DNA of 64,000 bases from Tistrella mobilis (lineage in GTDB: Bacteria; Pseudomonadota; Alphaproteobacteria; Tistrellales; Tistrellaceae): the NCBI RefSeq assembly GCF_039634785.1, contig NZ_JBBIAB010000004.1, forward strand, positions 248,001 to 312,000, written 5' to 3'. The position numbers and the translations under genes were made by a program. The notes under the pieces are model-generated. The model was not told the DNA's origin. It did no database searches and saw only the letters and a program-made list of their open reading frames with translations. Positions 1 to 64,000 of the stretch are shown here, one piece after another (position 1 is the first letter of the stretch; every line of letters starts with the position of its first letter).

Positions 1-820
1 GACCGCGGCCCCGCGTTCCGCCGCCGAACCGGCCCGCGAGGCCGCAAATCCCAGGGTTCAGGCCCCGATTCAGGCGCTTCCCGCCGGTGCGGCAGCCCTT
101 TCGGCCATGACCAGCTTCGACGAGGTGAGCCGCCCCACGGCAGCCGGCGGCGATCTGGCCGCGGCGATGGGTCTGCCCGAAACCGGTCAGTTCCGCACCG
201 GCTGGGCCGGCCAGACCCAGGCCCTGCCGATGCAGGATGCCGCACCGGGCCGGCCGGCGATGCAGGTGGCACAGCACATGCATACGGCCTTGGCAGGCAG
301 CATGTCTCCGGCAGGTGGTATGCCGCTGGCAGGTGGTGAGAGCCACTTCGTGATGACCCTGATGCCGGCCGATCTCGGCCGGGTCCGGGTCGAAATGAAG
401 ATCGACGCCCAGGGCCGGATCAGTGCCCGCTTCTCGGCCGAAAAGCCGGAGGCCGTCGATGCCCTCTCCGCCGATGCGGGCGATCTGGAACGCAGCCTCA
501 CCCAGGCCGGGTTCAAGATCGAGCCGGGCGCACTGCGCTACGACGTCGACCGTTCGCTCGCCAACCAGGCGGGTGGACAGCAGATGGCGGGGCAGCAGGG
601 CTCCGGTCAGCAGGGCCAGGGCTTTGCAGGCCAGAACTTCGCAGGCCAGGGCTTTAACGGAATGGCCGGTGACGGCGACCGCCGCGGCAATGGCGCCCCG
701 CGCCGCGACCGCGACACGAATATCGATCGCGACCCGCTGGCCGGGATCGGCAGTCTGAACGGCCTGGCGGCGGACCAGGTGGCCACCATCGACGGCCGCC
801 GCGTCGACATGCGGATCTGA
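1..820 (+). CDS. fliK: FliK-type flagellar hook-length control protein, C-terminal part
   Basis: The frame is open from the left edge (position 2), so the gene is truncated at its 5' end and about 272 residues are visible. FliK is exported during hook assembly and switches the export gate from hook to filament substrates. The Flg_hook domain lies at about nt 338-550, where a beta-rich stretch with LMPADLGRVRVEM followed by ARFSAEKPEA is typical of the family. The tail after it is low-complexity, rich in Gly and Gln (repeated GQQG and AGQ), then basic. It sits 22 bases before flgD, the usual order for hook genes. A second, much larger FliK-like gene lies at 15368, so which of the two is the working ruler is open. 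Confidence 0.85.
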   Translation, partial: TAAPRSAAEPAREAANPRVQAPIQALPAGAAALSAMTSFDEVSRPTAAGGDLAAAMGLPETGQFRTGWAGQTQALPMQDAAPGRPAMQVAQHMHTALAGSMSPAGGMPLAGGESHFVMTLMPADLGRVRVEMKIDAQGRISARFSAEKPEAVDALSADAGDLERSLTQAGFKIEPGALRYDVDRSLANQAGGQQMAGQQGSGQQGQGFAGQNFAGQGFNGMAGDGDRRGNGAPRRDRDTNIDRDPLAGIGSLNGLAADQVATIDGRRVDMRI

Positions 821-842
821 GGCGAGAGGAGCAGAGGACATC

Positions 843-1622
843 ATGGCGACCAGCTCCGTCACGAACACCACGACGACCACTGCGACGACGTCGAAGGCGA
901 CGCTCGCCAACAACAAGCTCGCCGATGATTTCGATCAGTTCCTGACGCTGCTGACCACGCAGCTCAAGAACCAGGATCCGACCAATCCGCTCGACACCAA
1001 CGAATTCACCAACCAGCTGGTCCTGTTCACGCAGACCGAGCAGCTCGTCCAGTCCAACAGCAATCTGGAGAGCCTGATCTCGCTGTCGGAAGGCCAGCAG
1101 GTTGCGAACGCCGCCTCGTATATCGGCAAGGTCGTCGACGCCAATGGCGACACGATCCAGATGACCGACGGCAGCGCCAGCTATCACTACCGCCTGCCCG
1201 AGAACGCCGAAAAGGTGACGGTCAACATCATCGACGAAAGCGGCAAGGTGGTCCGCTCCGAAGCGGGCGAGACCACGGCGGGCGTGCACAACTATGAATG
1301 GGATGGCAAGGACAGCGAGGGCAAGCTGCTGGACGACGGCCAGTACCGGATGAGCGTCACCGCGCTCGATGCCAAGGGCAAGACGATCGCGGTCACCACC
1401 TCCATCACCGGCACCGTCGACAGCGTCGGCATCACCAACGGCAATGTCGTGCTGAACGTGAACGGGGTGGAAATCCCGCTCTCCGAAGTGACCGGCATCC
1501 GCGATGCCTCGGCCGCGACCAGCGAGGCCGACGCCACGCTGAAGGCCCTCCAGCAGCTCTACAACTCCGGTCTCATCGACCAGTCGACACTTCTCGCGGC
1601 TCAGGAAGCGGCCGCGGCTTAA
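843..1622 (+). CDS. flgD: Flagellar hook capping / basal-body rod modification protein FlgD
   Basis: FlgD forms the cap on which hook subunits polymerise and is lost when the hook is complete. The 259-residue product is a normal length. The N-terminal FlgD signature is at about residues 24-76 (FLTLLTTQLKNQDPTNPLD, then FTQTEQLVQSN). An Ig-like FlgD domain follows at about residues 110-190 (YEWDGKDSEG, a conserved turn). A Thr-rich start precedes the signature. The ATG has a GAGAGGAG purine tract just upstream. It lies between fliK and flgE in one transcription direction. Confidence 0.95.
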   Translation: MATSSVTNTTTTTATTSKATLANNKLADDFDQFLTLLTTQLKNQDPTNPLDTNEFTNQLVLFTQTEQLVQSNSNLESLISLSEGQQVANAASYIGKVVDANGDTIQMTDGSASYHYRLPENAEKVTVNIIDESGKVVRSEAGETTAGVHNYEWDGKDSEGKLLDDGQYRMSVTALDAKGKTIAVTTSITGTVDSVGITNGNVVLNVNGVEIPLSEVTGIRDASAATSEADATLKALQQLYNSGLIDQSTLLAAQEAAAA

Positions 1623-1789
1623 GGATCTCGGGAAGCGACGGCGCAGACCGCGCCGACCTTCAGAGCTTGGGCGGGTCGCCAGGACGGCAGCCCGTCAGAA
1701 CCATCGGCCGGTGGACCAGATACCCCGGCCCGAAAGTCAGAATCAGGCGGGCGGACGTGCCCCGCCCCCATGATTGAGGAGTGCCCCTG

Positions 1790-3493
1790 ATGAGCTTCGG
1801 TCTCTACGGCTCGCTCTATTCCGGTGTGTCGGGCCTGGGCGCCCAGAGCACGGCGATGGGCGTCATCTCGGACAACATCGCCAACGTCAACACCGTCGGC
1901 TACAAGGCGAAGACCACCAACTTCCAGACCCTGGTCACCGACAGCGGTTCCGAGTCCTTCTATGCCCCGGGCGGTGTGCGCGCCAGCGTGCAGCAGCTGA
2001 TCGACCAGCAGGGCCTGGTTCAGGGCACGACCTCGGGTCTGGACGTGGCGATTTCGGGTGACGGCTTCTTCGTCGTCGAAGGCAAGGCCACGGGCACCAA
2101 CGAGGTGCTCTACACCCGCGCCGGGTCTTTCGTGCCCGACGAGCAGGGCTATCTGCGCAACGCCGCCGGCTTCTACCTGCAGGGCTGGCCGCTCGATTCG
2201 GCCGGCCGCCTGCCGGGCGAGGCGGGCAATGTGACCAACACCACCTCCTCGGCGGACATTTCGAGCCTCGAGACGGTGAATGTCGGCCAGATCAGCGGCA
2301 CGGCGGTGGCCACCACCGAGATGACGGTCGCGGTCAACCTGAACACCAATCAGGAGACCTATACCGGCGCCACCTCGACCAGCACCTCGACCCCCGGCGT
2401 CTCCACCTCCGACGATCTGATCGCCGCCGGCGTCGTCACCGCCGGCCAGACGATCACCCTGTCGGATGGCGTGAACACGGTGACCTTCACCGCGGGCACA
2501 GGTGCGGGTGAGTTCTCGACCCTGGCCGAACTGGCCGATCTGGTGGAGGGCACCGGCAGCTTCGTCGCCGAGCTGGGCGGCACCGCCACCGCCGGCACGA
2601 TCTCGATCTCGGCCTATGATCCGCGCCGGACGCTGGACGTGTCCGGAACCGCGGCCAGCGGCTCCCTCGCCCTCGACACCGCCGGCACCCCGGTCGCCGC
2701 CACCTATGATGCCACCAACAGCGCGCTCAACATGAGCTCGGGGGCAGTGTCGTCCGATTTCAGCCGCTCGGTGCGCGTCTATGACGGCCAGGGCCGCGGC
2801 CACGATCTGATGGTCAACTTCCTGAAGGTCGGCAACAACGAATGGGCGGTTGAAATCAACGCCGTCGACAAGAACGACGTCGTCACCACCGCGCCGACCC
2901 CGCAGGCGCAGATCGCCGCCGGCGTCGTCACCTTCAATTCCGACGGCACGCTCAACACCGTCACGCCCTCGCTGACCAATGCGCTGCATATCGACTGGGC
3001 GGCCGGCGCGGGCTCGTCGGACATCACCGTCGACTGGGGCACCGCCGGCCCGCTCGGCACCGGCCAGGCCGATGGTCTGCGGCAGTATGCCGGCGACTAC
3101 GAGGTCCGCGACCTCAGCCAGAACGGCGCCTCGTCGGGCGAGTTGACCGAGGTGAAGATCGACGCCGACGGCTTCGTGGTCGCCTCGTTCAGCAATGGCG
3201 AGCAGAAGCAGCTCTACAAGCTGCCGATCGCGACCTTCGCCAGCCCGCAGAACCTGCAGGAGCGCACCGGCAACGTCTTTGCCCAGACCGACAAGTCGGG
3301 CAATTTCAACCTGCGCGCCTCGGGCCAGAGCGGCGCCGGCCTGATCTCGCCCTCCTCGCTCGAGACCTCGAATGTCGACCTGGCGTCGGAATTCACCGAC
3401 ATGATCATCACCCAGCGCGCCTATTCTGCCAGCTCGAAGATCATCACCACCGTCGACGAGATGCTGCAGGAAATCATCAGCACCAAGCGCTGA
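1790..3493 (+). CDS. flgE: Flagellar hook protein FlgE
   Basis: FlgE is the structural subunit of the flagellar hook. The N-terminal rod/hook motif (GLYSGVSGL then ISDNIANVNTVGYKA) and the C-terminal motif (SSLETSNVDLASEFTDMI, ITQRAYSASSKII) are both complete; these helices form the axial core. At 567 residues it is longer than enteric FlgE because of Thr/Ser/Ala-rich central surface domains, as in other alphaproteobacteria. I start at the ATG at 1790, which has GAGGAG about 8 bases upstream; a GTG at 1781 is in frame but lies on top of that ribosome site. A 167-base gap separates it from flgD, and a strong hairpin follows the stop. Confidence 0.95.
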   Translation: MSFGLYGSLYSGVSGLGAQSTAMGVISDNIANVNTVGYKAKTTNFQTLVTDSGSESFYAPGGVRASVQQLIDQQGLVQGTTSGLDVAISGDGFFVVEGKATGTNEVLYTRAGSFVPDEQGYLRNAAGFYLQGWPLDSAGRLPGEAGNVTNTTSSADISSLETVNVGQISGTAVATTEMTVAVNLNTNQETYTGATSTSTSTPGVSTSDDLIAAGVVTAGQTITLSDGVNTVTFTAGTGAGEFSTLAELADLVEGTGSFVAELGGTATAGTISISAYDPRRTLDVSGTAASGSLALDTAGTPVAATYDATNSALNMSSGAVSSDFSRSVRVYDGQGRGHDLMVNFLKVGNNEWAVEINAVDKNDVVTTAPTPQAQIAAGVVTFNSDGTLNTVTPSLTNALHIDWAAGAGSSDITVDWGTAGPLGTGQADGLRQYAGDYEVRDLSQNGASSGELTEVKIDADGFVVASFSNGEQKQLYKLPIATFASPQNLQERTGNVFAQTDKSGNFNLRASGQSGAGLISPSSLETSNVDLASEFTDMIITQRAYSASSKIITTVDEMLQEIISTKR

Positions 3494-3513
3494 TCCTGGC
3501 GGCACCCACGCCG

Positions 3514-3578
3514 ACGACGCCGGGCATCGCGCCCCGCCCTCCCGAAACGGGGGCGTGGGCCGCGGTGCCCGGCGTCGT
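3514..3578 (+). terminator. Large stem-loop after flgE
   Basis: A perfect 13-bp stem (3514-3526 with 3566-3578, arms ACGACGCCGGGCA and its complement) encloses 39 bases that can pair again through C- and G-rich runs. It begins 21 bases after the flgE stop. The T content afterwards is modest (TTCAGATTTTG), so it may be a terminator, or a processing or stability hairpin at the end of the fliK-flgD-flgE unit. Confidence 0.6.
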
Positions 3579-3655
3579 GCTGCCGGCCTTCAGATTTTGT
3601 TAAACACATCGGACTAGCATCGGATCCGTGTCGGGTGTTCGGGCGAGGTCGCCCC

Positions 3656-4018
3656 ATGCCCCGCAACCGTTGCGAGACCGCCCTTCCGATGACCACACCC
3701 AGGTTGAAGCTGGTATCCCCAGCGCCCGACATTGCCGAGGCCACCGACGGCAATGTTCTTGTCCTGCCGGAGAAGCCTCCCCGGCAGAAGCGGTCCACCA
3801 CGCTGCGTTTCGACCTGCCGCCCGGCAACGGGGTCAGGTGGGTCGCCCGACGGAAGATCGAGGTCGTGGCGGCGGTGATGGCCGGTGCCGCCGCCCTCGA
3901 CGAGATCTGCCGGCGCTATGCCCTCAGCCTCGAAGAGTTCGAAAGCTGGCGCCAGACCCATGGCGCCGAGGCCAGCCGGCTGATCGCCAGCCGTTCCCGC
4001 CGCGGACGCAAGGGTTGA
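3656..4018 (+). CDS. sciP: SciP-like CtrA inhibitor (DUF1153 protein)
   Basis: In Caulobacter, SciP binds CtrA and blocks its activation of target promoters at the start of the cell cycle. The 120-residue product has the DUF1153 core at about residues 60-115: GVRWVARRKIEVVAAV, then EICRRYALSLEEFESW, a helix-turn-helix-like segment. The N-terminus is longer than Caulobacter SciP by about 40 residues and is less conserved. I start at the ATG at 3656 because GCGAGG lies 7 bases upstream; ATG 3689 and GTG 3635 are alternatives. The place between flgE and fliF matches what I recall of the Caulobacter order. The family call is firm; the inhibitory role here is inferred. Confidence 0.85.
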   Translation: MPRNRCETALPMTTPRLKLVSPAPDIAEATDGNVLVLPEKPPRQKRSTTLRFDLPPGNGVRWVARRKIEVVAAVMAGAAALDEICRRYALSLEEFESWRQTHGAEASRLIASRSRRGRKG

Positions 4019-4211
4019 TCTGGCCACACGATCCCGGCAAATGCTTACCTTTCGTTAAGACATCGATCCTCCGCCCGCCATCTCCCCCCTGCCGGCGCGG
4101 TCCCGGTCCACGGATATCATCGCCGTGGATTTCCTTGCATTTTCTACAAAAACAAGACATTGCCATTGCGTTGAACCACAGTATGATCCAGGCGGAAATT
4201 TTTGCCGCCCA

Positions 4212-4230
4212 CCCGGCAAAATCTGCCGGG
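4212..4230. promoter_or_regulatory. ftr-like palindrome upstream of fliF, candidate FlbD site
   Basis: CCCGGCAAAATCTGCCGGG has perfect 7-bp arms around AAATC. The same 19 bases recur at 15323-15341. It ends 2 bases before a CtrA-like box and lies about 170 bases before the fliF start. FlbD, encoded at 9303, is the expected binder. In Caulobacter, FlbD represses fliF through an ftr element. Confidence 0.65.
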
Positions 4231-4232
4231 CA

Positions 4233-4247
4233 TTAACCTTCTGTTCA
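4233..4247. promoter_or_regulatory. CtrA-like box upstream of fliF
   Basis: TTAA, seven bases, TTCA. This is one mismatch from the CtrA consensus TTAA-N7-TTAA. It lies in the 379-base gap between sciP and fliF (4019-4397), directly next to the ftr-like palindrome. The rest of that gap shows no gene; a lone half-site CCCGGCAA is at 4033-4040. Confidence 0.5.
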
Positions 4248-4397
4248 CCAAAGATCGCGTAAACAGGGGTGGGCGGTGCACTGCATCGCCCGGCTTCTTC
4301 GTGCGTGCCGATCCCCGGACCCGGGGTCAGGCATCGCGGGAAGAGGATCGTCGGGCGCCCCGATCGGGGCATTGCGAGACGGAGTGGAACGGGTCTC

Positions 4398-6104
4398 ATG
4401 GCGGATACGCTGAAGGCCTGGATGCAGGCACTGAAGGGATTGGGGCCGGCGCGGCTTGCGGCACTGGGTGCCGTGGCGGGCGGTCTGCTGATCTTCGCGG
4501 TCTTCCTGGCCACCCGGCTGGGCAGCCCGACCATGGGCCTGCTCTATGGCGACCTCGACACTGCCGATGCGGCCTCGGTCGTGGCCGAGCTGGAACAGTC
4601 GGGCGTGCCCTACACGCTCAGCCCCGACGGCCGCCGGATCATGGTGCCGCAGGATCAGATCGCCCGGCTGCGCCTCACCCTGGCCGAAGGCGGCCTGCCC
4701 AAGGGCGGGTCGATCGGCTACGAGATCTTCGATCGCTCCGAAGGCCTGGGCACCACCGATTTCGCCCAGAACGTCAACCTGGTCCGCGCGCTGGAAGGCG
4801 AGTTGCAGCGCACGATCATGACCATCGATGCGGTTTCGGCCGCCCGGGTCCATATCGTGCTGCCGCGGCGGGAACTGTTCTCGCGCAATCAGGCCGAACC
4901 CACCGCCTCGATCGTGGTCAGCCCCAAGGGCGGCCGCAGCCTGACCCAGGGCCAGGTGCGGGCCATCCAGCAGCTGGTCGCGGCCGCCGTGCCGGGGCTG
5001 CGCCCGGAACGGGTGGCGATCGCCGATGACCGCGGCACCCTGCTCGCCCGCGGCGACGGCGGCACCGAAGGCGCCCCGGGTGCCGCCCTCACCGCCGCCG
5101 AAGAGGTGCGCCAGAACGTCGAAAGCCAGCTGCGCGCCCAGGTCACCCGCCTGATCGAGGAATCGGTCGGCCCCGGCCGGGTGCAGGTGGAAGTCCATGC
5201 CGATATCGACCACAACCGGGTGACCATCTCGCAGGAAACCTTCGACCCCGATGGTCAGGTCATCCGGTCGCGCCAGAAGAACAACGAAAGCGAACTGTCG
5301 ACCGAGGCCGGCGACGAGGCGGTGACCGCGTCGAACAACATCCCCGATGCGCAGCAGGGCCAGGGAGCCGGCGGCAGCCGCACCCAGTCGACCCGCGACG
5401 GCCAGACGGTCAATTACGAAATCTCGCGCACCGTGCGCAACGAGGTCCGCGAGGGCGGTGCGATCAAGCGGCTGTCGGTGGCGGTGCTGGTCGACGGCAC
5501 CTATGTCACCGCCGATGACGGCACCCAGACCTATCAGCCCCGCACCGCCGACGAGATGGAGCGCCTGACCCAGCTGGTCCGCTCCGCCGTGGGCGCCGAC
5601 GATCAGCGCGGCGACCGGATCGAGGTGGTGAACCTGCCCTTCGCCCGCAGCCAGGAGACGGTGACCGATGCCGGCCTGCTGGGGCTGGAGACCAGCGACT
5701 ATATGCGCATCGCCGAAATGGTGGTGCTGGCGATCGTGGCCCTGCTGGTCATCCTGCTGGTGCTGCGGCCGCTGGTCGGCCGGCTGGGCCCGCAGCCCGC
5801 GGGTGCCGCAGCCGGTGCCGGCGGCATGGGCGGCGTCGGTGGCGTGACCATGATCCCCGGCCCCGACGGCACCCCCATGGCCGCCCTGCCCGGCCCCGAC
5901 GGCAACCCGGTTCCGGCCCTGGCCGGCCCCACCGCCGAACGGGCGCTGGCCGCCGCCATCGAAAGCAGCGAGGCGATGATCGACATCAGCCAGGTCGAGG
6001 GCCGGGTGCGGCAGTCCTCGATCCGCAAGATCGCCGAAATCGTCGACCGCCATCCCGAAGAAGCACTGGCCGTGATCCGTTCGTGGATCCGGGAAGAGGA
6101 TTGA
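4398..6104 (+). CDS. fliF: Flagellar MS-ring protein FliF
   Basis: FliF builds the MS ring, the base of the flagellum in the inner membrane. The 568-residue product has a first membrane segment at about residues 17-38. The YscJ/FliF ring-building motifs follow (TMGLLYGDLDTADAASV, then LPKGGSIGYEIFDRSEG, VLPRRELFSRNQAEPTASIV). A second membrane segment lies at about 435-455. The C-terminal tail ends with the FliG-binding region (RQSSIRKIAEIVDRHPEEAL, RSWIREED). The ATG at 4398 begins the MADTLKAW sequence typical of FliF; the frame stays open to 4269 but that part is not FliF-like. fliG follows after 6 bases. Confidence 0.97.
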   Translation: MADTLKAWMQALKGLGPARLAALGAVAGGLLIFAVFLATRLGSPTMGLLYGDLDTADAASVVAELEQSGVPYTLSPDGRRIMVPQDQIARLRLTLAEGGLPKGGSIGYEIFDRSEGLGTTDFAQNVNLVRALEGELQRTIMTIDAVSAARVHIVLPRRELFSRNQAEPTASIVVSPKGGRSLTQGQVRAIQQLVAAAVPGLRPERVAIADDRGTLLARGDGGTEGAPGAALTAAEEVRQNVESQLRAQVTRLIEESVGPGRVQVEVHADIDHNRVTISQETFDPDGQVIRSRQKNNESELSTEAGDEAVTASNNIPDAQQGQGAGGSRTQSTRDGQTVNYEISRTVRNEVREGGAIKRLSVAVLVDGTYVTADDGTQTYQPRTADEMERLTQLVRSAVGADDQRGDRIEVVNLPFARSQETVTDAGLLGLETSDYMRIAEMVVLAIVALLVILLVLRPLVGRLGPQPAGAAAGAGGMGGVGGVTMIPGPDGTPMAALPGPDGNPVPALAGPTAERALAAAIESSEAMIDISQVEGRVRQSSIRKIAEIVDRHPEEALAVIRSWIREED

Positions 6105-6110
6105 GCCCCC

Positions 6111-7133
6111 ATGGCACGTGGCAAGAGTGAACTCCGGGGGCTGGGCGGCCCCGAAAAAGCCGCCATCCTGCTGCTGGCGCTGGGCGATGAATATGCCGCC
6201 AAGCTCTTCCGCATGATGGAGGACGACGAGATCCGCGAGATTTCGCAGGTCATGGCCTCGCTCGGCAAGGTCTCGTCCGAAATGGTCGAGGGGCTGCTGG
6301 TCGATTTCGCCGAACAGATCTCGTCCACCTCCACCCTGGTCGGCACCTTCGAGACCACCGAGCGCCTGCTGCTGGCCTCGGGCCTGGAGAAGGAGCGGAT
6401 CGAGGCGATCATGGAAGAGATCCGCGGTCCCGCGGGTCGCACCATGTGGGACAAGCTCGGCAATGTGAACGAGCAGATCCTGGCCAATTATCTGAAGAAC
6501 GAATACCCGCAGACCGTGGCGGTGGTGCTCTCTAAGGTCCGGCCGGAACACAGCGCCCGGATCCTGGCCGCCCTGCCCGATGATTTCGCCATGGAAGTGG
6601 TGATGCGCATGCTGCGCATGGAGCCGGTCCAGAAAGAAGTGCTCGACGGTGTCGAGCGCACGCTCCGGGCCGAATTCATGAGCAACCTGGCCCGCACCAG
6701 CCGCCGCGACGCCCACGAGATGATGGCCGAGATCTTCAACAACCTCGACCGGCAGGCGGAATCGCGCTTCCTGGACGCGCTGGAAGGCCGCAACAAGGAT
6801 TCGGCCGAGAAGATCCGCTCGCTCATGTTCACGTTCGAGGATCTGGGCAATCTGGCCCCCACCGGCGTGCAGACGGTGCTGCGCGTGGTCGACAAGGACA
6901 AGCTGGCGCTGGCGCTGAAGGGCGCATCCGAAAAGATCCGCGAGCTGTTCGTCCAGAACATGTCGGAACGCGCCGGCAAGATGCTGCGCGAAGACATGGC
7001 GGCGATGGGTCCGGTCCGGCTGCGCGACGTCGACGAGGCCCAGGCCTACATGGTGATGGTCGCCAAGGACCTGGCCGACAAGGGCGAAATCGTCATCGCC
7101 GACGGCAAGGGCGACGACGTCCTGGTCTACTGA
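6111..7133 (+). CDS. fliG: Flagellar motor switch protein FliG
   Basis: FliG is the rotor protein that meets the stator and transmits torque and switching. The 340-residue length is normal. Three armadillo-like domains are visible: the N-terminal FliF-binding part ([21 protein letters not shown]), the middle domain with [14 protein letters not shown] (family motif EHPQT), and the C-terminal torque domain with FTFEDL and a charged helix ending [19 protein letters not shown]. It is translated 6 bases after fliF, so the two are probably coupled. Confidence 0.97.
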
Positions 7134-7177
7134 GGATCCGCAGTCACGGCATCCGGCCCCGGAGGAACGGCAGAGAC

Positions 7178-7885
7178 ATGGCGGGCTACAAGAAGTTCAC
7201 CTTCGACGTCAGCTTCGACGACGACATCGATTTCGGGCGGCCGCGCAAGAAGAAGCCCGAGCCGGTGGTCGAAGCCGCCCCCGTGCCGCCGCCGCCGCCC
7301 CCGCCGCCGACCTTTTCGGAAGCCCAGCTCGCCGAGGCCCAGGCCGCCGCCTTCGAGGAAGGCCGGCGGGCGGGTGCCGCCCAGGCGCTGGCCGCGATCG
7401 AGCAGCAGACCCTGCAGGCCATCCAGCGGCTGGAACGCCAGTCGGCCGAGGCGATCCATGGCTGGCACGACCGGCTGGATGCCACCACCGCCGATCTGGT
7501 CCGGCTGGCCCGCATGATTGCGGTCAAGCTGGGCTGCACCGAGGAACAGCGCCTGGACCGGATCGAGACCATGCTGCGCGACTGCATCGCCGGCATTGCC
7601 GAAACCGGCGAGGCGGTGCTGCATGTCAACCCCGCCGCCGAGGCGGTAATGAGCGCGCGCGTGGCGCCGGTGCTGGCCGAGGAAGGCGTTCTGGGCCAGT
7701 GCCGGGTGATCGCCGATCCGGGCATCGCGCCGGGCGATGCCCGGCTGGTCTGGCCGGGCGGCATGGCCGTGCTCTCACGCGAGGATATCCTGCAGCGGAT
7801 CGACGAAACCCTGGCGGAGGCGACCGCGTCGGGGCACGGTTCCGGCATGGAGCACTTGACGCCGGGGCATGCGCCGTCCGAATGA
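7178..7885 (+). CDS. fliH: FliH/FlbE-like flagellar export stator protein
   Basis: FliH (FlbE in Caulobacter) holds and regulates the export ATPase FliI. The 235-residue product has an acidic then basic N-terminus (FDDDIDFGRPRKKKPEP), a run of eight prolines at about residues 35-42, an Ala/Glu/Gln-rich coiled-coil region at 45-110 with AAAFEEGRRAGAAQALA (the GxxxG-type FliH repeat), and a C-terminal domain. Sequence identity in this family is low, so the call leans on the coiled coil and on position between fliG and fliN. GGAGGAA precedes the ATG. fliI itself lies far away at 26766 on the other strand. Confidence 0.8.
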   Translation: MAGYKKFTFDVSFDDDIDFGRPRKKKPEPVVEAAPVPPPPPPPPTFSEAQLAEAQAAAFEEGRRAGAAQALAAIEQQTLQAIQRLERQSAEAIHGWHDRLDATTADLVRLARMIAVKLGCTEEQRLDRIETMLRDCIAGIAETGEAVLHVNPAAEAVMSARVAPVLAEEGVLGQCRVIADPGIAPGDARLVWPGGMAVLSREDILQRIDETLAEATASGHGSGMEHLTPGHAPSE

Positions 7886-7963
7886 TGACCTGACGCCTTC
7901 TTCCCTTTCACCCCCTCTCCCTCTCTCACCCCTCCAACCGGCGCCGCGGCGCGGAGATCATCG

Positions 7964-8317
7964 ATGGCCGACGACAAGGACAATCTGAGCCTCGAGGAAT
8001 TCGACGGCGAACGCCGCCGGGAGCCCTCGCGCGATGAGATGGACCAGCAGGTCCCCGACGTGCCGCGCAGTGCCGCCGACCTCGAAGCCGTCTATCAGGT
8101 GCCGGTGCAGGTCTCGGCGGTGCTGGGCAAGGCCACCATGCAGGTGAACCAGCTGCTGAAGCTGGGTCGCGGCGCGGTGGTGGAGCTGGACCGCAAGGTC
8201 GGCGAGGCGGTGGACATCTACGTGAACGACCGGCTGGTGGCCCGCGGCGAAGTCGTCGTCGTGGAAGACCGGCTGGGCGTGACCATGACCGAAATCATCA
8301 AGACCGATCGCGGCTGA
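7964..8317 (+). CDS. fliN: Flagellar motor switch protein FliN
   Basis: FliN completes the C-ring and helps bind phosphorylated CheY. The 117-residue product has an acidic, poorly conserved N-terminus. The SpoA domain spans about residues 43-115: VPVQVSAVLGKATMQVNQLL, LGRGAVVELDRKVGEAVDIY, VNDRLVARGEVVVVEDRLGV, TEII. All are close to the family consensus. GGAG lies 7 bases before the ATG. It sits in the fliF-fliG-fliH-fliN run found in Caulobacter. Confidence 0.97.
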   Translation: MADDKDNLSLEEFDGERRREPSRDEMDQQVPDVPRSAADLEAVYQVPVQVSAVLGKATMQVNQLLKLGRGAVVELDRKVGEAVDIYVNDRLVARGEVVVVEDRLGVTMTEIIKTDRG

Positions 8318-8419
8318 CCTTCCGGTCCGCACACCGTTCTTTTCTGACGTCAACCTCCAGCGCCTGCCCCTCGCCCCCCACCGCCTTCCACGTCGGACCG
8401 GACCGGAACCCAGGACCTC

Positions 8420-9187
8420 ATGGATCTCGCAACCGTCATCGGCCTTATCGTCGGCTTCCTTCTGGTGGCGGCGGCCATCATCCTCGGCGGCTCGGTCGGC
8501 GCCTTCATCGACATCCCGTCGATCCTGATCGTCATCGGCGGCACCTTCTTCATCACCATGGTCAACTTTTCGCTGGCCGAGGTGATCCGGGCCCAGAAAC
8601 TGCTGGTGAAGACCATGGTGTCGAAGCCGGTCGATCCGTCGAAGGCGGCGATGCAGGTGGTGGAACTGGCGGATCAGGCCCGGCGCAAGGGCGTGCTGGG
8701 CCTGCAGCAGACGCTGGCCCAGCTGCAGGGGGAACCCTTCCTGCACAAGGCGTTGAGCATGGTGGTGGACGGCATACCGGTGGAAGACGTGGAGCGGATC
8801 CTGAAGCGCGACATTTCGCAGATGGCCTATCGCCATATGCAGTCGGCCCAGATCCTGAAGCGCTCGGCCGAAGTGGCGCCCGCCATGGGGCTGATCGGCA
8901 CGCTGGTGGGTCTGGTGCAGATGCTGGGCAATCTGGAAGACCCCAGCACCATCGGCCCGGCGATGGCGGTGGCGCTGCTCACCACCTTCTACGGCGCGGT
9001 GCTGGCGAACATGGTGTTCAACCCGCTGGCGGGCAAGCTGGAACGCAACTCCATGGAGGAGCAGATGTTCAAGCAGATCTTTCTGGCGGGGGCGACCTCG
9101 ATCGGCCGGCAGGAAAATCCCCGCCGGCTGGAACTGACCCTGAACGCGATGCTGCCCCCGGCAAAGCGGATCCAGTTCTACGACTGA
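8420..9187 (+). CDS. motA: Flagellar motor stator protein MotA
   Basis: MotA forms, with MotB, the ion channel that drives rotation. The 255 residues contain four membrane helices at about 2-22, 30-50, 150-170 and 180-203. The MotA/TolQ/ExbB signature is in helix 3 (APAMGLIGTLVGLVQML). The cytoplasmic loop carries the charged residues that meet FliG. No motB is found next to it or elsewhere in the window, which is unusual, so the partner must be encoded elsewhere. The gene is between fliN and flbD in the same direction. Confidence 0.95.
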   Translation: MDLATVIGLIVGFLLVAAAIILGGSVGAFIDIPSILIVIGGTFFITMVNFSLAEVIRAQKLLVKTMVSKPVDPSKAAMQVVELADQARRKGVLGLQQTLAQLQGEPFLHKALSMVVDGIPVEDVERILKRDISQMAYRHMQSAQILKRSAEVAPAMGLIGTLVGLVQMLGNLEDPSTIGPAMAVALLTTFYGAVLANMVFNPLAGKLERNSMEEQMFKQIFLAGATSIGRQENPRRLELTLNAMLPPAKRIQFYD

Positions 9188-9198
9188 CCAAGACGCCA

Positions 9199-9226
9199 GG
9201 GGCCGCCGCCCGTGCGGAACGGCCCC
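9199..9226 (+). terminator. Possible hairpin after motA
   Basis: GGGGCCG (9199-9205) pairs with CGGCCCC (9220-9226) 12 bases after the motA stop. No T tract follows, so it may only mark an mRNA end or attenuate reading into flbD. A second short inverted repeat (ACGCCCC / GGGGCGT, 9263-9278) precedes flbD. Confidence 0.4.
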
Positions 9227-9302
9227 CCCAAGACGACGAGTTCCGGTTCAAGAATGCCGGTGACGCCCCCCGGGGCGTAACGGCGGCAGGAGTAACCCCG
9301 AG

Positions 9303-10832
<1,530 letters not shown>

Positions 10833-10886
10833 TCCGGGGCGATCACACCGTGGCGGGGGATGGATGCATGACCAAGGCTGCTACCG

Positions 10887-13040
10887 ATGGCTGAACGAGG
10901 CGGTCTTCCGACACCCGTGACCGGACGCGGCCCCGGCGGCATGCCGCAGGGCGGCGGGCCGGGCGGTGGCGGCGGCGGCCTGCTCGGCCGGCTTGGCGCC
11001 ATGCTCGGCAGTGCCGATCTGGTCGTGGCGCTGGGCATGCTCGGCATCCTGATCGTCATGATCTTTCCGGTGCCGACCTGGACGCTCGACCTGCTGCTGT
11101 CGATGTCGATCAGCCTGTCGGTGGTGATCCTGCTGATCACGCTGTTCATCCAGAAACCGCTGGATTTCAGCTCTTTCCCGACCATCCTTCTGGTCTCGAC
11201 GATGTTCCGCCTGGCGCTGAACATCGCCTCGACGCGCCTGATCCTGAGCCATGGCCACGAGGGCACATCGGCCGCCGGCCAGGTGATCGAGGCCTTCGGC
11301 CAGTTCGTGATGGGCGGCAACTTCCTGATCGGCGTGGTGGTCTTCATCATCCTGGTGCTGATCAATTTCGTGGTCATCACCAAGGGCTCGGGCCGCATCG
11401 CCGAAGTGTCGGCGCGCTTCAGCCTGGACGCCATGCCCGGCAAGCAGATGGCCATCGACGCCGACCTGTCCGCCGGCCTGATCGACGAGGCCGCCGCCCG
11501 CACCCGGCGCAAGGAGCTGGAGGACGAAAGCACCTTCTTCGGTGCCATGGACGGTGCCGCGAAATTCGTGCGCGGCGATGCCATCGCCGGCCTGCTGATC
11601 ACCGTGATCAACGTGGTGGGCGGCATCATCATCGGCACGGTGCAGCAGGGCATCACCTTCAACGAGGCGCTGCGCAGCTATACCCTGCTGACCGTCGGCG
11701 ACGGTCTGGTCTCGCAGATCCCGGCCCTGCTGATCTCCACCGGCGCCGGCCTGCTGGTCACCAAATCCGGCATCATCGGCACCGCCGACCAGGCGATCAT
11801 CGGCCAGCTTGGCCGCTATCCCAAGGCGCTGGGCGTCGCGGCCGGCCTGCTGTTGTTCATGGGGCTTCTGCCCGGCATCCCGACCGTGCCCTTCTGGGGT
11901 TTCGCGGTCGTGCTGGGCTTCATGACCTGGCGGCTGATGAAGCGCAGCCAGCGTCTGGCGGTGGAAGCCGCCGAGGCCGACATCCCTCCGCCGGCCGTGC
12001 CGATGGACGAGCCGATTTCCTCGGCGCTGCACATCGATCTGGTCCGCATCGAGCTGGGCTATGGCCTGCTGCCGCTGATTTCGGAAGAGCGCGGCCATCG
12101 GCTGACAGAGCAGATCAAGGCGCTGCGCCGCCAGATCGCCGGCGATCTGGGCTTCGTGATGCCGGCGGTGCGCATCCAGGACAATATGCAGCTGCCCGCC
12201 AACACCTATGTCCTGCGCGTGAAAGAAATCGAGGCCGGGCGCGGCGAGCTGCGCCCCGCCATGCTGCTGGTGATGGACCCGCGCGGCGAGCCGATCTCGC
12301 TGCCCGGCGAAGAGACCACCGAGCCCACTTTCGGCCTGCCGGCCAAATGGGTGGACGAGACCCGGCGCGAAGAGGCGCATTTCCGCGGCCTGACCGTGGT
12401 CGACCCGGCCACCGTGCTCACCACCCATCTGACCGAGATGGTGAAAGAGTACATGCCCGAGCTGCTCTCGCGCCTGGAGACGCAGAAACTGCTCGACGAG
12501 CTGGGCCCCGACCACCAGAAGACGGTGGCCGAGATCGTGCCCAGCCAGATCACCGTGGGCGGGCTGCAGCGGGTGCTGCAGAACCTGCTGCGCGAGCGCA
12601 TCTCGATCCGCGACCTGCCGACCATTCTGGAAGGCGTGTCGGAAGCCTGCAGCTATACCCAGTCGGCGATGCTGATCACGGAACATGTCCGCGCCCGGCT
12701 CGCCCGCCAGATCTGCGCCTCGGTGACCTCGGACCAGGGCTATGTGCCGATCGTGACGCTGTCGCCCGATTGGGAGCATGCCTTCGCCGAAAGCCTGGTC
12801 GGCCAGGGCGACGAGAAGCAGCTGGCCATGGCGCCGACCAAGCTTCAGGAGTTCATTTCGCGTGTCCGGCAGAGCTTCGAACGTCAGGCGATGCTGGGTG
12901 AGACACCGGTGCTGTTGACCAGCCCCATGATCAGACCCTATGTCCGTTCAATCATCGAGCGCTTCCGGCCCATGACCGTGGTCATGTCCCAGAACGAGAT
13001 CGATTCCCGCGCCCGCATCCGAACGGTGGCCCAGATCTGA
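10887..13040 (+). CDS. flhA: Flagellar export gate protein FlhA
   Basis: FlhA is the main export-gate subunit and forms a nonameric cytoplasmic ring. The 717 residues start with a Gly/Pro-rich tail. Membrane helices run from about residue 45 to 335, and the conserved FHIPEP-type cytoplasmic loop is visible (KGSGRIAEVSARFSLDAMPG, KQMAIDADLSAGLI, RRKELEDESTFFGAMDGA). The C-terminal domain spans about 370-717 (ILREMVKEYMPELLSRLETQ-like segment, RARIRTVAQI at the end). I start at the ATG at 10887; an ATG 23 bases upstream is out of frame and stops at once. Confidence 0.97.
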   Translation: MAERGGLPTPVTGRGPGGMPQGGGPGGGGGGLLGRLGAMLGSADLVVALGMLGILIVMIFPVPTWTLDLLLSMSISLSVVILLITLFIQKPLDFSSFPTILLVSTMFRLALNIASTRLILSHGHEGTSAAGQVIEAFGQFVMGGNFLIGVVVFIILVLINFVVITKGSGRIAEVSARFSLDAMPGKQMAIDADLSAGLIDEAAARTRRKELEDESTFFGAMDGAAKFVRGDAIAGLLITVINVVGGIIIGTVQQGITFNEALRSYTLLTVGDGLVSQIPALLISTGAGLLVTKSGIIGTADQAIIGQLGRYPKALGVAAGLLLFMGLLPGIPTVPFWGFAVVLGFMTWRLMKRSQRLAVEAAEADIPPPAVPMDEPISSALHIDLVRIELGYGLLPLISEERGHRLTEQIKALRRQIAGDLGFVMPAVRIQDNMQLPANTYVLRVKEIEAGRGELRPAMLLVMDPRGEPISLPGEETTEPTFGLPAKWVDETRREEAHFRGLTVVDPATVLTTHLTEMVKEYMPELLSRLETQKLLDELGPDHQKTVAEIVPSQITVGGLQRVLQNLLRERISIRDLPTILEGVSEACSYTQSAMLITEHVRARLARQICASVTSDQGYVPIVTLSPDWEHAFAESLVGQGDEKQLAMAPTKLQEFISRVRQSFERQAMLGETPVLLTSPMIRPYVRSIIERFRPMTVVMSQNEIDSRARIRTVAQI

Positions 13041-13125
13041 TGAGTTTGCTGTCGACGTCTCAGCTCCGACGCCTTCGGGCCGGTGACCGCCGGACAGCCA
13101 TCGACCGGCCCCGGGAGGTCTGCCC

Positions 13126-14448
13126 ATGCGGCTGAAGACCTTCCAGGCCCGCAACATGGCCCAGGCGCTTGCCGAGGTGCGCAAGGTGCTGGGCGAGGAC
13201 GCGATCATCGTCGCCACCGTGCCGGCCGAAGACGGCCGCGGCGTGGTGGTGACCGCTGCGGTTGACGGGGCTGCACGATCCTCGGTCGCCACGCCCGCCA
13301 GCCTGCCCGCCGCCGTGCCGGCCGCGGAAGCGGTGCTGGCCGAACGCCGGGCCGCTGCCGGCCGCAGGCGCCCGGGGGCGGCCGAAATGCCCTTGCGCAG
13401 CGGCCCGCGCGCCGTACCGCCGGTGGCACCGCCCCCCGATTTGCCGCCCGCCTCGCCCCCGGCGCGGCCCGTGCTTCGCAGCCGCGCCGATGATGTCGAC
13501 GACGAGATCGAGCTGGAGTTCGAGCGCGAGGAAACCGCATCGATCACGCCGGCCGCCGCCGCGACCGCCCGCCGGGAAGCCGCTGCGGCAGAGGAAGATC
13601 CGGAGACCGTCTCCAAGGCGGTCTCGCCCGAACTCGCCCAGATCGAACGGGCGCTCGCCTTCCATGGCATCGGCGGCCAGGCCGGCCGGCGGCTGCTGGC
13701 CATGGTCCGCGAACGGCTGCGCGCGGGCGAGGCACCGGATCGGGCGCTGGCCCAGGCGCTGGACCGGGTGGTGGGTTTCGACCCGCTGGGCCGCACGGCC
13801 GGCCGCCCCCAGGCGCTGGCGCTGATCGGTCTTGCCGGTGCCGGCAAGACCGTGACCGTCGCCAAACTCGCCGCCCGTGCCCTCACCCAGGGCCGGCGGC
13901 TGACGGTGGTGACGGCCGATACCATCCGCGCCGGCGGGGTGGAACAGCTCGCGGCCTATACCGGCCTGCTCGGCATCGATCTGCTGGTCGCCGGCTCGTC
14001 GCGGGAACTGGCCCGCGTCGCCGCCCGTGCCCGGGCCGACGCGGCCGGAGAACCGATGACCCTGCTGGTGGACACCGCCGGCGTGAACCCCTTCTTCACC
14101 GAAGAGACCGAGGAACTCGCCACCCTGATCGATGCGGCCGAACTGGAACCCGTGCTGGTGCTGCCGGCCGGGATCGACCCGTTCGAGGCCGCCGACCAGG
14201 GGGCCGCCTTCTCGGTGCTGCATCCCAGACGGGCGATCTGCACCCGGCTCGACGGTGCCAGGCGATTGGGCGCAGTGATCTGCGCCGCCGCCGCGGCACG
14301 CGTCCGGCTGTCGGAGGCCAGCGTGACCGCTCATGTTTCCGAAGGACTGAACCCGTTGAGCGCGACCGGGTTGGCGCAACTCTTGCTTAGAGATCCGCTA
14401 AACCTCCGCCCCGCCAAGCTCGACCGAGACGCCGAGATCCGCCCATGA
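13126..14448 (+). CDS. flhF: FlhF, SRP-type GTPase for flagellar placement
   Basis: FlhF is an SRP-like GTPase that sets flagellar number and position with FlhG. The 440 residues have the FlhF N-terminus (MRLKTFQARNMAQALAEVRK) and a variable Pro/Ala-rich linker (about 50-155). The N and G domains follow, with P-loop GLAGAGKT at 235-242 and the DTIRAGGVEQL motif. The later G motifs deviate: DTAGV at 316-320 where FlhF usually has DTAGR, and TRLDGARRLG at 373-382 where TKLDE is usual. Substrate binding may be kept while GTP hydrolysis is altered. GGGAGG precedes the ATG. Its stop overlaps the flhG start by 4 bases. Confidence 0.92.
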   Translation: MRLKTFQARNMAQALAEVRKVLGEDAIIVATVPAEDGRGVVVTAAVDGAARSSVATPASLPAAVPAAEAVLAERRAAAGRRRPGAAEMPLRSGPRAVPPVAPPPDLPPASPPARPVLRSRADDVDDEIELEFEREETASITPAAAATARREAAAAEEDPETVSKAVSPELAQIERALAFHGIGGQAGRRLLAMVRERLRAGEAPDRALAQALDRVVGFDPLGRTAGRPQALALIGLAGAGKTVTVAKLAARALTQGRRLTVVTADTIRAGGVEQLAAYTGLLGIDLLVAGSSRELARVAARARADAAGEPMTLLVDTAGVNPFFTEETEELATLIDAAELEPVLVLPAGIDPFEAADQGAAFSVLHPRRAICTRLDGARRLGAVICAAAAARVRLSEASVTAHVSEGLNPLSATGLAQLLLRDPLNLRPAKLDRDAEIRP

Positions 14449-15230
14449 ACGTCGACCGTTCGGTTCACATACATCCCGCCGCGAAGCTGCGCGCCCGCAA
14501 CGTCGTCGCCATCGCCTCCGGCAAGGGGGGCGTCGGCAAGACGTGGTTCTCGATCACGCTCGCCGGCGCGCTCGCCCGCCGCGGGCGGCGGGTGCTGCTG
14601 TTCGACGGCGATCTGGGCCTCGCCAATGTCGACGTCCAGCTGGGGCTGACGCCGCCCACCGATCTGGCGGGTGTCGTCACCGGCCGGATCGGCTTTGCCG
14701 AGGCGATCAGCAGCTACGAGGCCGGCGGTTTCGACATTCTGCCCGGCCGCTCGGGGTCCGGCTCGCTGGGCCGGCTGCCGGCGGAACGGGTCGCCATGCT
14801 GCGCCTCGGCATCGTTCAGGCCGCGCGCCAGTATGATACCGTGCTGATCGATCTGGCCGCCGGGCTCGACCAGTCCGTGCGCGCGCTGGCCGCCACCGCC
14901 GGCACCGCCCTGGTGGTGACCACCGACGAGCCGACCTCGATCACCGATGCCTATGCCTTCGTGAAGGCGATGCTGCGCGACAACCCCGAGGCCGACCAGC
15001 GGATCGTGGTCAACATGGCCGACAGCCAGGCCGGCGGCTTCCGGACCTATGAAACCCTGCGCAACGCCGCCCAGAACTTCCTGGGCGTCGCGCCCAGGCT
15101 TGCCGGCATCGTGCGCCGCGACAAGCTGGTGCGCGAGGCCATCCGCCGCCAGACGCCGCTGACCATCCGCCACCCCAACGCCCCGGCGGCCATGGACGTC
15201 GACAAGATCGCCGGCGACCTGGCCGTCTGA
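14445..15230 (+). CDS. flhG: FlhG/MinD-like ATPase
   Basis: FlhG (also FleN, YlxH) is a MinD-type ATPase that limits flagellar number and stimulates FlhF. The 261 residues contain the deviant Walker A KGGVGKT at 27-33 and the MinD switch LLFDGDLGLANVDVQLGL. Hydrophobic strands follow (DTVLIDLAAGLDQSV, ALVVTTDEPTSITDAYAFVK). A typical C-terminal MinD membrane helix is not obvious. The start overlaps the flhF stop (ATGA), so translation is coupled. A short hairpin (15229-15246) overlaps the stop codon. Confidence 0.92.
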   Translation: MNVDRSVHIHPAAKLRARNVVAIASGKGGVGKTWFSITLAGALARRGRRVLLFDGDLGLANVDVQLGLTPPTDLAGVVTGRIGFAEAISSYEAGGFDILPGRSGSGSLGRLPAERVAMLRLGIVQAARQYDTVLIDLAAGLDQSVRALAATAGTALVVTTDEPTSITDAYAFVKAMLRDNPEADQRIVVNMADSQAGGFRTYETLRNAAQNFLGVAPRLAGIVRRDKLVREAIRRQTPLTIRHPNAPAAMDVDKIAGDLAV

Positions 15231-15302
15231 CCCGTCCTGACGGGTCTGGTCCGGCAGGCAAGGTCCGACTGGGGGCGTTTTCTGCACGAAACTTGCGTGG
15301 CA

Positions 15303-15318
15303 CCCGGCAATAATTGCC
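15303..15318. promoter_or_regulatory. Second, weaker ftr-like site before the giant fliK-like gene
   Basis: CCCGGCAATAATTGCC has inverted arms GGCAA and TTGCC centred at 15312. Its centre is 20 bp from that of the perfect palindrome at 15323-15341, so both lie on the same face of the helix. That is the pattern of paired enhancer sites. Confidence 0.5.
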
Positions 15319-15322
15319 CTGA

Positions 15323-15341
15323 CCCGGCAAAATCTGCCGGG
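15323..15341. promoter_or_regulatory. ftr-like palindrome, identical to the fliF site
   Basis: CCCGGCAAAATCTGCCGGG, the same 19 bases as 4212-4230. It ends 26 bases before the start codon at 15368. I find no clean -24/-12 promoter in this gap: the GG and GC pairs here are spaced 8, not 10, because they belong to the palindrome. Confidence 0.65.
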
Positions 15342-15367
15342 TCATCCGCGCATCCGCCCGGGACGCC

Positions 15368-18300
15368 ATGGTCGAGATCATCCCGCCTGCCATCCCTGCC
15401 GCCCTGATCCGCACCTCCGTCGACGGCCGCCCGGCCGGTGGACGAGAGGGGGCGACGGGGCGTGACGGCGCGGGCCAGCGACGCGCGCCGGATCAGGGCC
15501 AGCCTTCCCAGACCCCGGCGGGCGATCCCGGCCGGACGGGCAGCCGGCAGGACGGCGCCGTGCAGCGCGATGCAACCGGCGGCCGCAACCCCGGCACCGG
15601 CGGTCAGCCGCCCGGCCAGCTTCCCCGCCGGCCCGGGGACGCATCGCCCCCCGATCCGCGCAGCCCCGACGGCCGGGCCGCCACCACCGCCGATGGCCGG
15701 CCCGTCCGCCAGCAGGGCACAACCGGCCTCCAGGGATCCGAGACCGGCCGCTCCGGCGATCCCCGCCTGACCGGCCCCGACGGCACGGCCCGTGCGACGG
15801 CCACGACCAGCGGGTCCGAGGTCCGCCAGCCCACACCGCCCGAAGACACCGCCGGCCGGATCGCCCTGCCGGTGGTGCTGCGCGGCCGCGACGAGGCCGG
15901 CCGGCCGCTGGTCCGCACCCCGCTCGGCCAGCTGGCCCTGACCGCGGCGCCGCGCGACGGCACGGCGCCCGCCTCGGCGCCCGCCTCTGCCACGGCGGCC
16001 ACGCCCGCCCCCTCGGCGCCCGCCTCGGCACGGGCCGCGCCGCCTGCCGCCCCGGCGCCCTCTTTCGCCGCCGGCCTGCTCGCCGATGACGGGGTTCTGG
16101 CACGGGTGGACCATGCCTCGGTCGGCCGCCTGCCCGATCATCGCGGCCGGGTGCCGGTCACCCTGCTCGATGTCGCCGGCCGCGCCTTGGTCGAGACGAT
16201 GGGCCTGCCCGCCCCCGATCCCGAAGCCCCCGCCCCCGAGACGGCCGCGACGCCGCAGCGCGACCGCGCCCTGCTGGCGCTCCGCCTATCGCCGCCGCTG
16301 CCCCATCCCGCCGCGACATCCTCGGCCGCGACATCCCGGGCCGCCACATCCTCGGCCGCGACTACCTTGGGCGAAACCACCGGCACGGCGCCCCGGCCCC
16401 AGCCGACCGGCGTCGACCCGGTCGCCCGGCTGGTGGAATGGGCCGCCCGCGCACCGGCCGGCACCGGTCTCACCCTGCTGTCGGTGGAACTGCCGGCCCC
16501 CGTGCCCGGACGGACGGCCGCGACACCGGCGCCCCTCCCCGGCCCGGTCACACCGGCGCCGGGACCGTCGGGCCAGCCTGCCTCACCCCAGCCCCTGCCG
16601 ACCGCAGCATCACCAGGCAGCGCCACATCGGCCCCCCCGGCGCCGGCAGGCTCGCCATGGCCTGCGACCGGCAGCACGCCCCCGCCTGCATCCTGGCCGC
16701 CGGCCGGCCCGATCGGCGCCCCGAGCGGCGCCACATCGATGCCGGCTCCTCCACCGGGTCCGGCCGCGCCTGCCGTCCCCGCACCGGCGCCGGCCCTGCC
16801 CGGTGCAGCGGCACCCGATCCCAGCCCGATGCAGGCCGGCGCCTGGCAACAGCCCGCGCCCGCGACGGGCTGGCAGGCCGATCATCCGACAGCAGGCCCG
16901 CTGCCGCCCCGCATGCCCGCCCCCCTGCCATCCGATGGCCGGGCACCGGCGCCCGCGGCCGGGCCGCAGCCATGGACATCGACACAGCCGTCGCAGCCGT
17001 CAGCCCCCGCGGGCAGTGCGACCGCCTGGCTGGCGCAGCTCCCCGAAGCGCCCCGCGCCGCCGGCCCGACATTGCCGTCTCCGCCATCCGCGCCCACCGG
17101 CACACCAGCGGCTGCGCCGCCATCGCCAGGCCTCGCCCAGGGGCCACAGGTCACGCCGGAAACCGCACCAGGGCCGCAACCCGCGGCACCGGGCCGGCCG
17201 GCCGTGGCAACGCCCGAAACCGCCTGGCGCCCGGCATCCCCCGCGCCGCAAACCCCGGCCCGGGGGATCCCGGCGCCGGCCATGTCCGCAGCGCCGTCGC
17301 CAGAGGCTGCACAGCCCCCGCCATCCGCCGCCCGCCCGCCGCAGGCGCCGCCCGCCATGCAGAGCCCGTTCACCACGGCCTCCGCACCAGAGGCACCCGT
17401 CGCCGGAGCCCCGCATGCCCAGGCGCCGCATGTCCAGGCGCCACCTGCCGCGGCTGCCAGCGCCGGTGCTCCACCTGCCGGCGCTCCGCCTGCCGCGACG
17501 CCCGCCTTCGGCCCGACGGCCGCCGTCTCGGCCGTGCCCCAACCGACGGTGCCGCAGCCTGAAGCGGCCATGCCGGCAGACCCTGCCGTTCAGTCGTCGC
17601 CGGCCCAGCCCCCCGCCCCCGCAGCCCTGCTGGCCGACGCAGCCGCCCCGCGCGTGCCCGGCCCGGCCGGACCCCCCGTCCTGCCGACGCCTGATGCCGC
17701 GGCCCATGGCGGCGATCCGACCCGGCCTGCCGCCAGCCCGCCGGCCCAGCTCCCCTCCACGCCGGCCCCGTCCGTGCAGGCCCCGTCCGTCCAGCCACCG
17801 CCAATCCAAGCCTGGCCCGCCACGGCCCCGACCACCGGCGCGACGGTCCCCCATGCGGAGCCGACCCCATATCAGACGCCCGCCCAGGCACCGGCGTCCC
17901 AGCCCCACCAGCCCGATTTGCCGCGCCCGGCGCCGCCGCAGGCGTCGGCGGCCGGGTTCCAGCCGCTCAACGTTCCGACGGGCGGGTGGCCGGCAGAGGA
18001 TGGGGCGGCACCGGTGGCCCGGCCGCTCTGGGCACCGGCGCCCGCACCGGCGGCGCCCCCGCCGGCAGCGGCCCCCCTGCCGACCTCCCCGGCGCAGCCC
18101 GCCGCGCCGACCACAGCCGTGCATGCGGGGCCCACCGCCCCCATCCCGGCCGATCCTGCATCGACGATGGCCACCGATCCGGTCGCGGCCGGCGAGGATC
18201 TGGCCGGCGCCCGCGAACTGGCGCAACGCACCCGGGCGCTGATCCTGGCCGAGGCCGGCCGCAGCGCCCGCCCGCCTGTCGATGATGCGCCGCCGGTCCG

Positions 18301-19225
18301 CCCGGCCCCCGAACACGGACCCGAGGCGAGCCGTGTGACCGGCGTGGTGCTGGGCCGGGACGGCAATGGCCGGATGCTGGTCTCCACCGCCCTCGGCCTG
18401 TTGTCGATCGACCGGCCCGGGCCGTTGCCGCCGCCGGGCACGCGGCTGGCGGTGGTGGTGGCGCCCGAAGCCCCGCCCGCCGGCCGCAGCGGTGCCACCC
18501 CCGGCGGCGCGCCTGCCGTTCCGCTTCCCGGAACCGCGGCACCGGGCGACTGGCAGTCCCTGGCCGATGCCGCGCGGCTGATCGCCACCCTGCATCCGGC
18601 CGCGGCCGAACGCCTGCTCGCCCCCGTGCTGCCCACGCCCGGCCGGGATTTCGCCGCCAATCTGATGATGCTGATGAAGCAGGTGCTCTCGGGCAACCGC
18701 CCCTCGGCGGCGGACAAGCTCGCCGACGAGCTGAACGAGCTGGACGCCGCCGACACGGCCCGTGCCGTACTGTCCGAGTTCGACGGCGCCGGCCGCGGCG
18801 CCCAGACATCTGCCGGCCAGGCTTTGGGCGGTGAGTGGCGCAGCATCCAGATCCCCAGCTGGGCCAATGCCACCGTCATCCCGGTGCAGATCCACATCCA
18901 CCAGCCTCGCCGGGATGATGACGGCACCGGGGAAGGCGGCGGGCGCGGCGACGGCATCTGCCGTTTCGTGGTCGAAACCCGGCTGAGTCGTCTGGGCGAC
19001 ATCCAGCTCGACGGCCTGGCAGCCCCCGGCCGGGTCGACATGGTGATGCGCACCGCCCGCGCCCTGCCGCCCGGCACCGCCGCGGCGCTGGCACGGGTGA
19101 TGGACGACGTGCTCGCGGTCTCGGGCCTGCAAGGCGGTCTCGCCATACGAACCGAACCACCGATGCGCCTGCCCGCCCATGCACGCCCGGCGCCACGCCC
19201 CGATGGCAGCGGCGTGGTCGCATGA
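15368..19225 (+). CDS. Giant Pro/Ala-rich FliK-like protein
   Basis: This single uninterrupted frame encodes 1285 residues. About residues 30-1010 are very low complexity, dominated by Pro, Ala, Gly, Gln and Thr, and probably disordered. Two short ordered islands read like oligonucleotide-fold segments: GRIALPVVLRGRDEAGRPLVRTPLGQL and, near residue 990, VTGVVLGRDGNGRMLVSTALGLL. The C-terminus (about 1060-1275) is alpha/beta with RFVVETRLSRLGDIQLDGL and MVMRTARALPPG, the Flg_hook-like fold of FliK. Position after flhG and two ftr-like sites upstream support a late flagellar role. The best guess is a second FliK or a hook-length ruler of unusual size. The family call is moderate; the function is inferred. 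Confidence 0.7.
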   Translation: MVEIIPPAIPAALIRTSVDGRPAGGREGATGRDGAGQRRAPDQGQPSQTPAGDPGRTGSRQDGAVQRDATGGRNPGTGGQPPGQLPRRPGDASPPDPRSPDGRAATTADGRPVRQQGTTGLQGSETGRSGDPRLTGPDGTARATATTSGSEVRQPTPPEDTAGRIALPVVLRGRDEAGRPLVRTPLGQLALTAAPRDGTAPASAPASATAATPAPSAPASARAAPPAAPAPSFAAGLLADDGVLARVDHASVGRLPDHRGRVPVTLLDVAGRALVETMGLPAPDPEAPAPETAATPQRDRALLALRLSPPLPHPAATSSAATSRAATSSAATTLGETTGTAPRPQPTGVDPVARLVEWAARAPAGTGLTLLSVELPAPVPGRTAATPAPLPGPVTPAPGPSGQPASPQPLPTAASPGSATSAPPAPAGSPWPATGSTPPPASWPPAGPIGAPSGATSMPAPPPGPAAPAVPAPAPALPGAAAPDPSPMQAGAWQQPAPATGWQADHPTAGPLPPRMPAPLPSDGRAPAPAAGPQPWTSTQPSQPSAPAGSATAWLAQLPEAPRAAGPTLPSPPSAPTGTPAAAPPSPGLAQGPQVTPETAPGPQPAAPGRPAVATPETAWRPASPAPQTPARGIPAPAMSAAPSPEAAQPPPSAARPPQAPPAMQSPFTTASAPEAPVAGAPHAQAPHVQAPPAAAASAGAPPAGAPPAATPAFGPTAAVSAVPQPTVPQPEAAMPADPAVQSSPAQPPAPAALLADAAAPRVPGPAGPPVLPTPDAAAHGGDPTRPAASPPAQLPSTPAPSVQAPSVQPPPIQAWPATAPTTGATVPHAEPTPYQTPAQAPASQPHQPDLPRPAPPQASAAGFQPLNVPTGGWPAEDGAAPVARPLWAPAPAPAAPPPAAAPLPTSPAQPAAPTTAVHAGPTAPIPADPASTMATDPVAAGEDLAGARELAQRTRALILAEAGRSARPPVDDAPPVRPAPEHGPEASRVTGVVLGRDGNGRMLVSTALGLLSIDRPGPLPPPGTRLAVVVAPEAPPAGRSGATPGGAPAVPLPGTAAPGDWQSLADAARLIATLHPAAAERLLAPVLPTPGRDFAANLMMLMKQVLSGNRPSAADKLADELNELDAADTARAVLSEFDGAGRGAQTSAGQALGGEWRSIQIPSWANATVIPVQIHIHQPRRDDDGTGEGGGRGDGICRFVVETRLSRLGDIQLDGLAAPGRVDMVMRTARALPPGTAAALARVMDDVLAVSGLQGGLAIRTEPPMRLPAHARPAPRPDGSGVVA

Positions 19226-19276
19226 CCGGCCCGATCGCGCTATGATGGCTGATCAGGCCCCGCCCGAAGCGCGTGC

Positions 19277-19768
19277 ATGGCCAGCATGAGATCCGCCGAG
19301 ATGTCCGCCGACGACACCCCGCCGGGCAGTGACCCGGAGCATCCGATCACCTCGCTCGACCGCCGCTGGCAGGCGGTGGGGGAACGGCGCGCGCATCTCG
19401 TCACCGCCGACAACCCCGCCATCGCCCATGACTATCTGGTCGAACATCGCGGCCGGCTGCAATTGCGCTTCTCGGAAGACGGCCCCCCCGCCGCCGTGCT
19501 CTGGCGCCTGCGTTACGTGCCCGACCGCCTGGTCGTGCCGCGCCACGCGCTCGACACCTACATGACCCACCTCGCCGCCACCCCCTGGCCGCTCCCCGAA
19601 GCGGCCGCCGCCGCCGTCATCGCCGATGTCGGCAGCGAGGTCATGCCCCGCTTCCTCCAACTGGTCCTGCTGCTCGACGCCACCTCGGGCGGCCTGCGCG
19701 TCACCTTCGAGGAACGCCGCCCGAACTGGTCCAACCCGGCCCTGATGGCGCGGTTGGCGTTGCTTTAG
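19277..19768 (+). CDS. Unknown 163-residue protein after the FliK-like gene
   Basis: I do not recognise the family. The product is soluble, has no signal peptide, and alternates Leu/Arg-rich helices with beta-like stretches (RLQLRFSEDGPPAAVLWRLRYVPDRLVVPRH, split across two strands; LRVTFEERRPNW). It begins 51 bases after the giant fliK-like gene, in the same direction, so it is probably cotranscribed and may be a flagellar accessory or chaperone-like protein. ATGs at 19286 and 19301 are alternative starts. Codon use matches its neighbours. Confidence 0.6.
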   Translation: MASMRSAEMSADDTPPGSDPEHPITSLDRRWQAVGERRAHLVTADNPAIAHDYLVEHRGRLQLRFSEDGPPAAVLWRLRYVPDRLVVPRHALDTYMTHLAATPWPLPEAAAAAVIADVGSEVMPRFLQLVLLLDATSGGLRVTFEERRPNWSNPALMARLALL

Positions 19769-19851
19769 GGCAGCCCTGCAACGTGGTGGAGACGCCTCCC
19801 CTCAGAAGTCCAGGGAAGGCTGATTGCCAAGGCCATCCGGCCGGCAGCCTT

Positions 19852-20202
19852 CTACGCTCCCCGCCTCACATCCCACGCCCCACTCGCCTCGTCATACGTC
19901 ACCAGGCAGTTCCCGGTCAGCGTGATGACCAGCCGGCCATCGTTGAGGCTGTAGGACACCAGCCGCGGATGGCCGTCGACGATGTTGGCCAGGATCCAGC
20001 CGAAGCTCCGGCCTTCGGCCAGTGCGTCGCGGCAGCGTTCAAGCAGAACCTCCGGTTTGCCGAGACTGCGAAGACCCTCGACCAGCAGACGGCGGATGGC
20101 CTCCGCTTCGCTCACCTCCCAGCGCGCGGCGGCCCGTTCGATGTCGGCAGCAACGTCCGCCGGCAGCGTGAAGACTTTGCGGATCGGCTTGTTCGGAGAC
20201 AT
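19852..20202 (-). CDS. Small protein with ribbon-helix-helix-like N-terminus
   Basis: The 116-residue product begins with a segment resembling CopG/MetJ-type ribbon-helix-helix domains: RKVFTLPADVAADIERAAAR, then SEAEAIRRLLVEGLR (about residues 8-48). The C-terminal half is a beta-rich stretch (LVSYSLNDGRLVITLTGNCLV). I do not recognise the full-length family. It is divergent from the unknown gene at 20386, and a palindrome with three TGCATC half-sites lies between them. Autoregulation is therefore plausible. The whole set could be a small regulator-partner module. Confidence 0.6.
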   Translation of the reverse strand: MSPNKPIRKVFTLPADVAADIERAAARWEVSEAEAIRRLLVEGLRSLGKPEVLLERCRDALAEGRSFGWILANIVDGHPRLVSYSLNDGRLVITLTGNCLVTYDEASGAWDVRRGA

Positions 20203-20259
20203 CGGGATCGATCACCTGCGTAACGGAGGGCTTGCATAGCGGCATGATCAGGCGCACTA

Positions 20260-20286
20260 TGCATCTACGTGATGCACGTTGCATCA
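20260..20286. promoter_or_regulatory. Palindromic operator between divergent small genes
   Basis: TGATGCACGTTGCATCA (20270-20286) has perfect 7-bp arms around CGT. A further TGCATC lies at 20260-20265, exactly 20 bases before the one at 20280. It sits in the 183-base gap between the ribbon-helix-helix gene (- strand) and the gene at 20386 (+). Confidence 0.6.
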
Positions 20287-20385
20287 TACGGACCAGTGGA
20301 GTTTATCGTATCGCAGCCCGGCCGGCAGCGGAAACCGCAGCCGGCTGCGGGGTTTCGTCCACGCATCGACACGGGAGAAGGTCGG

Positions 20386-20712
20386 ATGTCCTGCGCGGTT
20401 GCAGAACTTGCTGCCGAATGGGCCATGCTCGACGATCACGTCGCAGCCCTCTGGATGACAGAGGATGGCCCCTCGCCGCTTTTGCTGGACGAACGTCGCC
20501 TGACGATCGAAGCTCAAGCCGTGAAATTGACCCCGCAATCAGTTGCCGGGGCCATGTTCATCGCCTGGCTGGTGGGTCTGCACGCGTCGATCGCCAATGA
20601 CGAGGATGCCGGCCAGGATGAACGCAGCCGCCACCTGGAGGCAGCCGTCACCGGCTCTCGCAGTCTTGCCCGGTATCTGGCCGGCAGGCTGCCGCTCCCC
20701 GAAGCGTCGTAG
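20386..20712 (+). CDS. Unknown 108-residue helical protein
   Basis: I do not recognise this gene. I chose the ATG at 20386 because GGAGAAGG lies 4-5 bases upstream; the frame stays open back to 20269. The product looks mostly helical (AVAELAAEWAMLDDHVAALW; AGAMFIAWLVGLHASIAND) with an acidic middle and no clear membrane segment or catalytic motif. It is divergent from the ribbon-helix-helix gene and 28 bases upstream of the TetR gene, so it may share its transcript. Confidence 0.5.
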   Translation: MSCAVAELAAEWAMLDDHVAALWMTEDGPSPLLLDERRLTIEAQAVKLTPQSVAGAMFIAWLVGLHASIANDEDAGQDERSRHLEAAVTGSRSLARYLAGRLPLPEAS

Positions 20713-20740
20713 GCGCCTCCCTCCCGAAAGCCCCGCCCCC

Positions 20741-21349
20741 ATGGAAAACGCCACCCGCACCACCATCATCGAAGCCGCCGAGGCCCTGTTTTATGAACAG
20801 GGTTTGCGCAGTGTCAGCGTGGATGCGATCGCCGCGCGGGCCGGTGTCACCAAGCGGACGCTGTACTATCATTTCGACAGCAAGGATGCGCTGATCGCCG
20901 CCTATCTGGCCGCGCGCGATGCGCCGACGGTGGAGCGGTACCGCAGCTGGCTGGGGCCCGATGACCGGCCCTTGCCGGATCGGATCCTGGCCATGTTCAC
21001 GGCGCTGGCCAATTCTGCGAAGCGGCCCGGATGGCGGGGGTGCGGCTTTACCAGGGCGGCGCTGGAGATGGCCGGCCAGCCCGGCCATCCGGCCGTGGTG
21101 ATGGCCGCCGATCACAAGAAGAGGTTCGAGGCCTGGCTGGTGGAAGAGCTGACGGCGGGCGGCGTTGACGACCCCGATCTGGTCGGCCGGCAGGTCATGA
21201 TCCTGCTGGAAGGCGCGATCGTGCACACGCTGATCCACCGCGACGTCGCCTATGCCCTGGCCGGCGGCCGTGCGGCGGCGCTGCTGGTCGCCTGCGGCAG
21301 CCCGGCGGTGGCGCCGGCCGCCGCGCGGGAGCTGATGTATACCGACTAG
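20741..21349 (+). CDS. TetR-family transcriptional regulator
   Basis: A ligand-responsive repressor of 202 residues. The N-terminal helix-turn-helix is classic: AEALFYEQGLRSVSVDAIAA, RAGVTKRTLYYHFDSKDALI (about residues 12-52). The C-terminal ligand domain is of the TetR_C type with GCGFTRAALEMAGQPGHPA. The start is the ATG at 20741; the longer frame upstream overlaps the previous gene and is not TetR-like. It abuts the MFS transporter at 21388, which is its likely target. Confidence 0.92.
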   Translation: MENATRTTIIEAAEALFYEQGLRSVSVDAIAARAGVTKRTLYYHFDSKDALIAAYLAARDAPTVERYRSWLGPDDRPLPDRILAMFTALANSAKRPGWRGCGFTRAALEMAGQPGHPAVVMAADHKKRFEAWLVEELTAGGVDDPDLVGRQVMILLEGAIVHTLIHRDVAYALAGGRAAALLVACGSPAVAPAAARELMYTD

Positions 21350-21387
21350 TGAGTTTCCAGGGCCGGGTGCGGCTCTATCGTGGGGGG

Positions 21388-22665
21388 ATGTCTTACGAGG
21401 AGGACGCCCCCGTGCCACACGCCGCTGCACGATCCTGGACCCCGGCGCTGATCCTGTCGCTGGTCGCTGCCGGTATCATCCTGTCACTGTCCATGGGGTT
21501 GAGGCAAAGCCTCGGCCTGTTCGTCGAGCCGATGGTGCGCGGCACCGGCATCACCGTCGCCACCTTCGGCTTCGCCATGGCGGTGCAGAACCTGGCCTGG
21601 GGCATCGGTCAGCCCTTCATGGGCGCGCTCTGCGACCGCTTCGGCGGCCGGCTGGTGGTGCTGATCGCCGCGGCGCTCTATGGTCTCGGCCTCTATCTGG
21701 CGGCGAGCGGCAGCCATGTCGGGCTTTATCTGGGCGGTGGGCTGCTGATCGGGCTTGCGGTCGCCGGTACATCGCATGGCGTGCTGGTCGGCATCGTCTC
21801 GCGCCTGGCCAGCCCGGCGGTGCGGGCAACGGCGGTGTCGATCCTGGCCGCCACCGGATCGCTCGGCACCTTCGTGATCGCACCGGCCGCCCAGGGCATG
21901 ATCGATCGCTGGACCTGGCAGGACGCCATGATCGGCCTTGCCCTGCTTGCGGCGCTGATGGCGGTGGCGACGCTGTTGTTCCGGCGCGGCCCCGCCCCCG
22001 CACCTGCCGCCGCGGGGGCCGTGCCGCCGGTCAATGCCCGGGCGGCGATCGGCCAGGCGCTGGGCAACCGCACCTTCATCATCACCACCATCGCCTTCTT
22101 CGCCTGCGGCTTTCAGCTGATCTTCATCGCCACCCATCTGCCGAATTTCATCGGCATCTGCGGCCTGCCGCCGATCGTCGGCGCCCAGGCGATCGCGCTG
22201 ATCGGCATCTGCAACGCCTTCGGCACGCTGGGCGCCGGCTATCTCTGCCAGCGCTGGGGCAATCGCAACGTGCTGGCGCTGATCTATCTGCTGCGCACCG
22301 CCGCCATCGCCGTGTTCTTCGTGGTGCCGGTCAGCGTCGAGACCACGCTGATCTTCGCGGCCGCGATGGGGGTTCTGTGGCTGAGCGTGGTGCCGCCGGT
22401 CAGCGGGCTGATCAACGGCCTGTTCGGCCCGGCCAATTTCGGCGCGCTGTTCGGGGTGATGTTCCTGAGCCATCAGGTCGGCGCGTTCCTGGGGGCCTGG
22501 CTGGGCGGGCTCAGCTTTGAATGGAGCGGCAGCTATTCCACCGGCTGGGTCAGCCTGATCGTGGTCGGCACGATCGCCGCCGTGCTGCAGATGACCGCCG
22601 GCGACGAGGCCGACCGGGACGGCCCGGCCGGCACGACGGCCGGCCGGGCGCCCGCAGCCTCGTGA
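21388..22665 (+). CDS. Major facilitator superfamily transporter
   Basis: A 12-helix secondary transporter of about 425 residues. The first half has the loop-2 motif region GALCDRFGGRLVVLIAAALY, close to the MFS GxxxDRxGRR signature. The second half has GAGYLCQRWGNRNVLALIYL. A large central loop (about residues 195-215) is Pro/Ala-rich. I prefer the ATG at 21388, preceded by a G-rich tract; a GTG at 21349 overlaps the TetR stop and is an alternative. The substrate is unknown. Linkage to TetR suggests inducible efflux or uptake. Confidence 0.88.
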   Translation: MSYEEDAPVPHAAARSWTPALILSLVAAGIILSLSMGLRQSLGLFVEPMVRGTGITVATFGFAMAVQNLAWGIGQPFMGALCDRFGGRLVVLIAAALYGLGLYLAASGSHVGLYLGGGLLIGLAVAGTSHGVLVGIVSRLASPAVRATAVSILAATGSLGTFVIAPAAQGMIDRWTWQDAMIGLALLAALMAVATLLFRRGPAPAPAAAGAVPPVNARAAIGQALGNRTFIITTIAFFACGFQLIFIATHLPNFIGICGLPPIVGAQAIALIGICNAFGTLGAGYLCQRWGNRNVLALIYLLRTAAIAVFFVVPVSVETTLIFAAAMGVLWLSVVPPVSGLINGLFGPANFGALFGVMFLSHQVGAFLGAWLGGLSFEWSGSYSTGWVSLIVVGTIAAVLQMTAGDEADRDGPAGTTAGRAPAAS

Positions 22666-22699
22666 TCCCGCGGCCTCGTGATCGCCCCGGGCAGCAATC

Positions 22700-23650
22700 C
22701 TAGGCCCGGATCTCCTGGCGCTGGAACAGCACATAAGCCGCGGTGAACAGCAGGATCATCGCGGCGATCAACCCCGACATCTGCGGCCAGACGATGGCGA
22801 GGCTTTCGATCGTCGGCAGCGGGGCACCGAGCAGCGCGCCCCGCAGCTGGTCGATGAACAGCGGCCCCACCGATCGGGCCGCCGGGTCGAGCAGGATGGC
22901 GGTAATCTCGCCATAGAGCGTCTGGGGTGAGAGCCGCGCCACCGCCTGCTGGGTCTGGAAGGCATCGATCAGCGACATCGGGTTCAGCGGATCGACCGGC
23001 GAAATCGCCGAGGCAACCACCGGTGCGATCATGCCCCAGAACACCGACAGCACCAGCCAGATGGAGAGTGCCGCCAGCGCCGAGGTGGCGGTGGAGCGGA
23101 TCACCGTCGACAGCGTCATCGCCAGCGCCAGCCAGACCCCGGCATAGGCGATGGTCGCCACCAGATAGGCCAGGCCGCGCAACACCTCCGCCCCCGTGGG
23201 CGGCAGCCCCAGGAACAGGATGCCGAGCCCCGTGGTGCCGAGCCAGAGCGTCACCATCGCCACCGCGATCACCAGCAGCCCGCCCAGGAATTTGCCGAAC
23301 AGGATCGCATCGCGATAAATCGGCTGGGCGAGCAGGCGGCTCATCGTCCGCCGGCCGTGTTCGGCATTGATCGCATCGAAACCGAGGGCGATCGCCACCA
23401 GCGGCAGCAGGAAGCCGAGCAGCCCGGCAAAGGACGGCACCGGCTGGCGGGCGGTGGTGAAGAGTTTCAGGAACAGAAACGTGTCGTCGGTGGCCCCGGC
23501 ACGGATGGTGCCGATCGCGCCATAAAGCGCGCCGGCGGCGGTGAGCAGCACGAGCAGCATGATCAGATGCAGCCGCGCCCCGGTCATATGGTCGGCCGCT
23601 TCTTTGAGCGCGATCGTGCCGACCCCGGTGAAGGGAGATCCCTCACGCAT
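22700..23650 (-). CDS. ABC-2-type transporter permease
   Basis: A membrane subunit of 316 residues with about six helices. It begins with a [20 protein letters not shown] segment typical of NosY-like permeases. It has a cytosolic loop [35 protein letters not shown], which is strongly conserved in that group. The ATG at 23650 overlaps the end of the ATPase gene by 8 bases. The frame extends further upstream, but that part lies inside the ATPase gene. It is the third gene of a NEW3-protein/ATPase/permease operon. Direction of transport is unknown. Confidence 0.88.
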
Positions 23651-24635
23651 CTCTGTCCGCCTCCTCGAAGAACCGGCCATAGGCCTCGTCCAGCCGCACG
23701 CGCCTCAGATCCAGCGTGTGGAGCGCAATGCCGGCCTCGACCAGCCGCCGGGCGATCGCCGCCCGCAGATCGGCACGGGCCTCGATCTGCCAGCCGCCAT
23801 GGGCCGTGGGGATCACGGCTTCGATGCCGTCGAGCCCCGACAGCAGGCCCGGCAGGTCGCCGGCATCGGCCTCCACCTCGATGACATAGACCCCGCCGCC
23901 GATCCGCGCGGCCAGCGCCTCCACCGTGCCGATGAAGCCGATCCGGCCGCGATTGAACAGGGCCACCCGCGTGCACACCGTCTCGACCACATCCAGCATG
24001 TGAGACGAGAGCAGCACGGTCATGCCATCGGCGGCGAGGCTGCGGATCAGCGCCAGCAGCTCGCGGGTCGATTGCGGATCCAGCCCCGAGGTCGGCTCGT
24101 CCAGGATCACCACCCGGCAGTCGCGCATCAGCAGTTCGGCGATCCCCAGGCGCTGGCGCATGCCGCGCGAGAAGGTGGAAACCCGCCGGCCGGCAACCTC
24201 CACCAGCCGCACCCGCTCCAGCGCCGCCAGGATCCGACGGGCGGCCTCCGACCCGTCGATCCCGGCGAGGCGGGCGGTATAGGCCAGGTTCTCGCGCGCG
24301 GTCATCGCCTCGTAGAAGCCGACCTGGTCGGGCAGATAGCCGACCCGCCGCTTCACCGCCAGCGGCTCGCGCAGCGGGTCGTGTCCCAGGATGCGGACCT
24401 GGCCGGCGCTGGCCTCGGTCAGCCCCAGCAGCATCAGGATGGTGGTGGTCTTGCCGGCCCCGTTGGGGCCGAGCAGGCCGACCACCTCGCCGGCACCGAC
24501 CTGAAGGTCGATGCCGGCGACCGCGACCGCCGCGCCATAGCGTTTGACCAGGCCACGCGCCTCGATCACCGGCGGCCCGGCCGGGGTGGCTGCGATCGCA
24601 CCACCCTCGGGTCGGGATGAAAATTCGGGCGTCAT
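23643..24635 (-). CDS. ABC transporter ATP-binding protein
   Basis: The ATPase of 330 residues has Walker [13 protein letters not shown] (near residue 50), the ABC signature [15 protein letters not shown], Walker [16 protein letters not shown] and an H-loop (LLSSHMLD). A C-terminal extension of about 90 residues follows, as in DrrA/NosF-type subunits. I start at the ATG at 24635, preceded by GGAGG; a start at 24668 is possible but lies in the upstream gene. It is translated 5 bases after the NEW3 gene. Confidence 0.93.
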
Positions 24636-24639
24636 CGCG

Positions 24640-25821
24640 TCACCTCCGCCCATAGCGCAGCACGGCACCGGCCAGCACCAGCACCGCCACGGCGATCACG
24701 CCCAGACCGATCATCCCCCAGAGCGTGGAGGTGGTGACGGTGGTGCGGAACTGCACCGATTGCGAAAGACTGCCGCTGCCGGCGCGCACGCCGACCACGT
24801 AATCCCCCGCCACCGCCTTTTCCGACGGGGTGATCCTGACCGCCACCTGGGCGTCGGCGCCGGGGGCCAGGCTCGGGATCTGCTGCGGCGCGAATTCGAC
24901 TTTCCAGCCCGAGGGCGGGGTCGCCGACATCTCCAGCCCCTCGGCCGGGGCCGAGCCGGTATTGGTGACGGTGAAGGGGAACTCCGTCTGCTCGCCCGCG
25001 ACCACATCGCCCGACAGCCGTTCCTGCGGGCCCGAAATGGCAAGGTCGGGCTGGCCGGTGATCTCGATGCCGAGATCGGTGGCGGCGCTGACCTCGCCGC
25101 CGGTCACCGCGACCTTGACCGGGTAGCGGCCGGCCGGGGCGGTCCGCAGCGGCACCACCTCCAGCGTCAGGGTCTCGGACGCGCCGGGCTCGATCGGCAG
25201 GCCGGTGATCTCTTCGGTGCCGTAGCCGCGCTTGAACCGGGTCTGGAAACCGTCGGGCGCCTGGGCCGACAGGTTGAACAGGCCCCCCTCGCCGCTCTGA
25301 TTGGTCACCTTGATCCGGAAGCTGAAGGTGGTGCGCGCGGTTCCGCGGAGCGCCGGCAGTTCGGGGGCGAGTTTCAGCCCGCCACCCGCCGCATCCGACA
25401 GCCGGATGGTCAGCGGCAGGGTCGTGGTCTCGCCGTCATGGCGGGCATTGACCGCAAGCGGCACCGGCGCCCTGGCGCCGGTCTTGGGCGGGGTCACCTC
25501 CAGCGTGATCCGCTCGCGGTCGTCGGGGCCGACCATCACCGCGCCGATCTCGCGGCCGCCGCCTTTCAGGGTGGAGGTCCAGCCCTCGGGCAGGCCCGAG
25601 ACGTCGAGTGTCGCGCGTTGCGGCGGCAGGCCCTGATTGCGCAGGGTCAGCGGGATCGAGGCGGTCTCGCCCGGCTTCACCGCCAGATCGGGATAGGGGG
25701 TGGTCATCCAGAACCCGTCGGGCCCTGAGCTGGTCTCGGCCGAGGCCGCCATGGGTGCGATGGCGGCGGGCATCAGCAGCGCCGCGATCACCGCGGCGCG
25801 AAGGAGCATCGTCTTCATCAT
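24640..25821 (-). CDS. Secreted or membrane-anchored NEW3-domain protein
   Basis: The 393-residue product has a signal peptide ([18 protein letters not shown], cleavage near ASA at about residue 28). Three tandem Ig-like repeats follow, each with a [15 protein letters not shown]-like or [11 protein letters not shown]-like pattern, as in NEW3/COG1470 proteins. It ends in a C-terminal membrane helix (about 365-388) and a short basic tail (RYGRR). It is probably anchored in the membrane with its domains outside. Linkage to an ABC ATPase and permease suggests it is the extracytoplasmic partner. The ATG pair at 25821/25818 follows GAAGAGA. The long upstream frame has no RBS and no signal sequence. 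Confidence 0.82.
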
Positions 25822-26068
25822 TCTCTTCGCCGGAACGGGGGCGCAAGGCGCCACCCCGGGCATGTCCGCCTCCCTCCGCGCGGATATGCCGGTCTCTCTC
25901 TCTGCCGAAGATCGGGCAGCCTGAACGGGGCGCACCCCCGCATGGATCAGGCAGACCAGACCCCCGGCCCCTGCCGACACCGTGGCCCGGCCGGTGCAGA
26001 CCCGGCGGCATCACGTGCCGGCCCTGGCGCAATCGGGCCATGCAAGACCCGATCCCGCAGGATGGTGG

Positions 26069-26161
26069 TCAGGCTGTGCTGTGAATGACGGTGCCGCCGG
26101 GCGTGGCCTTGCCGGACGCGATGCGGCTGACGACGCAGTCGTGCGAGGGACGGATTTTCAT
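26069..26161 (-). pseudogene. Truncated groES-like remnant or micro-ORF
   Basis: A 30-residue frame, M-KIRPSHDCVVSRIASGKA then TPGGTVIHSTA and a stop, matches the N-terminus of GroES (typical MK-RPLHDRVVVRR...TAGGIIIPDTA). The match covers the first strand and the mobile loop, and ends there. GGAAG lies 6 bases before the ATG at 26161 (an ATG at 26167 is also in frame). No GroES sequence continues after the stop in any frame that I could see, and groEL is absent. It is most likely a decayed copy. The rest of the gap 25822-26318 shows only a short hairpin (26199-26217). Confidence 0.6.
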
Positions 26162-26318
26162 GCCCATCTTCCTTACGCTGGACGACGATGTCGTATGCGA
26201 CGGATCTGTCATCCGTCACGCCGGCAAGCGTAGGCAGATGCGGGGTGGGGTTCAAGTGTTTCCGGGTGGAAAGTGGCGGGACTTGCGAGACCTGCGGCTT
26301 GCCGACGAGCCGTCCCGA

Positions 26319-26759
26319 CTACTCCCCCTCCTCCGCCGCCTTGCGCCGGAAGCCGGCCATGCCGATTTCGTCCATGCGGTCGGTTTCGCGCAGATCGGCT
26401 TCGTGGGCGGCGCGGGCCAAGCGGTTGTCGCGGGCGATTTCATAGCGCTTCACGGTGCGGAAGGCCTCGGCCAGGTCTTCAAGCGCGCGTTCGCGGGCCT
26501 TGCGCAGAAGGGTCAGATGCCGGGCGATCTCTGCCCGCCTCCGGTCGACCCGGCCGGCATAGGCGACCCAGCCGGCGATCATCGCCGGGTCGTTGCCTGC
26601 CGCCGCCTTTTCGGCCGCGACCTCGGCGACCAGCCGGGCGTCGTCGGCCTCGATCGCGGTGATCTGGTCTTCGACCGCGGTGACGTTGCGCCGGGCGGCA
26701 TCGACGCCGTTGCGGGCCAGGCGGATCAGCCCGTCGAGGGCCTTGACCGGGTTCGCCAT
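26319..26759 (-). CDS. fliJ: Flagellar export protein FliJ
   Basis: FliJ sits in the FliI hexamer and couples it to the FlhA gate. The 146-residue product is almost entirely a charged, Ala-rich coiled coil, with no hydrophobic segment, as expected for FliJ, and begins MANPVKALDGLIRLARNGVD. Sequence alone is weak for this family; the call rests on the coiled coil and on being 6 bases after fliI. Confidence 0.85.
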   Translation of the reverse strand: MANPVKALDGLIRLARNGVDAARRNVTAVEDQITAIEADDARLVAEVAAEKAAAGNDPAMIAGWVAYAGRVDRRRAEIARHLTLLRKARERALEDLAEAFRTVKRYEIARDNRLARAAHEADLRETDRMDEIGMAGFRRKAAEEGE

Positions 26760-26765
26760 CGGGGA

Positions 26766-28103
26766 TCAGCCTCCGGGCTTCGGCATGCCGAGCAGCTGGG
26801 CCAGCTGGTCATAGCCTTCGGCCAGCGTCGCGCGTTCGGCCTTGCCCTGCGAGAGGAACCGCTCCAGCCCCTCGTGATAGCGGATCGCCTCGTCGACCGC
26901 GGGGTCCGAACCGGCGCGATAGGCGCCGAGGCGGATCATCTCGGCCATGTCCTCATAGGTCGACAGCAGGCGGCGGGCGCGGATCACGACGGCGTTCTGT
27001 TCGGGGGTGTTGCAGTCGGGCATGGTGCGCGACACGCTGCGCAGCACATTCACCGCCGGATAGCGGCCCCGTTCGCCGATCGACCGCTCCAGCACGATAT
27101 GGCCGTCGAGAATGCCACGGGTGGCGTCGGCCACCGGCTCGTCGTGGTTGTCGCCTTCGACCAGCACCGTGAACAGGCCGGTGATCGAGCCCTGGCCGGT
27201 GCCGGGCCCCGCCCGTTCCAGCAGGCGGGGCAGTTCGGCGAAGACCGATGGCGTGAAGCCCTTGCTCGCCGGCGGTTCGCCCGCCGCCAGGCCGATTTCG
27301 CGCTGCGCCTGGGCGAAGCGGGTGATGCTGTCGATCATGCACAGCACATCGGCGCCCTGGTCGCGGAAATGCTCGGCCACCGCGAGAGTGGTATAGGCGG
27401 CCTGGCGGCGCATCAGCGCCGGCTCGTCGGAGGTTGCGACCACCACCACGCTCCGCGCCAGACCTTCGGGGCCGAGCGCCCCTTCGATGAATTCCTGCAC
27501 CTCGCGGCCACGCTCGCCGATCAGCCCCACCACCGAGACATCGGCCGCCGTATAGCGGGCGATCATGCCCATCAGCACCGATTTGCCGACGCCCGAGGCC
27601 GCAAAAATGCCGAGACGCTGGCCGCGGCAGCAGGTGACGAAGGTGTTCAGCACCCGCACGCCCAGATCGATCTTGGCACCGACCCGGGTGCGGGCATGGG
27701 CGGGCGGCGGCGGCGCCCGCATCGGCCGCGGACGGGCGCCGGGCACCAGCGGCCCCTTGCCGTCGATCGGCCGGCCGAAGCCGTCGATCACCCGGCCGAG
27801 CCAGCCTTCGGAGGGGCGGATGGTCGCCTCGCCGCCGCTCGCCTCCACCTCGGCCCCCAGCGCCACGCCGTCGAGCGGGCCGAAGGGCATCAGCAGGGCA
27901 CGGCCGTCGCGGAAACCGACCACCTCGGCCGCAAGCCGGCCGCCGTCACGCAGCCGGATGCGGACATGGTCGCCAAGGGCCGTGCGCGCAGCCACGCCGC
28001 TGGCCTCGGCCATCAGCCCGCGCACCGCCACGATGCGCCCACGCACCACATAGCTGTCGAGCGCCTCGATCGTGCCCGCCAGAGAGCGGATCAGATCCTG
28101 CAT
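26766..28103 (-). CDS. fliI: Flagellum-specific ATP synthase FliI
   Basis: FliI is the export ATPase related to F1-beta. The 445 residues contain Walker A ASGVGKSV (near residue 170), the catalytic [12 protein letters not shown] segment, Walker B-like [20 protein letters not shown] and the conserved [20 protein letters not shown] motif. I start at the ATG at 28103 ([10 protein letters not shown]), which has GGAGG about 10 bases upstream; ATG 28127 is an alternative. The length fits the family. It is cotranscribed with fliJ and divergent from ctrA across about 275 bases. Confidence 0.96.
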
Positions 28104-28379
28104 CGACCCCGCCCCTCCATCTGCCATCCCCCTGTCCGCGAAATGTCCATCCGCCGGTCTTCCGTCTGCCGCCCCCTTTTCAGGGCAGAGCGACGAACGA
28201 TATCCCAATAAGCGATCCTACACCCTGAGAAGTGCTCGCAAACACGTCTGTCCGATTTTCATCACAATCCCGACGTGATACCGTGGGACGACATAAGAAG
28301 GGTCGTTCCAGCGCGCCATGGTCGCCAGACCACGTGCGGGACTGGCGGATTGCCGCCGATCGGAAGAGGTTGCTGGTCC

Positions 28380-29111
28380 ATGCGTATTCTGCTCGTCGAA
28401 GACGATCCGTCGACTGCCCGCTCGATCGAACTCGCCCTGAAAAAGGAAGGGTTCGTCTGCGACACTACCGATCTCGGCGAAGAAGGCCTCGAGATCGGGC
28501 GGCTCTATGATTACGACCTCATGATCCTGGACCTGATGCTGCCCGACATGGACGGCTACGAGGTGGTGCGCCGGCTGCGCGCCGCCCGGGTCCAGACGCC
28601 GGTGCTGATCCTGTCGGGGCTGACCGATACCGACAAGAAGATCAAGGGTCTGGGCGTCGGCGCCGACGACTATGTCACCAAGCCCTTCGACATGGCGGAA
28701 CTGGTCGCCCGCATCCAGGCGGTGGTGCGCCGGTCGCGCGGCCATGCCCAGTCGGTGATCCGTACCGGCCGGCTGACGGTCGATCTGGACAAGCAGTCGG
28801 TCACGGTCGACGAGCGGCCGGTCCATCTCACCGCCAAGGAATACGCCATCCTGGAACTGCTGTCGCTGCGCAAGGGCACGACGCTGACCAAAGAGATGTT
28901 CCTCAACCATCTCTATGGCGGCATCGACGAGCCCGAGCTGAAGATCATCGACGTCTTCGTCTGCAAACTGCGCAAAAAGCTGACCAGCGCCACCCATGGC
29001 GACAACTACATCCATACCGTCTGGGGCCGCGGCTATGTGCTGAAGGATCCGGAACTGGGCAGCCGCAGCGGTGACGACGGATCGGGCCGCCGGCGCACCG
29101 ACGCCGCCTGA
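28380..29111 (+). CDS. ctrA: Cell-cycle and motility response regulator CtrA
   Basis: CtrA is the OmpR-type master regulator of the alphaproteobacteria. It activates flagellar, chemotaxis and pilus genes. The 243-residue product matches CtrA over its whole length: receiver 1-115 with D51 ([17 protein letters not shown]), and the winged-helix C-terminus with the near-invariant [39 protein letters not shown] and [17 protein letters not shown] precedes the ATG. The frame is open upstream to 28275 but this start fits CtrA exactly. It is alone on the + strand between fliI and cheR. I see no TTAA-N7-TTAA box in its own upstream gap. Confidence 0.96.
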
Positions 29112-29166
29112 GCGACCGGGCCTGAGCGACCGGCAGCCGCCCGGCTGCCGCGTCGGCACTCTCTCC

Positions 29167-29204
29167 AAAAAAAGACCGCCGGCGGAAGAGGTTCCGCCGG
29201 CGGT
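29167..29204. terminator. Bidirectional terminator between ctrA and cheR
   Basis: A perfect 13-bp stem (29175-29187 and 29192-29204, ACCGCCGGCGGAA) closes the 4-base loop GAGG. It is preceded by seven A (29167-29173) and followed by TTTCGTCTGTG. The gene pair converges here, so it can serve both ctrA (+) and the che operon (-). Confidence 0.85.
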
Positions 29205-29257
29205 TTCGTCTGTGTCGTCTTTGCCTGTGTGGTGTCCGCCGCCCGGCGGGCGCCGGA

Positions 29258-30067
29258 TCAGGCCGGGACGTAAACGCCCCGGTGATCCGGCAGCGGCCGG
29301 AAGCGGTCGGTGATGCCGAGCACGGTTTCGGCACCGCCCAGGAACAGGAAGCCGTCGGGCGCGATCACCTTGCGCAGATCCTCCAGCACCTTCCGCTTGG
29401 TGTCCTGATCGAAGTAGATCAGCACGTTGCGGCAGAAGATGACATCGAAGGTGCCGAAGCCCGCCGCGCCGTTCAGCAGGTTGTGCTGACGGAACTGCAC
29501 CATCGACCGGATGGTCTGGTTCAGGCGCCACTGCTCACCATCCTGCTGGAAATACTTCACCAGCATGGTGATCGGCAGGCCGCGCTGCACCTCGAACTGC
29601 GAATAGGTCGCAGCCTTGGCCTTGTCCAGCACCTCGTTGGCAAGGTCGGTGCCGATGATCTCCAGCCGCCAGCCGTCGAGCTTGGCCCCCATCTCCTTGA
29701 ACAGCATGGCGATGGTATAGGCTTCCTGCCCGGTCGACGCGGCGGCCGACCAGATCCTGAGCTGGCGACGATCCTGCCGCCGGGCCAGAAGCTCGGGCAG
29801 CACGAATTTGCGCAGCTCGTCGAAGGGCTTGATGTCGCGGAAGAACGACGTCTCGTTCGTCGTCATCGCATCCGTGACGTCGCGCCGGAGTTCTTCCGCC
29901 GACGGCTTGCGCAGCTCGGCGATCAGCTCAGGCAGTCCCGGCAGCCCCCGGCGCCGGGCAAGCGGCGACAGTCTGCTTTCCAGCAGGTACAGCTTGTCGG
30001 GGCCGATCACCAGCCCGGACCGCTGCTTCAGCATGCCGCTGATGAAGGCGAAATCCTCCGGCGCCAT
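29258..30067 (-). CDS. cheR: Chemotaxis protein methyltransferase CheR
   Basis: CheR methylates glutamates of chemoreceptors using S-adenosylmethionine. The 269 residues have the all-helical N-terminal domain and the SAM-binding core: TTNETSFFRDIKPFDELR, RIWSAAASTGQEAYTIAMLF, EIIGTDLANEVLDKA, FDVIFCRNVLIYFD, FLFLGGAETV. The ATG at 30067 overlaps the cheB stop by one base (TGATG) and follows GGAGG. It is the last gene of the che operon. Confidence 0.96.
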   Translation of the reverse strand: MAPEDFAFISGMLKQRSGLVIGPDKLYLLESRLSPLARRRGLPGLPELIAELRKPSAEELRRDVTDAMTTNETSFFRDIKPFDELRKFVLPELLARRQDRRQLRIWSAAASTGQEAYTIAMLFKEMGAKLDGWRLEIIGTDLANEVLDKAKAATYSQFEVQRGLPITMLVKYFQQDGEQWRLNQTIRSMVQFRQHNLLNGAAGFGTFDVIFCRNVLIYFDQDTKRKVLEDLRKVIAPDGFLFLGGAETVLGITDRFRPLPDHRGVYVPA

Positions 30068-31308
30068 CACGGTCCTCCGTCGACCAGCCGGCGGACCTCG
30101 CCGGCCATACGATCCAGCGGCAGCACGGCGCTGCACAGCCCGGCCTGGGCAGCCGCACCCGGCATGCCCCAGACGACGCTCGACGCCTCGTCCTGGGCCA
30201 TGACCACGCCGCCCGCCTGAACGACATGTTCGCCACCACGCTGCCCGTCCGACCCCATACCGGTCAGGATCACGGTCAGCAGATTGCGGCCATAAATCTT
30301 CGCCAGCCCCCGCAGCATCGGATCCACCGCCGGCCGGCAGAAATTCTCCGGCGCGTCCTGGTTGATCCGGATCACCGCCCCGCCGGCCGCTTCGGTCGGC
30401 ACCATGTGCCAGTCACCGCGGGCGACGTGGATGCGACCGGCCTTCACCGGCATGCCGTCCTCGGCCTCGACGCAGGGCAGGCCGCTTGCGCGGGCCAGAT
30501 GCTCGGCCAGGATGGTGGTGAAGGTGGCGGGCATGTGCTGGGTGATGAACACCGGAATCCGCTGCAGCGCGGGCCCCAGCGCCCCGAACAGGGTGAACAG
30601 CGCCTGCGGGCCGCCGGTGGAGCTGCCGACCGCCAGCGCCTTGGCACGGAAGGCCGGCGGGAACGGGCGCAGCACCACGGGCTTGCGCTGCAGGCCCAGC
30701 CGCTGCGGCAGATCCGCCGCCGTGGCCGGCGCCGCGACCGGACGTGCGGCAGGTGCCGCCGGCTCGGTCCGCGGACGATAGGCCGTGGTCGGGCTGGCGG
30801 CGGCTGAAGGCGCCGCCGGTGCGGCGGCACCGCCACCGCTGCCGAGTGCCGGCGCCGTGCCGTCGCGGCGACCGCGATCGGCATGGGCCTTCACCTTGGC
30901 CAGCAGCTCGCGCGAGAAACCCTCGTTCGAGTAGACCTCGCTGGTGGCGCTCGGCTTGGGAATGTAGTCGACCGCGCCCTTGGCCAGGGCCTCCATGCTG
31001 ACCGCCGCATTCTTGCGGGTCAGCGTGGATGCCATGATGACCTTGAGCCCGGGCTGCGCCCGCACCAGCTCCGGCAGGGCGGTCAGACCGTCCATTTCCG
31101 GCATCTCGATGTCGAGCACGACCACTTCCACCGGCTGGCGCTTCAGCTGGTTGAGTGCGATCCGGCCATTCGCGGCAGAGGCGACGACACGGATCTCGGG
31201 ATCGGCTTCTAGGACACGGATGAACAGACCGCGAATGACCGCGCTGTCGTCGACCACCATCACGCGATAGGGTTCGACGCCTCCGCCCCCTGCTGTGTAA
31301 GAGCTCAC
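30067..31308 (-). CDS. cheB: Chemotaxis response regulator and methylesterase CheB
   Basis: CheB removes methyl groups from receptors and can deamidate them. The receiver spans about residues 14-125 with D66 (VVVLDIEMPEMDGL). A long Ala/Pro-rich linker runs about 130-210. The catalytic domain carries the triad region GSSTGGPQAL, ITQHMPATFT and ILTGMGSDGQRG. The start is a GTG that overlaps the cheY stop (TAGTG), so translation is coupled. The 413-residue length is normal for alphaproteobacterial CheB with a long linker. Confidence 0.96.
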   Translation of the reverse strand: MSSYTAGGGGVEPYRVMVVDDSAVIRGLFIRVLEADPEIRVVASAANGRIALNQLKRQPVEVVVLDIEMPEMDGLTALPELVRAQPGLKVIMASTLTRKNAAVSMEALAKGAVDYIPKPSATSEVYSNEGFSRELLAKVKAHADRGRRDGTAPALGSGGGAAAPAAPSAAASPTTAYRPRTEPAAPAARPVAAPATAADLPQRLGLQRKPVVLRPFPPAFRAKALAVGSSTGGPQALFTLFGALGPALQRIPVFITQHMPATFTTILAEHLARASGLPCVEAEDGMPVKAGRIHVARGDWHMVPTEAAGGAVIRINQDAPENFCRPAVDPMLRGLAKIYGRNLLTVILTGMGSDGQRGGEHVVQAGGVVMAQDEASSVVWGMPGAAAQAGLCSAVLPLDRMAGEVRRLVDGGP

Positions 31309-31673
31309 TAGATGAGGCCCACCTGCGTGAATTTGGTTTCGATGATCTCGCTGTCGAACGGCTTCATGATGTATTCGTTCGCACCCGCCATGATCGCCTC
31401 CTGAATATGGGAGAGATCGTTCTCGGTGGTGCAGAAGACGACGATCGGCGCGTCGCCGCCCGGCATCTGACGCAGCGCCTTCAGGAACTCCAGCCCGTTC
31501 ATCACCGGCATGTTCCAGTCCAGCAGCACGGCGTCCGGCATGGCCTCGCGGCAGCGATCCACCGCCTCCTGACCATCCGCGGCTTCCCTGGTGGCGAAGG
31601 AGAGACCCTCAAGGATGCGCCGCGCGACCATGCGGATGACCTTGGAGTCGTCAACGATCAGGCAGGTCTTCAT
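31308..31673 (-). CDS. cheY: Chemotaxis response regulator CheY
   Basis: A single receiver domain of 121 residues. The phospho-acceptor is D52 (VLLDWNMPVMNGLEFL), the acidic pair is D8/D9, and the conserved Thr and Lys are in FCTTEND and MKPFDSE. It binds the FliM/FliN switch when phosphorylated. I start at the ATG at 31673; an upstream in-frame start at 31715 adds an Arg-rich stretch unlike CheY. It is coupled to cheB and 96 bases downstream of cheW. Confidence 0.95.
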   Translation of the reverse strand: MKTCLIVDDSKVIRMVARRILEGLSFATREAADGQEAVDRCREAMPDAVLLDWNMPVMNGLEFLKALRQMPGGDAPIVVFCTTENDLSHIQEAIMAGANEYIMKPFDSEIIETKFTQVGLI

Positions 31674-31769
31674 TTCAGATCGGATCCTCGAACGCGCCGC
31701 CCGACGCCCGGGCACTTGTGGGGAGGAAAGGCTTCGGTCGGACAGGCCGGGCCGGCGCGAGGGGCGGCA

Positions 31770-32267
31770 TCAGCCGAATTCGAACAGACGCTCGACATCA
31801 AGCACCAGCAGCAGCTTGTCGTTCAGTCGGTATACCCCGAGAGAGACGTCTCGCCAATGCTGCGCGAGATTGGCCGGGTTGCGTTCGAACCGGGCGTCGT
31901 CGAGCGAGAGCACCTCGCCCACCCCGTCGACCATCAGGCTGTACAGCTCGCCGTCGTGTTCGACGACCACGTTCATGCCCTTCATCTCCGCCGGGCGGGG
32001 CGCCAGGCCCAGCCGCCGGCGGACATTGATCGCGGTGACGATGCGGCCGCGCAGGTTCAGCGCGCCCGCGACCTCGGCCGGGGCCAGCGGCACCCGGGTG
32101 ATCTTCTGGGGGCCCAGGATGTCCTGGACCACCAGCACCGGGATGCCAAAGGTCTGCCGTTCGATCACCACCGTCACGAACTGCCGCTGGGCGCCGACGA
32201 CCTCGTCGTCACCGGTGCGGGCCAGGGCGTTGCCGCCACCGGCGTAGCGGACGATATCCGCACTCAT
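31770..32267 (-). CDS. cheW: Chemotaxis coupling protein CheW
   Basis: CheW links receptors to CheA. The 165 residues show the CheW fold: RQFVTVVIERQTFGIPVLVV, QKITRVPLAPAEVAGALNLR, GRIVTAINVRRRLG, then LLLVLDVERLF. The N-terminus carries an extra 25-residue Gly-rich extension. It overlaps cheA by 4 bases (ATGA), indicating coupling. Confidence 0.95.
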   Translation of the reverse strand: MSADIVRYAGGGNALARTGDDEVVGAQRQFVTVVIERQTFGIPVLVVQDILGPQKITRVPLAPAEVAGALNLRGRIVTAINVRRRLGLAPRPAEMKGMNVVVEHDGELYSLMVDGVGEVLSLDDARFERNPANLAQHWRDVSLGVYRLNDKLLLVLDVERLFEFG

Positions 32268-35005
32268 GCCACGCTCCCCTTCGCCATGTTCATCACCTGA
32301 CCGATCGCCGCGATCAGGCCCTCACGGTCGAACTTCGCCACATAGTCGTCATACCCGCTGTCGCGGCCGCGATCGAAATCCTCGGGCGCGGTATGCGACG
32401 ACAGCGCAATCATCGGGACCTGGGACCAGGCGCCCTCTTCGCGGATGGTGCGGGCGAAGGCGAAGCCGTCCATGCCCGGCATCTCGATGTCACTGACGAT
32501 GATATCGAACTCGGCGCCCTGGTCGCGCAGTTTCAGCGCCGCTTCGGCACTTTCCACACCCGAGACCTCGTAACCGGACACGCGCAGAACCGGCGCGATC
32601 AGGCTGCGGAAGAAGGCGCTGTCATCGACCAGCAGCACCCGACGGGCGCGCGCGGCGCCGATCTTGCGCGGCTCGGCCTCGTACCAGTCGCCGGTGGCGC
32701 GGAGCAGGTAATAGCCCACATCCACGATGTCGGTGGTGCGGCCGGCGATCACCGCGGTGCCGATCAGGCCGTCGCGGCGGCTGCGCAGCTCCACATTGAA
32801 GCTGTCTTCCACGATGTCGACGATCTCGTCGACCACCAGGCCCATGGTGCGGTTGCGCTCGGTGAAGACCACCACCGGCTGCCGGCCCTCGCGCGCCAGC
32901 TCCTGGCCCTCGTTGACCATGACCAGCGGCATGATCTGGCCGCGATACTGCACCACCGGCCGGCCGTCGGAGCGTTCCACCGTCGCCAGGTCGATCTCTT
33001 CCAGGCGCGCCACCAGCGACAGCGGCACCGCCTTCGGATCCTCGCCGCCGGCGCGGAACACCAGCAGGGACAGCTTGTCGTCGGCATTGGCGGCTGCCTC
33101 GGCCGCTGCCGCCTCGGCGCGGCGGTCGCTGGCGGTCTGGATCTCGCCCACCGAGGTCGCCAGGCCGTTCGGATCCAGGATCATGACCACGCTGCCGTCA
33201 CCCAGGATGGTGTTGCCCGAGAACATGGTGATGTCGCGCAGGATCGGCGCCACCGGCTTGACCACGATTTCCTCGGTGTCGAAGACCTGGTCGACGATGA
33301 TGCCGAACGAGAAGGTGCCCACCTTGCAGACGATCACGAACAGGCCGTCGTCGTCGATTTCGACCTGCGGGTCGTGCTCGTCGACCAGGGCCAGGGCGTG
33401 GCCCAGGCTCACCAGCGGCAGCAGATGGTCGCGCAGGCGCAGAACCGGCCGGCTGTTGATCCGCTCGATGCGATGCTCGGAAGTGTTGGAGGCACGCACC
33501 AGCTCCACCACGCTGATCTGCGGCAGCGCGAAACGGTCGCCCGCGGCTTCCACGATCAGCGCCGCCACGATCGCCAGCGTCAGCGGGATCTTGATGACGA
33601 AGGTCGAACCCTTGCCGCTGACGGTCCGCAGCTCGATCGTGCCGCCGATCTTCTCGATATTGGTCCGCACCACGTCCATGCCGACGCCGCGACCCGAGAC
33701 GCTGGTCACCTTCTCGGCCGTGGAGAAGCCCGGCCGGAAGATGTACTGGGCGATCTGGGTGTCGGTCATGCCGTCGAGTTCGTTCTCGGTGGCAAGGCCG
33801 ACCTTCACGATCTTCTGGCGCACCTTGGTAAGATCGATGCCGCGGCCGTCATCCGCGATCTCGATGATGATGTGGCCGCCTTCGTGATAGGCGTTGAGGG
33901 TGATGGTGCCGGTCTCGGGCTTGCCCGCCGCCCGCCGCTCGTCGGGCCGCTCCAGACCGTGATCGGCCGAGTTGCGGACCATGTGGGTCAGCGGATCCTT
34001 GATCAGCTCCAGAACCTGACGGTCCAGCTCGGTTTCGGAGCCGTACATCTTCAGGTCGAGCTTCTTGTTCAGTTCCTGGCCCAGGTCGCGGACGATGCGC
34101 GGCAGCTTGGCCCAGGCATTGCCGATCGGCTGCATGCGGGTCTTCATGACCCCTTCCTGCAGCTCGGACGTGACATGGGACAGGCGCTGCAGCGGCACGG
34201 TGAACTCGCTGTCGCTGCGGCCGCGCACCATCTGGAGCAGCTGGTTGCGGGTCAGCACCAGTTCGCTGACCATGGTCATCAGATGTTCGAGCAGGTCGAC
34301 ATTGACGCGGATGGTCTGACCGGCGATGTGGCTTTCGCGCGGGCCGCCATTGCTGCCGGCATCGTGGTGATCGCCGGCATCGGCCCGCGGTGCGGCCTCT
34401 GCCGCCGCCGGCGCCTGCTGGGTCGCGACCGCACCGGCACCGGCGGCCACCAGCGCCTGCGGCTGGGCCGTGCCCACCGGCAGGCCCGCCGGGGCTTCGG
34501 CCTCGGTCTCGTCCTCGTCGTCCGGCAGGGCGTTGCCCGAGATTTCGGCCGCCATCATCCGGCGCACCGCCTCGAAATCGGGCGCGCCGTCGGCACCGGT
34601 CGGCGCGGCGGTCTTGGCCGGAGCCTCGACGCCTTCGGCCGCGGCATCCAGGCGGCCGATCAGGTCGGCGTCATTGCCGGCCGGCTCGGCCTGGGTCCGT
34701 TCCAGCTCGGCCAGGATCTCCTTGATCTGGTCCAGGCTCTCCAGGATCAGCGTCACGATATAGGGGGTGACCGTCAGCTCGCGGTCACGCACCTTGCCCA
34801 GCACGTTCTCGGCCGCATGCGCCACCTTCTCGAGCCGGGGCAGGCCCAGGAACCCGCAGGTTCCCTTGATGGTGTGTACAAGGCGGAAGATGTTCTGCAG
34901 CAGTTCCGGATTGTCTGGATTGCGCTCCAGGCGCACCAGTTCGACGTCGAGCGTGGACAGGCTCTCCGTCGTTTCGGTGAGGAACTCGCTCAGCAGCTCG
35001 TCCAT
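32264..35005 (-). CDS. cheA: Hybrid chemotaxis histidine kinase CheA with C-terminal receiver
   Basis: CheA autophosphorylates and passes phosphate to CheY and CheB. The 913 residues comprise an Hpt domain with H44 (RLVHTIKGTCGFLGL), an Ala-rich linker, and the dimerisation and ATPase domains (PLTHMVRNSADHGLE, IEIADDGRGIDLTKV, SGRGVGMDVVRTNIEKIGG). One CheW-like domain and then a second follow (REGRQPVVVFTERNRTMGLV region). A C-terminal receiver starts near residue 790 with phospho-site FDIIVSDIEMPGMDG. I start at the ATG at 35005 (MDELLSEFL). The frame runs open to 35482 but that part is not protein-like. A fused receiver may be a phosphate sink. Confidence 0.95.
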   Translation of the reverse strand: MDELLSEFLTETTESLSTLDVELVRLERNPDNPELLQNIFRLVHTIKGTCGFLGLPRLEKVAHAAENVLGKVRDRELTVTPYIVTLILESLDQIKEILAELERTQAEPAGNDADLIGRLDAAAEGVEAPAKTAAPTGADGAPDFEAVRRMMAAEISGNALPDDEDETEAEAPAGLPVGTAQPQALVAAGAGAVATQQAPAAAEAAPRADAGDHHDAGSNGGPRESHIAGQTIRVNVDLLEHLMTMVSELVLTRNQLLQMVRGRSDSEFTVPLQRLSHVTSELQEGVMKTRMQPIGNAWAKLPRIVRDLGQELNKKLDLKMYGSETELDRQVLELIKDPLTHMVRNSADHGLERPDERRAAGKPETGTITLNAYHEGGHIIIEIADDGRGIDLTKVRQKIVKVGLATENELDGMTDTQIAQYIFRPGFSTAEKVTSVSGRGVGMDVVRTNIEKIGGTIELRTVSGKGSTFVIKIPLTLAIVAALIVEAAGDRFALPQISVVELVRASNTSEHRIERINSRPVLRLRDHLLPLVSLGHALALVDEHDPQVEIDDDGLFVIVCKVGTFSFGIIVDQVFDTEEIVVKPVAPILRDITMFSGNTILGDGSVVMILDPNGLATSVGEIQTASDRRAEAAAAEAAANADDKLSLLVFRAGGEDPKAVPLSLVARLEEIDLATVERSDGRPVVQYRGQIMPLVMVNEGQELAREGRQPVVVFTERNRTMGLVVDEIVDIVEDSFNVELRSRRDGLIGTAVIAGRTTDIVDVGYYLLRATGDWYEAEPRKIGAARARRVLLVDDSAFFRSLIAPVLRVSGYEVSGVESAEAALKLRDQGAEFDIIVSDIEMPGMDGFAFARTIREEGAWSQVPMIALSSHTAPEDFDRGRDSGYDDYVAKFDREGLIAAIGQVMNMAKGSVA

Positions 35006-35124
35006 GGCGTTCTCATCCCTGCTGCCGTGAATGGCTGGCGCCGTGGCGCCTTGCGTGTGAAGTCGTCGGAGTGTCCGCAGACGGGGCCGCCGCGGGCAGG
35101 CCCGCCGGCGGCGAAGAGAGGGGT

Positions 35125-35829
35125 TCAGGGGCCGGTTTCGCCGGTCCGCTCCAGGCTGGAGACGCCGGCCCGGGCGGTGAAGACCGGCAGATCGCCCGTG
35201 ATGGTCAGGCGGCGCAGATCGGCGCCCGACCAGTCGGTGGCAACCGCAAGCCGGCCGCCGACGGCGGCGGCCATTTCGGAAACCATGAAAGGCAGCACGG
35301 TGCGGGCATCCAGCGCCGCCGGATCGATCCGTCCCTCGATCGACGGGACCAGCGTCTCGGGCAGGCGCATGGCGCCGCCTTCGGCCACCACGCTCACGCT
35401 GCCGCCCTCGACCGTGGTCCGCCAGGCGATGGTGACCGTGCCGCCGCGCAACAGGGCCTGTGCCGAGATTGCCGCCAGGCACAGCACGATGCCGCCATGG
35501 GCCCTCAGCACATTGCCGTCGCTCGGCCAGGCGATGACGTCCAGACCGGCACGCTCGTCGGTAAAGTATCCGGCGAGTGCCGCCGACAGATCGCCGGCCG
35601 CCACCCGTTCGTCGGGATTGCCGCCGGCGCCCAGGGCCAGACGATAGAAACTCAACCGGCGGGCGGCGCGGGCCGCACTGTCGGCCAGCAGCTGCAGCGC
35701 GTCGTCTCCCATGCCGTCTTCGGCCAGGAACTCAACGCCGTTGACGACACCACCGACGGGACCGACCAGGTCGTGGCAGAGCCTGGCACACACCAGTCCG
35801 GAGAGTCGTACCCAATCTCCCTCGCCCAC
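35125..35829 (-). CDS. chpT: Histidine phosphotransferase ChpT
   Basis: ChpT relays phosphate from CckA to CtrA and CpdR. The 234 residues begin with the diagnostic helix CARLCHDLVGPVGGVVNGVE, with H19 as the phospho-acceptor. A DUF2328 fold related to degenerate histidine kinases follows, with RRLSFYRLALGAGG and no recognisable ATP-binding N box. It is oriented with cheA, 119 bases upstream of it, and cckA is not in the window. A CtrA-like box lies at 35908. Confidence 0.9.
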   Translation of the reverse strand: MGEGDWVRLSGLVCARLCHDLVGPVGGVVNGVEFLAEDGMGDDALQLLADSAARAARRLSFYRLALGAGGNPDERVAAGDLSAALAGYFTDERAGLDVIAWPSDGNVLRAHGGIVLCLAAISAQALLRGGTVTIAWRTTVEGGSVSVVAEGGAMRLPETLVPSIEGRIDPAALDARTVLPFMVSEMAAAVGGRLAVATDWSGADLRRLTITGDLPVFTARAGVSSLERTGETGP

Positions 35830-35907
35830 GTCGCGTCACTCCCTGAAACCGATCGCATCCCCGGTGAACCTACCGGGGCTCGCCTTCTTCTTTTACGGCG
35901 GCAAGCG

Positions 35908-35922
35908 TTAAATTTCCCTTAG
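35908..35922. promoter_or_regulatory. CtrA-like box upstream of chpT
   Basis: TTAA, seven bases (ATTTCCC), TTAG. One base departs from TTAA-N7-TTAA. It sits 79 bases before the chpT start and could feed CtrA back on its own relay. It could equally serve the DUF3553 gene at 36069. Confidence 0.45.
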
Positions 35923-36068
35923 GCGCAGCGCGATTGCCGTAACCATATGCGCGCACCCCCCGGATCCGGGCCACGGACGGCATCGGCTCCCCGGAAACGG
36001 CCCCTGGTGCAGGCGATGCCGCCACCCCATCTGTGTCGGGAACGGACCCAATCCGGAAGGATCGTCAG

Positions 36069-36281
36069 ATGACCACGCCGGCACCTTACGGCATGCTGTA
36101 CCCGCCGGGAAGCCTCGTCCGCCTGCCCGGTCAGCCCGATTGGGGGCTGGGTCAGGTCCAGAGCGTGGCCGCCCATCGCGTCACCGTCAATTTCGAACAT
36201 GGCGGGAAGCGCACCGTGCATGCCGATGTCGTCGATCTGGAACTGGTCCGCGGACCGAACCCGCCGGATGATGACGATTGA
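36069..36281 (+). CDS. DUF3553 small protein
   Basis: A 70-residue protein of the DUF3553 family, common in alphaproteobacteria, function unknown. The core is GSLVRLPGQPDWGLGQVQSV, then HRVTVNFEHGGKRTVHADVV, a small beta-barrel pattern reminiscent of the RNA polymerase-binding CarD/UvrD-tail folds. It ends in an acidic DDDD tail. I start at the ATG at 36069 because GGAAGG is upstream; a GTG at 36033 is less likely. Confidence 0.85.
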   Translation: MTTPAPYGMLYPPGSLVRLPGQPDWGLGQVQSVAAHRVTVNFEHGGKRTVHADVVDLELVRGPNPPDDDD

Positions 36282-36594
36282 GCGACCAGGGGCACCGGAA
36301 AGCCACGGTACAGCTTTTGCGGTTGCAGCCGCCATCCGGGCTTCGTAAATACAGGATGCGCCGGACGCTTCGTCCCGCGAGACTTTCTCCGCCGAAGGGC
36401 AGGGTCTGCGGTTCTCCGCCAAAGACCAGCACCTGCGGTCACTCTGCTATGGGCCGGCCTGCGGCCGCTCTGCCACGGAACGTGATGATACCTGCCCCCG
36501 CATCACCATACCCGCCCCGGGACGCTTCGATGATCCGCATCGTGGATCCCGTTGTCGTGGAGAGGGAAGCCGGGCCATATCGGGGAAGCTGCTG
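36282..36594. other. 313-base gap without a recognised gene
   Basis: Between the DUF3553 and DUF2336 genes. I see only overlapping short frames in both directions, without conserved protein sequence, a hairpin with a T tract, or a recognisable RNA motif. It probably holds the promoter of the DUF2336 gene. Confidence 0.5.
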
Positions 36595-37704
36595 GTGGTC
36601 GGCGGGGGGATCGTGATCGAACGCGAGGTCGAAGCACTCGCGCGGGCGGCTCTCCAGAAGCCACCATCGCAGCGGCAGGCGATTGCCGGCACCATCGCAA
36701 CGATGCTGATCGACCGTGAGCGCAAGCTGACCGAACGGGTGCGCGGCGTCGTTGCCCATTTGATCCAACCCCTGGTTGCAGATATCGAGCACACGCTCCG
36801 CCGCGAACTGGCGGAAGAACTGGCGGCGATGCCCGAAGCGGGGGAACTGCCGCCCAACCTGTTCGTGATGCTGGCCAACGACCGGATCGAGGTCGCCCAT
36901 CCCCTGCTGTCGCGCTCGCCGATCCTGACCGATCCGGATCTGATCGCGATCGCCCGCGAACGCTCTTCCGCCCACCGCACCGCCATCGCCCAGCGCCCGG
37001 ATCTGAGCGACGCCGTCACCGGCGCCCTGCTGGATGCCGCCGAGGCCGAGGTGGTGACGGCGCGGCTGGCGAACCGGGCGGCGCCGCTCTCGCCGAAGCT
37101 GCTGGAGCGTATCGTGATGCTGTCGCAGCGGATGGAGGTGATCCAGCCGCCGCTGTTGCAGCGCCAGGAACTGCCGGCGGGGCTGGCCTATCGGATGTTC
37201 TGGTGGGTGGGGGCGTCGCTGCGCCGCCACATCGTCCAGCGGTTCGACGTCTCGCCCGAGATGATCGAGCGGGCGGTCGCCCGGGTGGTGGACCGCAGGG
37301 TGACCGAAACCGGCCGCCTGGCCGAAGATCAGGGCCGGGCGCGGCAGCGCGTCGCCATGCTGGCGCGCGGCGGCGGCGTCACCGAGACCTTCCTGCTGCA
37401 AAGCTACCGCCAGGGCGAGATCGCGCTGTTCGAGGCGGCGCTCGCCCATATGACCGAGATCCGCCCGATCACCGCCCGACGGATCGCCTTCGAGACCACC
37501 GGCCAGGCCCTGGCGATCGCCTGCAGGGCGGCCGACGTCACCCGTCAGGGCTTCTCGACGCTGTTCATGCTCACCCGCAAGATGAGCCGCGGCACCAGGG
37601 TGTCGGATCCCAAGGATCTGCTTGAAGCGGTGGCGTTTTTCGACATGGTCGACCGCCGGCGGGCGCTCGCCATTCTGGCGCTGTGGGACGGCGACGCGAT
37701 CTGA
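36595..37704 (+). CDS. DUF2336 domain protein
   Basis: A 369-residue, mostly helical soluble protein. The DUF2336 region spans most of it: RKLTERVRGVVAHLIQPLVA, VMLANDRIEVAHPLLSRSPI, LSDAVTGALLDAAEAEVV. The pattern of repeated Asp/Glu helices is typical of the family, which is alphaproteobacterial and of unknown function. I start at the GTG at 36595, with GGGGAAG upstream; a GTG at 36613 is also possible. Its neighbours (chpT, che genes) suggest a regulatory link, but I cannot show one. Confidence 0.8.
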   Translation: MVGGGIVIEREVEALARAALQKPPSQRQAIAGTIATMLIDRERKLTERVRGVVAHLIQPLVADIEHTLRRELAEELAAMPEAGELPPNLFVMLANDRIEVAHPLLSRSPILTDPDLIAIARERSSAHRTAIAQRPDLSDAVTGALLDAAEAEVVTARLANRAAPLSPKLLERIVMLSQRMEVIQPPLLQRQELPAGLAYRMFWWVGASLRRHIVQRFDVSPEMIERAVARVVDRRVTETGRLAEDQGRARQRVAMLARGGGVTETFLLQSYRQGEIALFEAALAHMTEIRPITARRIAFETTGQALAIACRAADVTRQGFSTLFMLTRKMSRGTRVSDPKDLLEAVAFFDMVDRRRALAILALWDGDAI

Positions 37705-37856
37705 ACCGCCGGACGCGGCCCCGCCCGGTTGCGTTGCGGCCCTTGCGCGGCAACCTCTGCACCCCCACAATGTTGTCTCAAGACAGCCCGGTGAACGGGA
37801 CACGCCCCTGATGACGGCCTTTCCATGACGGGCCTCCGGACGAGCGAGCCGCCGCA

Positions 37857-38900
37857 GTGAGCCAGATCCGCAATGCCTCCCCCATCTCCCTGAGCGATCG
37901 CCCGTCGCTGGTCGATCCCTTCGGCCGGCATGTGCACTACATGCGCCTGTCGGTCACGGACCGCTGCGATCTGCGCTGCGTGTACTGCATGGCCGAAAGC
38001 ATGACCTTCCTGCCCAAGGCCGATCTGCTGACGCTGGAAGAACTGGCCCGGCTGTCGCGCGCCTTCATGGCCCTGGGGGTACGCAAGCTGCGCCTGACCG
38101 GCGGCGAGCCGCTGGTCCGCCGCGGGATCATGGATCTGATCGGCGAGCTGGGCCGGGACGTCGCCGCCGGCCGGCTGGACGAACTGACGCTCACCACAAA
38201 CGCCACCCAGCTCGACCGCCATGCCGAAGGGCTCTACCGGGCCGGGGTGCGGCGGATCAACGTGTCGATCGACAGTCGCGATCCGGTGCGCTTCCAGCGC
38301 ATCACCCGCTGGGGCACGCTCGATCGGGTGATGAACGGCATCGCCGCCGCCAAGGCGGCGGGGCTGGCGGTCAAGATCAATATGGTGGCGCTCTGCGGCG
38401 AGAACGAAGACGAGATCGAGGACATGGTCCGTTGGTGCGGCGAGAACCGCTTCGACCTCACCTTGATCGAGACCATGCCCTTGGGCGAGATCGACGAGGA
38501 CCGGGTCGACCAGTATCTCTCCCTCGCCGAGGTCCGCCGCAGGCTGGAGGCCAGCTTCACCCTGACCGATCTGCCCGACCGCACCGGCGGGCCGGCCCGC
38601 TATGTGCGGATCGCGGAAACCGGCGGCCGGCTGGGCTTCATCACCCCGCTCAGCCATAATTTCTGCGAAAGCTGCAACCGGGTTCGGGTCACCTGCACCG
38701 GACGGCTGTATATGTGCCTGGGCCAGGATGATCAGGTCGACCTGCGCGAGCCGCTCCGCGCCAGCCCGGACGACGACGCGCCCCTGCTCGCGGCCATCCG
38801 CCGGGGCATCGACGCCAAGCCCAAGGGCCATGATTTCGTGATCGAGCGCCGGGGCGCCGCCCCGGCCCTCACCCGGCATATGAGCATGACGGGCGGCTGA
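37857..38900 (+). CDS. moaA: GTP 3',8-cyclase MoaA
   Basis: MoaA is the radical-SAM enzyme that starts molybdenum cofactor synthesis, turning GTP into the 3',8-cyclised product. The 347 residues have the radical-SAM cluster C37-x3-C41-x2-C44 ([13 protein letters not shown]). The SAM/GTP-binding [11 protein letters not shown] follows. The second Fe-S cluster cysteines lie near the end ([20 protein letters not shown]). It ends in the conserved GG (MSMTGG) needed for catalysis. The start is a GTG. mobA-type MobA lies at 57511. Confidence 0.96.
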
Positions 38901-38907
38901 CCGGCAG

Positions 38908-39738
38908 ATGACCCAGATCCCGCCCCAGGGTGTCGCAACGGTCGGCACCGCCCCGATGCCGGCCGCCGCCGGCCGCATCCCCACCTTTGCGGTGGTCGCG
39001 GGCGATACCGAAGAGGCCTGCGCCGGCCGCGCGGCGATCGAAGCCGCCTATGCCACAGTCCCGCCCGAAACCGCCGAGGTCATCGTGGCGCTGGGCGGGG
39101 ACGGGCTGATGCTGGAGACCCTGCACCGCTTCATGCACCGCGATGTGCCGATCTATGGCATGAATTGCGGCACGGTCGGCTTCCTGATGAACGAGTTTCG
39201 GGTGGAAGGGCTGGACCAGCGCCTGGCCGAGGCCGTGCCGGCGACGATCTACCCGCTGCTGATGCGCGCCTATACGGTCGACGGCACCGAGCACAGGGCA
39301 CTGGCCATCAACGAGGTGTCCCTGCTGCGGGAAACCCGCCAGACCGCCAAGCTGCGCATTCTGGTCGACGGCATCGAGCGCCAGCCGATGCTGATCGCCG
39401 ATGGCGCGCTGGTTTCCACCCCCGCCGGCAGCACCGCCTACAACCTGTCGGCACACGGCCCCATCCTGCCGCTGCGCGCGGGCGTGCTGGCGCTGACGCC
39501 GATCAGCGCCTTCCGGCCGCGGCGCTGGCGCGGCGCCCTGCTGGCGGATACCGCGACCATCACCTTCGAGATCCTGGAGCCGATGAAACGGCCGGTCAGC
39601 GCGGTTGCCGACTATACCGAGGTTCGCGACGTGCGCCGGGTGGATGTCGCCCGCGATCCCGCGCGTGAACTGACCCTGCTGTTCGATCGCGGCCACAGCC
39701 TGGAAGAGCGCATTCTGCGCGAACAGTTCGAACCCTGA
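38908..39738 (+). CDS. nadK: NAD kinase
   Basis: NadK phosphorylates NAD to NADP. The 276-residue product has the GGDG motif ([15 protein letters not shown]), [12 protein letters not shown], and the conserved [20 protein letters not shown]. It is a cytosolic enzyme with an N-terminal extension of about 25 residues before the first Rossmann strand (TFAVVAGD). It follows moaA after 7 bases and is likely cotranscribed with it and with the DUF1289 gene. Confidence 0.95.
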
Positions 39739-39787
39739 CCCGACCCACAGAGCCCCCTGCCCCACAGAGCCGGAGCCCCGCTGCCCG

Positions 39788-39991
39788 ATGACCGTCGCCT
39801 CGCCCTGCGTCAATGTCTGCCGCATCAGCACCGTCACCGGCTGGTGCGAAGGCTGCTATCGCACCATCGACGAGATCCGCGTCTGGCGCCGGCTGGATGA
39901 CGACGGCAAACAGACGATCCTGGAGCATGTCGAGGATCGCCGCCGCGACATCCGCGCCGGGCGGGTGGTACCGGCCGGCGCGGCCAGGTGA
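39788..39991 (+). CDS. DUF1289 small Fe-S-like protein
   Basis: A 67-residue DUF1289 protein. Four cysteines are arranged as SPCVNVC and GWCEGCYRT, the family pattern, suggesting metal or Fe-S binding. TIDEIRVWRRLDDDGKQ follows, again family-typical. The function is unknown. Confidence 0.88.
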   Translation: MTVASPCVNVCRISTVTGWCEGCYRTIDEIRVWRRLDDDGKQTILEHVEDRRRDIRAGRVVPAGAAR

Positions 39992-39995
39992 CGGA

Positions 39996-42221
39996 TCAGC
40001 CCGTCAGCTTGTCGGCGGGCTGCACCTGACCATCCAGCATCACCCGGTTGCGGCCGGCATGCTTCGCGGCGTAGAGCGCGGCATCCGCAGCCGCGATCAG
40101 GCGGCCATCGTCGGTCACCGTGTCGGGGAAGACCGCAACGCCGAGCGAGATGGTGACCGGCCCCAATGCCGCATCGCCGCTTTCTTCCACCGTCCCGGCC
40201 AGGGCACGGCGGAAGGCGTCGGCCCGTGCCGCGGCATCGGCGGCGGTGGCGCCCGGCATCAGGATCAGGAATTCCTCGCCGCCATAGCGGCAGACCACAT
40301 CGCTGCGGCGGAAGTGATCGGCCATCACCCGGGCGGTCATCCGCAGCACCCGATCGCCGGCCTCGTGGCCGTGGGCATCGTTGAAGCGCTTGAAATGGTC
40401 GATATCGGCCATCACCGCCGCCAGCGGCCGGCCGTCGCGGCGCGCCACGGCAACCTCGCGGACCAGGGTTTCGTCTGCGAAACGACGGTTGTAAAGGCCG
40501 GTCAGCGGATCGCGGATGGTCATGCCGCGCAGCGTCTCGCGCAGCTTGACGTTGGCGATCGACAACGCCACGCGGTCGAGGGCCGCGATTTCGTCTTCGG
40601 CCCAGTCGGTGCGGTCGTCGACGCCATCGCGTTCCAGCGTGATCATTCCCAGGATCTCGCCATGGGCGATCAGCGGCACGCAGAGATGCCGCCCCGGTAC
40701 GCCGTCCAGATGCCGGCAGATCGGCATCGTGCCCTCCGCCCGGCTGACATGGGCATGGCCCAGGCGCAGCGACCAGCAGTCGTCCTCGGTGATGCTGTGC
40801 CCGGGCAGCAGGGGCTCGCCCCACAGCGCCGCCGGTTCCAGCGCGGTCTGGCCCGGCCGGTGCAGGAAGGCCCGGCCGCGATCGCCGTTCGACAGCGACG
40901 GCATCATCCGCGCCAGCACGCCCATCGCCTCGTCGACCGAGGCGCAGGACTGGATGAGATCGGTCATCCGACCGGCGATCCGCTCGCGGTTGCGGCCGCG
41001 CTCCAGGTCACGCGCCCGCAGGCGCGCCGCCTCGTGCGCATCCGCCAGTTCAGCCGTGCGCGCCGCCACCGTCCGCTCCATGCCCGCCAGGGCGCGCTGC
41101 AGCGCTTCTTCCGCCCGGTTGCGCTGGGTCTCGCGCTCGGCCAGATCGGCGAAAAGAGCATCCAGGGTGGAGGCCAGATCGCTGATTTCGCGCACCTTCG
41201 AGACATCCGGAATATGGCGGGGCGCCTCTCCCCTGGCCATGGCCTTGGCATAATGCGACAGGCGGCCGAGCGGACGCACCAGCACCATGCGCATCACCGC
41301 CATCGACAGGATAACCAGGCCGGCCGCCAGCCAGAGCGCCAGGACGAAATTGCTCGACATCAGCGCCCGGACCGGGCCGAACAGCCGTGCCTCGTCCATT
41401 GAGATCCCGATGGTCAGCGCCTCTTCGCCGAAGGACACCGTCTCCAGCATCATCACCCGTTCGGGCAGGTCCTGCACGGCGGGAAGGCCGAGAATCGGGA
41501 TCGCCGAGCCGGCGTCGGCAGCCAGAGCCGCACCAAGCCCCTGCGACTGCAGGTGAGGCGCGGTTTCCTTCGGATCCGGCGGCGGCAGCGGGCCGGCATG
41601 GGTGACCAGCGCTCCCTCGGGCGACCAGAGCGTCACCCCGGTATCCGCCGGCAGCTCTGCCCGGATCCCCTGCACGAAGGCCAGCAGGTCGATCGACGCC
41701 CCGACCATGGCGACCGGCCGGCCCTGCGCATCGCGGACCGGCATCACCACCGGCAGAATCGGACGACCATTGGCGAGGCCGGGCAGCCAGCCTGCGACCA
41801 GGGGATCGGTGGCCCGCATGCCGGCCGCGAAATAGGGCCGCGCCCCCAGGCTGGCCGGCTGGCCGTCCGCCGAGGGGATCGGCCGTGCCGAGCAGACGAT
41901 CCGGCCTGAGAGGTCGGTGACGAACATGTTGTTGTAGATCGGTCGCAGATGCACCAGCTGGGCGAAGCGCGCATCACAATCCGGATCATTCATGCCCGGC
42001 ACGCCGCCCGCCGCCATCGCCGCGATCAGCTGCCGGGCGGCATCGATCCGCTGGCGCAGCTCCTGAGCGGCGGTATGCGTCGTCACCGAAAACTGCTCGC
42101 CGACGCGCTGTTGATCCAGCCGGCCGGTGGTGATCACCGACCAGCCCAGAACCGCCATCAGGGGCAGGACGGTCATGACCGTCAGTGCCAGTGCCAGCTG
42201 TCTGATACCAATGTTTCGCAT
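39996..42221 (-). CDS. Membrane-bound diguanylate cyclase with sensor domain
   Basis: The 741-residue product probably makes c-di-GMP in response to an external signal. A first membrane segment lies at about 12-30, a periplasmic Cache-type sensor at about 35-300, and a second membrane segment at about 310-332. A HAMP-like linker and coiled coil follow, then a GAF-like region (about 430-575), and a GGDEF domain (about 580-735) with the active GGEEF. RRSD lies 5 residues before GGEEF, which fits the RxxD product-inhibition site. The Asp of LAAVMADIDHFKRFND is present for metal binding. The start is the ATG at 42221; the longer frame adds a Cys-rich N-terminus not like a sensor. Confidence 0.9.
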   Translation of the reverse strand: MRNIGIRQLALALTVMTVLPLMAVLGWSVITTGRLDQQRVGEQFSVTTHTAAQELRQRIDAARQLIAAMAAGGVPGMNDPDCDARFAQLVHLRPIYNNMFVTDLSGRIVCSARPIPSADGQPASLGARPYFAAGMRATDPLVAGWLPGLANGRPILPVVMPVRDAQGRPVAMVGASIDLLAFVQGIRAELPADTGVTLWSPEGALVTHAGPLPPPDPKETAPHLQSQGLGAALAADAGSAIPILGLPAVQDLPERVMMLETVSFGEEALTIGISMDEARLFGPVRALMSSNFVLALWLAAGLVILSMAVMRMVLVRPLGRLSHYAKAMARGEAPRHIPDVSKVREISDLASTLDALFADLAERETQRNRAEEALQRALAGMERTVAARTAELADAHEAARLRARDLERGRNRERIAGRMTDLIQSCASVDEAMGVLARMMPSLSNGDRGRAFLHRPGQTALEPAALWGEPLLPGHSITEDDCWSLRLGHAHVSRAEGTMPICRHLDGVPGRHLCVPLIAHGEILGMITLERDGVDDRTDWAEDEIAALDRVALSIANVKLRETLRGMTIRDPLTGLYNRRFADETLVREVAVARRDGRPLAAVMADIDHFKRFNDAHGHEAGDRVLRMTARVMADHFRRSDVVCRYGGEEFLILMPGATAADAAARADAFRRALAGTVEESGDAALGPVTISLGVAVFPDTVTDDGRLIAAADAALYAAKHAGRNRVMLDGQVQPADKLTG

Positions 42222-42374
42222 GGCCTCACTTCGGGTCGCCGCCTCTTGCCCAAAGATCCCGAAGTCATGCAAATTGCAGCGTGCATTCCTTCGGCAAAAC
42301 TCCCGCCAACAGACAGGTATAATGATGTGCCGCGGCCTGCACAACAGCATCCTTGTTAAATCAAAACACGCTGT

Positions 42375-43196
42375 TCATTCAAACACCGGATGAACCACCG
42401 GAGCGGGAAAGATATCGTCCAGGCGCCCGGTCAGCCTGTAAGCGAGCAGACCCAGCCACTCACGCGCCGCCGTATGGATCTGCCACAGGCGATCGACGAA
42501 CCGATAGTCGTTCCACCCCCAGATCGGGCCCGGAGCATTGTAGTCCACCGGGTATGCCTGGACATTCCAGCCATCGGCTATGAACACGCCGTATGATCTC
42601 GGCATATGATACGCACTGGTGATCAGGATCCAGGGGCGACCTGCCACGTCCCCGACGAGGCTGCGACTGAAGGTCGCGTTCTCCCAGGTATCCCGGCTGC
42701 GGCCTTCGATGACGAGGCGATCGGCCGGCACCCCCAGATCCCGCAGCAGCGCCTCGGCCACCGGCCCGCCGCTCGCCTCGGGATCGCTGTAGAAGCCGCT
42801 GCCGCCGGTGAAGACCACCGGCAGGTCGGGGCGCAGCCGGGACAGGATCGCCGCCTCGATGAAGCGTTCGGCCCCCGATCCGACCGCAGGCTGGCCATGG
42901 GCCCGGGTCAACCGCCCGTCTTCGGCGCCGCCGAGAACGATGATGCCGGCGAAATCCCCATCAACGACCGCCTGTCGCTCCATCTGTGGGAACCGATCCT
43001 CCAGAGGAGAGAGAAGCCAGTTATCCAACGGCGTGAAGAGCATCACGATCAGGGCGAGCCCGCCGGCGGTGCCGCAGAACCGTGCCAGACGGCGCAGACC
43101 CAGCCAGCGGATCAGGGGCGCCGCCGACAGCATGATCAGCACCAGCGTGACCGGCAGGATCAGATGCCCGACCAGCTTCGACAGCGAAAAGAACAT
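42375..43196 (-). CDS. YdcF/ElyC-type DUF218 membrane protein
   Basis: A 273-residue inner-membrane protein. Two membrane helices span about residues 8-28 and 40-60. A soluble DUF218 domain follows with GIIVLGGAEDGRL, TGGSGFYSD, EGRSRDTWENATFS, ILITSAYHMPRSYGVF. These match the SanA/YdcF/ElyC group linked to cell-wall and envelope metabolism. The start is the ATG at 43196. It is oriented with the diguanylate cyclase gene, 153 bases upstream of it. Confidence 0.85.
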   Translation of the reverse strand: MFFSLSKLVGHLILPVTLVLIMLSAAPLIRWLGLRRLARFCGTAGGLALIVMLFTPLDNWLLSPLEDRFPQMERQAVVDGDFAGIIVLGGAEDGRLTRAHGQPAVGSGAERFIEAAILSRLRPDLPVVFTGGSGFYSDPEASGGPVAEALLRDLGVPADRLVIEGRSRDTWENATFSRSLVGDVAGRPWILITSAYHMPRSYGVFIADGWNVQAYPVDYNAPGPIWGWNDYRFVDRLWQIHTAAREWLGLLAYRLTGRLDDIFPAPVVHPVFE

Positions 43197-43393
43197 GGTC
43201 GGAAATCCTGTCCGTGATGGGGTGGCGCAGACACCGGTCAAGCCGGCGTCCGCCCAAGCCGGATACGCATTCCGTAATCATTTATCAACCCTCTCAGCCT
43301 TAAGATTTCGTATCGGTTCGCCTCACGGCCGGCGACAGGCCGTGGGCGAACCCCAGAAAAGTGTCACGAACCAACAGGTTGGTCCCTCATATC

Positions 43394-44743
43394 ATGGCTT
43401 CGCCCGTCACCGCTTCCGCGCTCGACGCCGAGCGTCTGCGTTTCCTCGGCATCGATGCCGCCACCATCGCCGATCTCGCTTTGGTCCGGCCGGTGATCGA
43501 GGCGGAGATCGAGGATCTTCTGGACGTTTTCTACCGCACGCTCGCGACCTACCCGCCGATGCAGGCGCTGATCGCGAAGCCGGGGATGGTCGACCATCTG
43601 AAAACGTCCCAGAAGGCGCATTGGACGGCGCTGATGTCCGGGCGGTTCGACGCCGACTATGTCGCGCGCGCCACCCGGATCGGCAATGCTCATGTCCGCA
43701 TCGGGCTGGAGCCGCGCTGGTATATGGGCGGTTATCAGATGGTGCTGCAGCGCCTGCTGGCCGCCATTTCGCGAAGCTATCGCTGGTCGCACGACAAGCG
43801 GGAGCGGGCCATGTCGGCAGTGAGCCGGGTGGTGTTCCTGGACATGGATCTGGCGATGGAGCAGTACATCACCGGCGTCATGGCGCAGGTGCGCGCAGCA
43901 CGTCTTGAAGCGGCGCGTGAACTCGACGCCTCGATCCGCGGCGTGGTCGAGGATCTGACCCAGACGGTCGGCCGGCTGGGCGGTGCCTCGAACGGGCTGA
44001 CCAGTGCGGCCGACATGGCGCGGTCCGAAGCGAGCAGCGTGGCCGGCGCCGCAGAGCAGGCCGCCGCCAATGTCGATGCGGTGGCCGCCGCATCCGAGGA
44101 ATTGTCGCGCTCGATCAGCGAGATCGCCGGTCAGGTGTCGCAGTCGTCGGAAATCGCCCGGCAGGCGGTAGAGGATGCCCGCCAGACCACGACCACCGTC
44201 TCGGGCATGCTGGGTGCCGCCGGCAAGGTGGGCGAAATCGTCCAGCTGATCAACGACATCGCCGAACAGACCAATCTTCTGGCGCTGAACGCCACCATCG
44301 AGGCGGCGCGCGCCGGCGAGGCCGGCAAGGGCTTCGCCGTGGTCGCGGGCGAGGTGAAGAACCTCGCCGCCCAGACGGCACGCGCGACCGAGGACATCAG
44401 CGCCCAGGTCGGCGACATGCGCAATGTCGCCTCGGCCACCGCCCAGGCGATCGACAAGATTGCCGAAACCATCCGGCGGATGAACGAGATCGCAACCGGT
44501 GTCGCCGCGGCGGTGGAGGAACAGAGCGCCGCCACCCGCGATATCGCGCTCAACATTCAGCAGGTCTCGTCCGGCACCCGCGAGGTGACCCGCGGCGTGT
44601 CGGGCATCGAGCGGGTGAACGCCGATACCAAGACGGCCGCGGACGAAGTGGCCGAAACCGCCCGGATGCTGGAGGTCCGCGCCAACCATCTGTCGACCGA
44701 GATGACCGGCTTCATGAACCGGCTGCGGGCCAACCGCGACTGA
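43394..44743 (+). CDS. Globin-coupled chemoreceptor (HemAT-like)
   Basis: A soluble methyl-accepting protein of 449 residues with a protoglobin sensor domain (about 10-165). The likely proximal heme ligand is H76 in [35 protein letters not shown] follows, as in HemAT. No membrane segment is present. The signalling domain (about 200-449) has the hairpin tip [40 protein letters not shown]. It should sense oxygen or another gas and feed CheA. The ATG at 43394 is my choice; a GTG at 43361 is possible. I see no clear sigma-28-type promoter. Confidence 0.92.
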
Positions 44744-44798
44744 CGGAGCATTGAGCCCTGACCATTGACCGGACAAGGCGCACCCGCGTCCGGTTGAG

Positions 44799-44835
44799 GA
44801 ACGCCCGCAGGACCGGAGGGGGCCTGCGGGCGTTC
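44799..44835. terminator. Hairpin between receptor and AraC genes
   Basis: A perfect 13-bp stem (44799-44811 with 44823-44835, GAACGCCCGCAGG) around an 11-base loop lies between convergent genes. The stem end overlaps the AraC gene's stop region (44841). It could serve both directions. Confidence 0.7.
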
Positions 44836-44840
44836 GTCGT

Positions 44841-45842
44841 TCAAAGCCGCAGGGTCTCCGACGGCCGTTCGCCGAACCGGGCGCGATAGCTGCGGGCGAA
44901 TTCCCCCAGATTGACATAGCCCAGCGCATAGGCGGCGCGCGATACGGTCATGTCCGACCCGCCCGCCTGCAGCAGGCGGCGCACTTCCTGCAGGCGGCGT
45001 TCGCGCAGGAAGGCGCTGGGGGTATAGCCGCGGAAGCGCCTGAAGGCGTCGGTCAGGCTGCGCAGGCTGACGCCCGCCGCCCGGGCGACCTCGGTCATGG
45101 CCGGCGGGCTGGCCGCATGCTCGGCCATGTAGGCTTCGGCAAGCCTCACATGGCGCGGCACCACGCTGCGCCCCGGCTCGGCGGGGTCGAGCCCGGCCCG
45201 GGCGGCCCAGTCGTTCAGCAGATGAAGGCAGACCGTCTGCTCCAGATGCCGGCCGACCCGGTCGGCCGCCAGCCGGTCCGGCGCCTCTGCGATCGCCCGG
45301 ACCAGATATTCCATCAGCGCAAGCCAGGCCGAGCCCCGACCGCCGATCCGGCATTTGTGCTGCCAGAGCGCATCGCCCGGCACGAAACCCAGCCAGTCGC
45401 GGCAGGCCTGTTCCAGCACCGCGTGCGGGATGGTCAGGTTCAGCTGCAAATGGTCGGGGTCGAAATCGATCAGATGGTCGATGCGGCTGCAATCGGCCAC
45501 GAAGCTTTCGCCGATGCCGGTATCCTCGAATTGCCGTGCGGTCGCGGCGTGGCGGGCATTGCCGGCGATGGTGGTCAGCACCACCGCATTGCCGGCATCC
45601 TCGGACCAGTCCTGCACGCGGACCGGAATGCCATAGGCGAAGCGGGTGACGATGATCCGCCCCACCCGCGCCGAATGCATGGTCGAATCCGGCGTCGCCG
45701 CCATGCCCGTGGGCGCCACCCGATAGGGCATGTAGACCCGGTTCGACCAGTCGCGGATCTCGTCCCAGTCGCGGGAATTCACCTTGTGATGCTGGCGGAT
45801 CGGGTTGCCCCGGGCGTCATAGATCAGCGCATCTTTCAGCAT
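44841..45842 (-). CDS. AraC-family transcriptional regulator
   Basis: A 333-residue regulator. The N-terminal part resembles AraC-binding-like domains ([32 protein letters not shown]). The C-terminal AraC domain (about 230-330) has two helix-turn-helices: [36 protein letters not shown] and [20 protein letters not shown]. It is divergent from the serine hydrolase at 46119. Two direct repeats in the gap are candidate binding sites. Confidence 0.92.
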
Positions 45843-45974
45843 GTGCCCGCCTCCCCTGTCGAAGCACGCAGACGTCTTCCTTCCCCCTGCCCCCTTTGCG
45901 GGTGGCGCTTTGCCATCACGATAGCGTCCCGACCCGGCGGCTGGCGAGTTTCAGGCGGGTCTGCGGTGCAGAAA

Positions 45975-46012
45975 CTGCCGATATCCGACAGGCGCTGCCG
46001 ATGCCGGATAGA
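45975..46012. promoter_or_regulatory. Direct repeats between AraC gene and serine hydrolase
   Basis: CTGCCGATATCCGACAGG (45975-45992) and CTGCCGATGCCGGATAGA (45995-46012) are spaced exactly 20 bases apart, two helical turns. Such spaced direct repeats are typical of AraC-type operators. They lie in the 276-base divergent gap (45843-46118). Confidence 0.5.
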
Positions 46013-46118
46013 GACGGGCCGCCCCTGCCCGCTACCCTTGCCCGCCATGGGCCCCAAGGTCGAACCCCGCCCGGATCGAGAGCGGAGAGGCCTGAGGCTC
46101 CGTCCAGGGAGGATGGCA

Positions 46119-47297
46119 ATGACCGAGACATTGAAGACCGCCGCCGATGCGGTGCTGAACCGGGCCGTGACCGAGGGCCCCGGTCTGCCGGGCGTGGTGG
46201 CCGTGGCGACCGATCGCGCGGGCGACATCTATCGGGGGGCCGCAGGCCTCCGCGCCGCGGGCGGGGATGCGCCGATGACGGCGGACACCGTCTTCGCGAT
46301 CTTCTCCACCACCAAGGCACTGACCGGCACGGCCGTGTTGCAGCTGGTGGAAGACGGCCTGCTCGACCTCGACGCGCCGGCGCGCGACTATCTGCCGGCG
46401 CTGGGCCGGGTGCAGGTGATCGAGGGTTTCGATGCCGATGGCAGCCCGCGGCTGCGGGCGCCGCGGCGCGAGATCACCACCCGCATGCTGCTGCTGCACA
46501 CCGCCGGCTTCGGCTATGACTTCTTCAACCCGGTCTACGAGCGCCTGGCCACCACAAGGGGCCAGCCGAGCGTGATCACCGCCACGGCGGCGGCGCTCGA
46601 TACGCCGCTGCTGTTCGATCCGGGCGAGGCCTGGGAATATGGCAGCAATATCGATCAGGCCGGGCGGGTGGTAGAGGCGATCACCGGCCGCCGCCTGGGC
46701 GAGGTGATGCAGAGCCGGATCCTGGACCCGCTGGGCATGACCGACACCGCCTTCACCATGACCGCCGACATGCGTGCGCGGCTGGCGGCGATGCATCAGC
46801 GCGGGGCCGATGGCAGCCTGACGCCCCTGCCCGACTTCATGCTGCCCCAGGATCCCGAGATCCATATGGGCGGCCATGGCCTGCAATCGACCGCCACCGA
46901 CTACACGAAATTCATCCGCATGTGGCTGAATGACGGTATGGGCCCCGAGGGCCCGGTGCTGCGGCCCGAGACCGTGCGGATGGCGGAACAGAACGGGCTG
47001 GGCGAGATGAAGATCAAGATGCTGCCCGGCGTGATCCCCGCCCTGTCGAACGACGCCGAGTTTTTCCCCGGCATGCCCAAATCCTGGGGGCTGACCTTCA
47101 TGATCAACGACGAGCCCGCCCCCACCGGCCGGCCGGCGGGCGCGCTCGCCTGGGCGGGGCTCGCCAATCTCTTCTACTGGATCGACCGGCAGAACGGGCT
47201 CGGCGGATTCTGGGCGACGCAGATCCTGCCCTTCGCCGATGCCGCCTCGGTCGGCGGCTATCTCGCCTTCGAAACCGCGGTCTATCGCCACAGTTGA
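46119..47297 (+). CDS. Serine hydrolase of the class C beta-lactamase/EstB family
   Basis: The 392-residue product has the SxxK motif S63-T-T-K66 and the YxN motif (YGSN near residue 168), as in AmpC, EstB and 6-aminohexanoate-dimer hydrolase. An HTAGF motif follows the first. No signal peptide is seen, so it may be a cytosolic esterase rather than a beta-lactamase. I start at the ATG at 46119 because AGGGAGG lies about 7 bases upstream. The substrate is unknown; it is probably controlled by the divergent AraC protein. Confidence 0.88.
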
Positions 47298-47312
47298 CGG
47301 GGACAAAAACAG

Positions 47313-47339
47313 GGGGCGGCGCCGTGACGGTGCCGCCCC
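47313..47339. terminator. Terminator between convergent genes
   Basis: A 12-bp stem (47313-47324 with 47328-47339, one G:T pair) with a TGA loop. Five A precede it and TT follows. It lies between the serine hydrolase and pepN stops and probably serves both. Confidence 0.7.
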
Positions 47340-47360
47340 TTCCCGGTCAGTCGCGCGACA

Positions 47361-50024
47361 TCAGGCCAGCGACTTGCTGACCATCTCGTAGACATCGCGC
47401 GACAGGCCCTGGCGGGCGGCGATGCGCTCCAGCGCCTGGCGCATCAGGGCCTGACGCTGGTCGTCATAGCGCCGCCAGCGCTTGAACGGGCCCACCAGCC
47501 GGGCCGCGATCTGCGGGTTGCTGGCGTCCAGCGTGATGATCTGATCGGCCAGGAAGTCATAGCCGCGGCCCGAGGCCTCGTGGAAGCCGCGCGGATTGCT
47601 GGCGGCAAAAGCGCCGATCAGAGAGCGCACCCGGTTGGGGTTGCGCATCGAAAAGGCCGGATGCTCCATCAGCTTCAGCACATGGTCCAGCGCATTGGCG
47701 CGCGAGGCCGTCGCCTGAACCATGAACCATTTGTCGACCACCAGCGGCTCGTCCTTCCAGCGGGCATAGAAGGCGTCGAAGGCCGGCTGCGACAGCGCGT
47801 CTTCCTGGTCGGCCAGGACCAGCAGCCCGCCCAGCGCATCGGTCATGTTGTCGGCGGTCTCGAAGCGCCGGCGGGCGCGTTCCAGCCCTGCCGCACCGCC
47901 CGGGGCGCCCAGATAGGCCAGGCACAGATTGGCCAGCGACCGCCGGCCCACCGAGGCGGGATCGAAGCTGTAGGGCTTGCCCGCATCCTCGGCCGCCAGC
48001 CGGTCGAAGACCTCCAGCAGCAGCCCTTCCAGGCTGCGGCCGATCTCGCGCCGGACGAACTGCCGGGCGGCGGTGATGCCCTCGACATCGATCCTGGTCA
48101 TGGTCTCGGCCAGATAGCTTTCGCCCGGCAGGGTCAACGCCTCGGCGATCAGGGCCGGATCCAGGCTTTCATCGCCGATCGTGCGGGCGAAGGCATCGCG
48201 GAAATCCGCGGGCAGCACCAGCGGCCGGCCGGCGGCGACATCGGCGATCAGGCGGTGGATCACCCGGATCGCATAGGTCTGCGCCGCCTCCCACCGGTTG
48301 AAGGCGTCGTCGTCATGGCCCATCAGGAAGGCCAGATCGGCATCTTCCGCGCGCGTCTCCAGCTTAACGGGGGCCGAGAAACCGCGGAGCAGCGAGGGCA
48401 CCGGCCGTTCGGCCACATCGGCGAAGGTGAAGCGGGTGACGCGATCCTCCAGCACCAGCACCCGCTCGGTCTGGCCGGCTTCGGGTGCATCCGCCGCCTC
48501 GTTCGCCAGCCTGAGCGCGAGCGGCGCGCCGTCGGCGCCGATCAGCGCGGTGCGCACGGGGATCACCATCGGCTTCTTCACCGGCTGGCCGGGGGTCGGC
48601 TTCAGGGTCTGGGTGAAGGTCAGCTCGAAGCTGCGGCTTTCGGGGTCGTGGCGGGTTTCGACCGAAACCTCGGGCGTGCCGGCCTGGACGTACCAGCGGA
48701 AGAAATCGCCGAGGTCCAGCTCGTTGGCATCGGCATGGGCGCGGACGAAATCCTCGCAGGTCACCGCCTGGCCGTCATGACGCTCGAAATAAAGATCCAT
48801 GCCCCGGGCGAAGGCCTCGGGCCCGATCAGGGTGTGAAGCATGCGGATCACCTCGGCGCCCTTGTTGTAGACGGTCGAGGTGTAGAAGTTGCTGATCTCT
48901 ATATAGCTGTCGGGCCGGACGGGATGGGCGGTCGGCCCGGCATCTTCGGGGAACTGGGCGGCACGCAGCACCCGCACGTCGTGGATGCGCGACACGGCCG
49001 CCGACTGGTGGTCGGCCACGAACTGCTGCTCGCGGAAAACGGTCAGCCCTTCCTTCAGGCTGAGCTGGAACCAGTCGCGGCAGGTGATGCGGTTGCCGGT
49101 CCAGTTGTGGAAGTATTCATGCGCGACCACCGCCTCGATCCCGCCGTAATCGGAATCGGTCGCGGTGTCGGGGCGGGCCAGAATGTACTTCGAATTGAAG
49201 ACGTTGAGACCCTTGTTCTCCATCGCCCCCATGTTGAAGTCGTCGACCGCGACGATCATGTAGATGTCGAGATCGTATTCCCGGCCATAGGCCTGCTCGT
49301 CCCAGACCATCGCCTTCTTCAGCGAGGCCATGGCGTGCTCGCATTTGTCGGCGTTGCGCGGCTCCACATACAGCCGGAGAGAGACGTCGCGGCCGCTCAT
49401 GGTGGTGAACGGGCTTTCGCAGAGCGCCAGATCGCCCGCCACCAGGGCGAAGAGATAGCTGGGCTTCGGGAACGGGTCTTCCCAGGTGATGTGCCGGAGC
49501 CCGTCCTCGCCGATCTCGTCGGCCACCGGGTTGCCGTTGGACAGCATCACCGGCAGCACCGCCGGATCGCCGATGATGGTGGTGCGATAGCGCGCCATCA
49601 CATCGGGCCGGTCGGGGAAATAGGTGATCTTGCGGAAGCCTTCCGCCTCGCACTGGGTGCAGAAGATGCCGTTGGAGAGGTAGAGCCCTTCGAGCGCGGT
49701 GTTGCCCGCCGGGTCGATCTCGGTCACCACCGTCAGTTCGAAGGCGGCCGGGACCTTGCGGATCACCAGGCGTTCCTCTTCCTGCAGCCAGCGGTCGGGG
49801 CCGACGGGCGCACCGTCGATCGCGACCGAGACCAGCTTGAGCCCGGCGCCGTTCAGCACCAGCGGTGCATCGGCCGGCGTATCGGCGGTCCGCTCCATCC
49901 GCGAGACGGCGGTCACCCGGGTGGCATGCGGATCGAGCCGGAATTCCAGATCGATCGACGGCACCAGATAGGCCGGCGGGGTGTACTCGGAGAGCAGGAT
50001 GGTCTTCGGCGTATCGGTCTTCAT
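47361..50024 (-). CDS. pepN: Aminopeptidase N
   Basis: A zinc aminopeptidase of 887 residues that removes N-terminal amino acids. The substrate-binding GAMEN motif is at 266-270, the zinc site HEXXH at 302-306 (VAHEYFHNWTGNRITC), and the third ligand Glu should follow in LSLKEGLTVF. This matches the M1 family PepN length and order. It is cytosolic, with no signal peptide. A small tandem repeat and azlD lie upstream. Confidence 0.96.
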   Translation of the reverse strand: MKTDTPKTILLSEYTPPAYLVPSIDLEFRLDPHATRVTAVSRMERTADTPADAPLVLNGAGLKLVSVAIDGAPVGPDRWLQEEERLVIRKVPAAFELTVVTEIDPAGNTALEGLYLSNGIFCTQCEAEGFRKITYFPDRPDVMARYRTTIIGDPAVLPVMLSNGNPVADEIGEDGLRHITWEDPFPKPSYLFALVAGDLALCESPFTTMSGRDVSLRLYVEPRNADKCEHAMASLKKAMVWDEQAYGREYDLDIYMIVAVDDFNMGAMENKGLNVFNSKYILARPDTATDSDYGGIEAVVAHEYFHNWTGNRITCRDWFQLSLKEGLTVFREQQFVADHQSAAVSRIHDVRVLRAAQFPEDAGPTAHPVRPDSYIEISNFYTSTVYNKGAEVIRMLHTLIGPEAFARGMDLYFERHDGQAVTCEDFVRAHADANELDLGDFFRWYVQAGTPEVSVETRHDPESRSFELTFTQTLKPTPGQPVKKPMVIPVRTALIGADGAPLALRLANEAADAPEAGQTERVLVLEDRVTRFTFADVAERPVPSLLRGFSAPVKLETRAEDADLAFLMGHDDDAFNRWEAAQTYAIRVIHRLIADVAAGRPLVLPADFRDAFARTIGDESLDPALIAEALTLPGESYLAETMTRIDVEGITAARQFVRREIGRSLEGLLLEVFDRLAAEDAGKPYSFDPASVGRRSLANLCLAYLGAPGGAAGLERARRRFETADNMTDALGGLLVLADQEDALSQPAFDAFYARWKDEPLVVDKWFMVQATASRANALDHVLKLMEHPAFSMRNPNRVRSLIGAFAASNPRGFHEASGRGYDFLADQIITLDASNPQIAARLVGPFKRWRRYDDQRQALMRQALERIAARQGLSRDVYEMVSKSLA

Positions 50025-50100
50025 GCGCGTCCCGGTAGAAGCGAGGCGATGCCGGCCACCGGGCCGGCCTCATGCATCGATCCTGCACCCCCATGCCGCC

Positions 50101-50138
50101 GGGGGCAAGGGCGCATCGCCGGGGGCAAGGGCGCATCG
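50101..50138. repeat. Two-copy 20-bp tandem repeat
   Basis: GGGGGCAAGGGCGCATCG occurs at 50101-50118 and again at 50121-50138, a 20-bp period. It is in the gap between pepN (start 50024) and azlD (end 50142). It looks like slippage and has no other obvious meaning. Confidence 0.7.
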
Positions 50139-50141
50139 GCA

Positions 50142-50462
50142 TCAGCCGCCGACGATACCCCCGGCCATGGCCCAGGCGACGGCGATACCGATAACGACGG
50201 TGATGGCAAGCGGCGCCCGGGCGAAGGCGGCCGCCGCCGCGGCGCCGGCGACCGCCAGCCCGGCCGTTACCCCGCCCTCGATCTGGAACACGCCGGGCAC
50301 GATCAGCGCGCCCAGCGCGGCAAAGGGCACCGCATCCAGAAAGGCCTGAAGCCGGCGGCCGGGCCGCCAGCCTGCGGGCAGCAGCGCCGGCAGCACCCGC
50401 GGCACGGCGGTCGCCGCCGCCATGCCCAGGATGGTGATCAGCAGCAGGGTGTCCGACATCAT
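50142..50462 (-). CDS. azlD: Branched-chain amino acid exporter subunit AzlD
   Basis: The small membrane subunit of the AzlCD exporter: 106 residues, three to four helices, with LQAFLDAVPFAALGALIVPG typical of the family. The start ATG at 50462 overlaps the azlC stop (TGATG), so translation is coupled. Confidence 0.88.
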   Translation of the reverse strand: MMSDTLLLITILGMAAATAVPRVLPALLPAGWRPGRRLQAFLDAVPFAALGALIVPGVFQIEGGVTAGLAVAGAAAAAAFARAPLAITVVIGIAVAWAMAGGIVGG

Positions 50463-51229
50463 CACCCGCCCCTCCCCAGCCGGCGCCCGGCGGCATCGGT
50501 GGCGGGCTCGGGTGCCGACCCGCCGCCCGAGATGAAGGCATGGCCGCCGGCCACGCACAGGATGGCGACCAGCAGCGCAATGCCCGCCGGCAGCACGGCG
50601 CTCAAGGCCGCATTCAGGATGGCCGCGGCGCTCACCACCAGCGCCATCGCCGGCCGCGCCTTCAACCCCGGCACCAGCAGGGCGACGAACAGGGCATAGA
50701 GCCCGGCGGCCATGGCGGCCCGCAGATCCGCCGGCACCAGCGCACCCGCGGCGATGCCGCCCAGCGTGCCGGCGATCCACGACAGATAGATCGCAAGCAC
50801 CAGCGTCCCCAGAGCGGCCGGCCGGGCCGCGGCGGGGTCGCGGGCGAAACTCGCCGCCGCGAACGCCTCGTCGGTGATGCCGGCGTAAAGCGCCATGCGC
50901 CAGGGCCGCTTCAGCCGGCCGACCGCCGGGCGGATCCCGGGCAGGGCCAGGGTCATCACCATATGGCGCAGGTTCAGCACGCCCACGGCCAGCACGATTG
51001 CCGGCATGGCGGTGCCGGCCGCAATCAGCGCCACGGCCATGAATTGCGAGGCGCCGGCATAGACCAGCACCGACATGGCCACCGCCGCCCAGGCCGGCAG
51101 GCCGGATTCGGTTGCAAGCAGGCCGAAAGAGAATGCCACGGAGAAATAGGCGGCCATGATCGGCAGGGCCAGTTTCAGCCCGGCGATCACCGGCGACGGG
51201 GTGTCGCCCGATCGATTGACATCCGACAT
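50462..51229 (-). CDS. azlC: Branched-chain amino acid exporter subunit AzlC
   Basis: The large membrane subunit of the AzlCD exporter: 255 residues, about seven helices. The signature is PIMAAYFSVAFSFGLLATES, VYAGASQFMAVALIAAG and LNLRHMVMTLALPG. The long upstream part of the frame is not conserved, so I start at the ATG at 51229. Together with azlD it would relieve branched-chain amino acid excess, perhaps including that released by PepN. Confidence 0.9.
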   Translation of the reverse strand: MSDVNRSGDTPSPVIAGLKLALPIMAAYFSVAFSFGLLATESGLPAWAAVAMSVLVYAGASQFMAVALIAAGTAMPAIVLAVGVLNLRHMVMTLALPGIRPAVGRLKRPWRMALYAGITDEAFAAASFARDPAAARPAALGTLVLAIYLSWIAGTLGGIAAGALVPADLRAAMAAGLYALFVALLVPGLKARPAMALVVSAAAILNAALSAVLPAGIALLVAILCVAGGHAFISGGGSAPEPATDAAGRRLGRGG

Positions 51230-51267
51230 CGGCGGGGGAGTCCTGACAGGTCGGAGGAATGCCCGGA

Positions 51268-51558
51268 TCAGCCCTGGCGGACGGGCGGGGCCATCAGCAG
51301 CCGGCCGCGTGCGCCCGCGATCCGCTGCAGGGTCTTCATGCCGCGCACCAGATCGAACAGGCGCGGCATGTCGTCGGCGGCCCGTGCCGCACGCGCAGCG
51401 CTGCGGGTGCGGTCGTGCAGGGCCGCCAGATCGTCGAGCGCCAGCCCCATCAGCATGGACTCGACGGCGGGACGCTGCGGATCGGCCTCGGCCAGGGCCA
51501 GCACCCGAGGCACCGGCACCGGCCGCAGATCCGACGCGGGAGAGGACGAGGCGAACAT
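51268..51558 (-). CDS. Unknown 96-residue protein
   Basis: I do not recognise it. The product is Ala/Arg/Leu-rich and helical (ALAEADPQRPAVESMLMGLA, LHDRTRSAARAARAADDMPR), with no signal peptide. GAGGA lies about 8 bases before the ATG. It is between the ligase and azlC, in the same direction. Confidence 0.5.
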   Translation of the reverse strand: MFASSSPASDLRPVPVPRVLALAEADPQRPAVESMLMGLALDDLAALHDRTRSAARAARAADDMPRLFDLVRGMKTLQRIAGARGRLLMAPPVRQG

Positions 51559-51687
51559 GGGGTCGCATCCTCGGAGGAGAGAGGAAACCGGATGCGCCGG
51601 GCAGGCGCCCGGTCACAGATGGCCCTCACCGTTCCCCAGCCGCGGCCCGGCGTCAAGCGATGTCGCGCACAACCACGGATTTTTCAT

Positions 51688-53283
51688 CTAGATCTGCCGT
51701 TCGCGCCCCTGCCAATAGCGGTCACGGATCTTGCGCTTCAGCACCTTGCCCACCGGGCTGCGCGGCAATTCGGGCCAGATTTCCACATGTTTGGGGGTCT
51801 TGACCCCGCCGAGTTCAGCGCGGAGCCGCTGGGTCAGCGCCTGCACATCGACCGCATCGGGGGTGGCAGGCTCGACGATCGCGGTCACCGCCTCCCCCCA
51901 GACCGGATCGGGGATGCCGATCACCGCACAGTCGCGCACGGCGGGGTCGGCCAGGATGGCGCGCTCCACCTCGGCCGAATAGACGTTGAAGCCGCCGGTG
52001 ATGATCATGTCCCGCGCCCGGTCGACGATCGAGACATAGCCGGCCGCGTCCATGAACCCCAGATCGCCGGTGCGGTGCCAGTCGCCGAAACGGTGTTCGG
52101 CCGTCAGCTCCGGCCGGCCGTCATAGCCGGGGGTGACCAGGCTGCCGCGGAAGCAGATCTCGCCGGTCTCGCCGCGCGGCAGTTCCCGTCCCCCGGGGTC
52201 GCGGATCGAAACCTGAGACGCGATCCCCGGCCGGCCGGCGGAAACCAGGCGGGCATGATCCCCGGCATCCAGCGCCGCCACATGTTCGGCCGCGCTCATG
52301 AAGGTGCCCATCAGCGGGATTTCGGCCTGGCCATAGCCCTGGACCAGAACCGGGCCGAACAGGGCCATCGCCTCGGCCAGCTTGTCGGGTGCCATGGGGG
52401 CCGCGGAATAGATCAGATAGCGCAGCGACGACAGGTCGTGGCCATGGGTCGACCGGTCGGCCAGAATCATATAGACGACCGTCGGCGGCAGAAAGAGATG
52501 TGTCACGCGATAGCGTTCGATCGCATCCATGATCACCACGGGATCGGCCTTGGGCAGGATCACGGTGGTGGCCCCGCCGGCCGTCAGCGGCAGCGCGATC
52601 ACGCCCGCGGCATGGGTCATGGGTGCCGCCACCAGATGCACCGGCCGTTCGCCTTCGGGCATGGGCATATGCGCCCAGATCGACAGGGTCAGGGCCTCCC
52701 ACATCCGGTCGGTCCAGACCACGCCCTTCGGCCGGCCGGTGGTGCCGCCGGTCGACAGGATCGCCGACACCCGGTCGGGATCATGCACCGGGTCGGGCGC
52801 CGGCGGCGGCGGGGCCGCGATCAGCGCCGCCGCCCGTGCCAGCTGCAACGGCCGCGCGGGCGGTTCCGGCGGATCGCCGGCCCCCAGCAGCAGCACCGCC
52901 CCGATCCCCGGCGCCGCATCCAGGATCTCGGGCAGGTCGGGCAGGAAGGCATCGGCGATCACCAGCACGCCCACCCGCGCCTGGTTCATGATGAACAGAT
53001 TTTCAGCCAGGGCGTTGCGGGCATTGATCGGCACCCAGACCACGCCGGCCCGCATGCAGGCCAGCACGGCGGCAAAGCCCATGGCGGCATTGGGGGAATA
53101 GACGGCCACCCGCAGCTGCCCCGCCCCATCGACCGGCAGCCCCGCCAGCCAGCCGGCCAGCGCCTCGACCCTGGCGTTCAGGTCCCGATAATCGAGCGGC
53201 GACCCGCCACTTCCCACATCGATCGCGGCGACGGCATCGGGGGCCAGCTGCAGGCCGCGCAGGAACGGGTCGATCGGACGCAT
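51688..53283 (-). CDS. AMP-dependent acyl-CoA/aryl-CoA ligase
   Basis: An adenylate-forming ligase of 531 residues. The ATP-binding P-loop is ILSTGGTTGRPKGV (core at 177-187). The A5-A8 region is present (GQAEIPLMGT-like segment, FRGSLVTPGYDGRPE, HRTGDLGFMDAAGYVSIVDR). The C-terminal lysine lies in GKVLKRKIRDR. It activates a carboxylic acid to its CoA thioester. It is cotranscribed with a TRAP transporter (4 bases after dctM), so the acid is probably the transporter's substrate. The substrate is unknown. Confidence 0.9.
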   Translation of the reverse strand: MRPIDPFLRGLQLAPDAVAAIDVGSGGSPLDYRDLNARVEALAGWLAGLPVDGAGQLRVAVYSPNAAMGFAAVLACMRAGVVWVPINARNALAENLFIMNQARVGVLVIADAFLPDLPEILDAAPGIGAVLLLGAGDPPEPPARPLQLARAAALIAAPPPPAPDPVHDPDRVSAILSTGGTTGRPKGVVWTDRMWEALTLSIWAHMPMPEGERPVHLVAAPMTHAAGVIALPLTAGGATTVILPKADPVVIMDAIERYRVTHLFLPPTVVYMILADRSTHGHDLSSLRYLIYSAAPMAPDKLAEAMALFGPVLVQGYGQAEIPLMGTFMSAAEHVAALDAGDHARLVSAGRPGIASQVSIRDPGGRELPRGETGEICFRGSLVTPGYDGRPELTAEHRFGDWHRTGDLGFMDAAGYVSIVDRARDMIITGGFNVYSAEVERAILADPAVRDCAVIGIPDPVWGEAVTAIVEPATPDAVDVQALTQRLRAELGGVKTPKHVEIWPELPRSPVGKVLKRKIRDRYWQGRERQI

Positions 53284-53287
53284 CGCT

Positions 53288-54592
53288 TCACCCCATGGTC
53301 GATGGCAGCCACAGCACGATGCCGGGCGCCAGGCAGATCAGGAACACGCGCACCAGATCGGCCGCGACGAAGGGGGCGACGCCGCGATAGATGGTGGCAA
53401 GGCCGACATCGCGGGCGATGGTGTTCAGCACCAGCACGTTCAATCCGTAAGGCGGGGTGATCAGCCCGATCTCCACCGTCATGGTCACCACCACGCCGAA
53501 CCAGATCGGGTCGAAGCCCAGCGCCACCGCCACCGGATAGGTGATCGGCACGGTGAGCACGATCATCGCCAGCGTGTCGAGAACGCAGCCGAGCAGGAAA
53601 TACCCGGCCAGCATCGCCGCCATCACCCCCCAGGGCGACAGCCCGGTTTCGGTCAGGGCCTGAACCAGCAGCTGGGGCGCCCGGGTCAGGGCCAGGAAAT
53701 AGCCGAAGACCAGCGCGCCGATCAGCACGACCATCACCGAGGCGGCACTGCGGGCGGCCTCGGTCAGGGCACCGCCCACGGCCGCCAGCGTCAGCCGGCC
53801 GCGGATCAGCCCCACCGCCGCCACCGCCAGCGCGCCCATCGCACCGGCTTCGCCAGGGGCAAAGACACCCAGATACAGCCCGCCGATGATGCCGAGAAAG
53901 ATCGCGGCCACGGCCCAGAGCCCGCGCAGGCTGGCGAAGCGTTCGGCCCGGCCGGCGGGCGCACCGCCGGGGGCGGCTTCCGGCCGGCGCCGGGCGATCA
54001 GGGTCACCGTCAGCGCATAAAGCGCCACGGCCAGCACGCCGGGCACCAGGCCCGCCACGAACAGCCGGCCGATATCCTGTTCCGTCAACAGCCCGTACAG
54101 GGCCAGCACCAATGAGGGCGGGATCAGAATGCCGAGCGTGCCGCCGGCGGCCACCGTGCCGGCCGCAAAGCCGGGCGCATAGCCCCGGGCCCGCATTTCG
54201 GGCAGGGCCACCCGCGCCATGGCGGCGGTCGAGGCGACCGACGAGCCGCAGATCCCGGCGAAACCGGCGCTGGCCAGAATGGTGGCGAGGCCGAGCCCGC
54301 CCCGCGCGCGCCCCGCCCAGGCATGGCCGGCCGTGTACAGCTCTCGCCCCAGCCCGGTGTGGTTGGCAAGCGCGCTCATCGCGATGAACATCGGGATCAG
54401 CAGCATGTCATAGCCGGTCAGCGTGCGCAGCGGCGACTGCACCGCCACCGCCGCCGCCGGGTTGAAGCCGATCAGCGCCGCAATGCCGCCCAGCCCGGCG
54501 ATGAGCATGGCGAACCCCACCGGCACCCGCAGCAGGGCCAGCAGAAACAGGCCGCCGAAACCGCCGAGGGCGGCAATCCCGCCATCGATCAT
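53288..54592 (-). CDS. dctM: TRAP transporter large permease DctM
   Basis: The 434-residue large permease of a tripartite ATP-independent transporter, with about 12 helices. The DctM pattern is present (FAMLIAGLGGIAALIGFNPA, SALANHTGLGRELY, AGFAGICGSSVASTAAMARV, AGGTLGILIPPSLVL). It overlaps dctQ by 4 bases. It uses sodium or proton gradients to import carboxylates. Confidence 0.94.
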   Translation of the reverse strand: MIDGGIAALGGFGGLFLLALLRVPVGFAMLIAGLGGIAALIGFNPAAAVAVQSPLRTLTGYDMLLIPMFIAMSALANHTGLGRELYTAGHAWAGRARGGLGLATILASAGFAGICGSSVASTAAMARVALPEMRARGYAPGFAAGTVAAGGTLGILIPPSLVLALYGLLTEQDIGRLFVAGLVPGVLAVALYALTVTLIARRRPEAAPGGAPAGRAERFASLRGLWAVAAIFLGIIGGLYLGVFAPGEAGAMGALAVAAVGLIRGRLTLAAVGGALTEAARSAASVMVVLIGALVFGYFLALTRAPQLLVQALTETGLSPWGVMAAMLAGYFLLGCVLDTLAMIVLTVPITYPVAVALGFDPIWFGVVVTMTVEIGLITPPYGLNVLVLNTIARDVGLATIYRGVAPFVAADLVRVFLICLAPGIVLWLPSTMG

Positions 54593-55077
54593 GTCTTCAC
54601 GTCCCCCTCCACCGGGGCCAGCAGTCGCAGCAGGGCCAGCAGCGCCGCCACCACCAGCCCCGCCGCCATCACCAGATGGGCGGGCCAGAGCGGCAACTGC
54701 AGATCGGCCGTGGTTTCGCCCGAACGCAGCAGCAGATCGGTGCCGAGCACGCCGGACCGGGCGAGCAGCACGGCGCCGGCCAGCGCCCCCGCCCCGCCCA
54801 GAACCGCCACCACCGCCGCCAGCGGCCGCGGCAGGGCCCGGGCGACATCGATCCGGATCAACTCGTCGGCCGCGATGGCGGCGGCGATCCCCCAGCAGGC
54901 GGCGATGCCGCCGGTCAGCCGGACCAGATCGAAACCGTCGGGCACGGCATAGCCGAAAAGATAGCGGGCAAGGGCCGTCACCCCGCCCGCCACCACGGCA
55001 AGACCCAGTGCGGCAGCCGCCGCCCTGCCGGCGAAGCGCCCGGCGGCCGCCACCCCTCGTGTCAATGCCGCCTGCAT
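54589..55077 (-). CDS. dctQ: TRAP transporter small permease DctQ
   Basis: A 162-residue membrane protein of four helices. DctQ family identity is low; the call rests on the helix pattern (VAAAGRFAGRAAAAALGLAV..., DELIRIDVARALPRPLAAVV) and on its place between dctP and dctM. I start at the ATG at 55077, 5 bases after dctP. Confidence 0.82.
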   Translation of the reverse strand: MQAALTRGVAAAGRFAGRAAAAALGLAVVAGGVTALARYLFGYAVPDGFDLVRLTGGIAACWGIAAAIAADELIRIDVARALPRPLAAVVAVLGGAGALAGAVLLARSGVLGTDLLLRSGETTADLQLPLWPAHLVMAAGLVVAALLALLRLLAPVEGDVKT

Positions 55078-55081
55078 CCGG

Positions 55082-56143
55082 TCAACGCCCGGCGGGCGAC
55101 GGTGCCGCCGCGATCGCGGCCTCGAGATCCGCCAATGCCGCAGCGCCGTCGATGCCCTTGGCGGTGGCATCGGCGATCCACTGGGTCCGGAAGGGCTTGC
55201 CGGTTTCGGCCCAGAGCGCACGCTGCGCCGCATCGGGAGTGGTGAACACCTGGTTCGGCAGGCCGGCAAGCGTCGCCCGGCCGGCGCGTTCCCAATCGCC
55301 CCAGGCGGTGGACAGGCGCACGGCGTCAGCCACCGAGCAATGGGCGTCGACCGCCGCCCTGGCATCGCCGCTCAGGCCCTGATACCAGCGGGTATTGGCA
55401 AGGTAGAGCACCGGCACGCTGTAGAGCGGCAGATCCATATGGTTGTTCAGCACCTTGTCGAGCCCGAAGGAGACCAGGGTGCCGTAGGCGAGCGTCGCCG
55501 CATCGATCACGCCCCGTGCCGCCGCCTCGCGCGCTTCGGGCGCGCTGATCGACACGGCGGATGCGCCCATCGAGGCGAAGAGCCGGCCGACCAGGGCCGA
55601 ACCGGGACGCAGCTTCATGCCCTCCACATCCTCGGGCACCGTCACCGGTTGGCGGCTGTGCAGAATGCCGGGTTCCTGAACGATGCCGAGGCAATAGGTG
55701 ACCTCGGGCATTTCGCGGGGGGCGAGCGGCCGGTACCAGCTGTCGAAGGGGGCCGCCGCCTGTGCGGCCGAAGGCACCAGGAAGGGCAGTTCCAGCACCG
55801 ACACGATCGGGAAGCGGCCGGGGGTGTAGCCCGGCACCACCAGCGCCAGATCGGCGATGCCGCTGGCGACCATGTCGTAATGATCGCGCGCCTTGCCCAG
55901 CTGTTCGGCCGGGAAGACCTGCACCTCGAGCGTGCCCTTCGAATCGGCGGTCACCGCCTTCGCCCAGTCTTCCACCCCCTGATGCAGCGCATGGGTGGTG
56001 GGCACCCAATGGGCGAAGCGCACCGCCTGCCCCGCCGCATCGGCCCGATCGCCCAGCCCCAGCAGCATCGACGCCACCGCCAGGCCACACGTCATCATCC
56101 GCCGCATCCGCCTGCGGCGGATGCCCGTTGCCGTTTCCGTCAT
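55082..56143 (-). CDS. dctP: TRAP transporter substrate-binding protein DctP
   Basis: The periplasmic binding protein, 353 residues. An N-terminal signal peptide starts with a basic run (RRRRMRRMM), with cleavage near ADA at about residue 36. The DctP pattern is FAHWVPTTHALHQGVEDWAK, VFPAEQLGKARDHYDMVASG, IADLALVVPGYTPGRFP. The closing segment MKLRPGSALVGRLFASMGAS holds the conserved Arg that binds carboxylate. It is the first gene of the TRAP-ligase operon. Confidence 0.92.
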   Translation of the reverse strand: MTETATGIRRRRMRRMMTCGLAVASMLLGLGDRADAAGQAVRFAHWVPTTHALHQGVEDWAKAVTADSKGTLEVQVFPAEQLGKARDHYDMVASGIADLALVVPGYTPGRFPIVSVLELPFLVPSAAQAAAPFDSWYRPLAPREMPEVTYCLGIVQEPGILHSRQPVTVPEDVEGMKLRPGSALVGRLFASMGASAVSISAPEAREAAARGVIDAATLAYGTLVSFGLDKVLNNHMDLPLYSVPVLYLANTRWYQGLSGDARAAVDAHCSVADAVRLSTAWGDWERAGRATLAGLPNQVFTTPDAAQRALWAETGKPFRTQWIADATAKGIDGAAALADLEAAIAAAPSPAGR

Positions 56144-56331
56144 CTGACCGTCCCCTCGCCCTGTCTGACGTGCCCGCCCGATGATGCGCTGCCCGGTACC
56201 CGTCTGCTGCGATCATACAGTCTTATGGTTGAATGGACCGGCACATCTCTTCTGTGAGGGTTATATCAGCACGTATGGTTTTTCAAGGGGTTTGATCATC
56301 GCGGGACAGGCGCATACCCCGGCAACAGAAA

Positions 56332-56354
56332 GGCCCGCCGGAGGCCGGCGGGCC
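56332..56354 (-). terminator. Terminator after the HPF gene
   Basis: GGCCCGCCGG pairs with CCGGCGGGCC (10 bp) around AGG. On the - strand it is followed by TTTCTGTTG. It lies about 85 bases after the HPF stop. Confidence 0.75.
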
Positions 56355-56392
56355 GGTTGGAGATCTGCAACGATCCATGCCCGTCCTGGGCA

Positions 56393-56443
56393 GGGATCAG
56401 GCCCTTTCGGGAAGGGATCAGGCCCTAGGGGGCAGGATCAGGC
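56393..56443. repeat. 21-bp tandem repeat over the HPF stop codon
   Basis: GGGATCAGGCCCT recurs at 56393 and 56414, and GGATCAGGC at 56435, all with a 21-bp period. The last copy contains the HPF stop codon, so the tail has been duplicated about two and a half times. Confidence 0.75.
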
Positions 56444-56791
56444 GATGCGGCGCTCGCGGCCGCCGCGGCGCTGCGACAGCCGGGCCGCCAGCTGCCGGCG
56501 GGCGGTATCCATCGCATCGCGGACGACCTGCACCACATCGTCGGGGCCGGAGACGCGCGGGCGGATACGGGTCACCACGATATCCGGTCCGGGCACGGCC
56601 ATTTCCACCCGCACCGTCAGGCCCTGCACGCGATCGTCGGGGGTTCGGTTCGCTGCCTCGATCACGATCTGGAGCTGCTCGATACGACCGCCCATGCGGT
56701 AGAGAAGCTCAGCCCGATCGTGTATCGCCGTCTCGATCGCCGGGGAACGGTCGAGGTTGCGGAAAGTGATGGTCGGCGAACCTTTGGTCAT
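56438..56791 (-). CDS. HPF/RaiA-family ribosome-associated protein
   Basis: A 117-residue protein of the sigma-54 modulation/S30Ae family that binds ribosomes. ITFRNLDRSPAIETAIHDRA begins the beta-alpha fold, LQIVIEAANRTPDDRVQGLT and VRVEMAVPGPDIVVTRIRP continue it, and the last helix is VVQVVRDAMDTARRQLAARL. It is shorter than long-HPF and ends in a basic tail (RRGGRERRIA). It may act in hibernation. Confidence 0.85.
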   Translation of the reverse strand: MTKGSPTITFRNLDRSPAIETAIHDRAELLYRMGGRIEQLQIVIEAANRTPDDRVQGLTVRVEMAVPGPDIVVTRIRPRVSGPDDVVQVVRDAMDTARRQLAARLSQRRGGRERRIA

Positions 56792-56956
56792 GATCGGTCT
56801 CCATCTGGATCAGGGCTGCAGCCGAGGCGCCGCAGCCTCTATTGATCCACTTGGGCGCCCTTCCCGCGCAGTTCACGTCTTGACAAAAACTTCTTCTGCG
56901 TTCCTGGCCGTTCCGGGCTGCGACCTCCCGCCGCAGCCCAAAAACGCAATTTAATT

Positions 56957-57277
56957 TCAATGAGATGCCAGGATCTTCAAACCCACGATGCCAGAGACGA
57001 TCAGCAGGATGCAGGCCAGACGTGCCGCCGTTGCCGGTTCGCCCAGCACGAAGATGCCGAAGAGCACGGTGCCGACCGTGCCGATGCCGGTCCAGACCGC
57101 ATAGGCGGTGCCGAGCGGCAGGCTGCGGAGCGCCAGGCCCAGCAGCACCACCGAGGCGGTCATCGCCCCGACGGTCAGCACCGAGGGCCAGAGCCGGGTG
57201 AAGCCATGGGTGTATTTGAGCCCGACCGCCCAGCCGATTTCGAACAGGCCGGCGATGACGAGAATGATCCAGGACAT
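56957..57277 (-). CDS. gdx: Guanidinium exporter Gdx (SugE)
   Basis: A 106-residue SMR protein with four helices. The N-terminus [20 protein letters not shown], then [12 protein letters not shown], is near-identical to E. coli SugE, with the essential Glu13. Known SugE/Gdx members export guanidinium in exchange for protons. A guanidine-II riboswitch sits directly upstream and fits this substrate. Confidence 0.95.
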
Positions 57278-57302
57278 GCGCGGAGACCTCCCGCATTGAT
57301 GC

Positions 57303-57378
57303 GCAGGGTCGTCCCCGCAGAGGCGCCGGAGCCGATATCCGGAGGCAAGCCGGATCCGGGCGGAAGGTCGTCCTTCCG
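57303..57378 (-). promoter_or_regulatory. Guanidine-II (mini-ykkC) riboswitch
   Basis: Read on the - strand, two hairpins each carry an ACGA loop closed by G-C pairs: P1 CGGAAGG-ACGA-CCTTCCG (57378-57361) and P2 GCGGGG-ACGA-CCCTGC (57318-57303, one G:U pair). The linker is 42 bases. P2 ends 25 bases before the gdx start, just above its GGGAGG ribosome site. This two-hairpin ACGR pattern is the hallmark of the class. Confidence 0.88.
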
Positions 57379-57510
57379 CGGCGCGTCACGATGCCAACCC
57401 ATATAGCCGCCGCAGACGCCTGCGTCCAGCACGTGGATGGCTGGCCCCGGCGGCCACGGAATGCCAAGATGGCGAAAGCAGCGCTCCGCACACCGCAGAA
57501 GGGACAGGCG

Positions 57511-58194
57511 ATGACGGCACGGACGGAGATCGCGGGACTGATCCTGAATGGCGGCCAGGCCGTCCGGATGGGCGGGGTCGACAAGGGTGCCCTGGAACTC
57601 GCCGGCCGGCCGATGCTGATCCATGTCATCGACCGCATCCGCCCGCAGGTCGGCCATCTGGCGATCAGCATCCGCGCCGGGCGCACGCTCCCCCGCATTG
57701 CCGGCGACGCGCCGCCCGGCTGCGCCTCGGGTGCGCTGCGGGCGCTGATCGATCAGCCCGGCCCGCCGATCGGCCCGATCGCCGGCATCGAATCAGGTCT
57801 CGCCTGGGCCGCCACGCTCACCCCCTGCCCCCGCGCCCTGCTGGTGGTACCCAACGACGCGCCGCTGCTGCCCGAAGATCTGGTGCGCGGCCTGCTCGCC
57901 GCCCTGCCCGCAGGCGGACCGCCGCGCCCGGCGGTCGCCGCCAGTTTCGGCCGCATCCATCCGGTGGTCTCGCTCTGGCCGCTGGCGCTGGCGCCCAGGG
58001 TCTCGGCACTGGCCGATACCGCCCGGGCCTGCGCCACCGGCGGCGGCAGGGCCGCCTCTCTGGGTGGGGCGCTGGCCGCGCTGGGGGCGGTTGCCGCCGA
58101 CTTCCCCGCCCGCCGGGATGGCGGCGATCCCTTCCTGAACATCAACACGCCCACCGCCCTGGCGGTCGCCGATGCCGCGGCCCGGCGCGGCTGA
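57511..58194 (+). CDS. MobA-like molybdenum cofactor guanylyltransferase
   Basis: A 227-residue nucleotidyltransferase. The N-terminal signature is LILNGGQAVRMGGVDKG, where MobA normally has LAGGxxxRMGxDK; here the first Ala is Asn. It attaches GMP to molybdopterin in bis-MGD synthesis. A strand ALLVVPNDAPLLPEDLV gives the metal-binding Asp. I start at the ATG at 57511 (MTARTEIAGL); the upstream frame lacks conservation. It is near moaA only in the broad sense (20 kb). Confidence 0.85.
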   Translation: MTARTEIAGLILNGGQAVRMGGVDKGALELAGRPMLIHVIDRIRPQVGHLAISIRAGRTLPRIAGDAPPGCASGALRALIDQPGPPIGPIAGIESGLAWAATLTPCPRALLVVPNDAPLLPEDLVRGLLAALPAGGPPRPAVAASFGRIHPVVSLWPLALAPRVSALADTARACATGGGRAASLGGALAALGAVAADFPARRDGGDPFLNINTPTALAVADAAARRG

Positions 58195-58291
58195 ACCCTC
58201 TCCCCACCTCGACATCACATAATACCGACATGAAACTGTCATGATTCCCGGGCATGATCCGCCGGACCTTTCCGACCAGGAGCACGCCCAG

Positions 58292-58630
58292 ATGCAGATC
58301 ACCGTCCACAAATCCGACGATGCCGTCACCCGGATCGTGCTCGAGGGCCGTCTCGACGTCGCCGGCAGCGCCACTGCCGAACTGCCCGTCTCCACCGCCT
58401 GCGGTGCCGCGAAGAACGTGATCGTCGACATGACCGACGTCGCCTTCCTGGCCTCGATCGGCATCCGCCTGCTGCTGGCCAATGCCAAGGCGGTCACCCG
58501 CCGCGGCGGCCGGATGATCCTGGTCGGCGTGCAGGATCAGGTGCGCCAGACCATCACCATGTCGGGCCTGGCCGACCTGCTGCCGATGGTGGACGATGAG
58601 GATACGGCGCGCCGGCAGATCGCCGGCTGA
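58292..58630 (+). CDS. STAS-domain anti-sigma factor antagonist
   Basis: A 112-residue SpoIIAA-like protein. The STAS fold is LEGRLDVAGSATAE, NVIVDMTDVAFLASIGIRLL, with likely phospho-Ser S55, and GRMILVGVQDQVRQTITMSG. It would release an anti-sigma factor when unphosphorylated. No kinase or sigma factor partner lies nearby. The ATG at 58292 follows AGGAG. Confidence 0.88.
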   Translation: MQITVHKSDDAVTRIVLEGRLDVAGSATAELPVSTACGAAKNVIVDMTDVAFLASIGIRLLLANAKAVTRRGGRMILVGVQDQVRQTITMSGLADLLPMVDDEDTARRQIAG

Positions 58631-58662
58631 CGCCGCCGCATCTCCTCTCCCCGGTCTCAATC

Positions 58663-60486
58663 TCAGGCCGCGGCCTGGCTCGCCATCCAGGCGCGCCAGC
58701 CGCCATGGCCGGTGATGTCGCGCGCCTCGGATGCCGCCGCCGCCTCGCAGATGAAGCCTGCGACCGCGCCGCCATCCTCCAGCACCAGCGTGCCCAGACC
58801 CAGCGGTGCGGCGATGCCGGTCACGAAACGGCCGAGCGCCGCCACCGGCATCCGCCAGATTTCGACCGCGATCCCGGCACCGCCCTCGTCCACCCGCACC
58901 AGCCCCGGCCGGGCGGGGGACAGCTGGTTCAGCGCATACAGCCGGTAGACCGGCGCCGTGGTCGCCGCCCGCACGAACTGCGCCCCGGCCGCGACCAGCT
59001 CGCCATTGAGCGGCAGCCCCGCCATATGGGCGCCGACCACGGCCAGATCGACCGTCCGCCCGGCCTCCACCGCTCCGCGCGGGCCCGCGGGCCCAAGCGG
59101 CAGCCCCGTGGCGCCGGCGGTCAGCCCGGCCGCCCGGTGCAGCCGGTCGCCCAGCGCCAGCAGCCGGCGATCGGCGAAAGCCGGCGCGAACAGGGTCACG
59201 CCGAAGGGCAGCCCGTCGTCGCGGAACCCGGCCGGCACCGCTACTGCGGCATAGTCCAGCAGGTTCATGAAGTTGGTGTAATAGCCCAGATTGCTGTTCA
59301 GCCGCACCGGGTCTGCCTCCAGCGCCGCCACGGTGTAGGTCGTGCCGGCCGTGGGGGTGATCACCAGATCGACCGCATCCCATACGGCATCGCAGACCTT
59401 GCGCAGTTCTTCCAGCCGGTACATGGCGCGGAAGGCGGCGACCGCGGTCACGCCACGGCCGCCCTCGATGATTCCGCGCACCACCGGATGGCCGGCCTCG
59501 GGATTGGCGGCCAGGAAATCCCCCACCGCCGCCGTGCGCTCCGCAACCCAAGGCCCTTGATAGAGCAGGCGCGCGACCTCGAGGAAAGGCGCGAGATCGA
59601 TCTCCACCGCCTCGCCGCCCAGGCTTTCGAGCCGGGCGACGGACGCCGCGAAGAGCGGCGGGTTGAGCCGGTCGCCGAAGAATTCCAGCGCATCGGCGGC
59701 GGGCACGCCGAAGCGGAAGGCCGCGGGTGCCGCCGGCAGGGGCTGGCCCGCGGGCCAGGGGGCCGGGCGCGAATAGGGATCGGCCGGATCATGGCCGGCG
59801 GCCGCATCCAGCACCGCCGCGGCATCATCGGCGGTCTGGGCGAAGACGGTGACGCAGTCGAGCGAGCGGCAGGCCGGCACCACGCCGGCGGCGCTGACCA
59901 GCCCGCGGCTGGGCTTCAGCCCCACCGTGTTGCCGAAGGCGGCCGGCACCCGGCCCGAGCCGGCGGTATCGGTGCCGAGCGAGAACGAGACCAGCCCGGC
60001 CGCGGCCGCAACCCCCGATCCCGAACTCGACCCGCCCGAGACATACTCGGCATCGAAGGCGCTGCGGGGCGCACCCCAGGGGGAGCGCACGCCCACCAGA
60101 CCGGTGGCGAACTGATCCAGATTGGTCTTGCCGATCAGCAGGGCGCCGGCCGCCACCAGCCGCGCCACGACCGTGGCTGACTGCTCAGGCACGTAGGTGA
60201 ATTCGGGGCAGGCGGCCGTGGTCGGCAGCCCCGCCACATCGATATTGTCCTTCACCGCGAAGGGGATGCCCCAGAGCGGCAGCCCCGCGGGCCCGCGCGC
60301 CATCAGCGCCCGCGCCTCGGCCAGCAGATCCGCTTCGTCGCGCAGCAGGATCCAGACGGCAGGGTCGGGCCAGGCGCGGATCCGCTCGAAGGCGAGCCGC
60401 ACCACCGTCACGGGGTCGGTCTCGCCCGCGGCATAGGCGGCGGAGAGCCGGGCAATGTCGAAGGCGGCAGGCAGGGTGTCGGTCAT
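58663..60486 (-). CDS. atzF: Allophanate hydrolase AtzF
   Basis: The enzyme splits allophanate into ammonia and CO2. The 607 residues hold an amidase domain with the Ser-cisSer-Lys triad K79 (FAVKDN), S153 (VSGGSSSGSG) and S177 (GTDTAGSGRVPA), each 12 residues earlier than in Pseudomonas AtzF. The C-terminal domain (about 480-600) resembles AtzF's second domain (YRLYALNQLSPARPGLV, ITGHGGWRAW). It follows the GntR gene by 12 bases and is divergent from a BMP-type ABC importer. Confidence 0.94.
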   Translation of the reverse strand: MTDTLPAAFDIARLSAAYAAGETDPVTVVRLAFERIRAWPDPAVWILLRDEADLLAEARALMARGPAGLPLWGIPFAVKDNIDVAGLPTTAACPEFTYVPEQSATVVARLVAAGALLIGKTNLDQFATGLVGVRSPWGAPRSAFDAEYVSGGSSSGSGVAAAAGLVSFSLGTDTAGSGRVPAAFGNTVGLKPSRGLVSAAGVVPACRSLDCVTVFAQTADDAAAVLDAAAGHDPADPYSRPAPWPAGQPLPAAPAAFRFGVPAADALEFFGDRLNPPLFAASVARLESLGGEAVEIDLAPFLEVARLLYQGPWVAERTAAVGDFLAANPEAGHPVVRGIIEGGRGVTAVAAFRAMYRLEELRKVCDAVWDAVDLVITPTAGTTYTVAALEADPVRLNSNLGYYTNFMNLLDYAAVAVPAGFRDDGLPFGVTLFAPAFADRRLLALGDRLHRAAGLTAGATGLPLGPAGPRGAVEAGRTVDLAVVGAHMAGLPLNGELVAAGAQFVRAATTAPVYRLYALNQLSPARPGLVRVDEGGAGIAVEIWRMPVAALGRFVTGIAAPLGLGTLVLEDGGAVAGFICEAAAASEARDITGHGGWRAWMASQAAA

Positions 60487-60498
60487 CGGGCGACGTCC

Positions 60499-61218
60499 TT
60501 AAACGGGCTGGTCGGATCTGGCGGTGCTGCGGGCGCGGGTGCCGACATAGGCAACGGAGGCGGCGCTGACCGTCAGCACATGGGCGCGGGTCTCGGCCGC
60601 GGCGGCCTCGGCATCGCCGCGCAGGATGGCCTGCACCATGCGGTCATGTTCCTCGCAGGACGAGGCGAGCCGGCCCAGAACGTTGAACTGGGCGCGCCGG
60701 AAGGGCGCCAGGCGCTTGCGGGTCAACCCGACCAGTTCCTCCAGATAGGAATTATGGGCGCCGGCATAGATCGCCTGGTGGAAGCGGGTGTTGAAGGCGG
60801 CATAGTCGTCGGTGGCGCCGGCCCGCACCGCAGCGGCGCTTTCCAGATGCAGCGCCTCCAGCCCGCGGCGTTCGGCGCCGGTCATATGCAGGGCGGCCAG
60901 CCGGGCCGCCGCGGCCTCCAGCTCGGCCATGGCCACGAACATCTCTTCCAGCCGGGCCTCGGACATCACCATCACCAGCACGCCGCGATTGGGCCGGCGT
61001 TCGGCCAGGCCCATGGTGCAGACCTGGCCCAATGCCTCACGCACCGGCGTGCGCGAGACATCGAAGCGGGCAGCCAGTTCATGCTCGTCAAGCCGCACGC
61101 CCGGCAGCAGGCGGCCTTCGATGATGTCGTCGGCAATCGCACGGGCAAGGGTATCGGCCAGGCTGCGACGCAGCCCGCCCGGCGGGCCGTCGGCGGCGGG
61201 TCGGATCTGATCGGTCAT
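60499..61218 (-). CDS. GntR/FCD-family regulator
   Basis: A 239-residue repressor-type regulator. The winged helix (about 15-85) has EHELAARFDVSRTPVREALG, QVCTMGLAERRPNRGVLV. The FCD ligand domain (95-225) carries the metal-binding residues in the pattern FNTRFHQAIYAGAHNSYLEE. The start is the ATG at 61218. The palindromes TTTGCATGCAAA (61265) and ATTGCATACAAT (61395) are candidate operators. It heads the atzF transcript. Confidence 0.92.
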   Translation of the reverse strand: MTDQIRPAADGPPGGLRRSLADTLARAIADDIIEGRLLPGVRLDEHELAARFDVSRTPVREALGQVCTMGLAERRPNRGVLVMVMSEARLEEMFVAMAELEAAAARLAALHMTGAERRGLEALHLESAAAVRAGATDDYAAFNTRFHQAIYAGAHNSYLEELVGLTRKRLAPFRRAQFNVLGRLASSCEEHDRMVQAILRGDAEAAAAETRAHVLTVSAASVAYVGTRARSTARSDQPV

Positions 61219-61264
61219 CGGGGGCCTTCGACTGCTGATGCGGGGGTCAGGGGCTGCATACGAG

Positions 61265-61276
61265 TTTGCATGCAAA
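61265..61276. promoter_or_regulatory. Candidate GntR operator, near copy
   Basis: TTTGCATGCAAA is a perfect 12-bp palindrome 47 bases before the GntR start. Its TGCA core recurs at 61395-61406. Confidence 0.5.
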
Positions 61277-61335
61277 GTGCCAAGTCGGCAAACGTCATAT
61301 TTTTCTCTTTAAAAACAACATATTAATTCAATAAC

Positions 61336-61359
61336 TCCGGAGAGTTCCTCCGGATTTTT
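61336..61359 (+). terminator. Intrinsic terminator in the divergent gap
   Basis: TCCGGAG, loop AGTTC, CTCCGGA, then TTTTT. It is a typical terminator on the + strand. No coding gene ends here, so it must stop a short transcript starting between about 61220 and 61330, a leader or a small RNA. The surrounding 61290-61430 is AT-rich compared with the rest of the window. Confidence 0.65.
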
Positions 61360-61394
61360 CGGGCGCCGTCCTCATATATGATTATAAATTAATC

Positions 61395-61406
61395 ATTGCA
61401 TACAAT
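61395..61406. promoter_or_regulatory. Candidate GntR operator, far copy
   Basis: ATTGCATACAAT is palindromic apart from one pair, and similar in shape to FCD-type GntR sites. It lies in the AT-rich part of the gap. Confidence 0.4.
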
Positions 61407-61511
61407 TCATGCACATAAAATAGACAGACACATGCGGTCAGCCTCTGCGTCGGCGGCGCAACTGCCGGCTTCTTCTTTTTGAATCAATCCATTGCGACGT
61501 CCAGAGGCGCT

Positions 61512-61526
61512 TGGCACGCGGCTTGC
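61512..61526 (+). promoter_or_regulatory. Sigma-54 promoter for the BMP importer operon
   Basis: TGGCACG-CGGC-TTGC is an exact -24/-12 match (GG at 61513, GC at 61525, 10 bases between). Transcription would begin near 61538, about 73 bases before the start codon. It suggests NtrC-type nitrogen control. The weak dyad TGCG...CGCA at 61446-61460 could be an activator site. Confidence 0.85.
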
Positions 61527-61610
61527 GGACGGCGGATCAGACACGGCCGATCAGCCCCCATCGCCCGTCCGGCCCCACAGCCCGCCCGTCCCGAGGAGGA
61601 TGCTCTCGTC

Positions 61611-62738
61611 ATGGCCCATGATTTCTCCCTCAACCGCCGCACGCTGCTGAAGGGCGCCGGCGCGCTCGGCCTGCTCGGCGCCACCGCGGGCCTGCCGCTC
61701 AGGCGGGCTCTGGCGGCCGGCAAGCTGACGGTCGGCTTCATCTATGTCGGGCCGCGCGACGATTTCGGCTACAACCAGGCCCATGCCCAGGGTGCCGCGG
61801 CGGTGAAGGCGGCCTTCCCGAACGTCACGGTGCTGGAAGAAGAAAACGTGCCCGAGACGATCGAGGTCCAGAAGACCATCGAGAGCATGATCAATCTCGA
61901 CGGCGCCGGACTGATCTTCCCCACCTCCTTCGGCTATTACGATCCGCACGTCATGAAGATGGCGGAGAAATATCCCGACGTGACCTTCCTGCATTGCGGC
62001 GGGCTCTGGGCCGAGGGGCATCCGAAGAACGCCCACAGCTATTTCGGCTATATCGACGAGCCGCAGTACCTGTCGGGCATCGTGGCCGGCCATGCCTCGA
62101 AGACGAAGAAACTGGGCTTCGTCGCCGCCAAGCCGATCCCGCAGGTGCTGCGCAACATCAATGCCTTCACGCTGGGCGCGCGGTCGGTCGATCCGACCAT
62201 CACCACCCAGGTGATCTTCACCGGCGACTGGTCGATGCCGGTGAAAGAGGCCGAGGCCACCAACAGTCTGGCCGATCAGGGCGCCGACGTCGTGACCTGC
62301 CATGTCGACAGCCCCAAGGTGGTGGTGGAGACCGCCGAACGCCGGGGCATGTTCACCTGCGGCTATCACGCCACCCAGGCGCCGCTGGCGCCCAAGGGCT
62401 ATCTCACCGGCGCCGAATGGAACTGGGAGAGCCTTTATCCCCGCTTCGTGAAGGACGTGCTGGCCGGCACCGACATCCCGTCGCTGGTTCGCGGCGGGCT
62501 GAAAGAGGGCATCGTCAAGACCTCGGCCTATGGTGCCGCGGCGCCCGAGGCCGGGCGCGCCGCGGCCGATGCGGTCAAGGCGCAGTTCATGGCCGGCGAT
62601 TTCGCAATCTTCAAGGGCCCGATCAGGGACAACAAGGGCGGCACCGTGATCGCCGCCGGCACCACCCACGGCCAGACCGACATCGCGCTTGAAAAGATGG
62701 ACTACCTGGTCGAGGGCGTGATCGGCGCCACCGCCTGA
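61611..62738 (+). CDS. BMP-family ABC substrate-binding protein
   Basis: The periplasmic subunit of a BMP-type (nucleoside/purine-like) importer, 375 residues. It carries a Tat-type signal peptide (LNRRTLLKGAGALGLLGATA, with twin arginine). The BMP core has FIYVGPRDDFGYNQAHAQGA, DGAGLIFPTSFGYYDPHVMK, SYFGYIDEPQYLSGIVAGHA. The RBS GAGGAGG precedes ATG 61611 with TG-rich spacing; the longer frame to 61479 would include the promoter and is not used. The ligand is unknown, but linkage to allophanate hydrolase suggests a urea- or purine-derived compound. Confidence 0.9.
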   Translation: MAHDFSLNRRTLLKGAGALGLLGATAGLPLRRALAAGKLTVGFIYVGPRDDFGYNQAHAQGAAAVKAAFPNVTVLEEENVPETIEVQKTIESMINLDGAGLIFPTSFGYYDPHVMKMAEKYPDVTFLHCGGLWAEGHPKNAHSYFGYIDEPQYLSGIVAGHASKTKKLGFVAAKPIPQVLRNINAFTLGARSVDPTITTQVIFTGDWSMPVKEAEATNSLADQGADVVTCHVDSPKVVVETAERRGMFTCGYHATQAPLAPKGYLTGAEWNWESLYPRFVKDVLAGTDIPSLVRGGLKEGIVKTSAYGAAAPEAGRAAADAVKAQFMAGDFAIFKGPIRDNKGGTVIAAGTTHGQTDIALEKMDYLVEGVIGATA

Positions 62739-62806
62739 TCGGCCCCCTCCCCCGATCGACTCCTCCCCCCGCATCCTCCATCGCCGTCAGGAAGTTGCGC
62801 AGCGCC

Positions 62807-63925
62807 ATGCTCCAGGCCCGGACGATGTCAGACCCGAAACTCCGGCAGGCGGCCGAGGCCGTCGCCATTCCCGTGCTGGCGGTCGCGGTCAGCATGGTGC
62901 TGTTCGGCGCCTTCGTGGCGGCGGTGGGGGTGGATCCGATCGAGCTGTACCAGCTGATGTATCGCGGCGCCTTCGGCACCTGGTTCTCGTGGCAGAACAC
63001 GCTTCAGCGTGCCGCCCCGCTGCTGCTGGTGGCGCTGTGCACCGCCCTGCCCGCCCAGATGGGGCTGGTGGTGATCGGCGCCGAGGGGGCGCTGGTGCTG
63101 GGCGGGCTGGCGGCCATGGCCGCCGGCCTGCCGCTGGCCGATGCCGGGGCACCGGTGCTGGTGGTGCAGCTGGCCATGGCGGCGGCCGGCATGGCGGCCG
63201 GTGCGGTCTGGATCGGCATCGCCGGCGGGCTGCGCCATGCCCGCGGCGTCAGCGAGACGATTTCCAGCCTGCTGATGGTCTATATCGCGATCGCGGTGCT
63301 GAACCACATGGTCGAAGGGCCGATGCGCGACCCGGCCAGCCTGAACAAGCCCTCCACCCCCGCCATCGGCGATGGCTTCATGATCGGCGACATGCCGGGC
63401 ATGGATGTGCATTGGGGCTTCGTGATCGGCGTCGTCTTCTGCCTGGCCGCCTGGGTTCTGATGTTCAAGACCACCTTCGGCTTTGCCGCCCGCATGGTCG
63501 GCGGCAATGTCCGCGCCGGCCGGGCCGCCGGCCTGCCGGTGGGCGGGCTGATCGTCGCGGTCACCATGATCGGCGGCGCGGCTGCGGGACTTGCCGGCAT
63601 GGTCGAGGTCGCGGCCGTCCATGGCCGGGCCAATGCCACGCTCGCCGCCGGCTATGGCTTCACCGGCATTCTGGTCGCCTTTCTTGCCCGCCAGAACCCG
63701 CTCGCCATCATCCCGGTCGCGATCCTGATGGGCGGGATCGGCGCCAGCGGCGGCCTGCTTCAGCGCCGGCTGGACCTGCCCGACGCCACGGTTCTGGTGC
63801 TGCAGGGCATCCTGTTCGTGGTGCTGCTTGCCAGTGAAACCCTCTATGGCCGGCTGCGCCTGCCCTCTCTCCCCCGCCGCCGCAACGCCGCCCCCGCGGC
63901 ACCGGCCGCCACCGGAAAGGCCTGA
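62807..63925 (+). CDS. BMP-type ABC permease, first subunit
   Basis: A 372-residue membrane protein of the COG4603-like simple-sugar/nucleoside permease family, about ten helices. Signature segments are LQRAAPLLLVALCTALPAQM, GVSETISSLLMVYIAIAVLN, GFAARMVGGNVRAGRAAGLP, NPLAIIPVAILMGGIGASGG. A Pro/Arg-rich tail ends it. I start at the ATG at 62807 with AGGAAG upstream; a TTG at 62795 and an ATG at 62825 are alternatives. It is the second gene of the importer operon; no ATPase is in the window. Confidence 0.88.
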   Translation: MLQARTMSDPKLRQAAEAVAIPVLAVAVSMVLFGAFVAAVGVDPIELYQLMYRGAFGTWFSWQNTLQRAAPLLLVALCTALPAQMGLVVIGAEGALVLGGLAAMAAGLPLADAGAPVLVVQLAMAAAGMAAGAVWIGIAGGLRHARGVSETISSLLMVYIAIAVLNHMVEGPMRDPASLNKPSTPAIGDGFMIGDMPGMDVHWGFVIGVVFCLAAWVLMFKTTFGFAARMVGGNVRAGRAAGLPVGGLIVAVTMIGGAAAGLAGMVEVAAVHGRANATLAAGYGFTGILVAFLARQNPLAIIPVAILMGGIGASGGLLQRRLDLPDATVLVLQGILFVVLLASETLYGRLRLPSLPRRRNAAPAAPAATGKA

Positions 63926-63929
63926 TCCC

Positions 63930-64000
63930 ATGGAAGACGCGGCTCTGGGCTGGTGGGGTGTGCCGCTGGCGGTGATCGCAGGCGCGATCCGCATCTCCAC
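63930..64000 (+). CDS. Second permease subunit, cut by the window end
   Basis: The first 23 codons of a gene starting 4 bases after the previous stop. MEDAALGWWGVPLAVIAGAI begins a hydrophobic segment as in COG1079-type partner permeases. Only position and this start support the call. Confidence 0.6.
   Translation, partial: MEDAALGWWGVPLAVIAGAIRIS

Follow-up and report, generated by a model that had tools for sequence, protein, structure and literature searches.

The fliF promoter of Caulobacter is the model for the handover from early to late flagellar genes by a single regulator. The region before fliF in Tistrella mobilis carries sites of the same kinds, which raises the question of whether they are arranged, and would work, as in Caulobacter. 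The window (the whole analysed stretch of 64,000 nucleotides) contains flagellar genes whose order, read from Pfam matches, is fliK (C-terminal part), flgD, flgE, sciP, fliF, fliG, a gene in the fliH position that itself has no Pfam match, fliN, motA, flbD and flhA, followed by an SRP54-type GTPase gene (flhF by position) and a MinD-like ATPase gene (flhG by position). The flbD gene lies on the same strand as fliF, fliG, the fliH-position gene, fliN and motA and is presumed to share a transcript with them. The genome also has a ctrA gene (E 1.6e-101) and a fliX gene, the latter at G000:C16 81797-82210 on the plus strand and divergent from the adjoining flgI; ftr-like sites occur near G000:C16 81572-81633, between these two genes. 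The 379-bp gap between sciP and fliF is home to both ftr-like sites and the CtrA-like box (Table 1). The first-pass annotation, which had placed neighbouring ftr-like and CtrA-like sites in the fliF control region just after sciP, is borne out in this by the sciP-like gene upstream and by the presence of ctrA, flbD and fliX in the genome.

Table 1. Genes and sequence elements of the fliF region and related features (window coordinates; offsets relative to the CtrA-like box).
Feature	Position	Strand	Details
sciP-like gene (DUF1153)	3635-4018	+	E 1.9e-17; start codon uncertain
u site, second ftr-like palindrome GGCGGAAATTTTTGCCGCC	4191-4209	none	one arm letter off; core 4193-4207; offset -40; predicted centre -72
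U site, ftr-like palindrome CCCGGCAAAATCTGCCGGG	4212-4230	none	core 4214-4228; offset -19; predicted centre -51
CtrA-like box TTAACCTTCTGTTCA	4233-4247	+	predicted -39 to -25; register after parts of PMC6180460
Predicted -10 element GTAAAC	4259-4264	+	A 4261 expected at -11; predicted start 4271-4272
fliF	4398-6104	+	Pfam PF01514/PF08345; ATG at 4398
flbD, sigma-54-type activator, presumed ftr-binding protein	9303-10832	+	Pfam Sigma54_activat, HTH_8
Tandem ftr-like pair	15303-15341	none	second half an exact copy of the 4212 19-mer; before ORF at 15368

Both the palindrome ending at 4230 and the TTAA-N7-TTCA motif beginning at 4233 are found exactly where the first pass had put them, but their claimed overlap is wrong, as two bases (4231-4232) separate the 19-mer from the box. 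The palindrome is of the ftr kind, with perfect arms of 7 bp each around the 5-nt centre AAATC. The second ftr-like site, u, had been overlooked; it is spaced 21 bp from U, and the layout of the window is U plus a second site at offsets of exactly -19 and -40. The ftr, CtrA and sigma-54 patterns used in scoring are consensus forms, that for the CtrA-like box being TTAAC-N6-TT-N-A with eight scored letters. For the CtrA-activated fla2 promoters of Rhodobacter sphaeroides, parts of PMC6180460 give a distance of 23-24 nt from the CtrA site to the start, with A as the base at -11. In the window the box and the A stand in the register expected from these promoters, the start itself being predicted from the same spacing; the term ftr is absent from the main text of that paper. 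Around the pair lie further elements. A sigma-70-like TTGCCA-16-TATGAT at 4160-4187 (10/12; shuffle mean 0.1) would start transcription on the u site. A ten-pair hairpin at 4270-4292, near the chance level (0.5 expected), falls at the predicted fliF transcription start, is followed by a T-containing stretch and could shape the fliF leader. The U palindrome was considered as a sciP terminator and rejected, there being no T run behind it, and a terminator scan gave only the hairpin just described. On the minus strand, just upstream of sciP, another CtrA-like box TTAACAAAATCTGAA (7/8, window 3589-3603) would fit control by CtrA over its own inhibitor.

Comparison with chance separates the motifs from their combination. 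The CtrA-like box at 4233 is the single 8/8 match in 64 kb, and TTAA-N7-TTAA with at most one mismatch occurs three times in the window where 0.23 would be expected. The palindrome arms CGGCA-N5-TGCCG have five exact matches against 0.57 expected; arms alone are weak evidence, GC-rich palindromes being common in DNA of 69% GC. When the intergenic region was shuffled 5000 times, a pair at the U spacing (7/8 for both motifs) arose in 3 cases; 100 shuffles of the window gave none. The full 19-mer has four exact copies in the genome, and at up to three mismatches it gives 14 matches per strand, at 20 distinct places with neighbouring genes identified for a minority only, against 1 per strand for the reversed pattern.

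Two of the exact copies precede a flagellin gene, and related sites precede a second flagellin gene and flgI. These late promoters have the same ftr-like sequences in tandem as fliF, but they differ from it in their predicted sigma-54-like matches (1-2 mismatches) near the ftr-like sites and in the absence of a CtrA-like box within 120 bp. The tandem pair at 15303 stands before an ORF of 1285 aa that is rich in Pro and Ala and has no Pfam match. A sigma-54-like match next to that pair (15282-15297) has three mismatches; since matches at this level are as frequent in the window as by chance (94 found, 106 expected), those with three mismatches, this one included, are given no weight. Other tandem pairs lie at C4:246335, where an ORF that lacks a Pfam match encloses the pair 1.7 kb ahead of the window, and at G000:C12:132540 and G000:C1:321157 (L006 and L007), near genes for a molybdopterin-binding-domain protein and GTP cyclohydrolase II, with no flagellar Pfam match. 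The last two are perhaps new FlbD targets or chance.

Within the genus, a block at about 4147-4296 is nearly invariant between the window, a genome of the same species (G149) and one of the same genus (G001), a comparison of three genomes from two species. This block includes U, u, the box and the presumed -10, with U and u invariant in the alignment; the stretch at about 4061-4146 has diverged in G001.

A wider survey covered the region upstream of fliF in 136 genomes with 89 family labels, three of which are those of the named Caulobacterales genomes. Under strict scoring at least 7 of 8 arm letters were required for an ftr-like site and at least 7 of 8 letters for a CtrA-like box. Such a box is present in 109 of the 136 regions, as against 21.7 per shuffled set; L046, with 43 bp of upstream DNA, is counted among those without one. 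The offsets of strict pairs in these regions peak at -19 (39 pairs), with 13 at -20, 8 at -18 and 17 at -40/-41, and again on the other side of the box at +24 (16) and +23 (6). There are 141 pairs in total, whereas dinucleotide shuffles give 0.95 per set, about 0.1 at the U position and 0.05 at the downstream (D) position. Perfect scores for both motifs, counted in 187 regions, fall at -19 (25), -20 (7), +24 (5) and -40/-41 (4), with one each at -36, -18 and -16. No strict pair was found at offsets from -15 to +19 among the 136 regions, an interval in which -15, -14, -5, +5, +6 and +14 are among the offsets without letter conflict between the motifs. Most ftr-like cores of the U layout end 4 bases before TTAA, and most of those of the D layout begin 9 bases past the box. 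Among U rows, taken one per family label, 27 of 44 have the A at box +28; among D rows, for which each named genome was added to the one row per family label, 27 of 28 have it. As this A is expected at -11, the start would be at box +39, and the predicted centres would then be -51 and -72 for the U sites and -8 for the D site.

Looser scoring sorts the 136 regions as follows: U alone in 40, U plus the second site in 26, D alone in 25, U together with D in 4, all three in 2, the second site alone in 4, neither in 27 and no CtrA-like box in 8. Strict counts of one region per family give, among 47 that could be scored, U in 21, D in 4, both in 1 and neither in 21. These derive from the 56 of 96 genomes in which FliF was found, less the same-genus G001, L040 (without upstream DNA) and six with partial or weak matches, which left 48, and one more was set aside as short. 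In the survey, 60 places came from among the matches listed, ordered by likeness to the FliF of the window, so that U-type relatives may be over-represented. Six regions score as both U and D (L042, L048, L062, L082, L178 and L184) and are possible intermediates of a switch between the two.

The pairing goes together with the presence of FlbD. Strict pairing is found in 0 of 24 FlbD-negative genomes and in 44 of 83 FlbD-positive ones, a set enriched in genomes without pairing; in the FliF tree the lineages that lack FlbD group together and are therefore not independent cases, which makes the correlation partly phylogenetic. A call of FlbD-positive required E of about 1e-93 or better, where a gap was seen in the list, and G069, called negative, is 78% complete. 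L046 is absent from this comparison, and the 80 genomes in the FlbD search include all 39 without clear pairing; outside that search strict pairing is found in 47 of 56 genomes. Weak pairing appears in 4 of the 24 FlbD-negative genomes when scoring is at its loosest. Ftr-like sites with an A/T-rich centre, anywhere in 400 bp, occur in 68 of the 83 FlbD-positive and 3 of the 24 FlbD-negative genomes. The latter lineages partly have other flagellar gene types. Of 61 genomes checked, 53 have FliX, that of the window being one of these; it was found in none of the 6 FlbD-negative genomes of the set. The recognition helix of FlbD, GNRTHAANILGISIRTLRNKL with near variants, is common to the protein of the window and nine others, four from D and five from U genomes; a tenth protein, that of G010, yielded no readable frame. 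Ten FlbD-positive regions of families f103, f105 and f128 are without clear layout (L083, L087, L089, L091, L216, L217, L243, L246, L249 and L250), though a perfect ftr-like core stands 233 bp upstream in L246 and 310 bp upstream in L249.

On a FliF tree of 82 rows made by a quick method, from which L040, L046 and L050 were left out, the U and D labels require four changes, two of which involve the both-site rows L048 and L082. Rows labelled D on this tree include L048, L082 and L178, which also score as U, and the U row L261 has a weak score and comes from an FlbD-negative genome. This suggests few switches between U and D, maybe one main one, the direction being unreadable from the tree.

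The named systems place the window more exactly. Caulobacter sp. AP07, Brevundimonas poindexterae and a Phenylobacterium genome all have the D layout, with the ftr-like site over the predicted -10 and start, and the Phenylobacterium genome has weak U scores besides. The best downstream ftr-like score is 3/8 in the window and 7-8 in these three. The Caulobacter crescentus fliF promoter with its ftr4 site, which CtrA activates and FlbD represses, is like that of the window in gene, box register, kind of ftr-like site and the presence of FlbD and FliX genes. The position differs: in Caulobacter, as read from sp. AP07, the ftr-like site is at +24 with its centre at -8, and in the window the sites are at -19 and -40. 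The position of ftr4, which we take to be about -8, agrees with the AP07 sequence. The earlier supposition of the same architecture as in Caulobacter thus holds for the parts, which match, and fails for their order, since the ftr-like sites of the window lie upstream of the box and that of the Caulobacterales downstream. Caulobacter sp. AP07 also has a sciP-like frame just upstream of fliF, as judged by eye.

Among 21 named loci from 16 further genomes the layout is D in 8, U in 0 and neither in 13. The D loci are those of Bradyrhizobium, Tardiphaga, Methylobacterium, Devosia, Cohaesibacter, two Hyphomonadaceae and, weakly, Thalassococcus, and the loci with neither include Roseibium, Hyphomicrobium, Sphingomonas, Novosphingobium, Erythrobacter and second fliF copies. 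Azospirillum ramasamyi and A. lipoferum 4B resemble the window in having ftr-like sites at -40 and -19 from TTAACCCTCTCTTCA, but their upstream neighbour is annotated as an opposite-strand helix-turn-helix regulator, and a sigma-54-like site lies downstream. A search of the open-access literature, with subscription journals mostly outside its scope, gave no title or abstract beginning in which ftr sites next to CtrA boxes are mentioned for an organism other than Caulobacter.

How the two proteins would act on one another at such a promoter can be read in several ways. The first-pass annotation proposed a direct clash of CtrA and FlbD; on this reading plain steric exclusion would make their binding mutually exclusive and competition would decide the switch. 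DNA-bound proteins of the FlbD and CtrA families usually cover a few bases past their motif, and with only 2 bp between the 19-mer and TTAA such a clash is conceivable, if unlikely. It is at odds with the lack of strict pairs at -15 to +19, where several offsets are free of letter conflict, with a spacing that is fixed to about 1 bp, and with the 8-9 bp that mostly part the box and the core in the D type. The clash is unproven, as no strict pair overlaps and the spacing is stricter than steric exclusion needs; these same two features, the lack of strict overlap pairs and a spacing held to about 1 bp either way, point instead to side-by-side binding in register. Slightly less likely again is a positive role for FlbD at fliF, either helping CtrA from upstream or serving as the enhancer-bound activator of a downstream sigma-54 start. 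Tandem sites 21 bp apart upstream of a promoter are the classical enhancer form, and a sigma-54-like CGGCGCGGAACTTGCA with two mismatches does lie 36-37 bases past the box in L181, L182 and L035 (two Azospirillum records and G051), in which the ftr pair would be in enhancer position and fliF may have two promoters. Such elements with at most two mismatches below the box are, however, confined to 3 of 69 U regions and 0 of 41 D regions (shuffled means 0.48 and 0.35), sets that include L261 (weak, FlbD-negative) and L287 (weak), and at three mismatches there are 5 U and 3 D regions against 2.2 and 2.5 in shuffles. FlbD being a repressor of fliF in Caulobacter also speaks against a positive role. 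For the window, a search of 4019-4397 gave no -24/-12 elements before fliF at three mismatches or fewer; a candidate sigma-54 start at 4270-4285 was rejected, as it has four mismatches, coincides with the hairpin and is of a kind that is not general.

Two further readings detach the sites from the CtrA-like box. The tandem ftr sites might mainly block another upstream promoter or read-through from sciP, and the sigma-70-like pair, conserved in the genus, stops only 3 bp before the u site; this reading leaves unexplained why other families keep the CtrA-like box at a constant spacing, and is judged improbable. That the palindrome is chance, a terminator or the site of another regulator than FlbD is hardly credible: palindromes of such GC-rich form are what a genome of this composition commonly contains, but the recurrence of the site, its constant spacing and its correlation with FlbD speak against such readings.

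The reading that appears just about probable from the arrangement of the sites is that they form a control element of the fliF operon which CtrA switches on and which FlbD shuts off from upstream sites beside CtrA. CtrA~P would turn on the fliF operon from the box, and the operon would supply FlbD. After FlbD has been freed by the FliX checkpoint, its dimers would fill U and u, next to CtrA and on a single face of the DNA, and would shut the promoter by contact with CtrA or by displacement of the RNA polymerase alpha subunit, FlbD meanwhile activating late sigma-54 promoters elsewhere. Caulobacter would achieve the same outcome with its ftr site placed across the box, over the -10. A repressor could work from both -51 and -8 and an activator hardly from -8, which makes negative feedback the simplest function common to both layouts. 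Passages of PMC3930126 and PMC3096577 describe FlbD as the repressor of fliF in Caulobacter, and we infer that this repression would carry over to the window from a system whose site is elsewhere. Centres at -51 and -72 are also usual activator positions, which counts against repression. The reading is weakened, too, by the 21 of 47 one-per-family regions that are of neither type under strict scoring, some of them with FlbD.

More tentatively, and with less confidence than is given to the control element itself, the upstream layout may be the ancestral and general early-to-late switch of alphaproteobacteria, in which FlbD, side by side with CtrA in helical register, would silence fliF by touching the bound CtrA. 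The Caulobacter layout at the -10 would then be a later relocation of the site by 43 bp, about four helical turns, across the box. The offsets -40, -19 and +24 are close to one lattice of 21-22 bp, which would put every FlbD site on the same side of the helix. If Rhodospirillales-like lineages branch outside the group of Caulobacter and the Rhizobiales, U first would be the simpler reading. The literature on the branching order of alphaproteobacteria is not unanimous, to judge from parts of PMC2877005.

Overall, the window has, as far as its sequence can tell, the parts of Caulobacter without the architecture of Caulobacter. What emerges is a promoter layout with a set order, widespread among alphaproteobacteria; the geometry first proposed for it has been corrected, and its mechanism is to be stated with caution. 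As 21 of the 26 one-per-family regions with clear pairing have the ftr-like site upstream of the box, 4 downstream and 1 on both sides, the way in which early flagellar genes give way to late ones may differ at the molecular level from the blocking of the -10, or may be more general than it.
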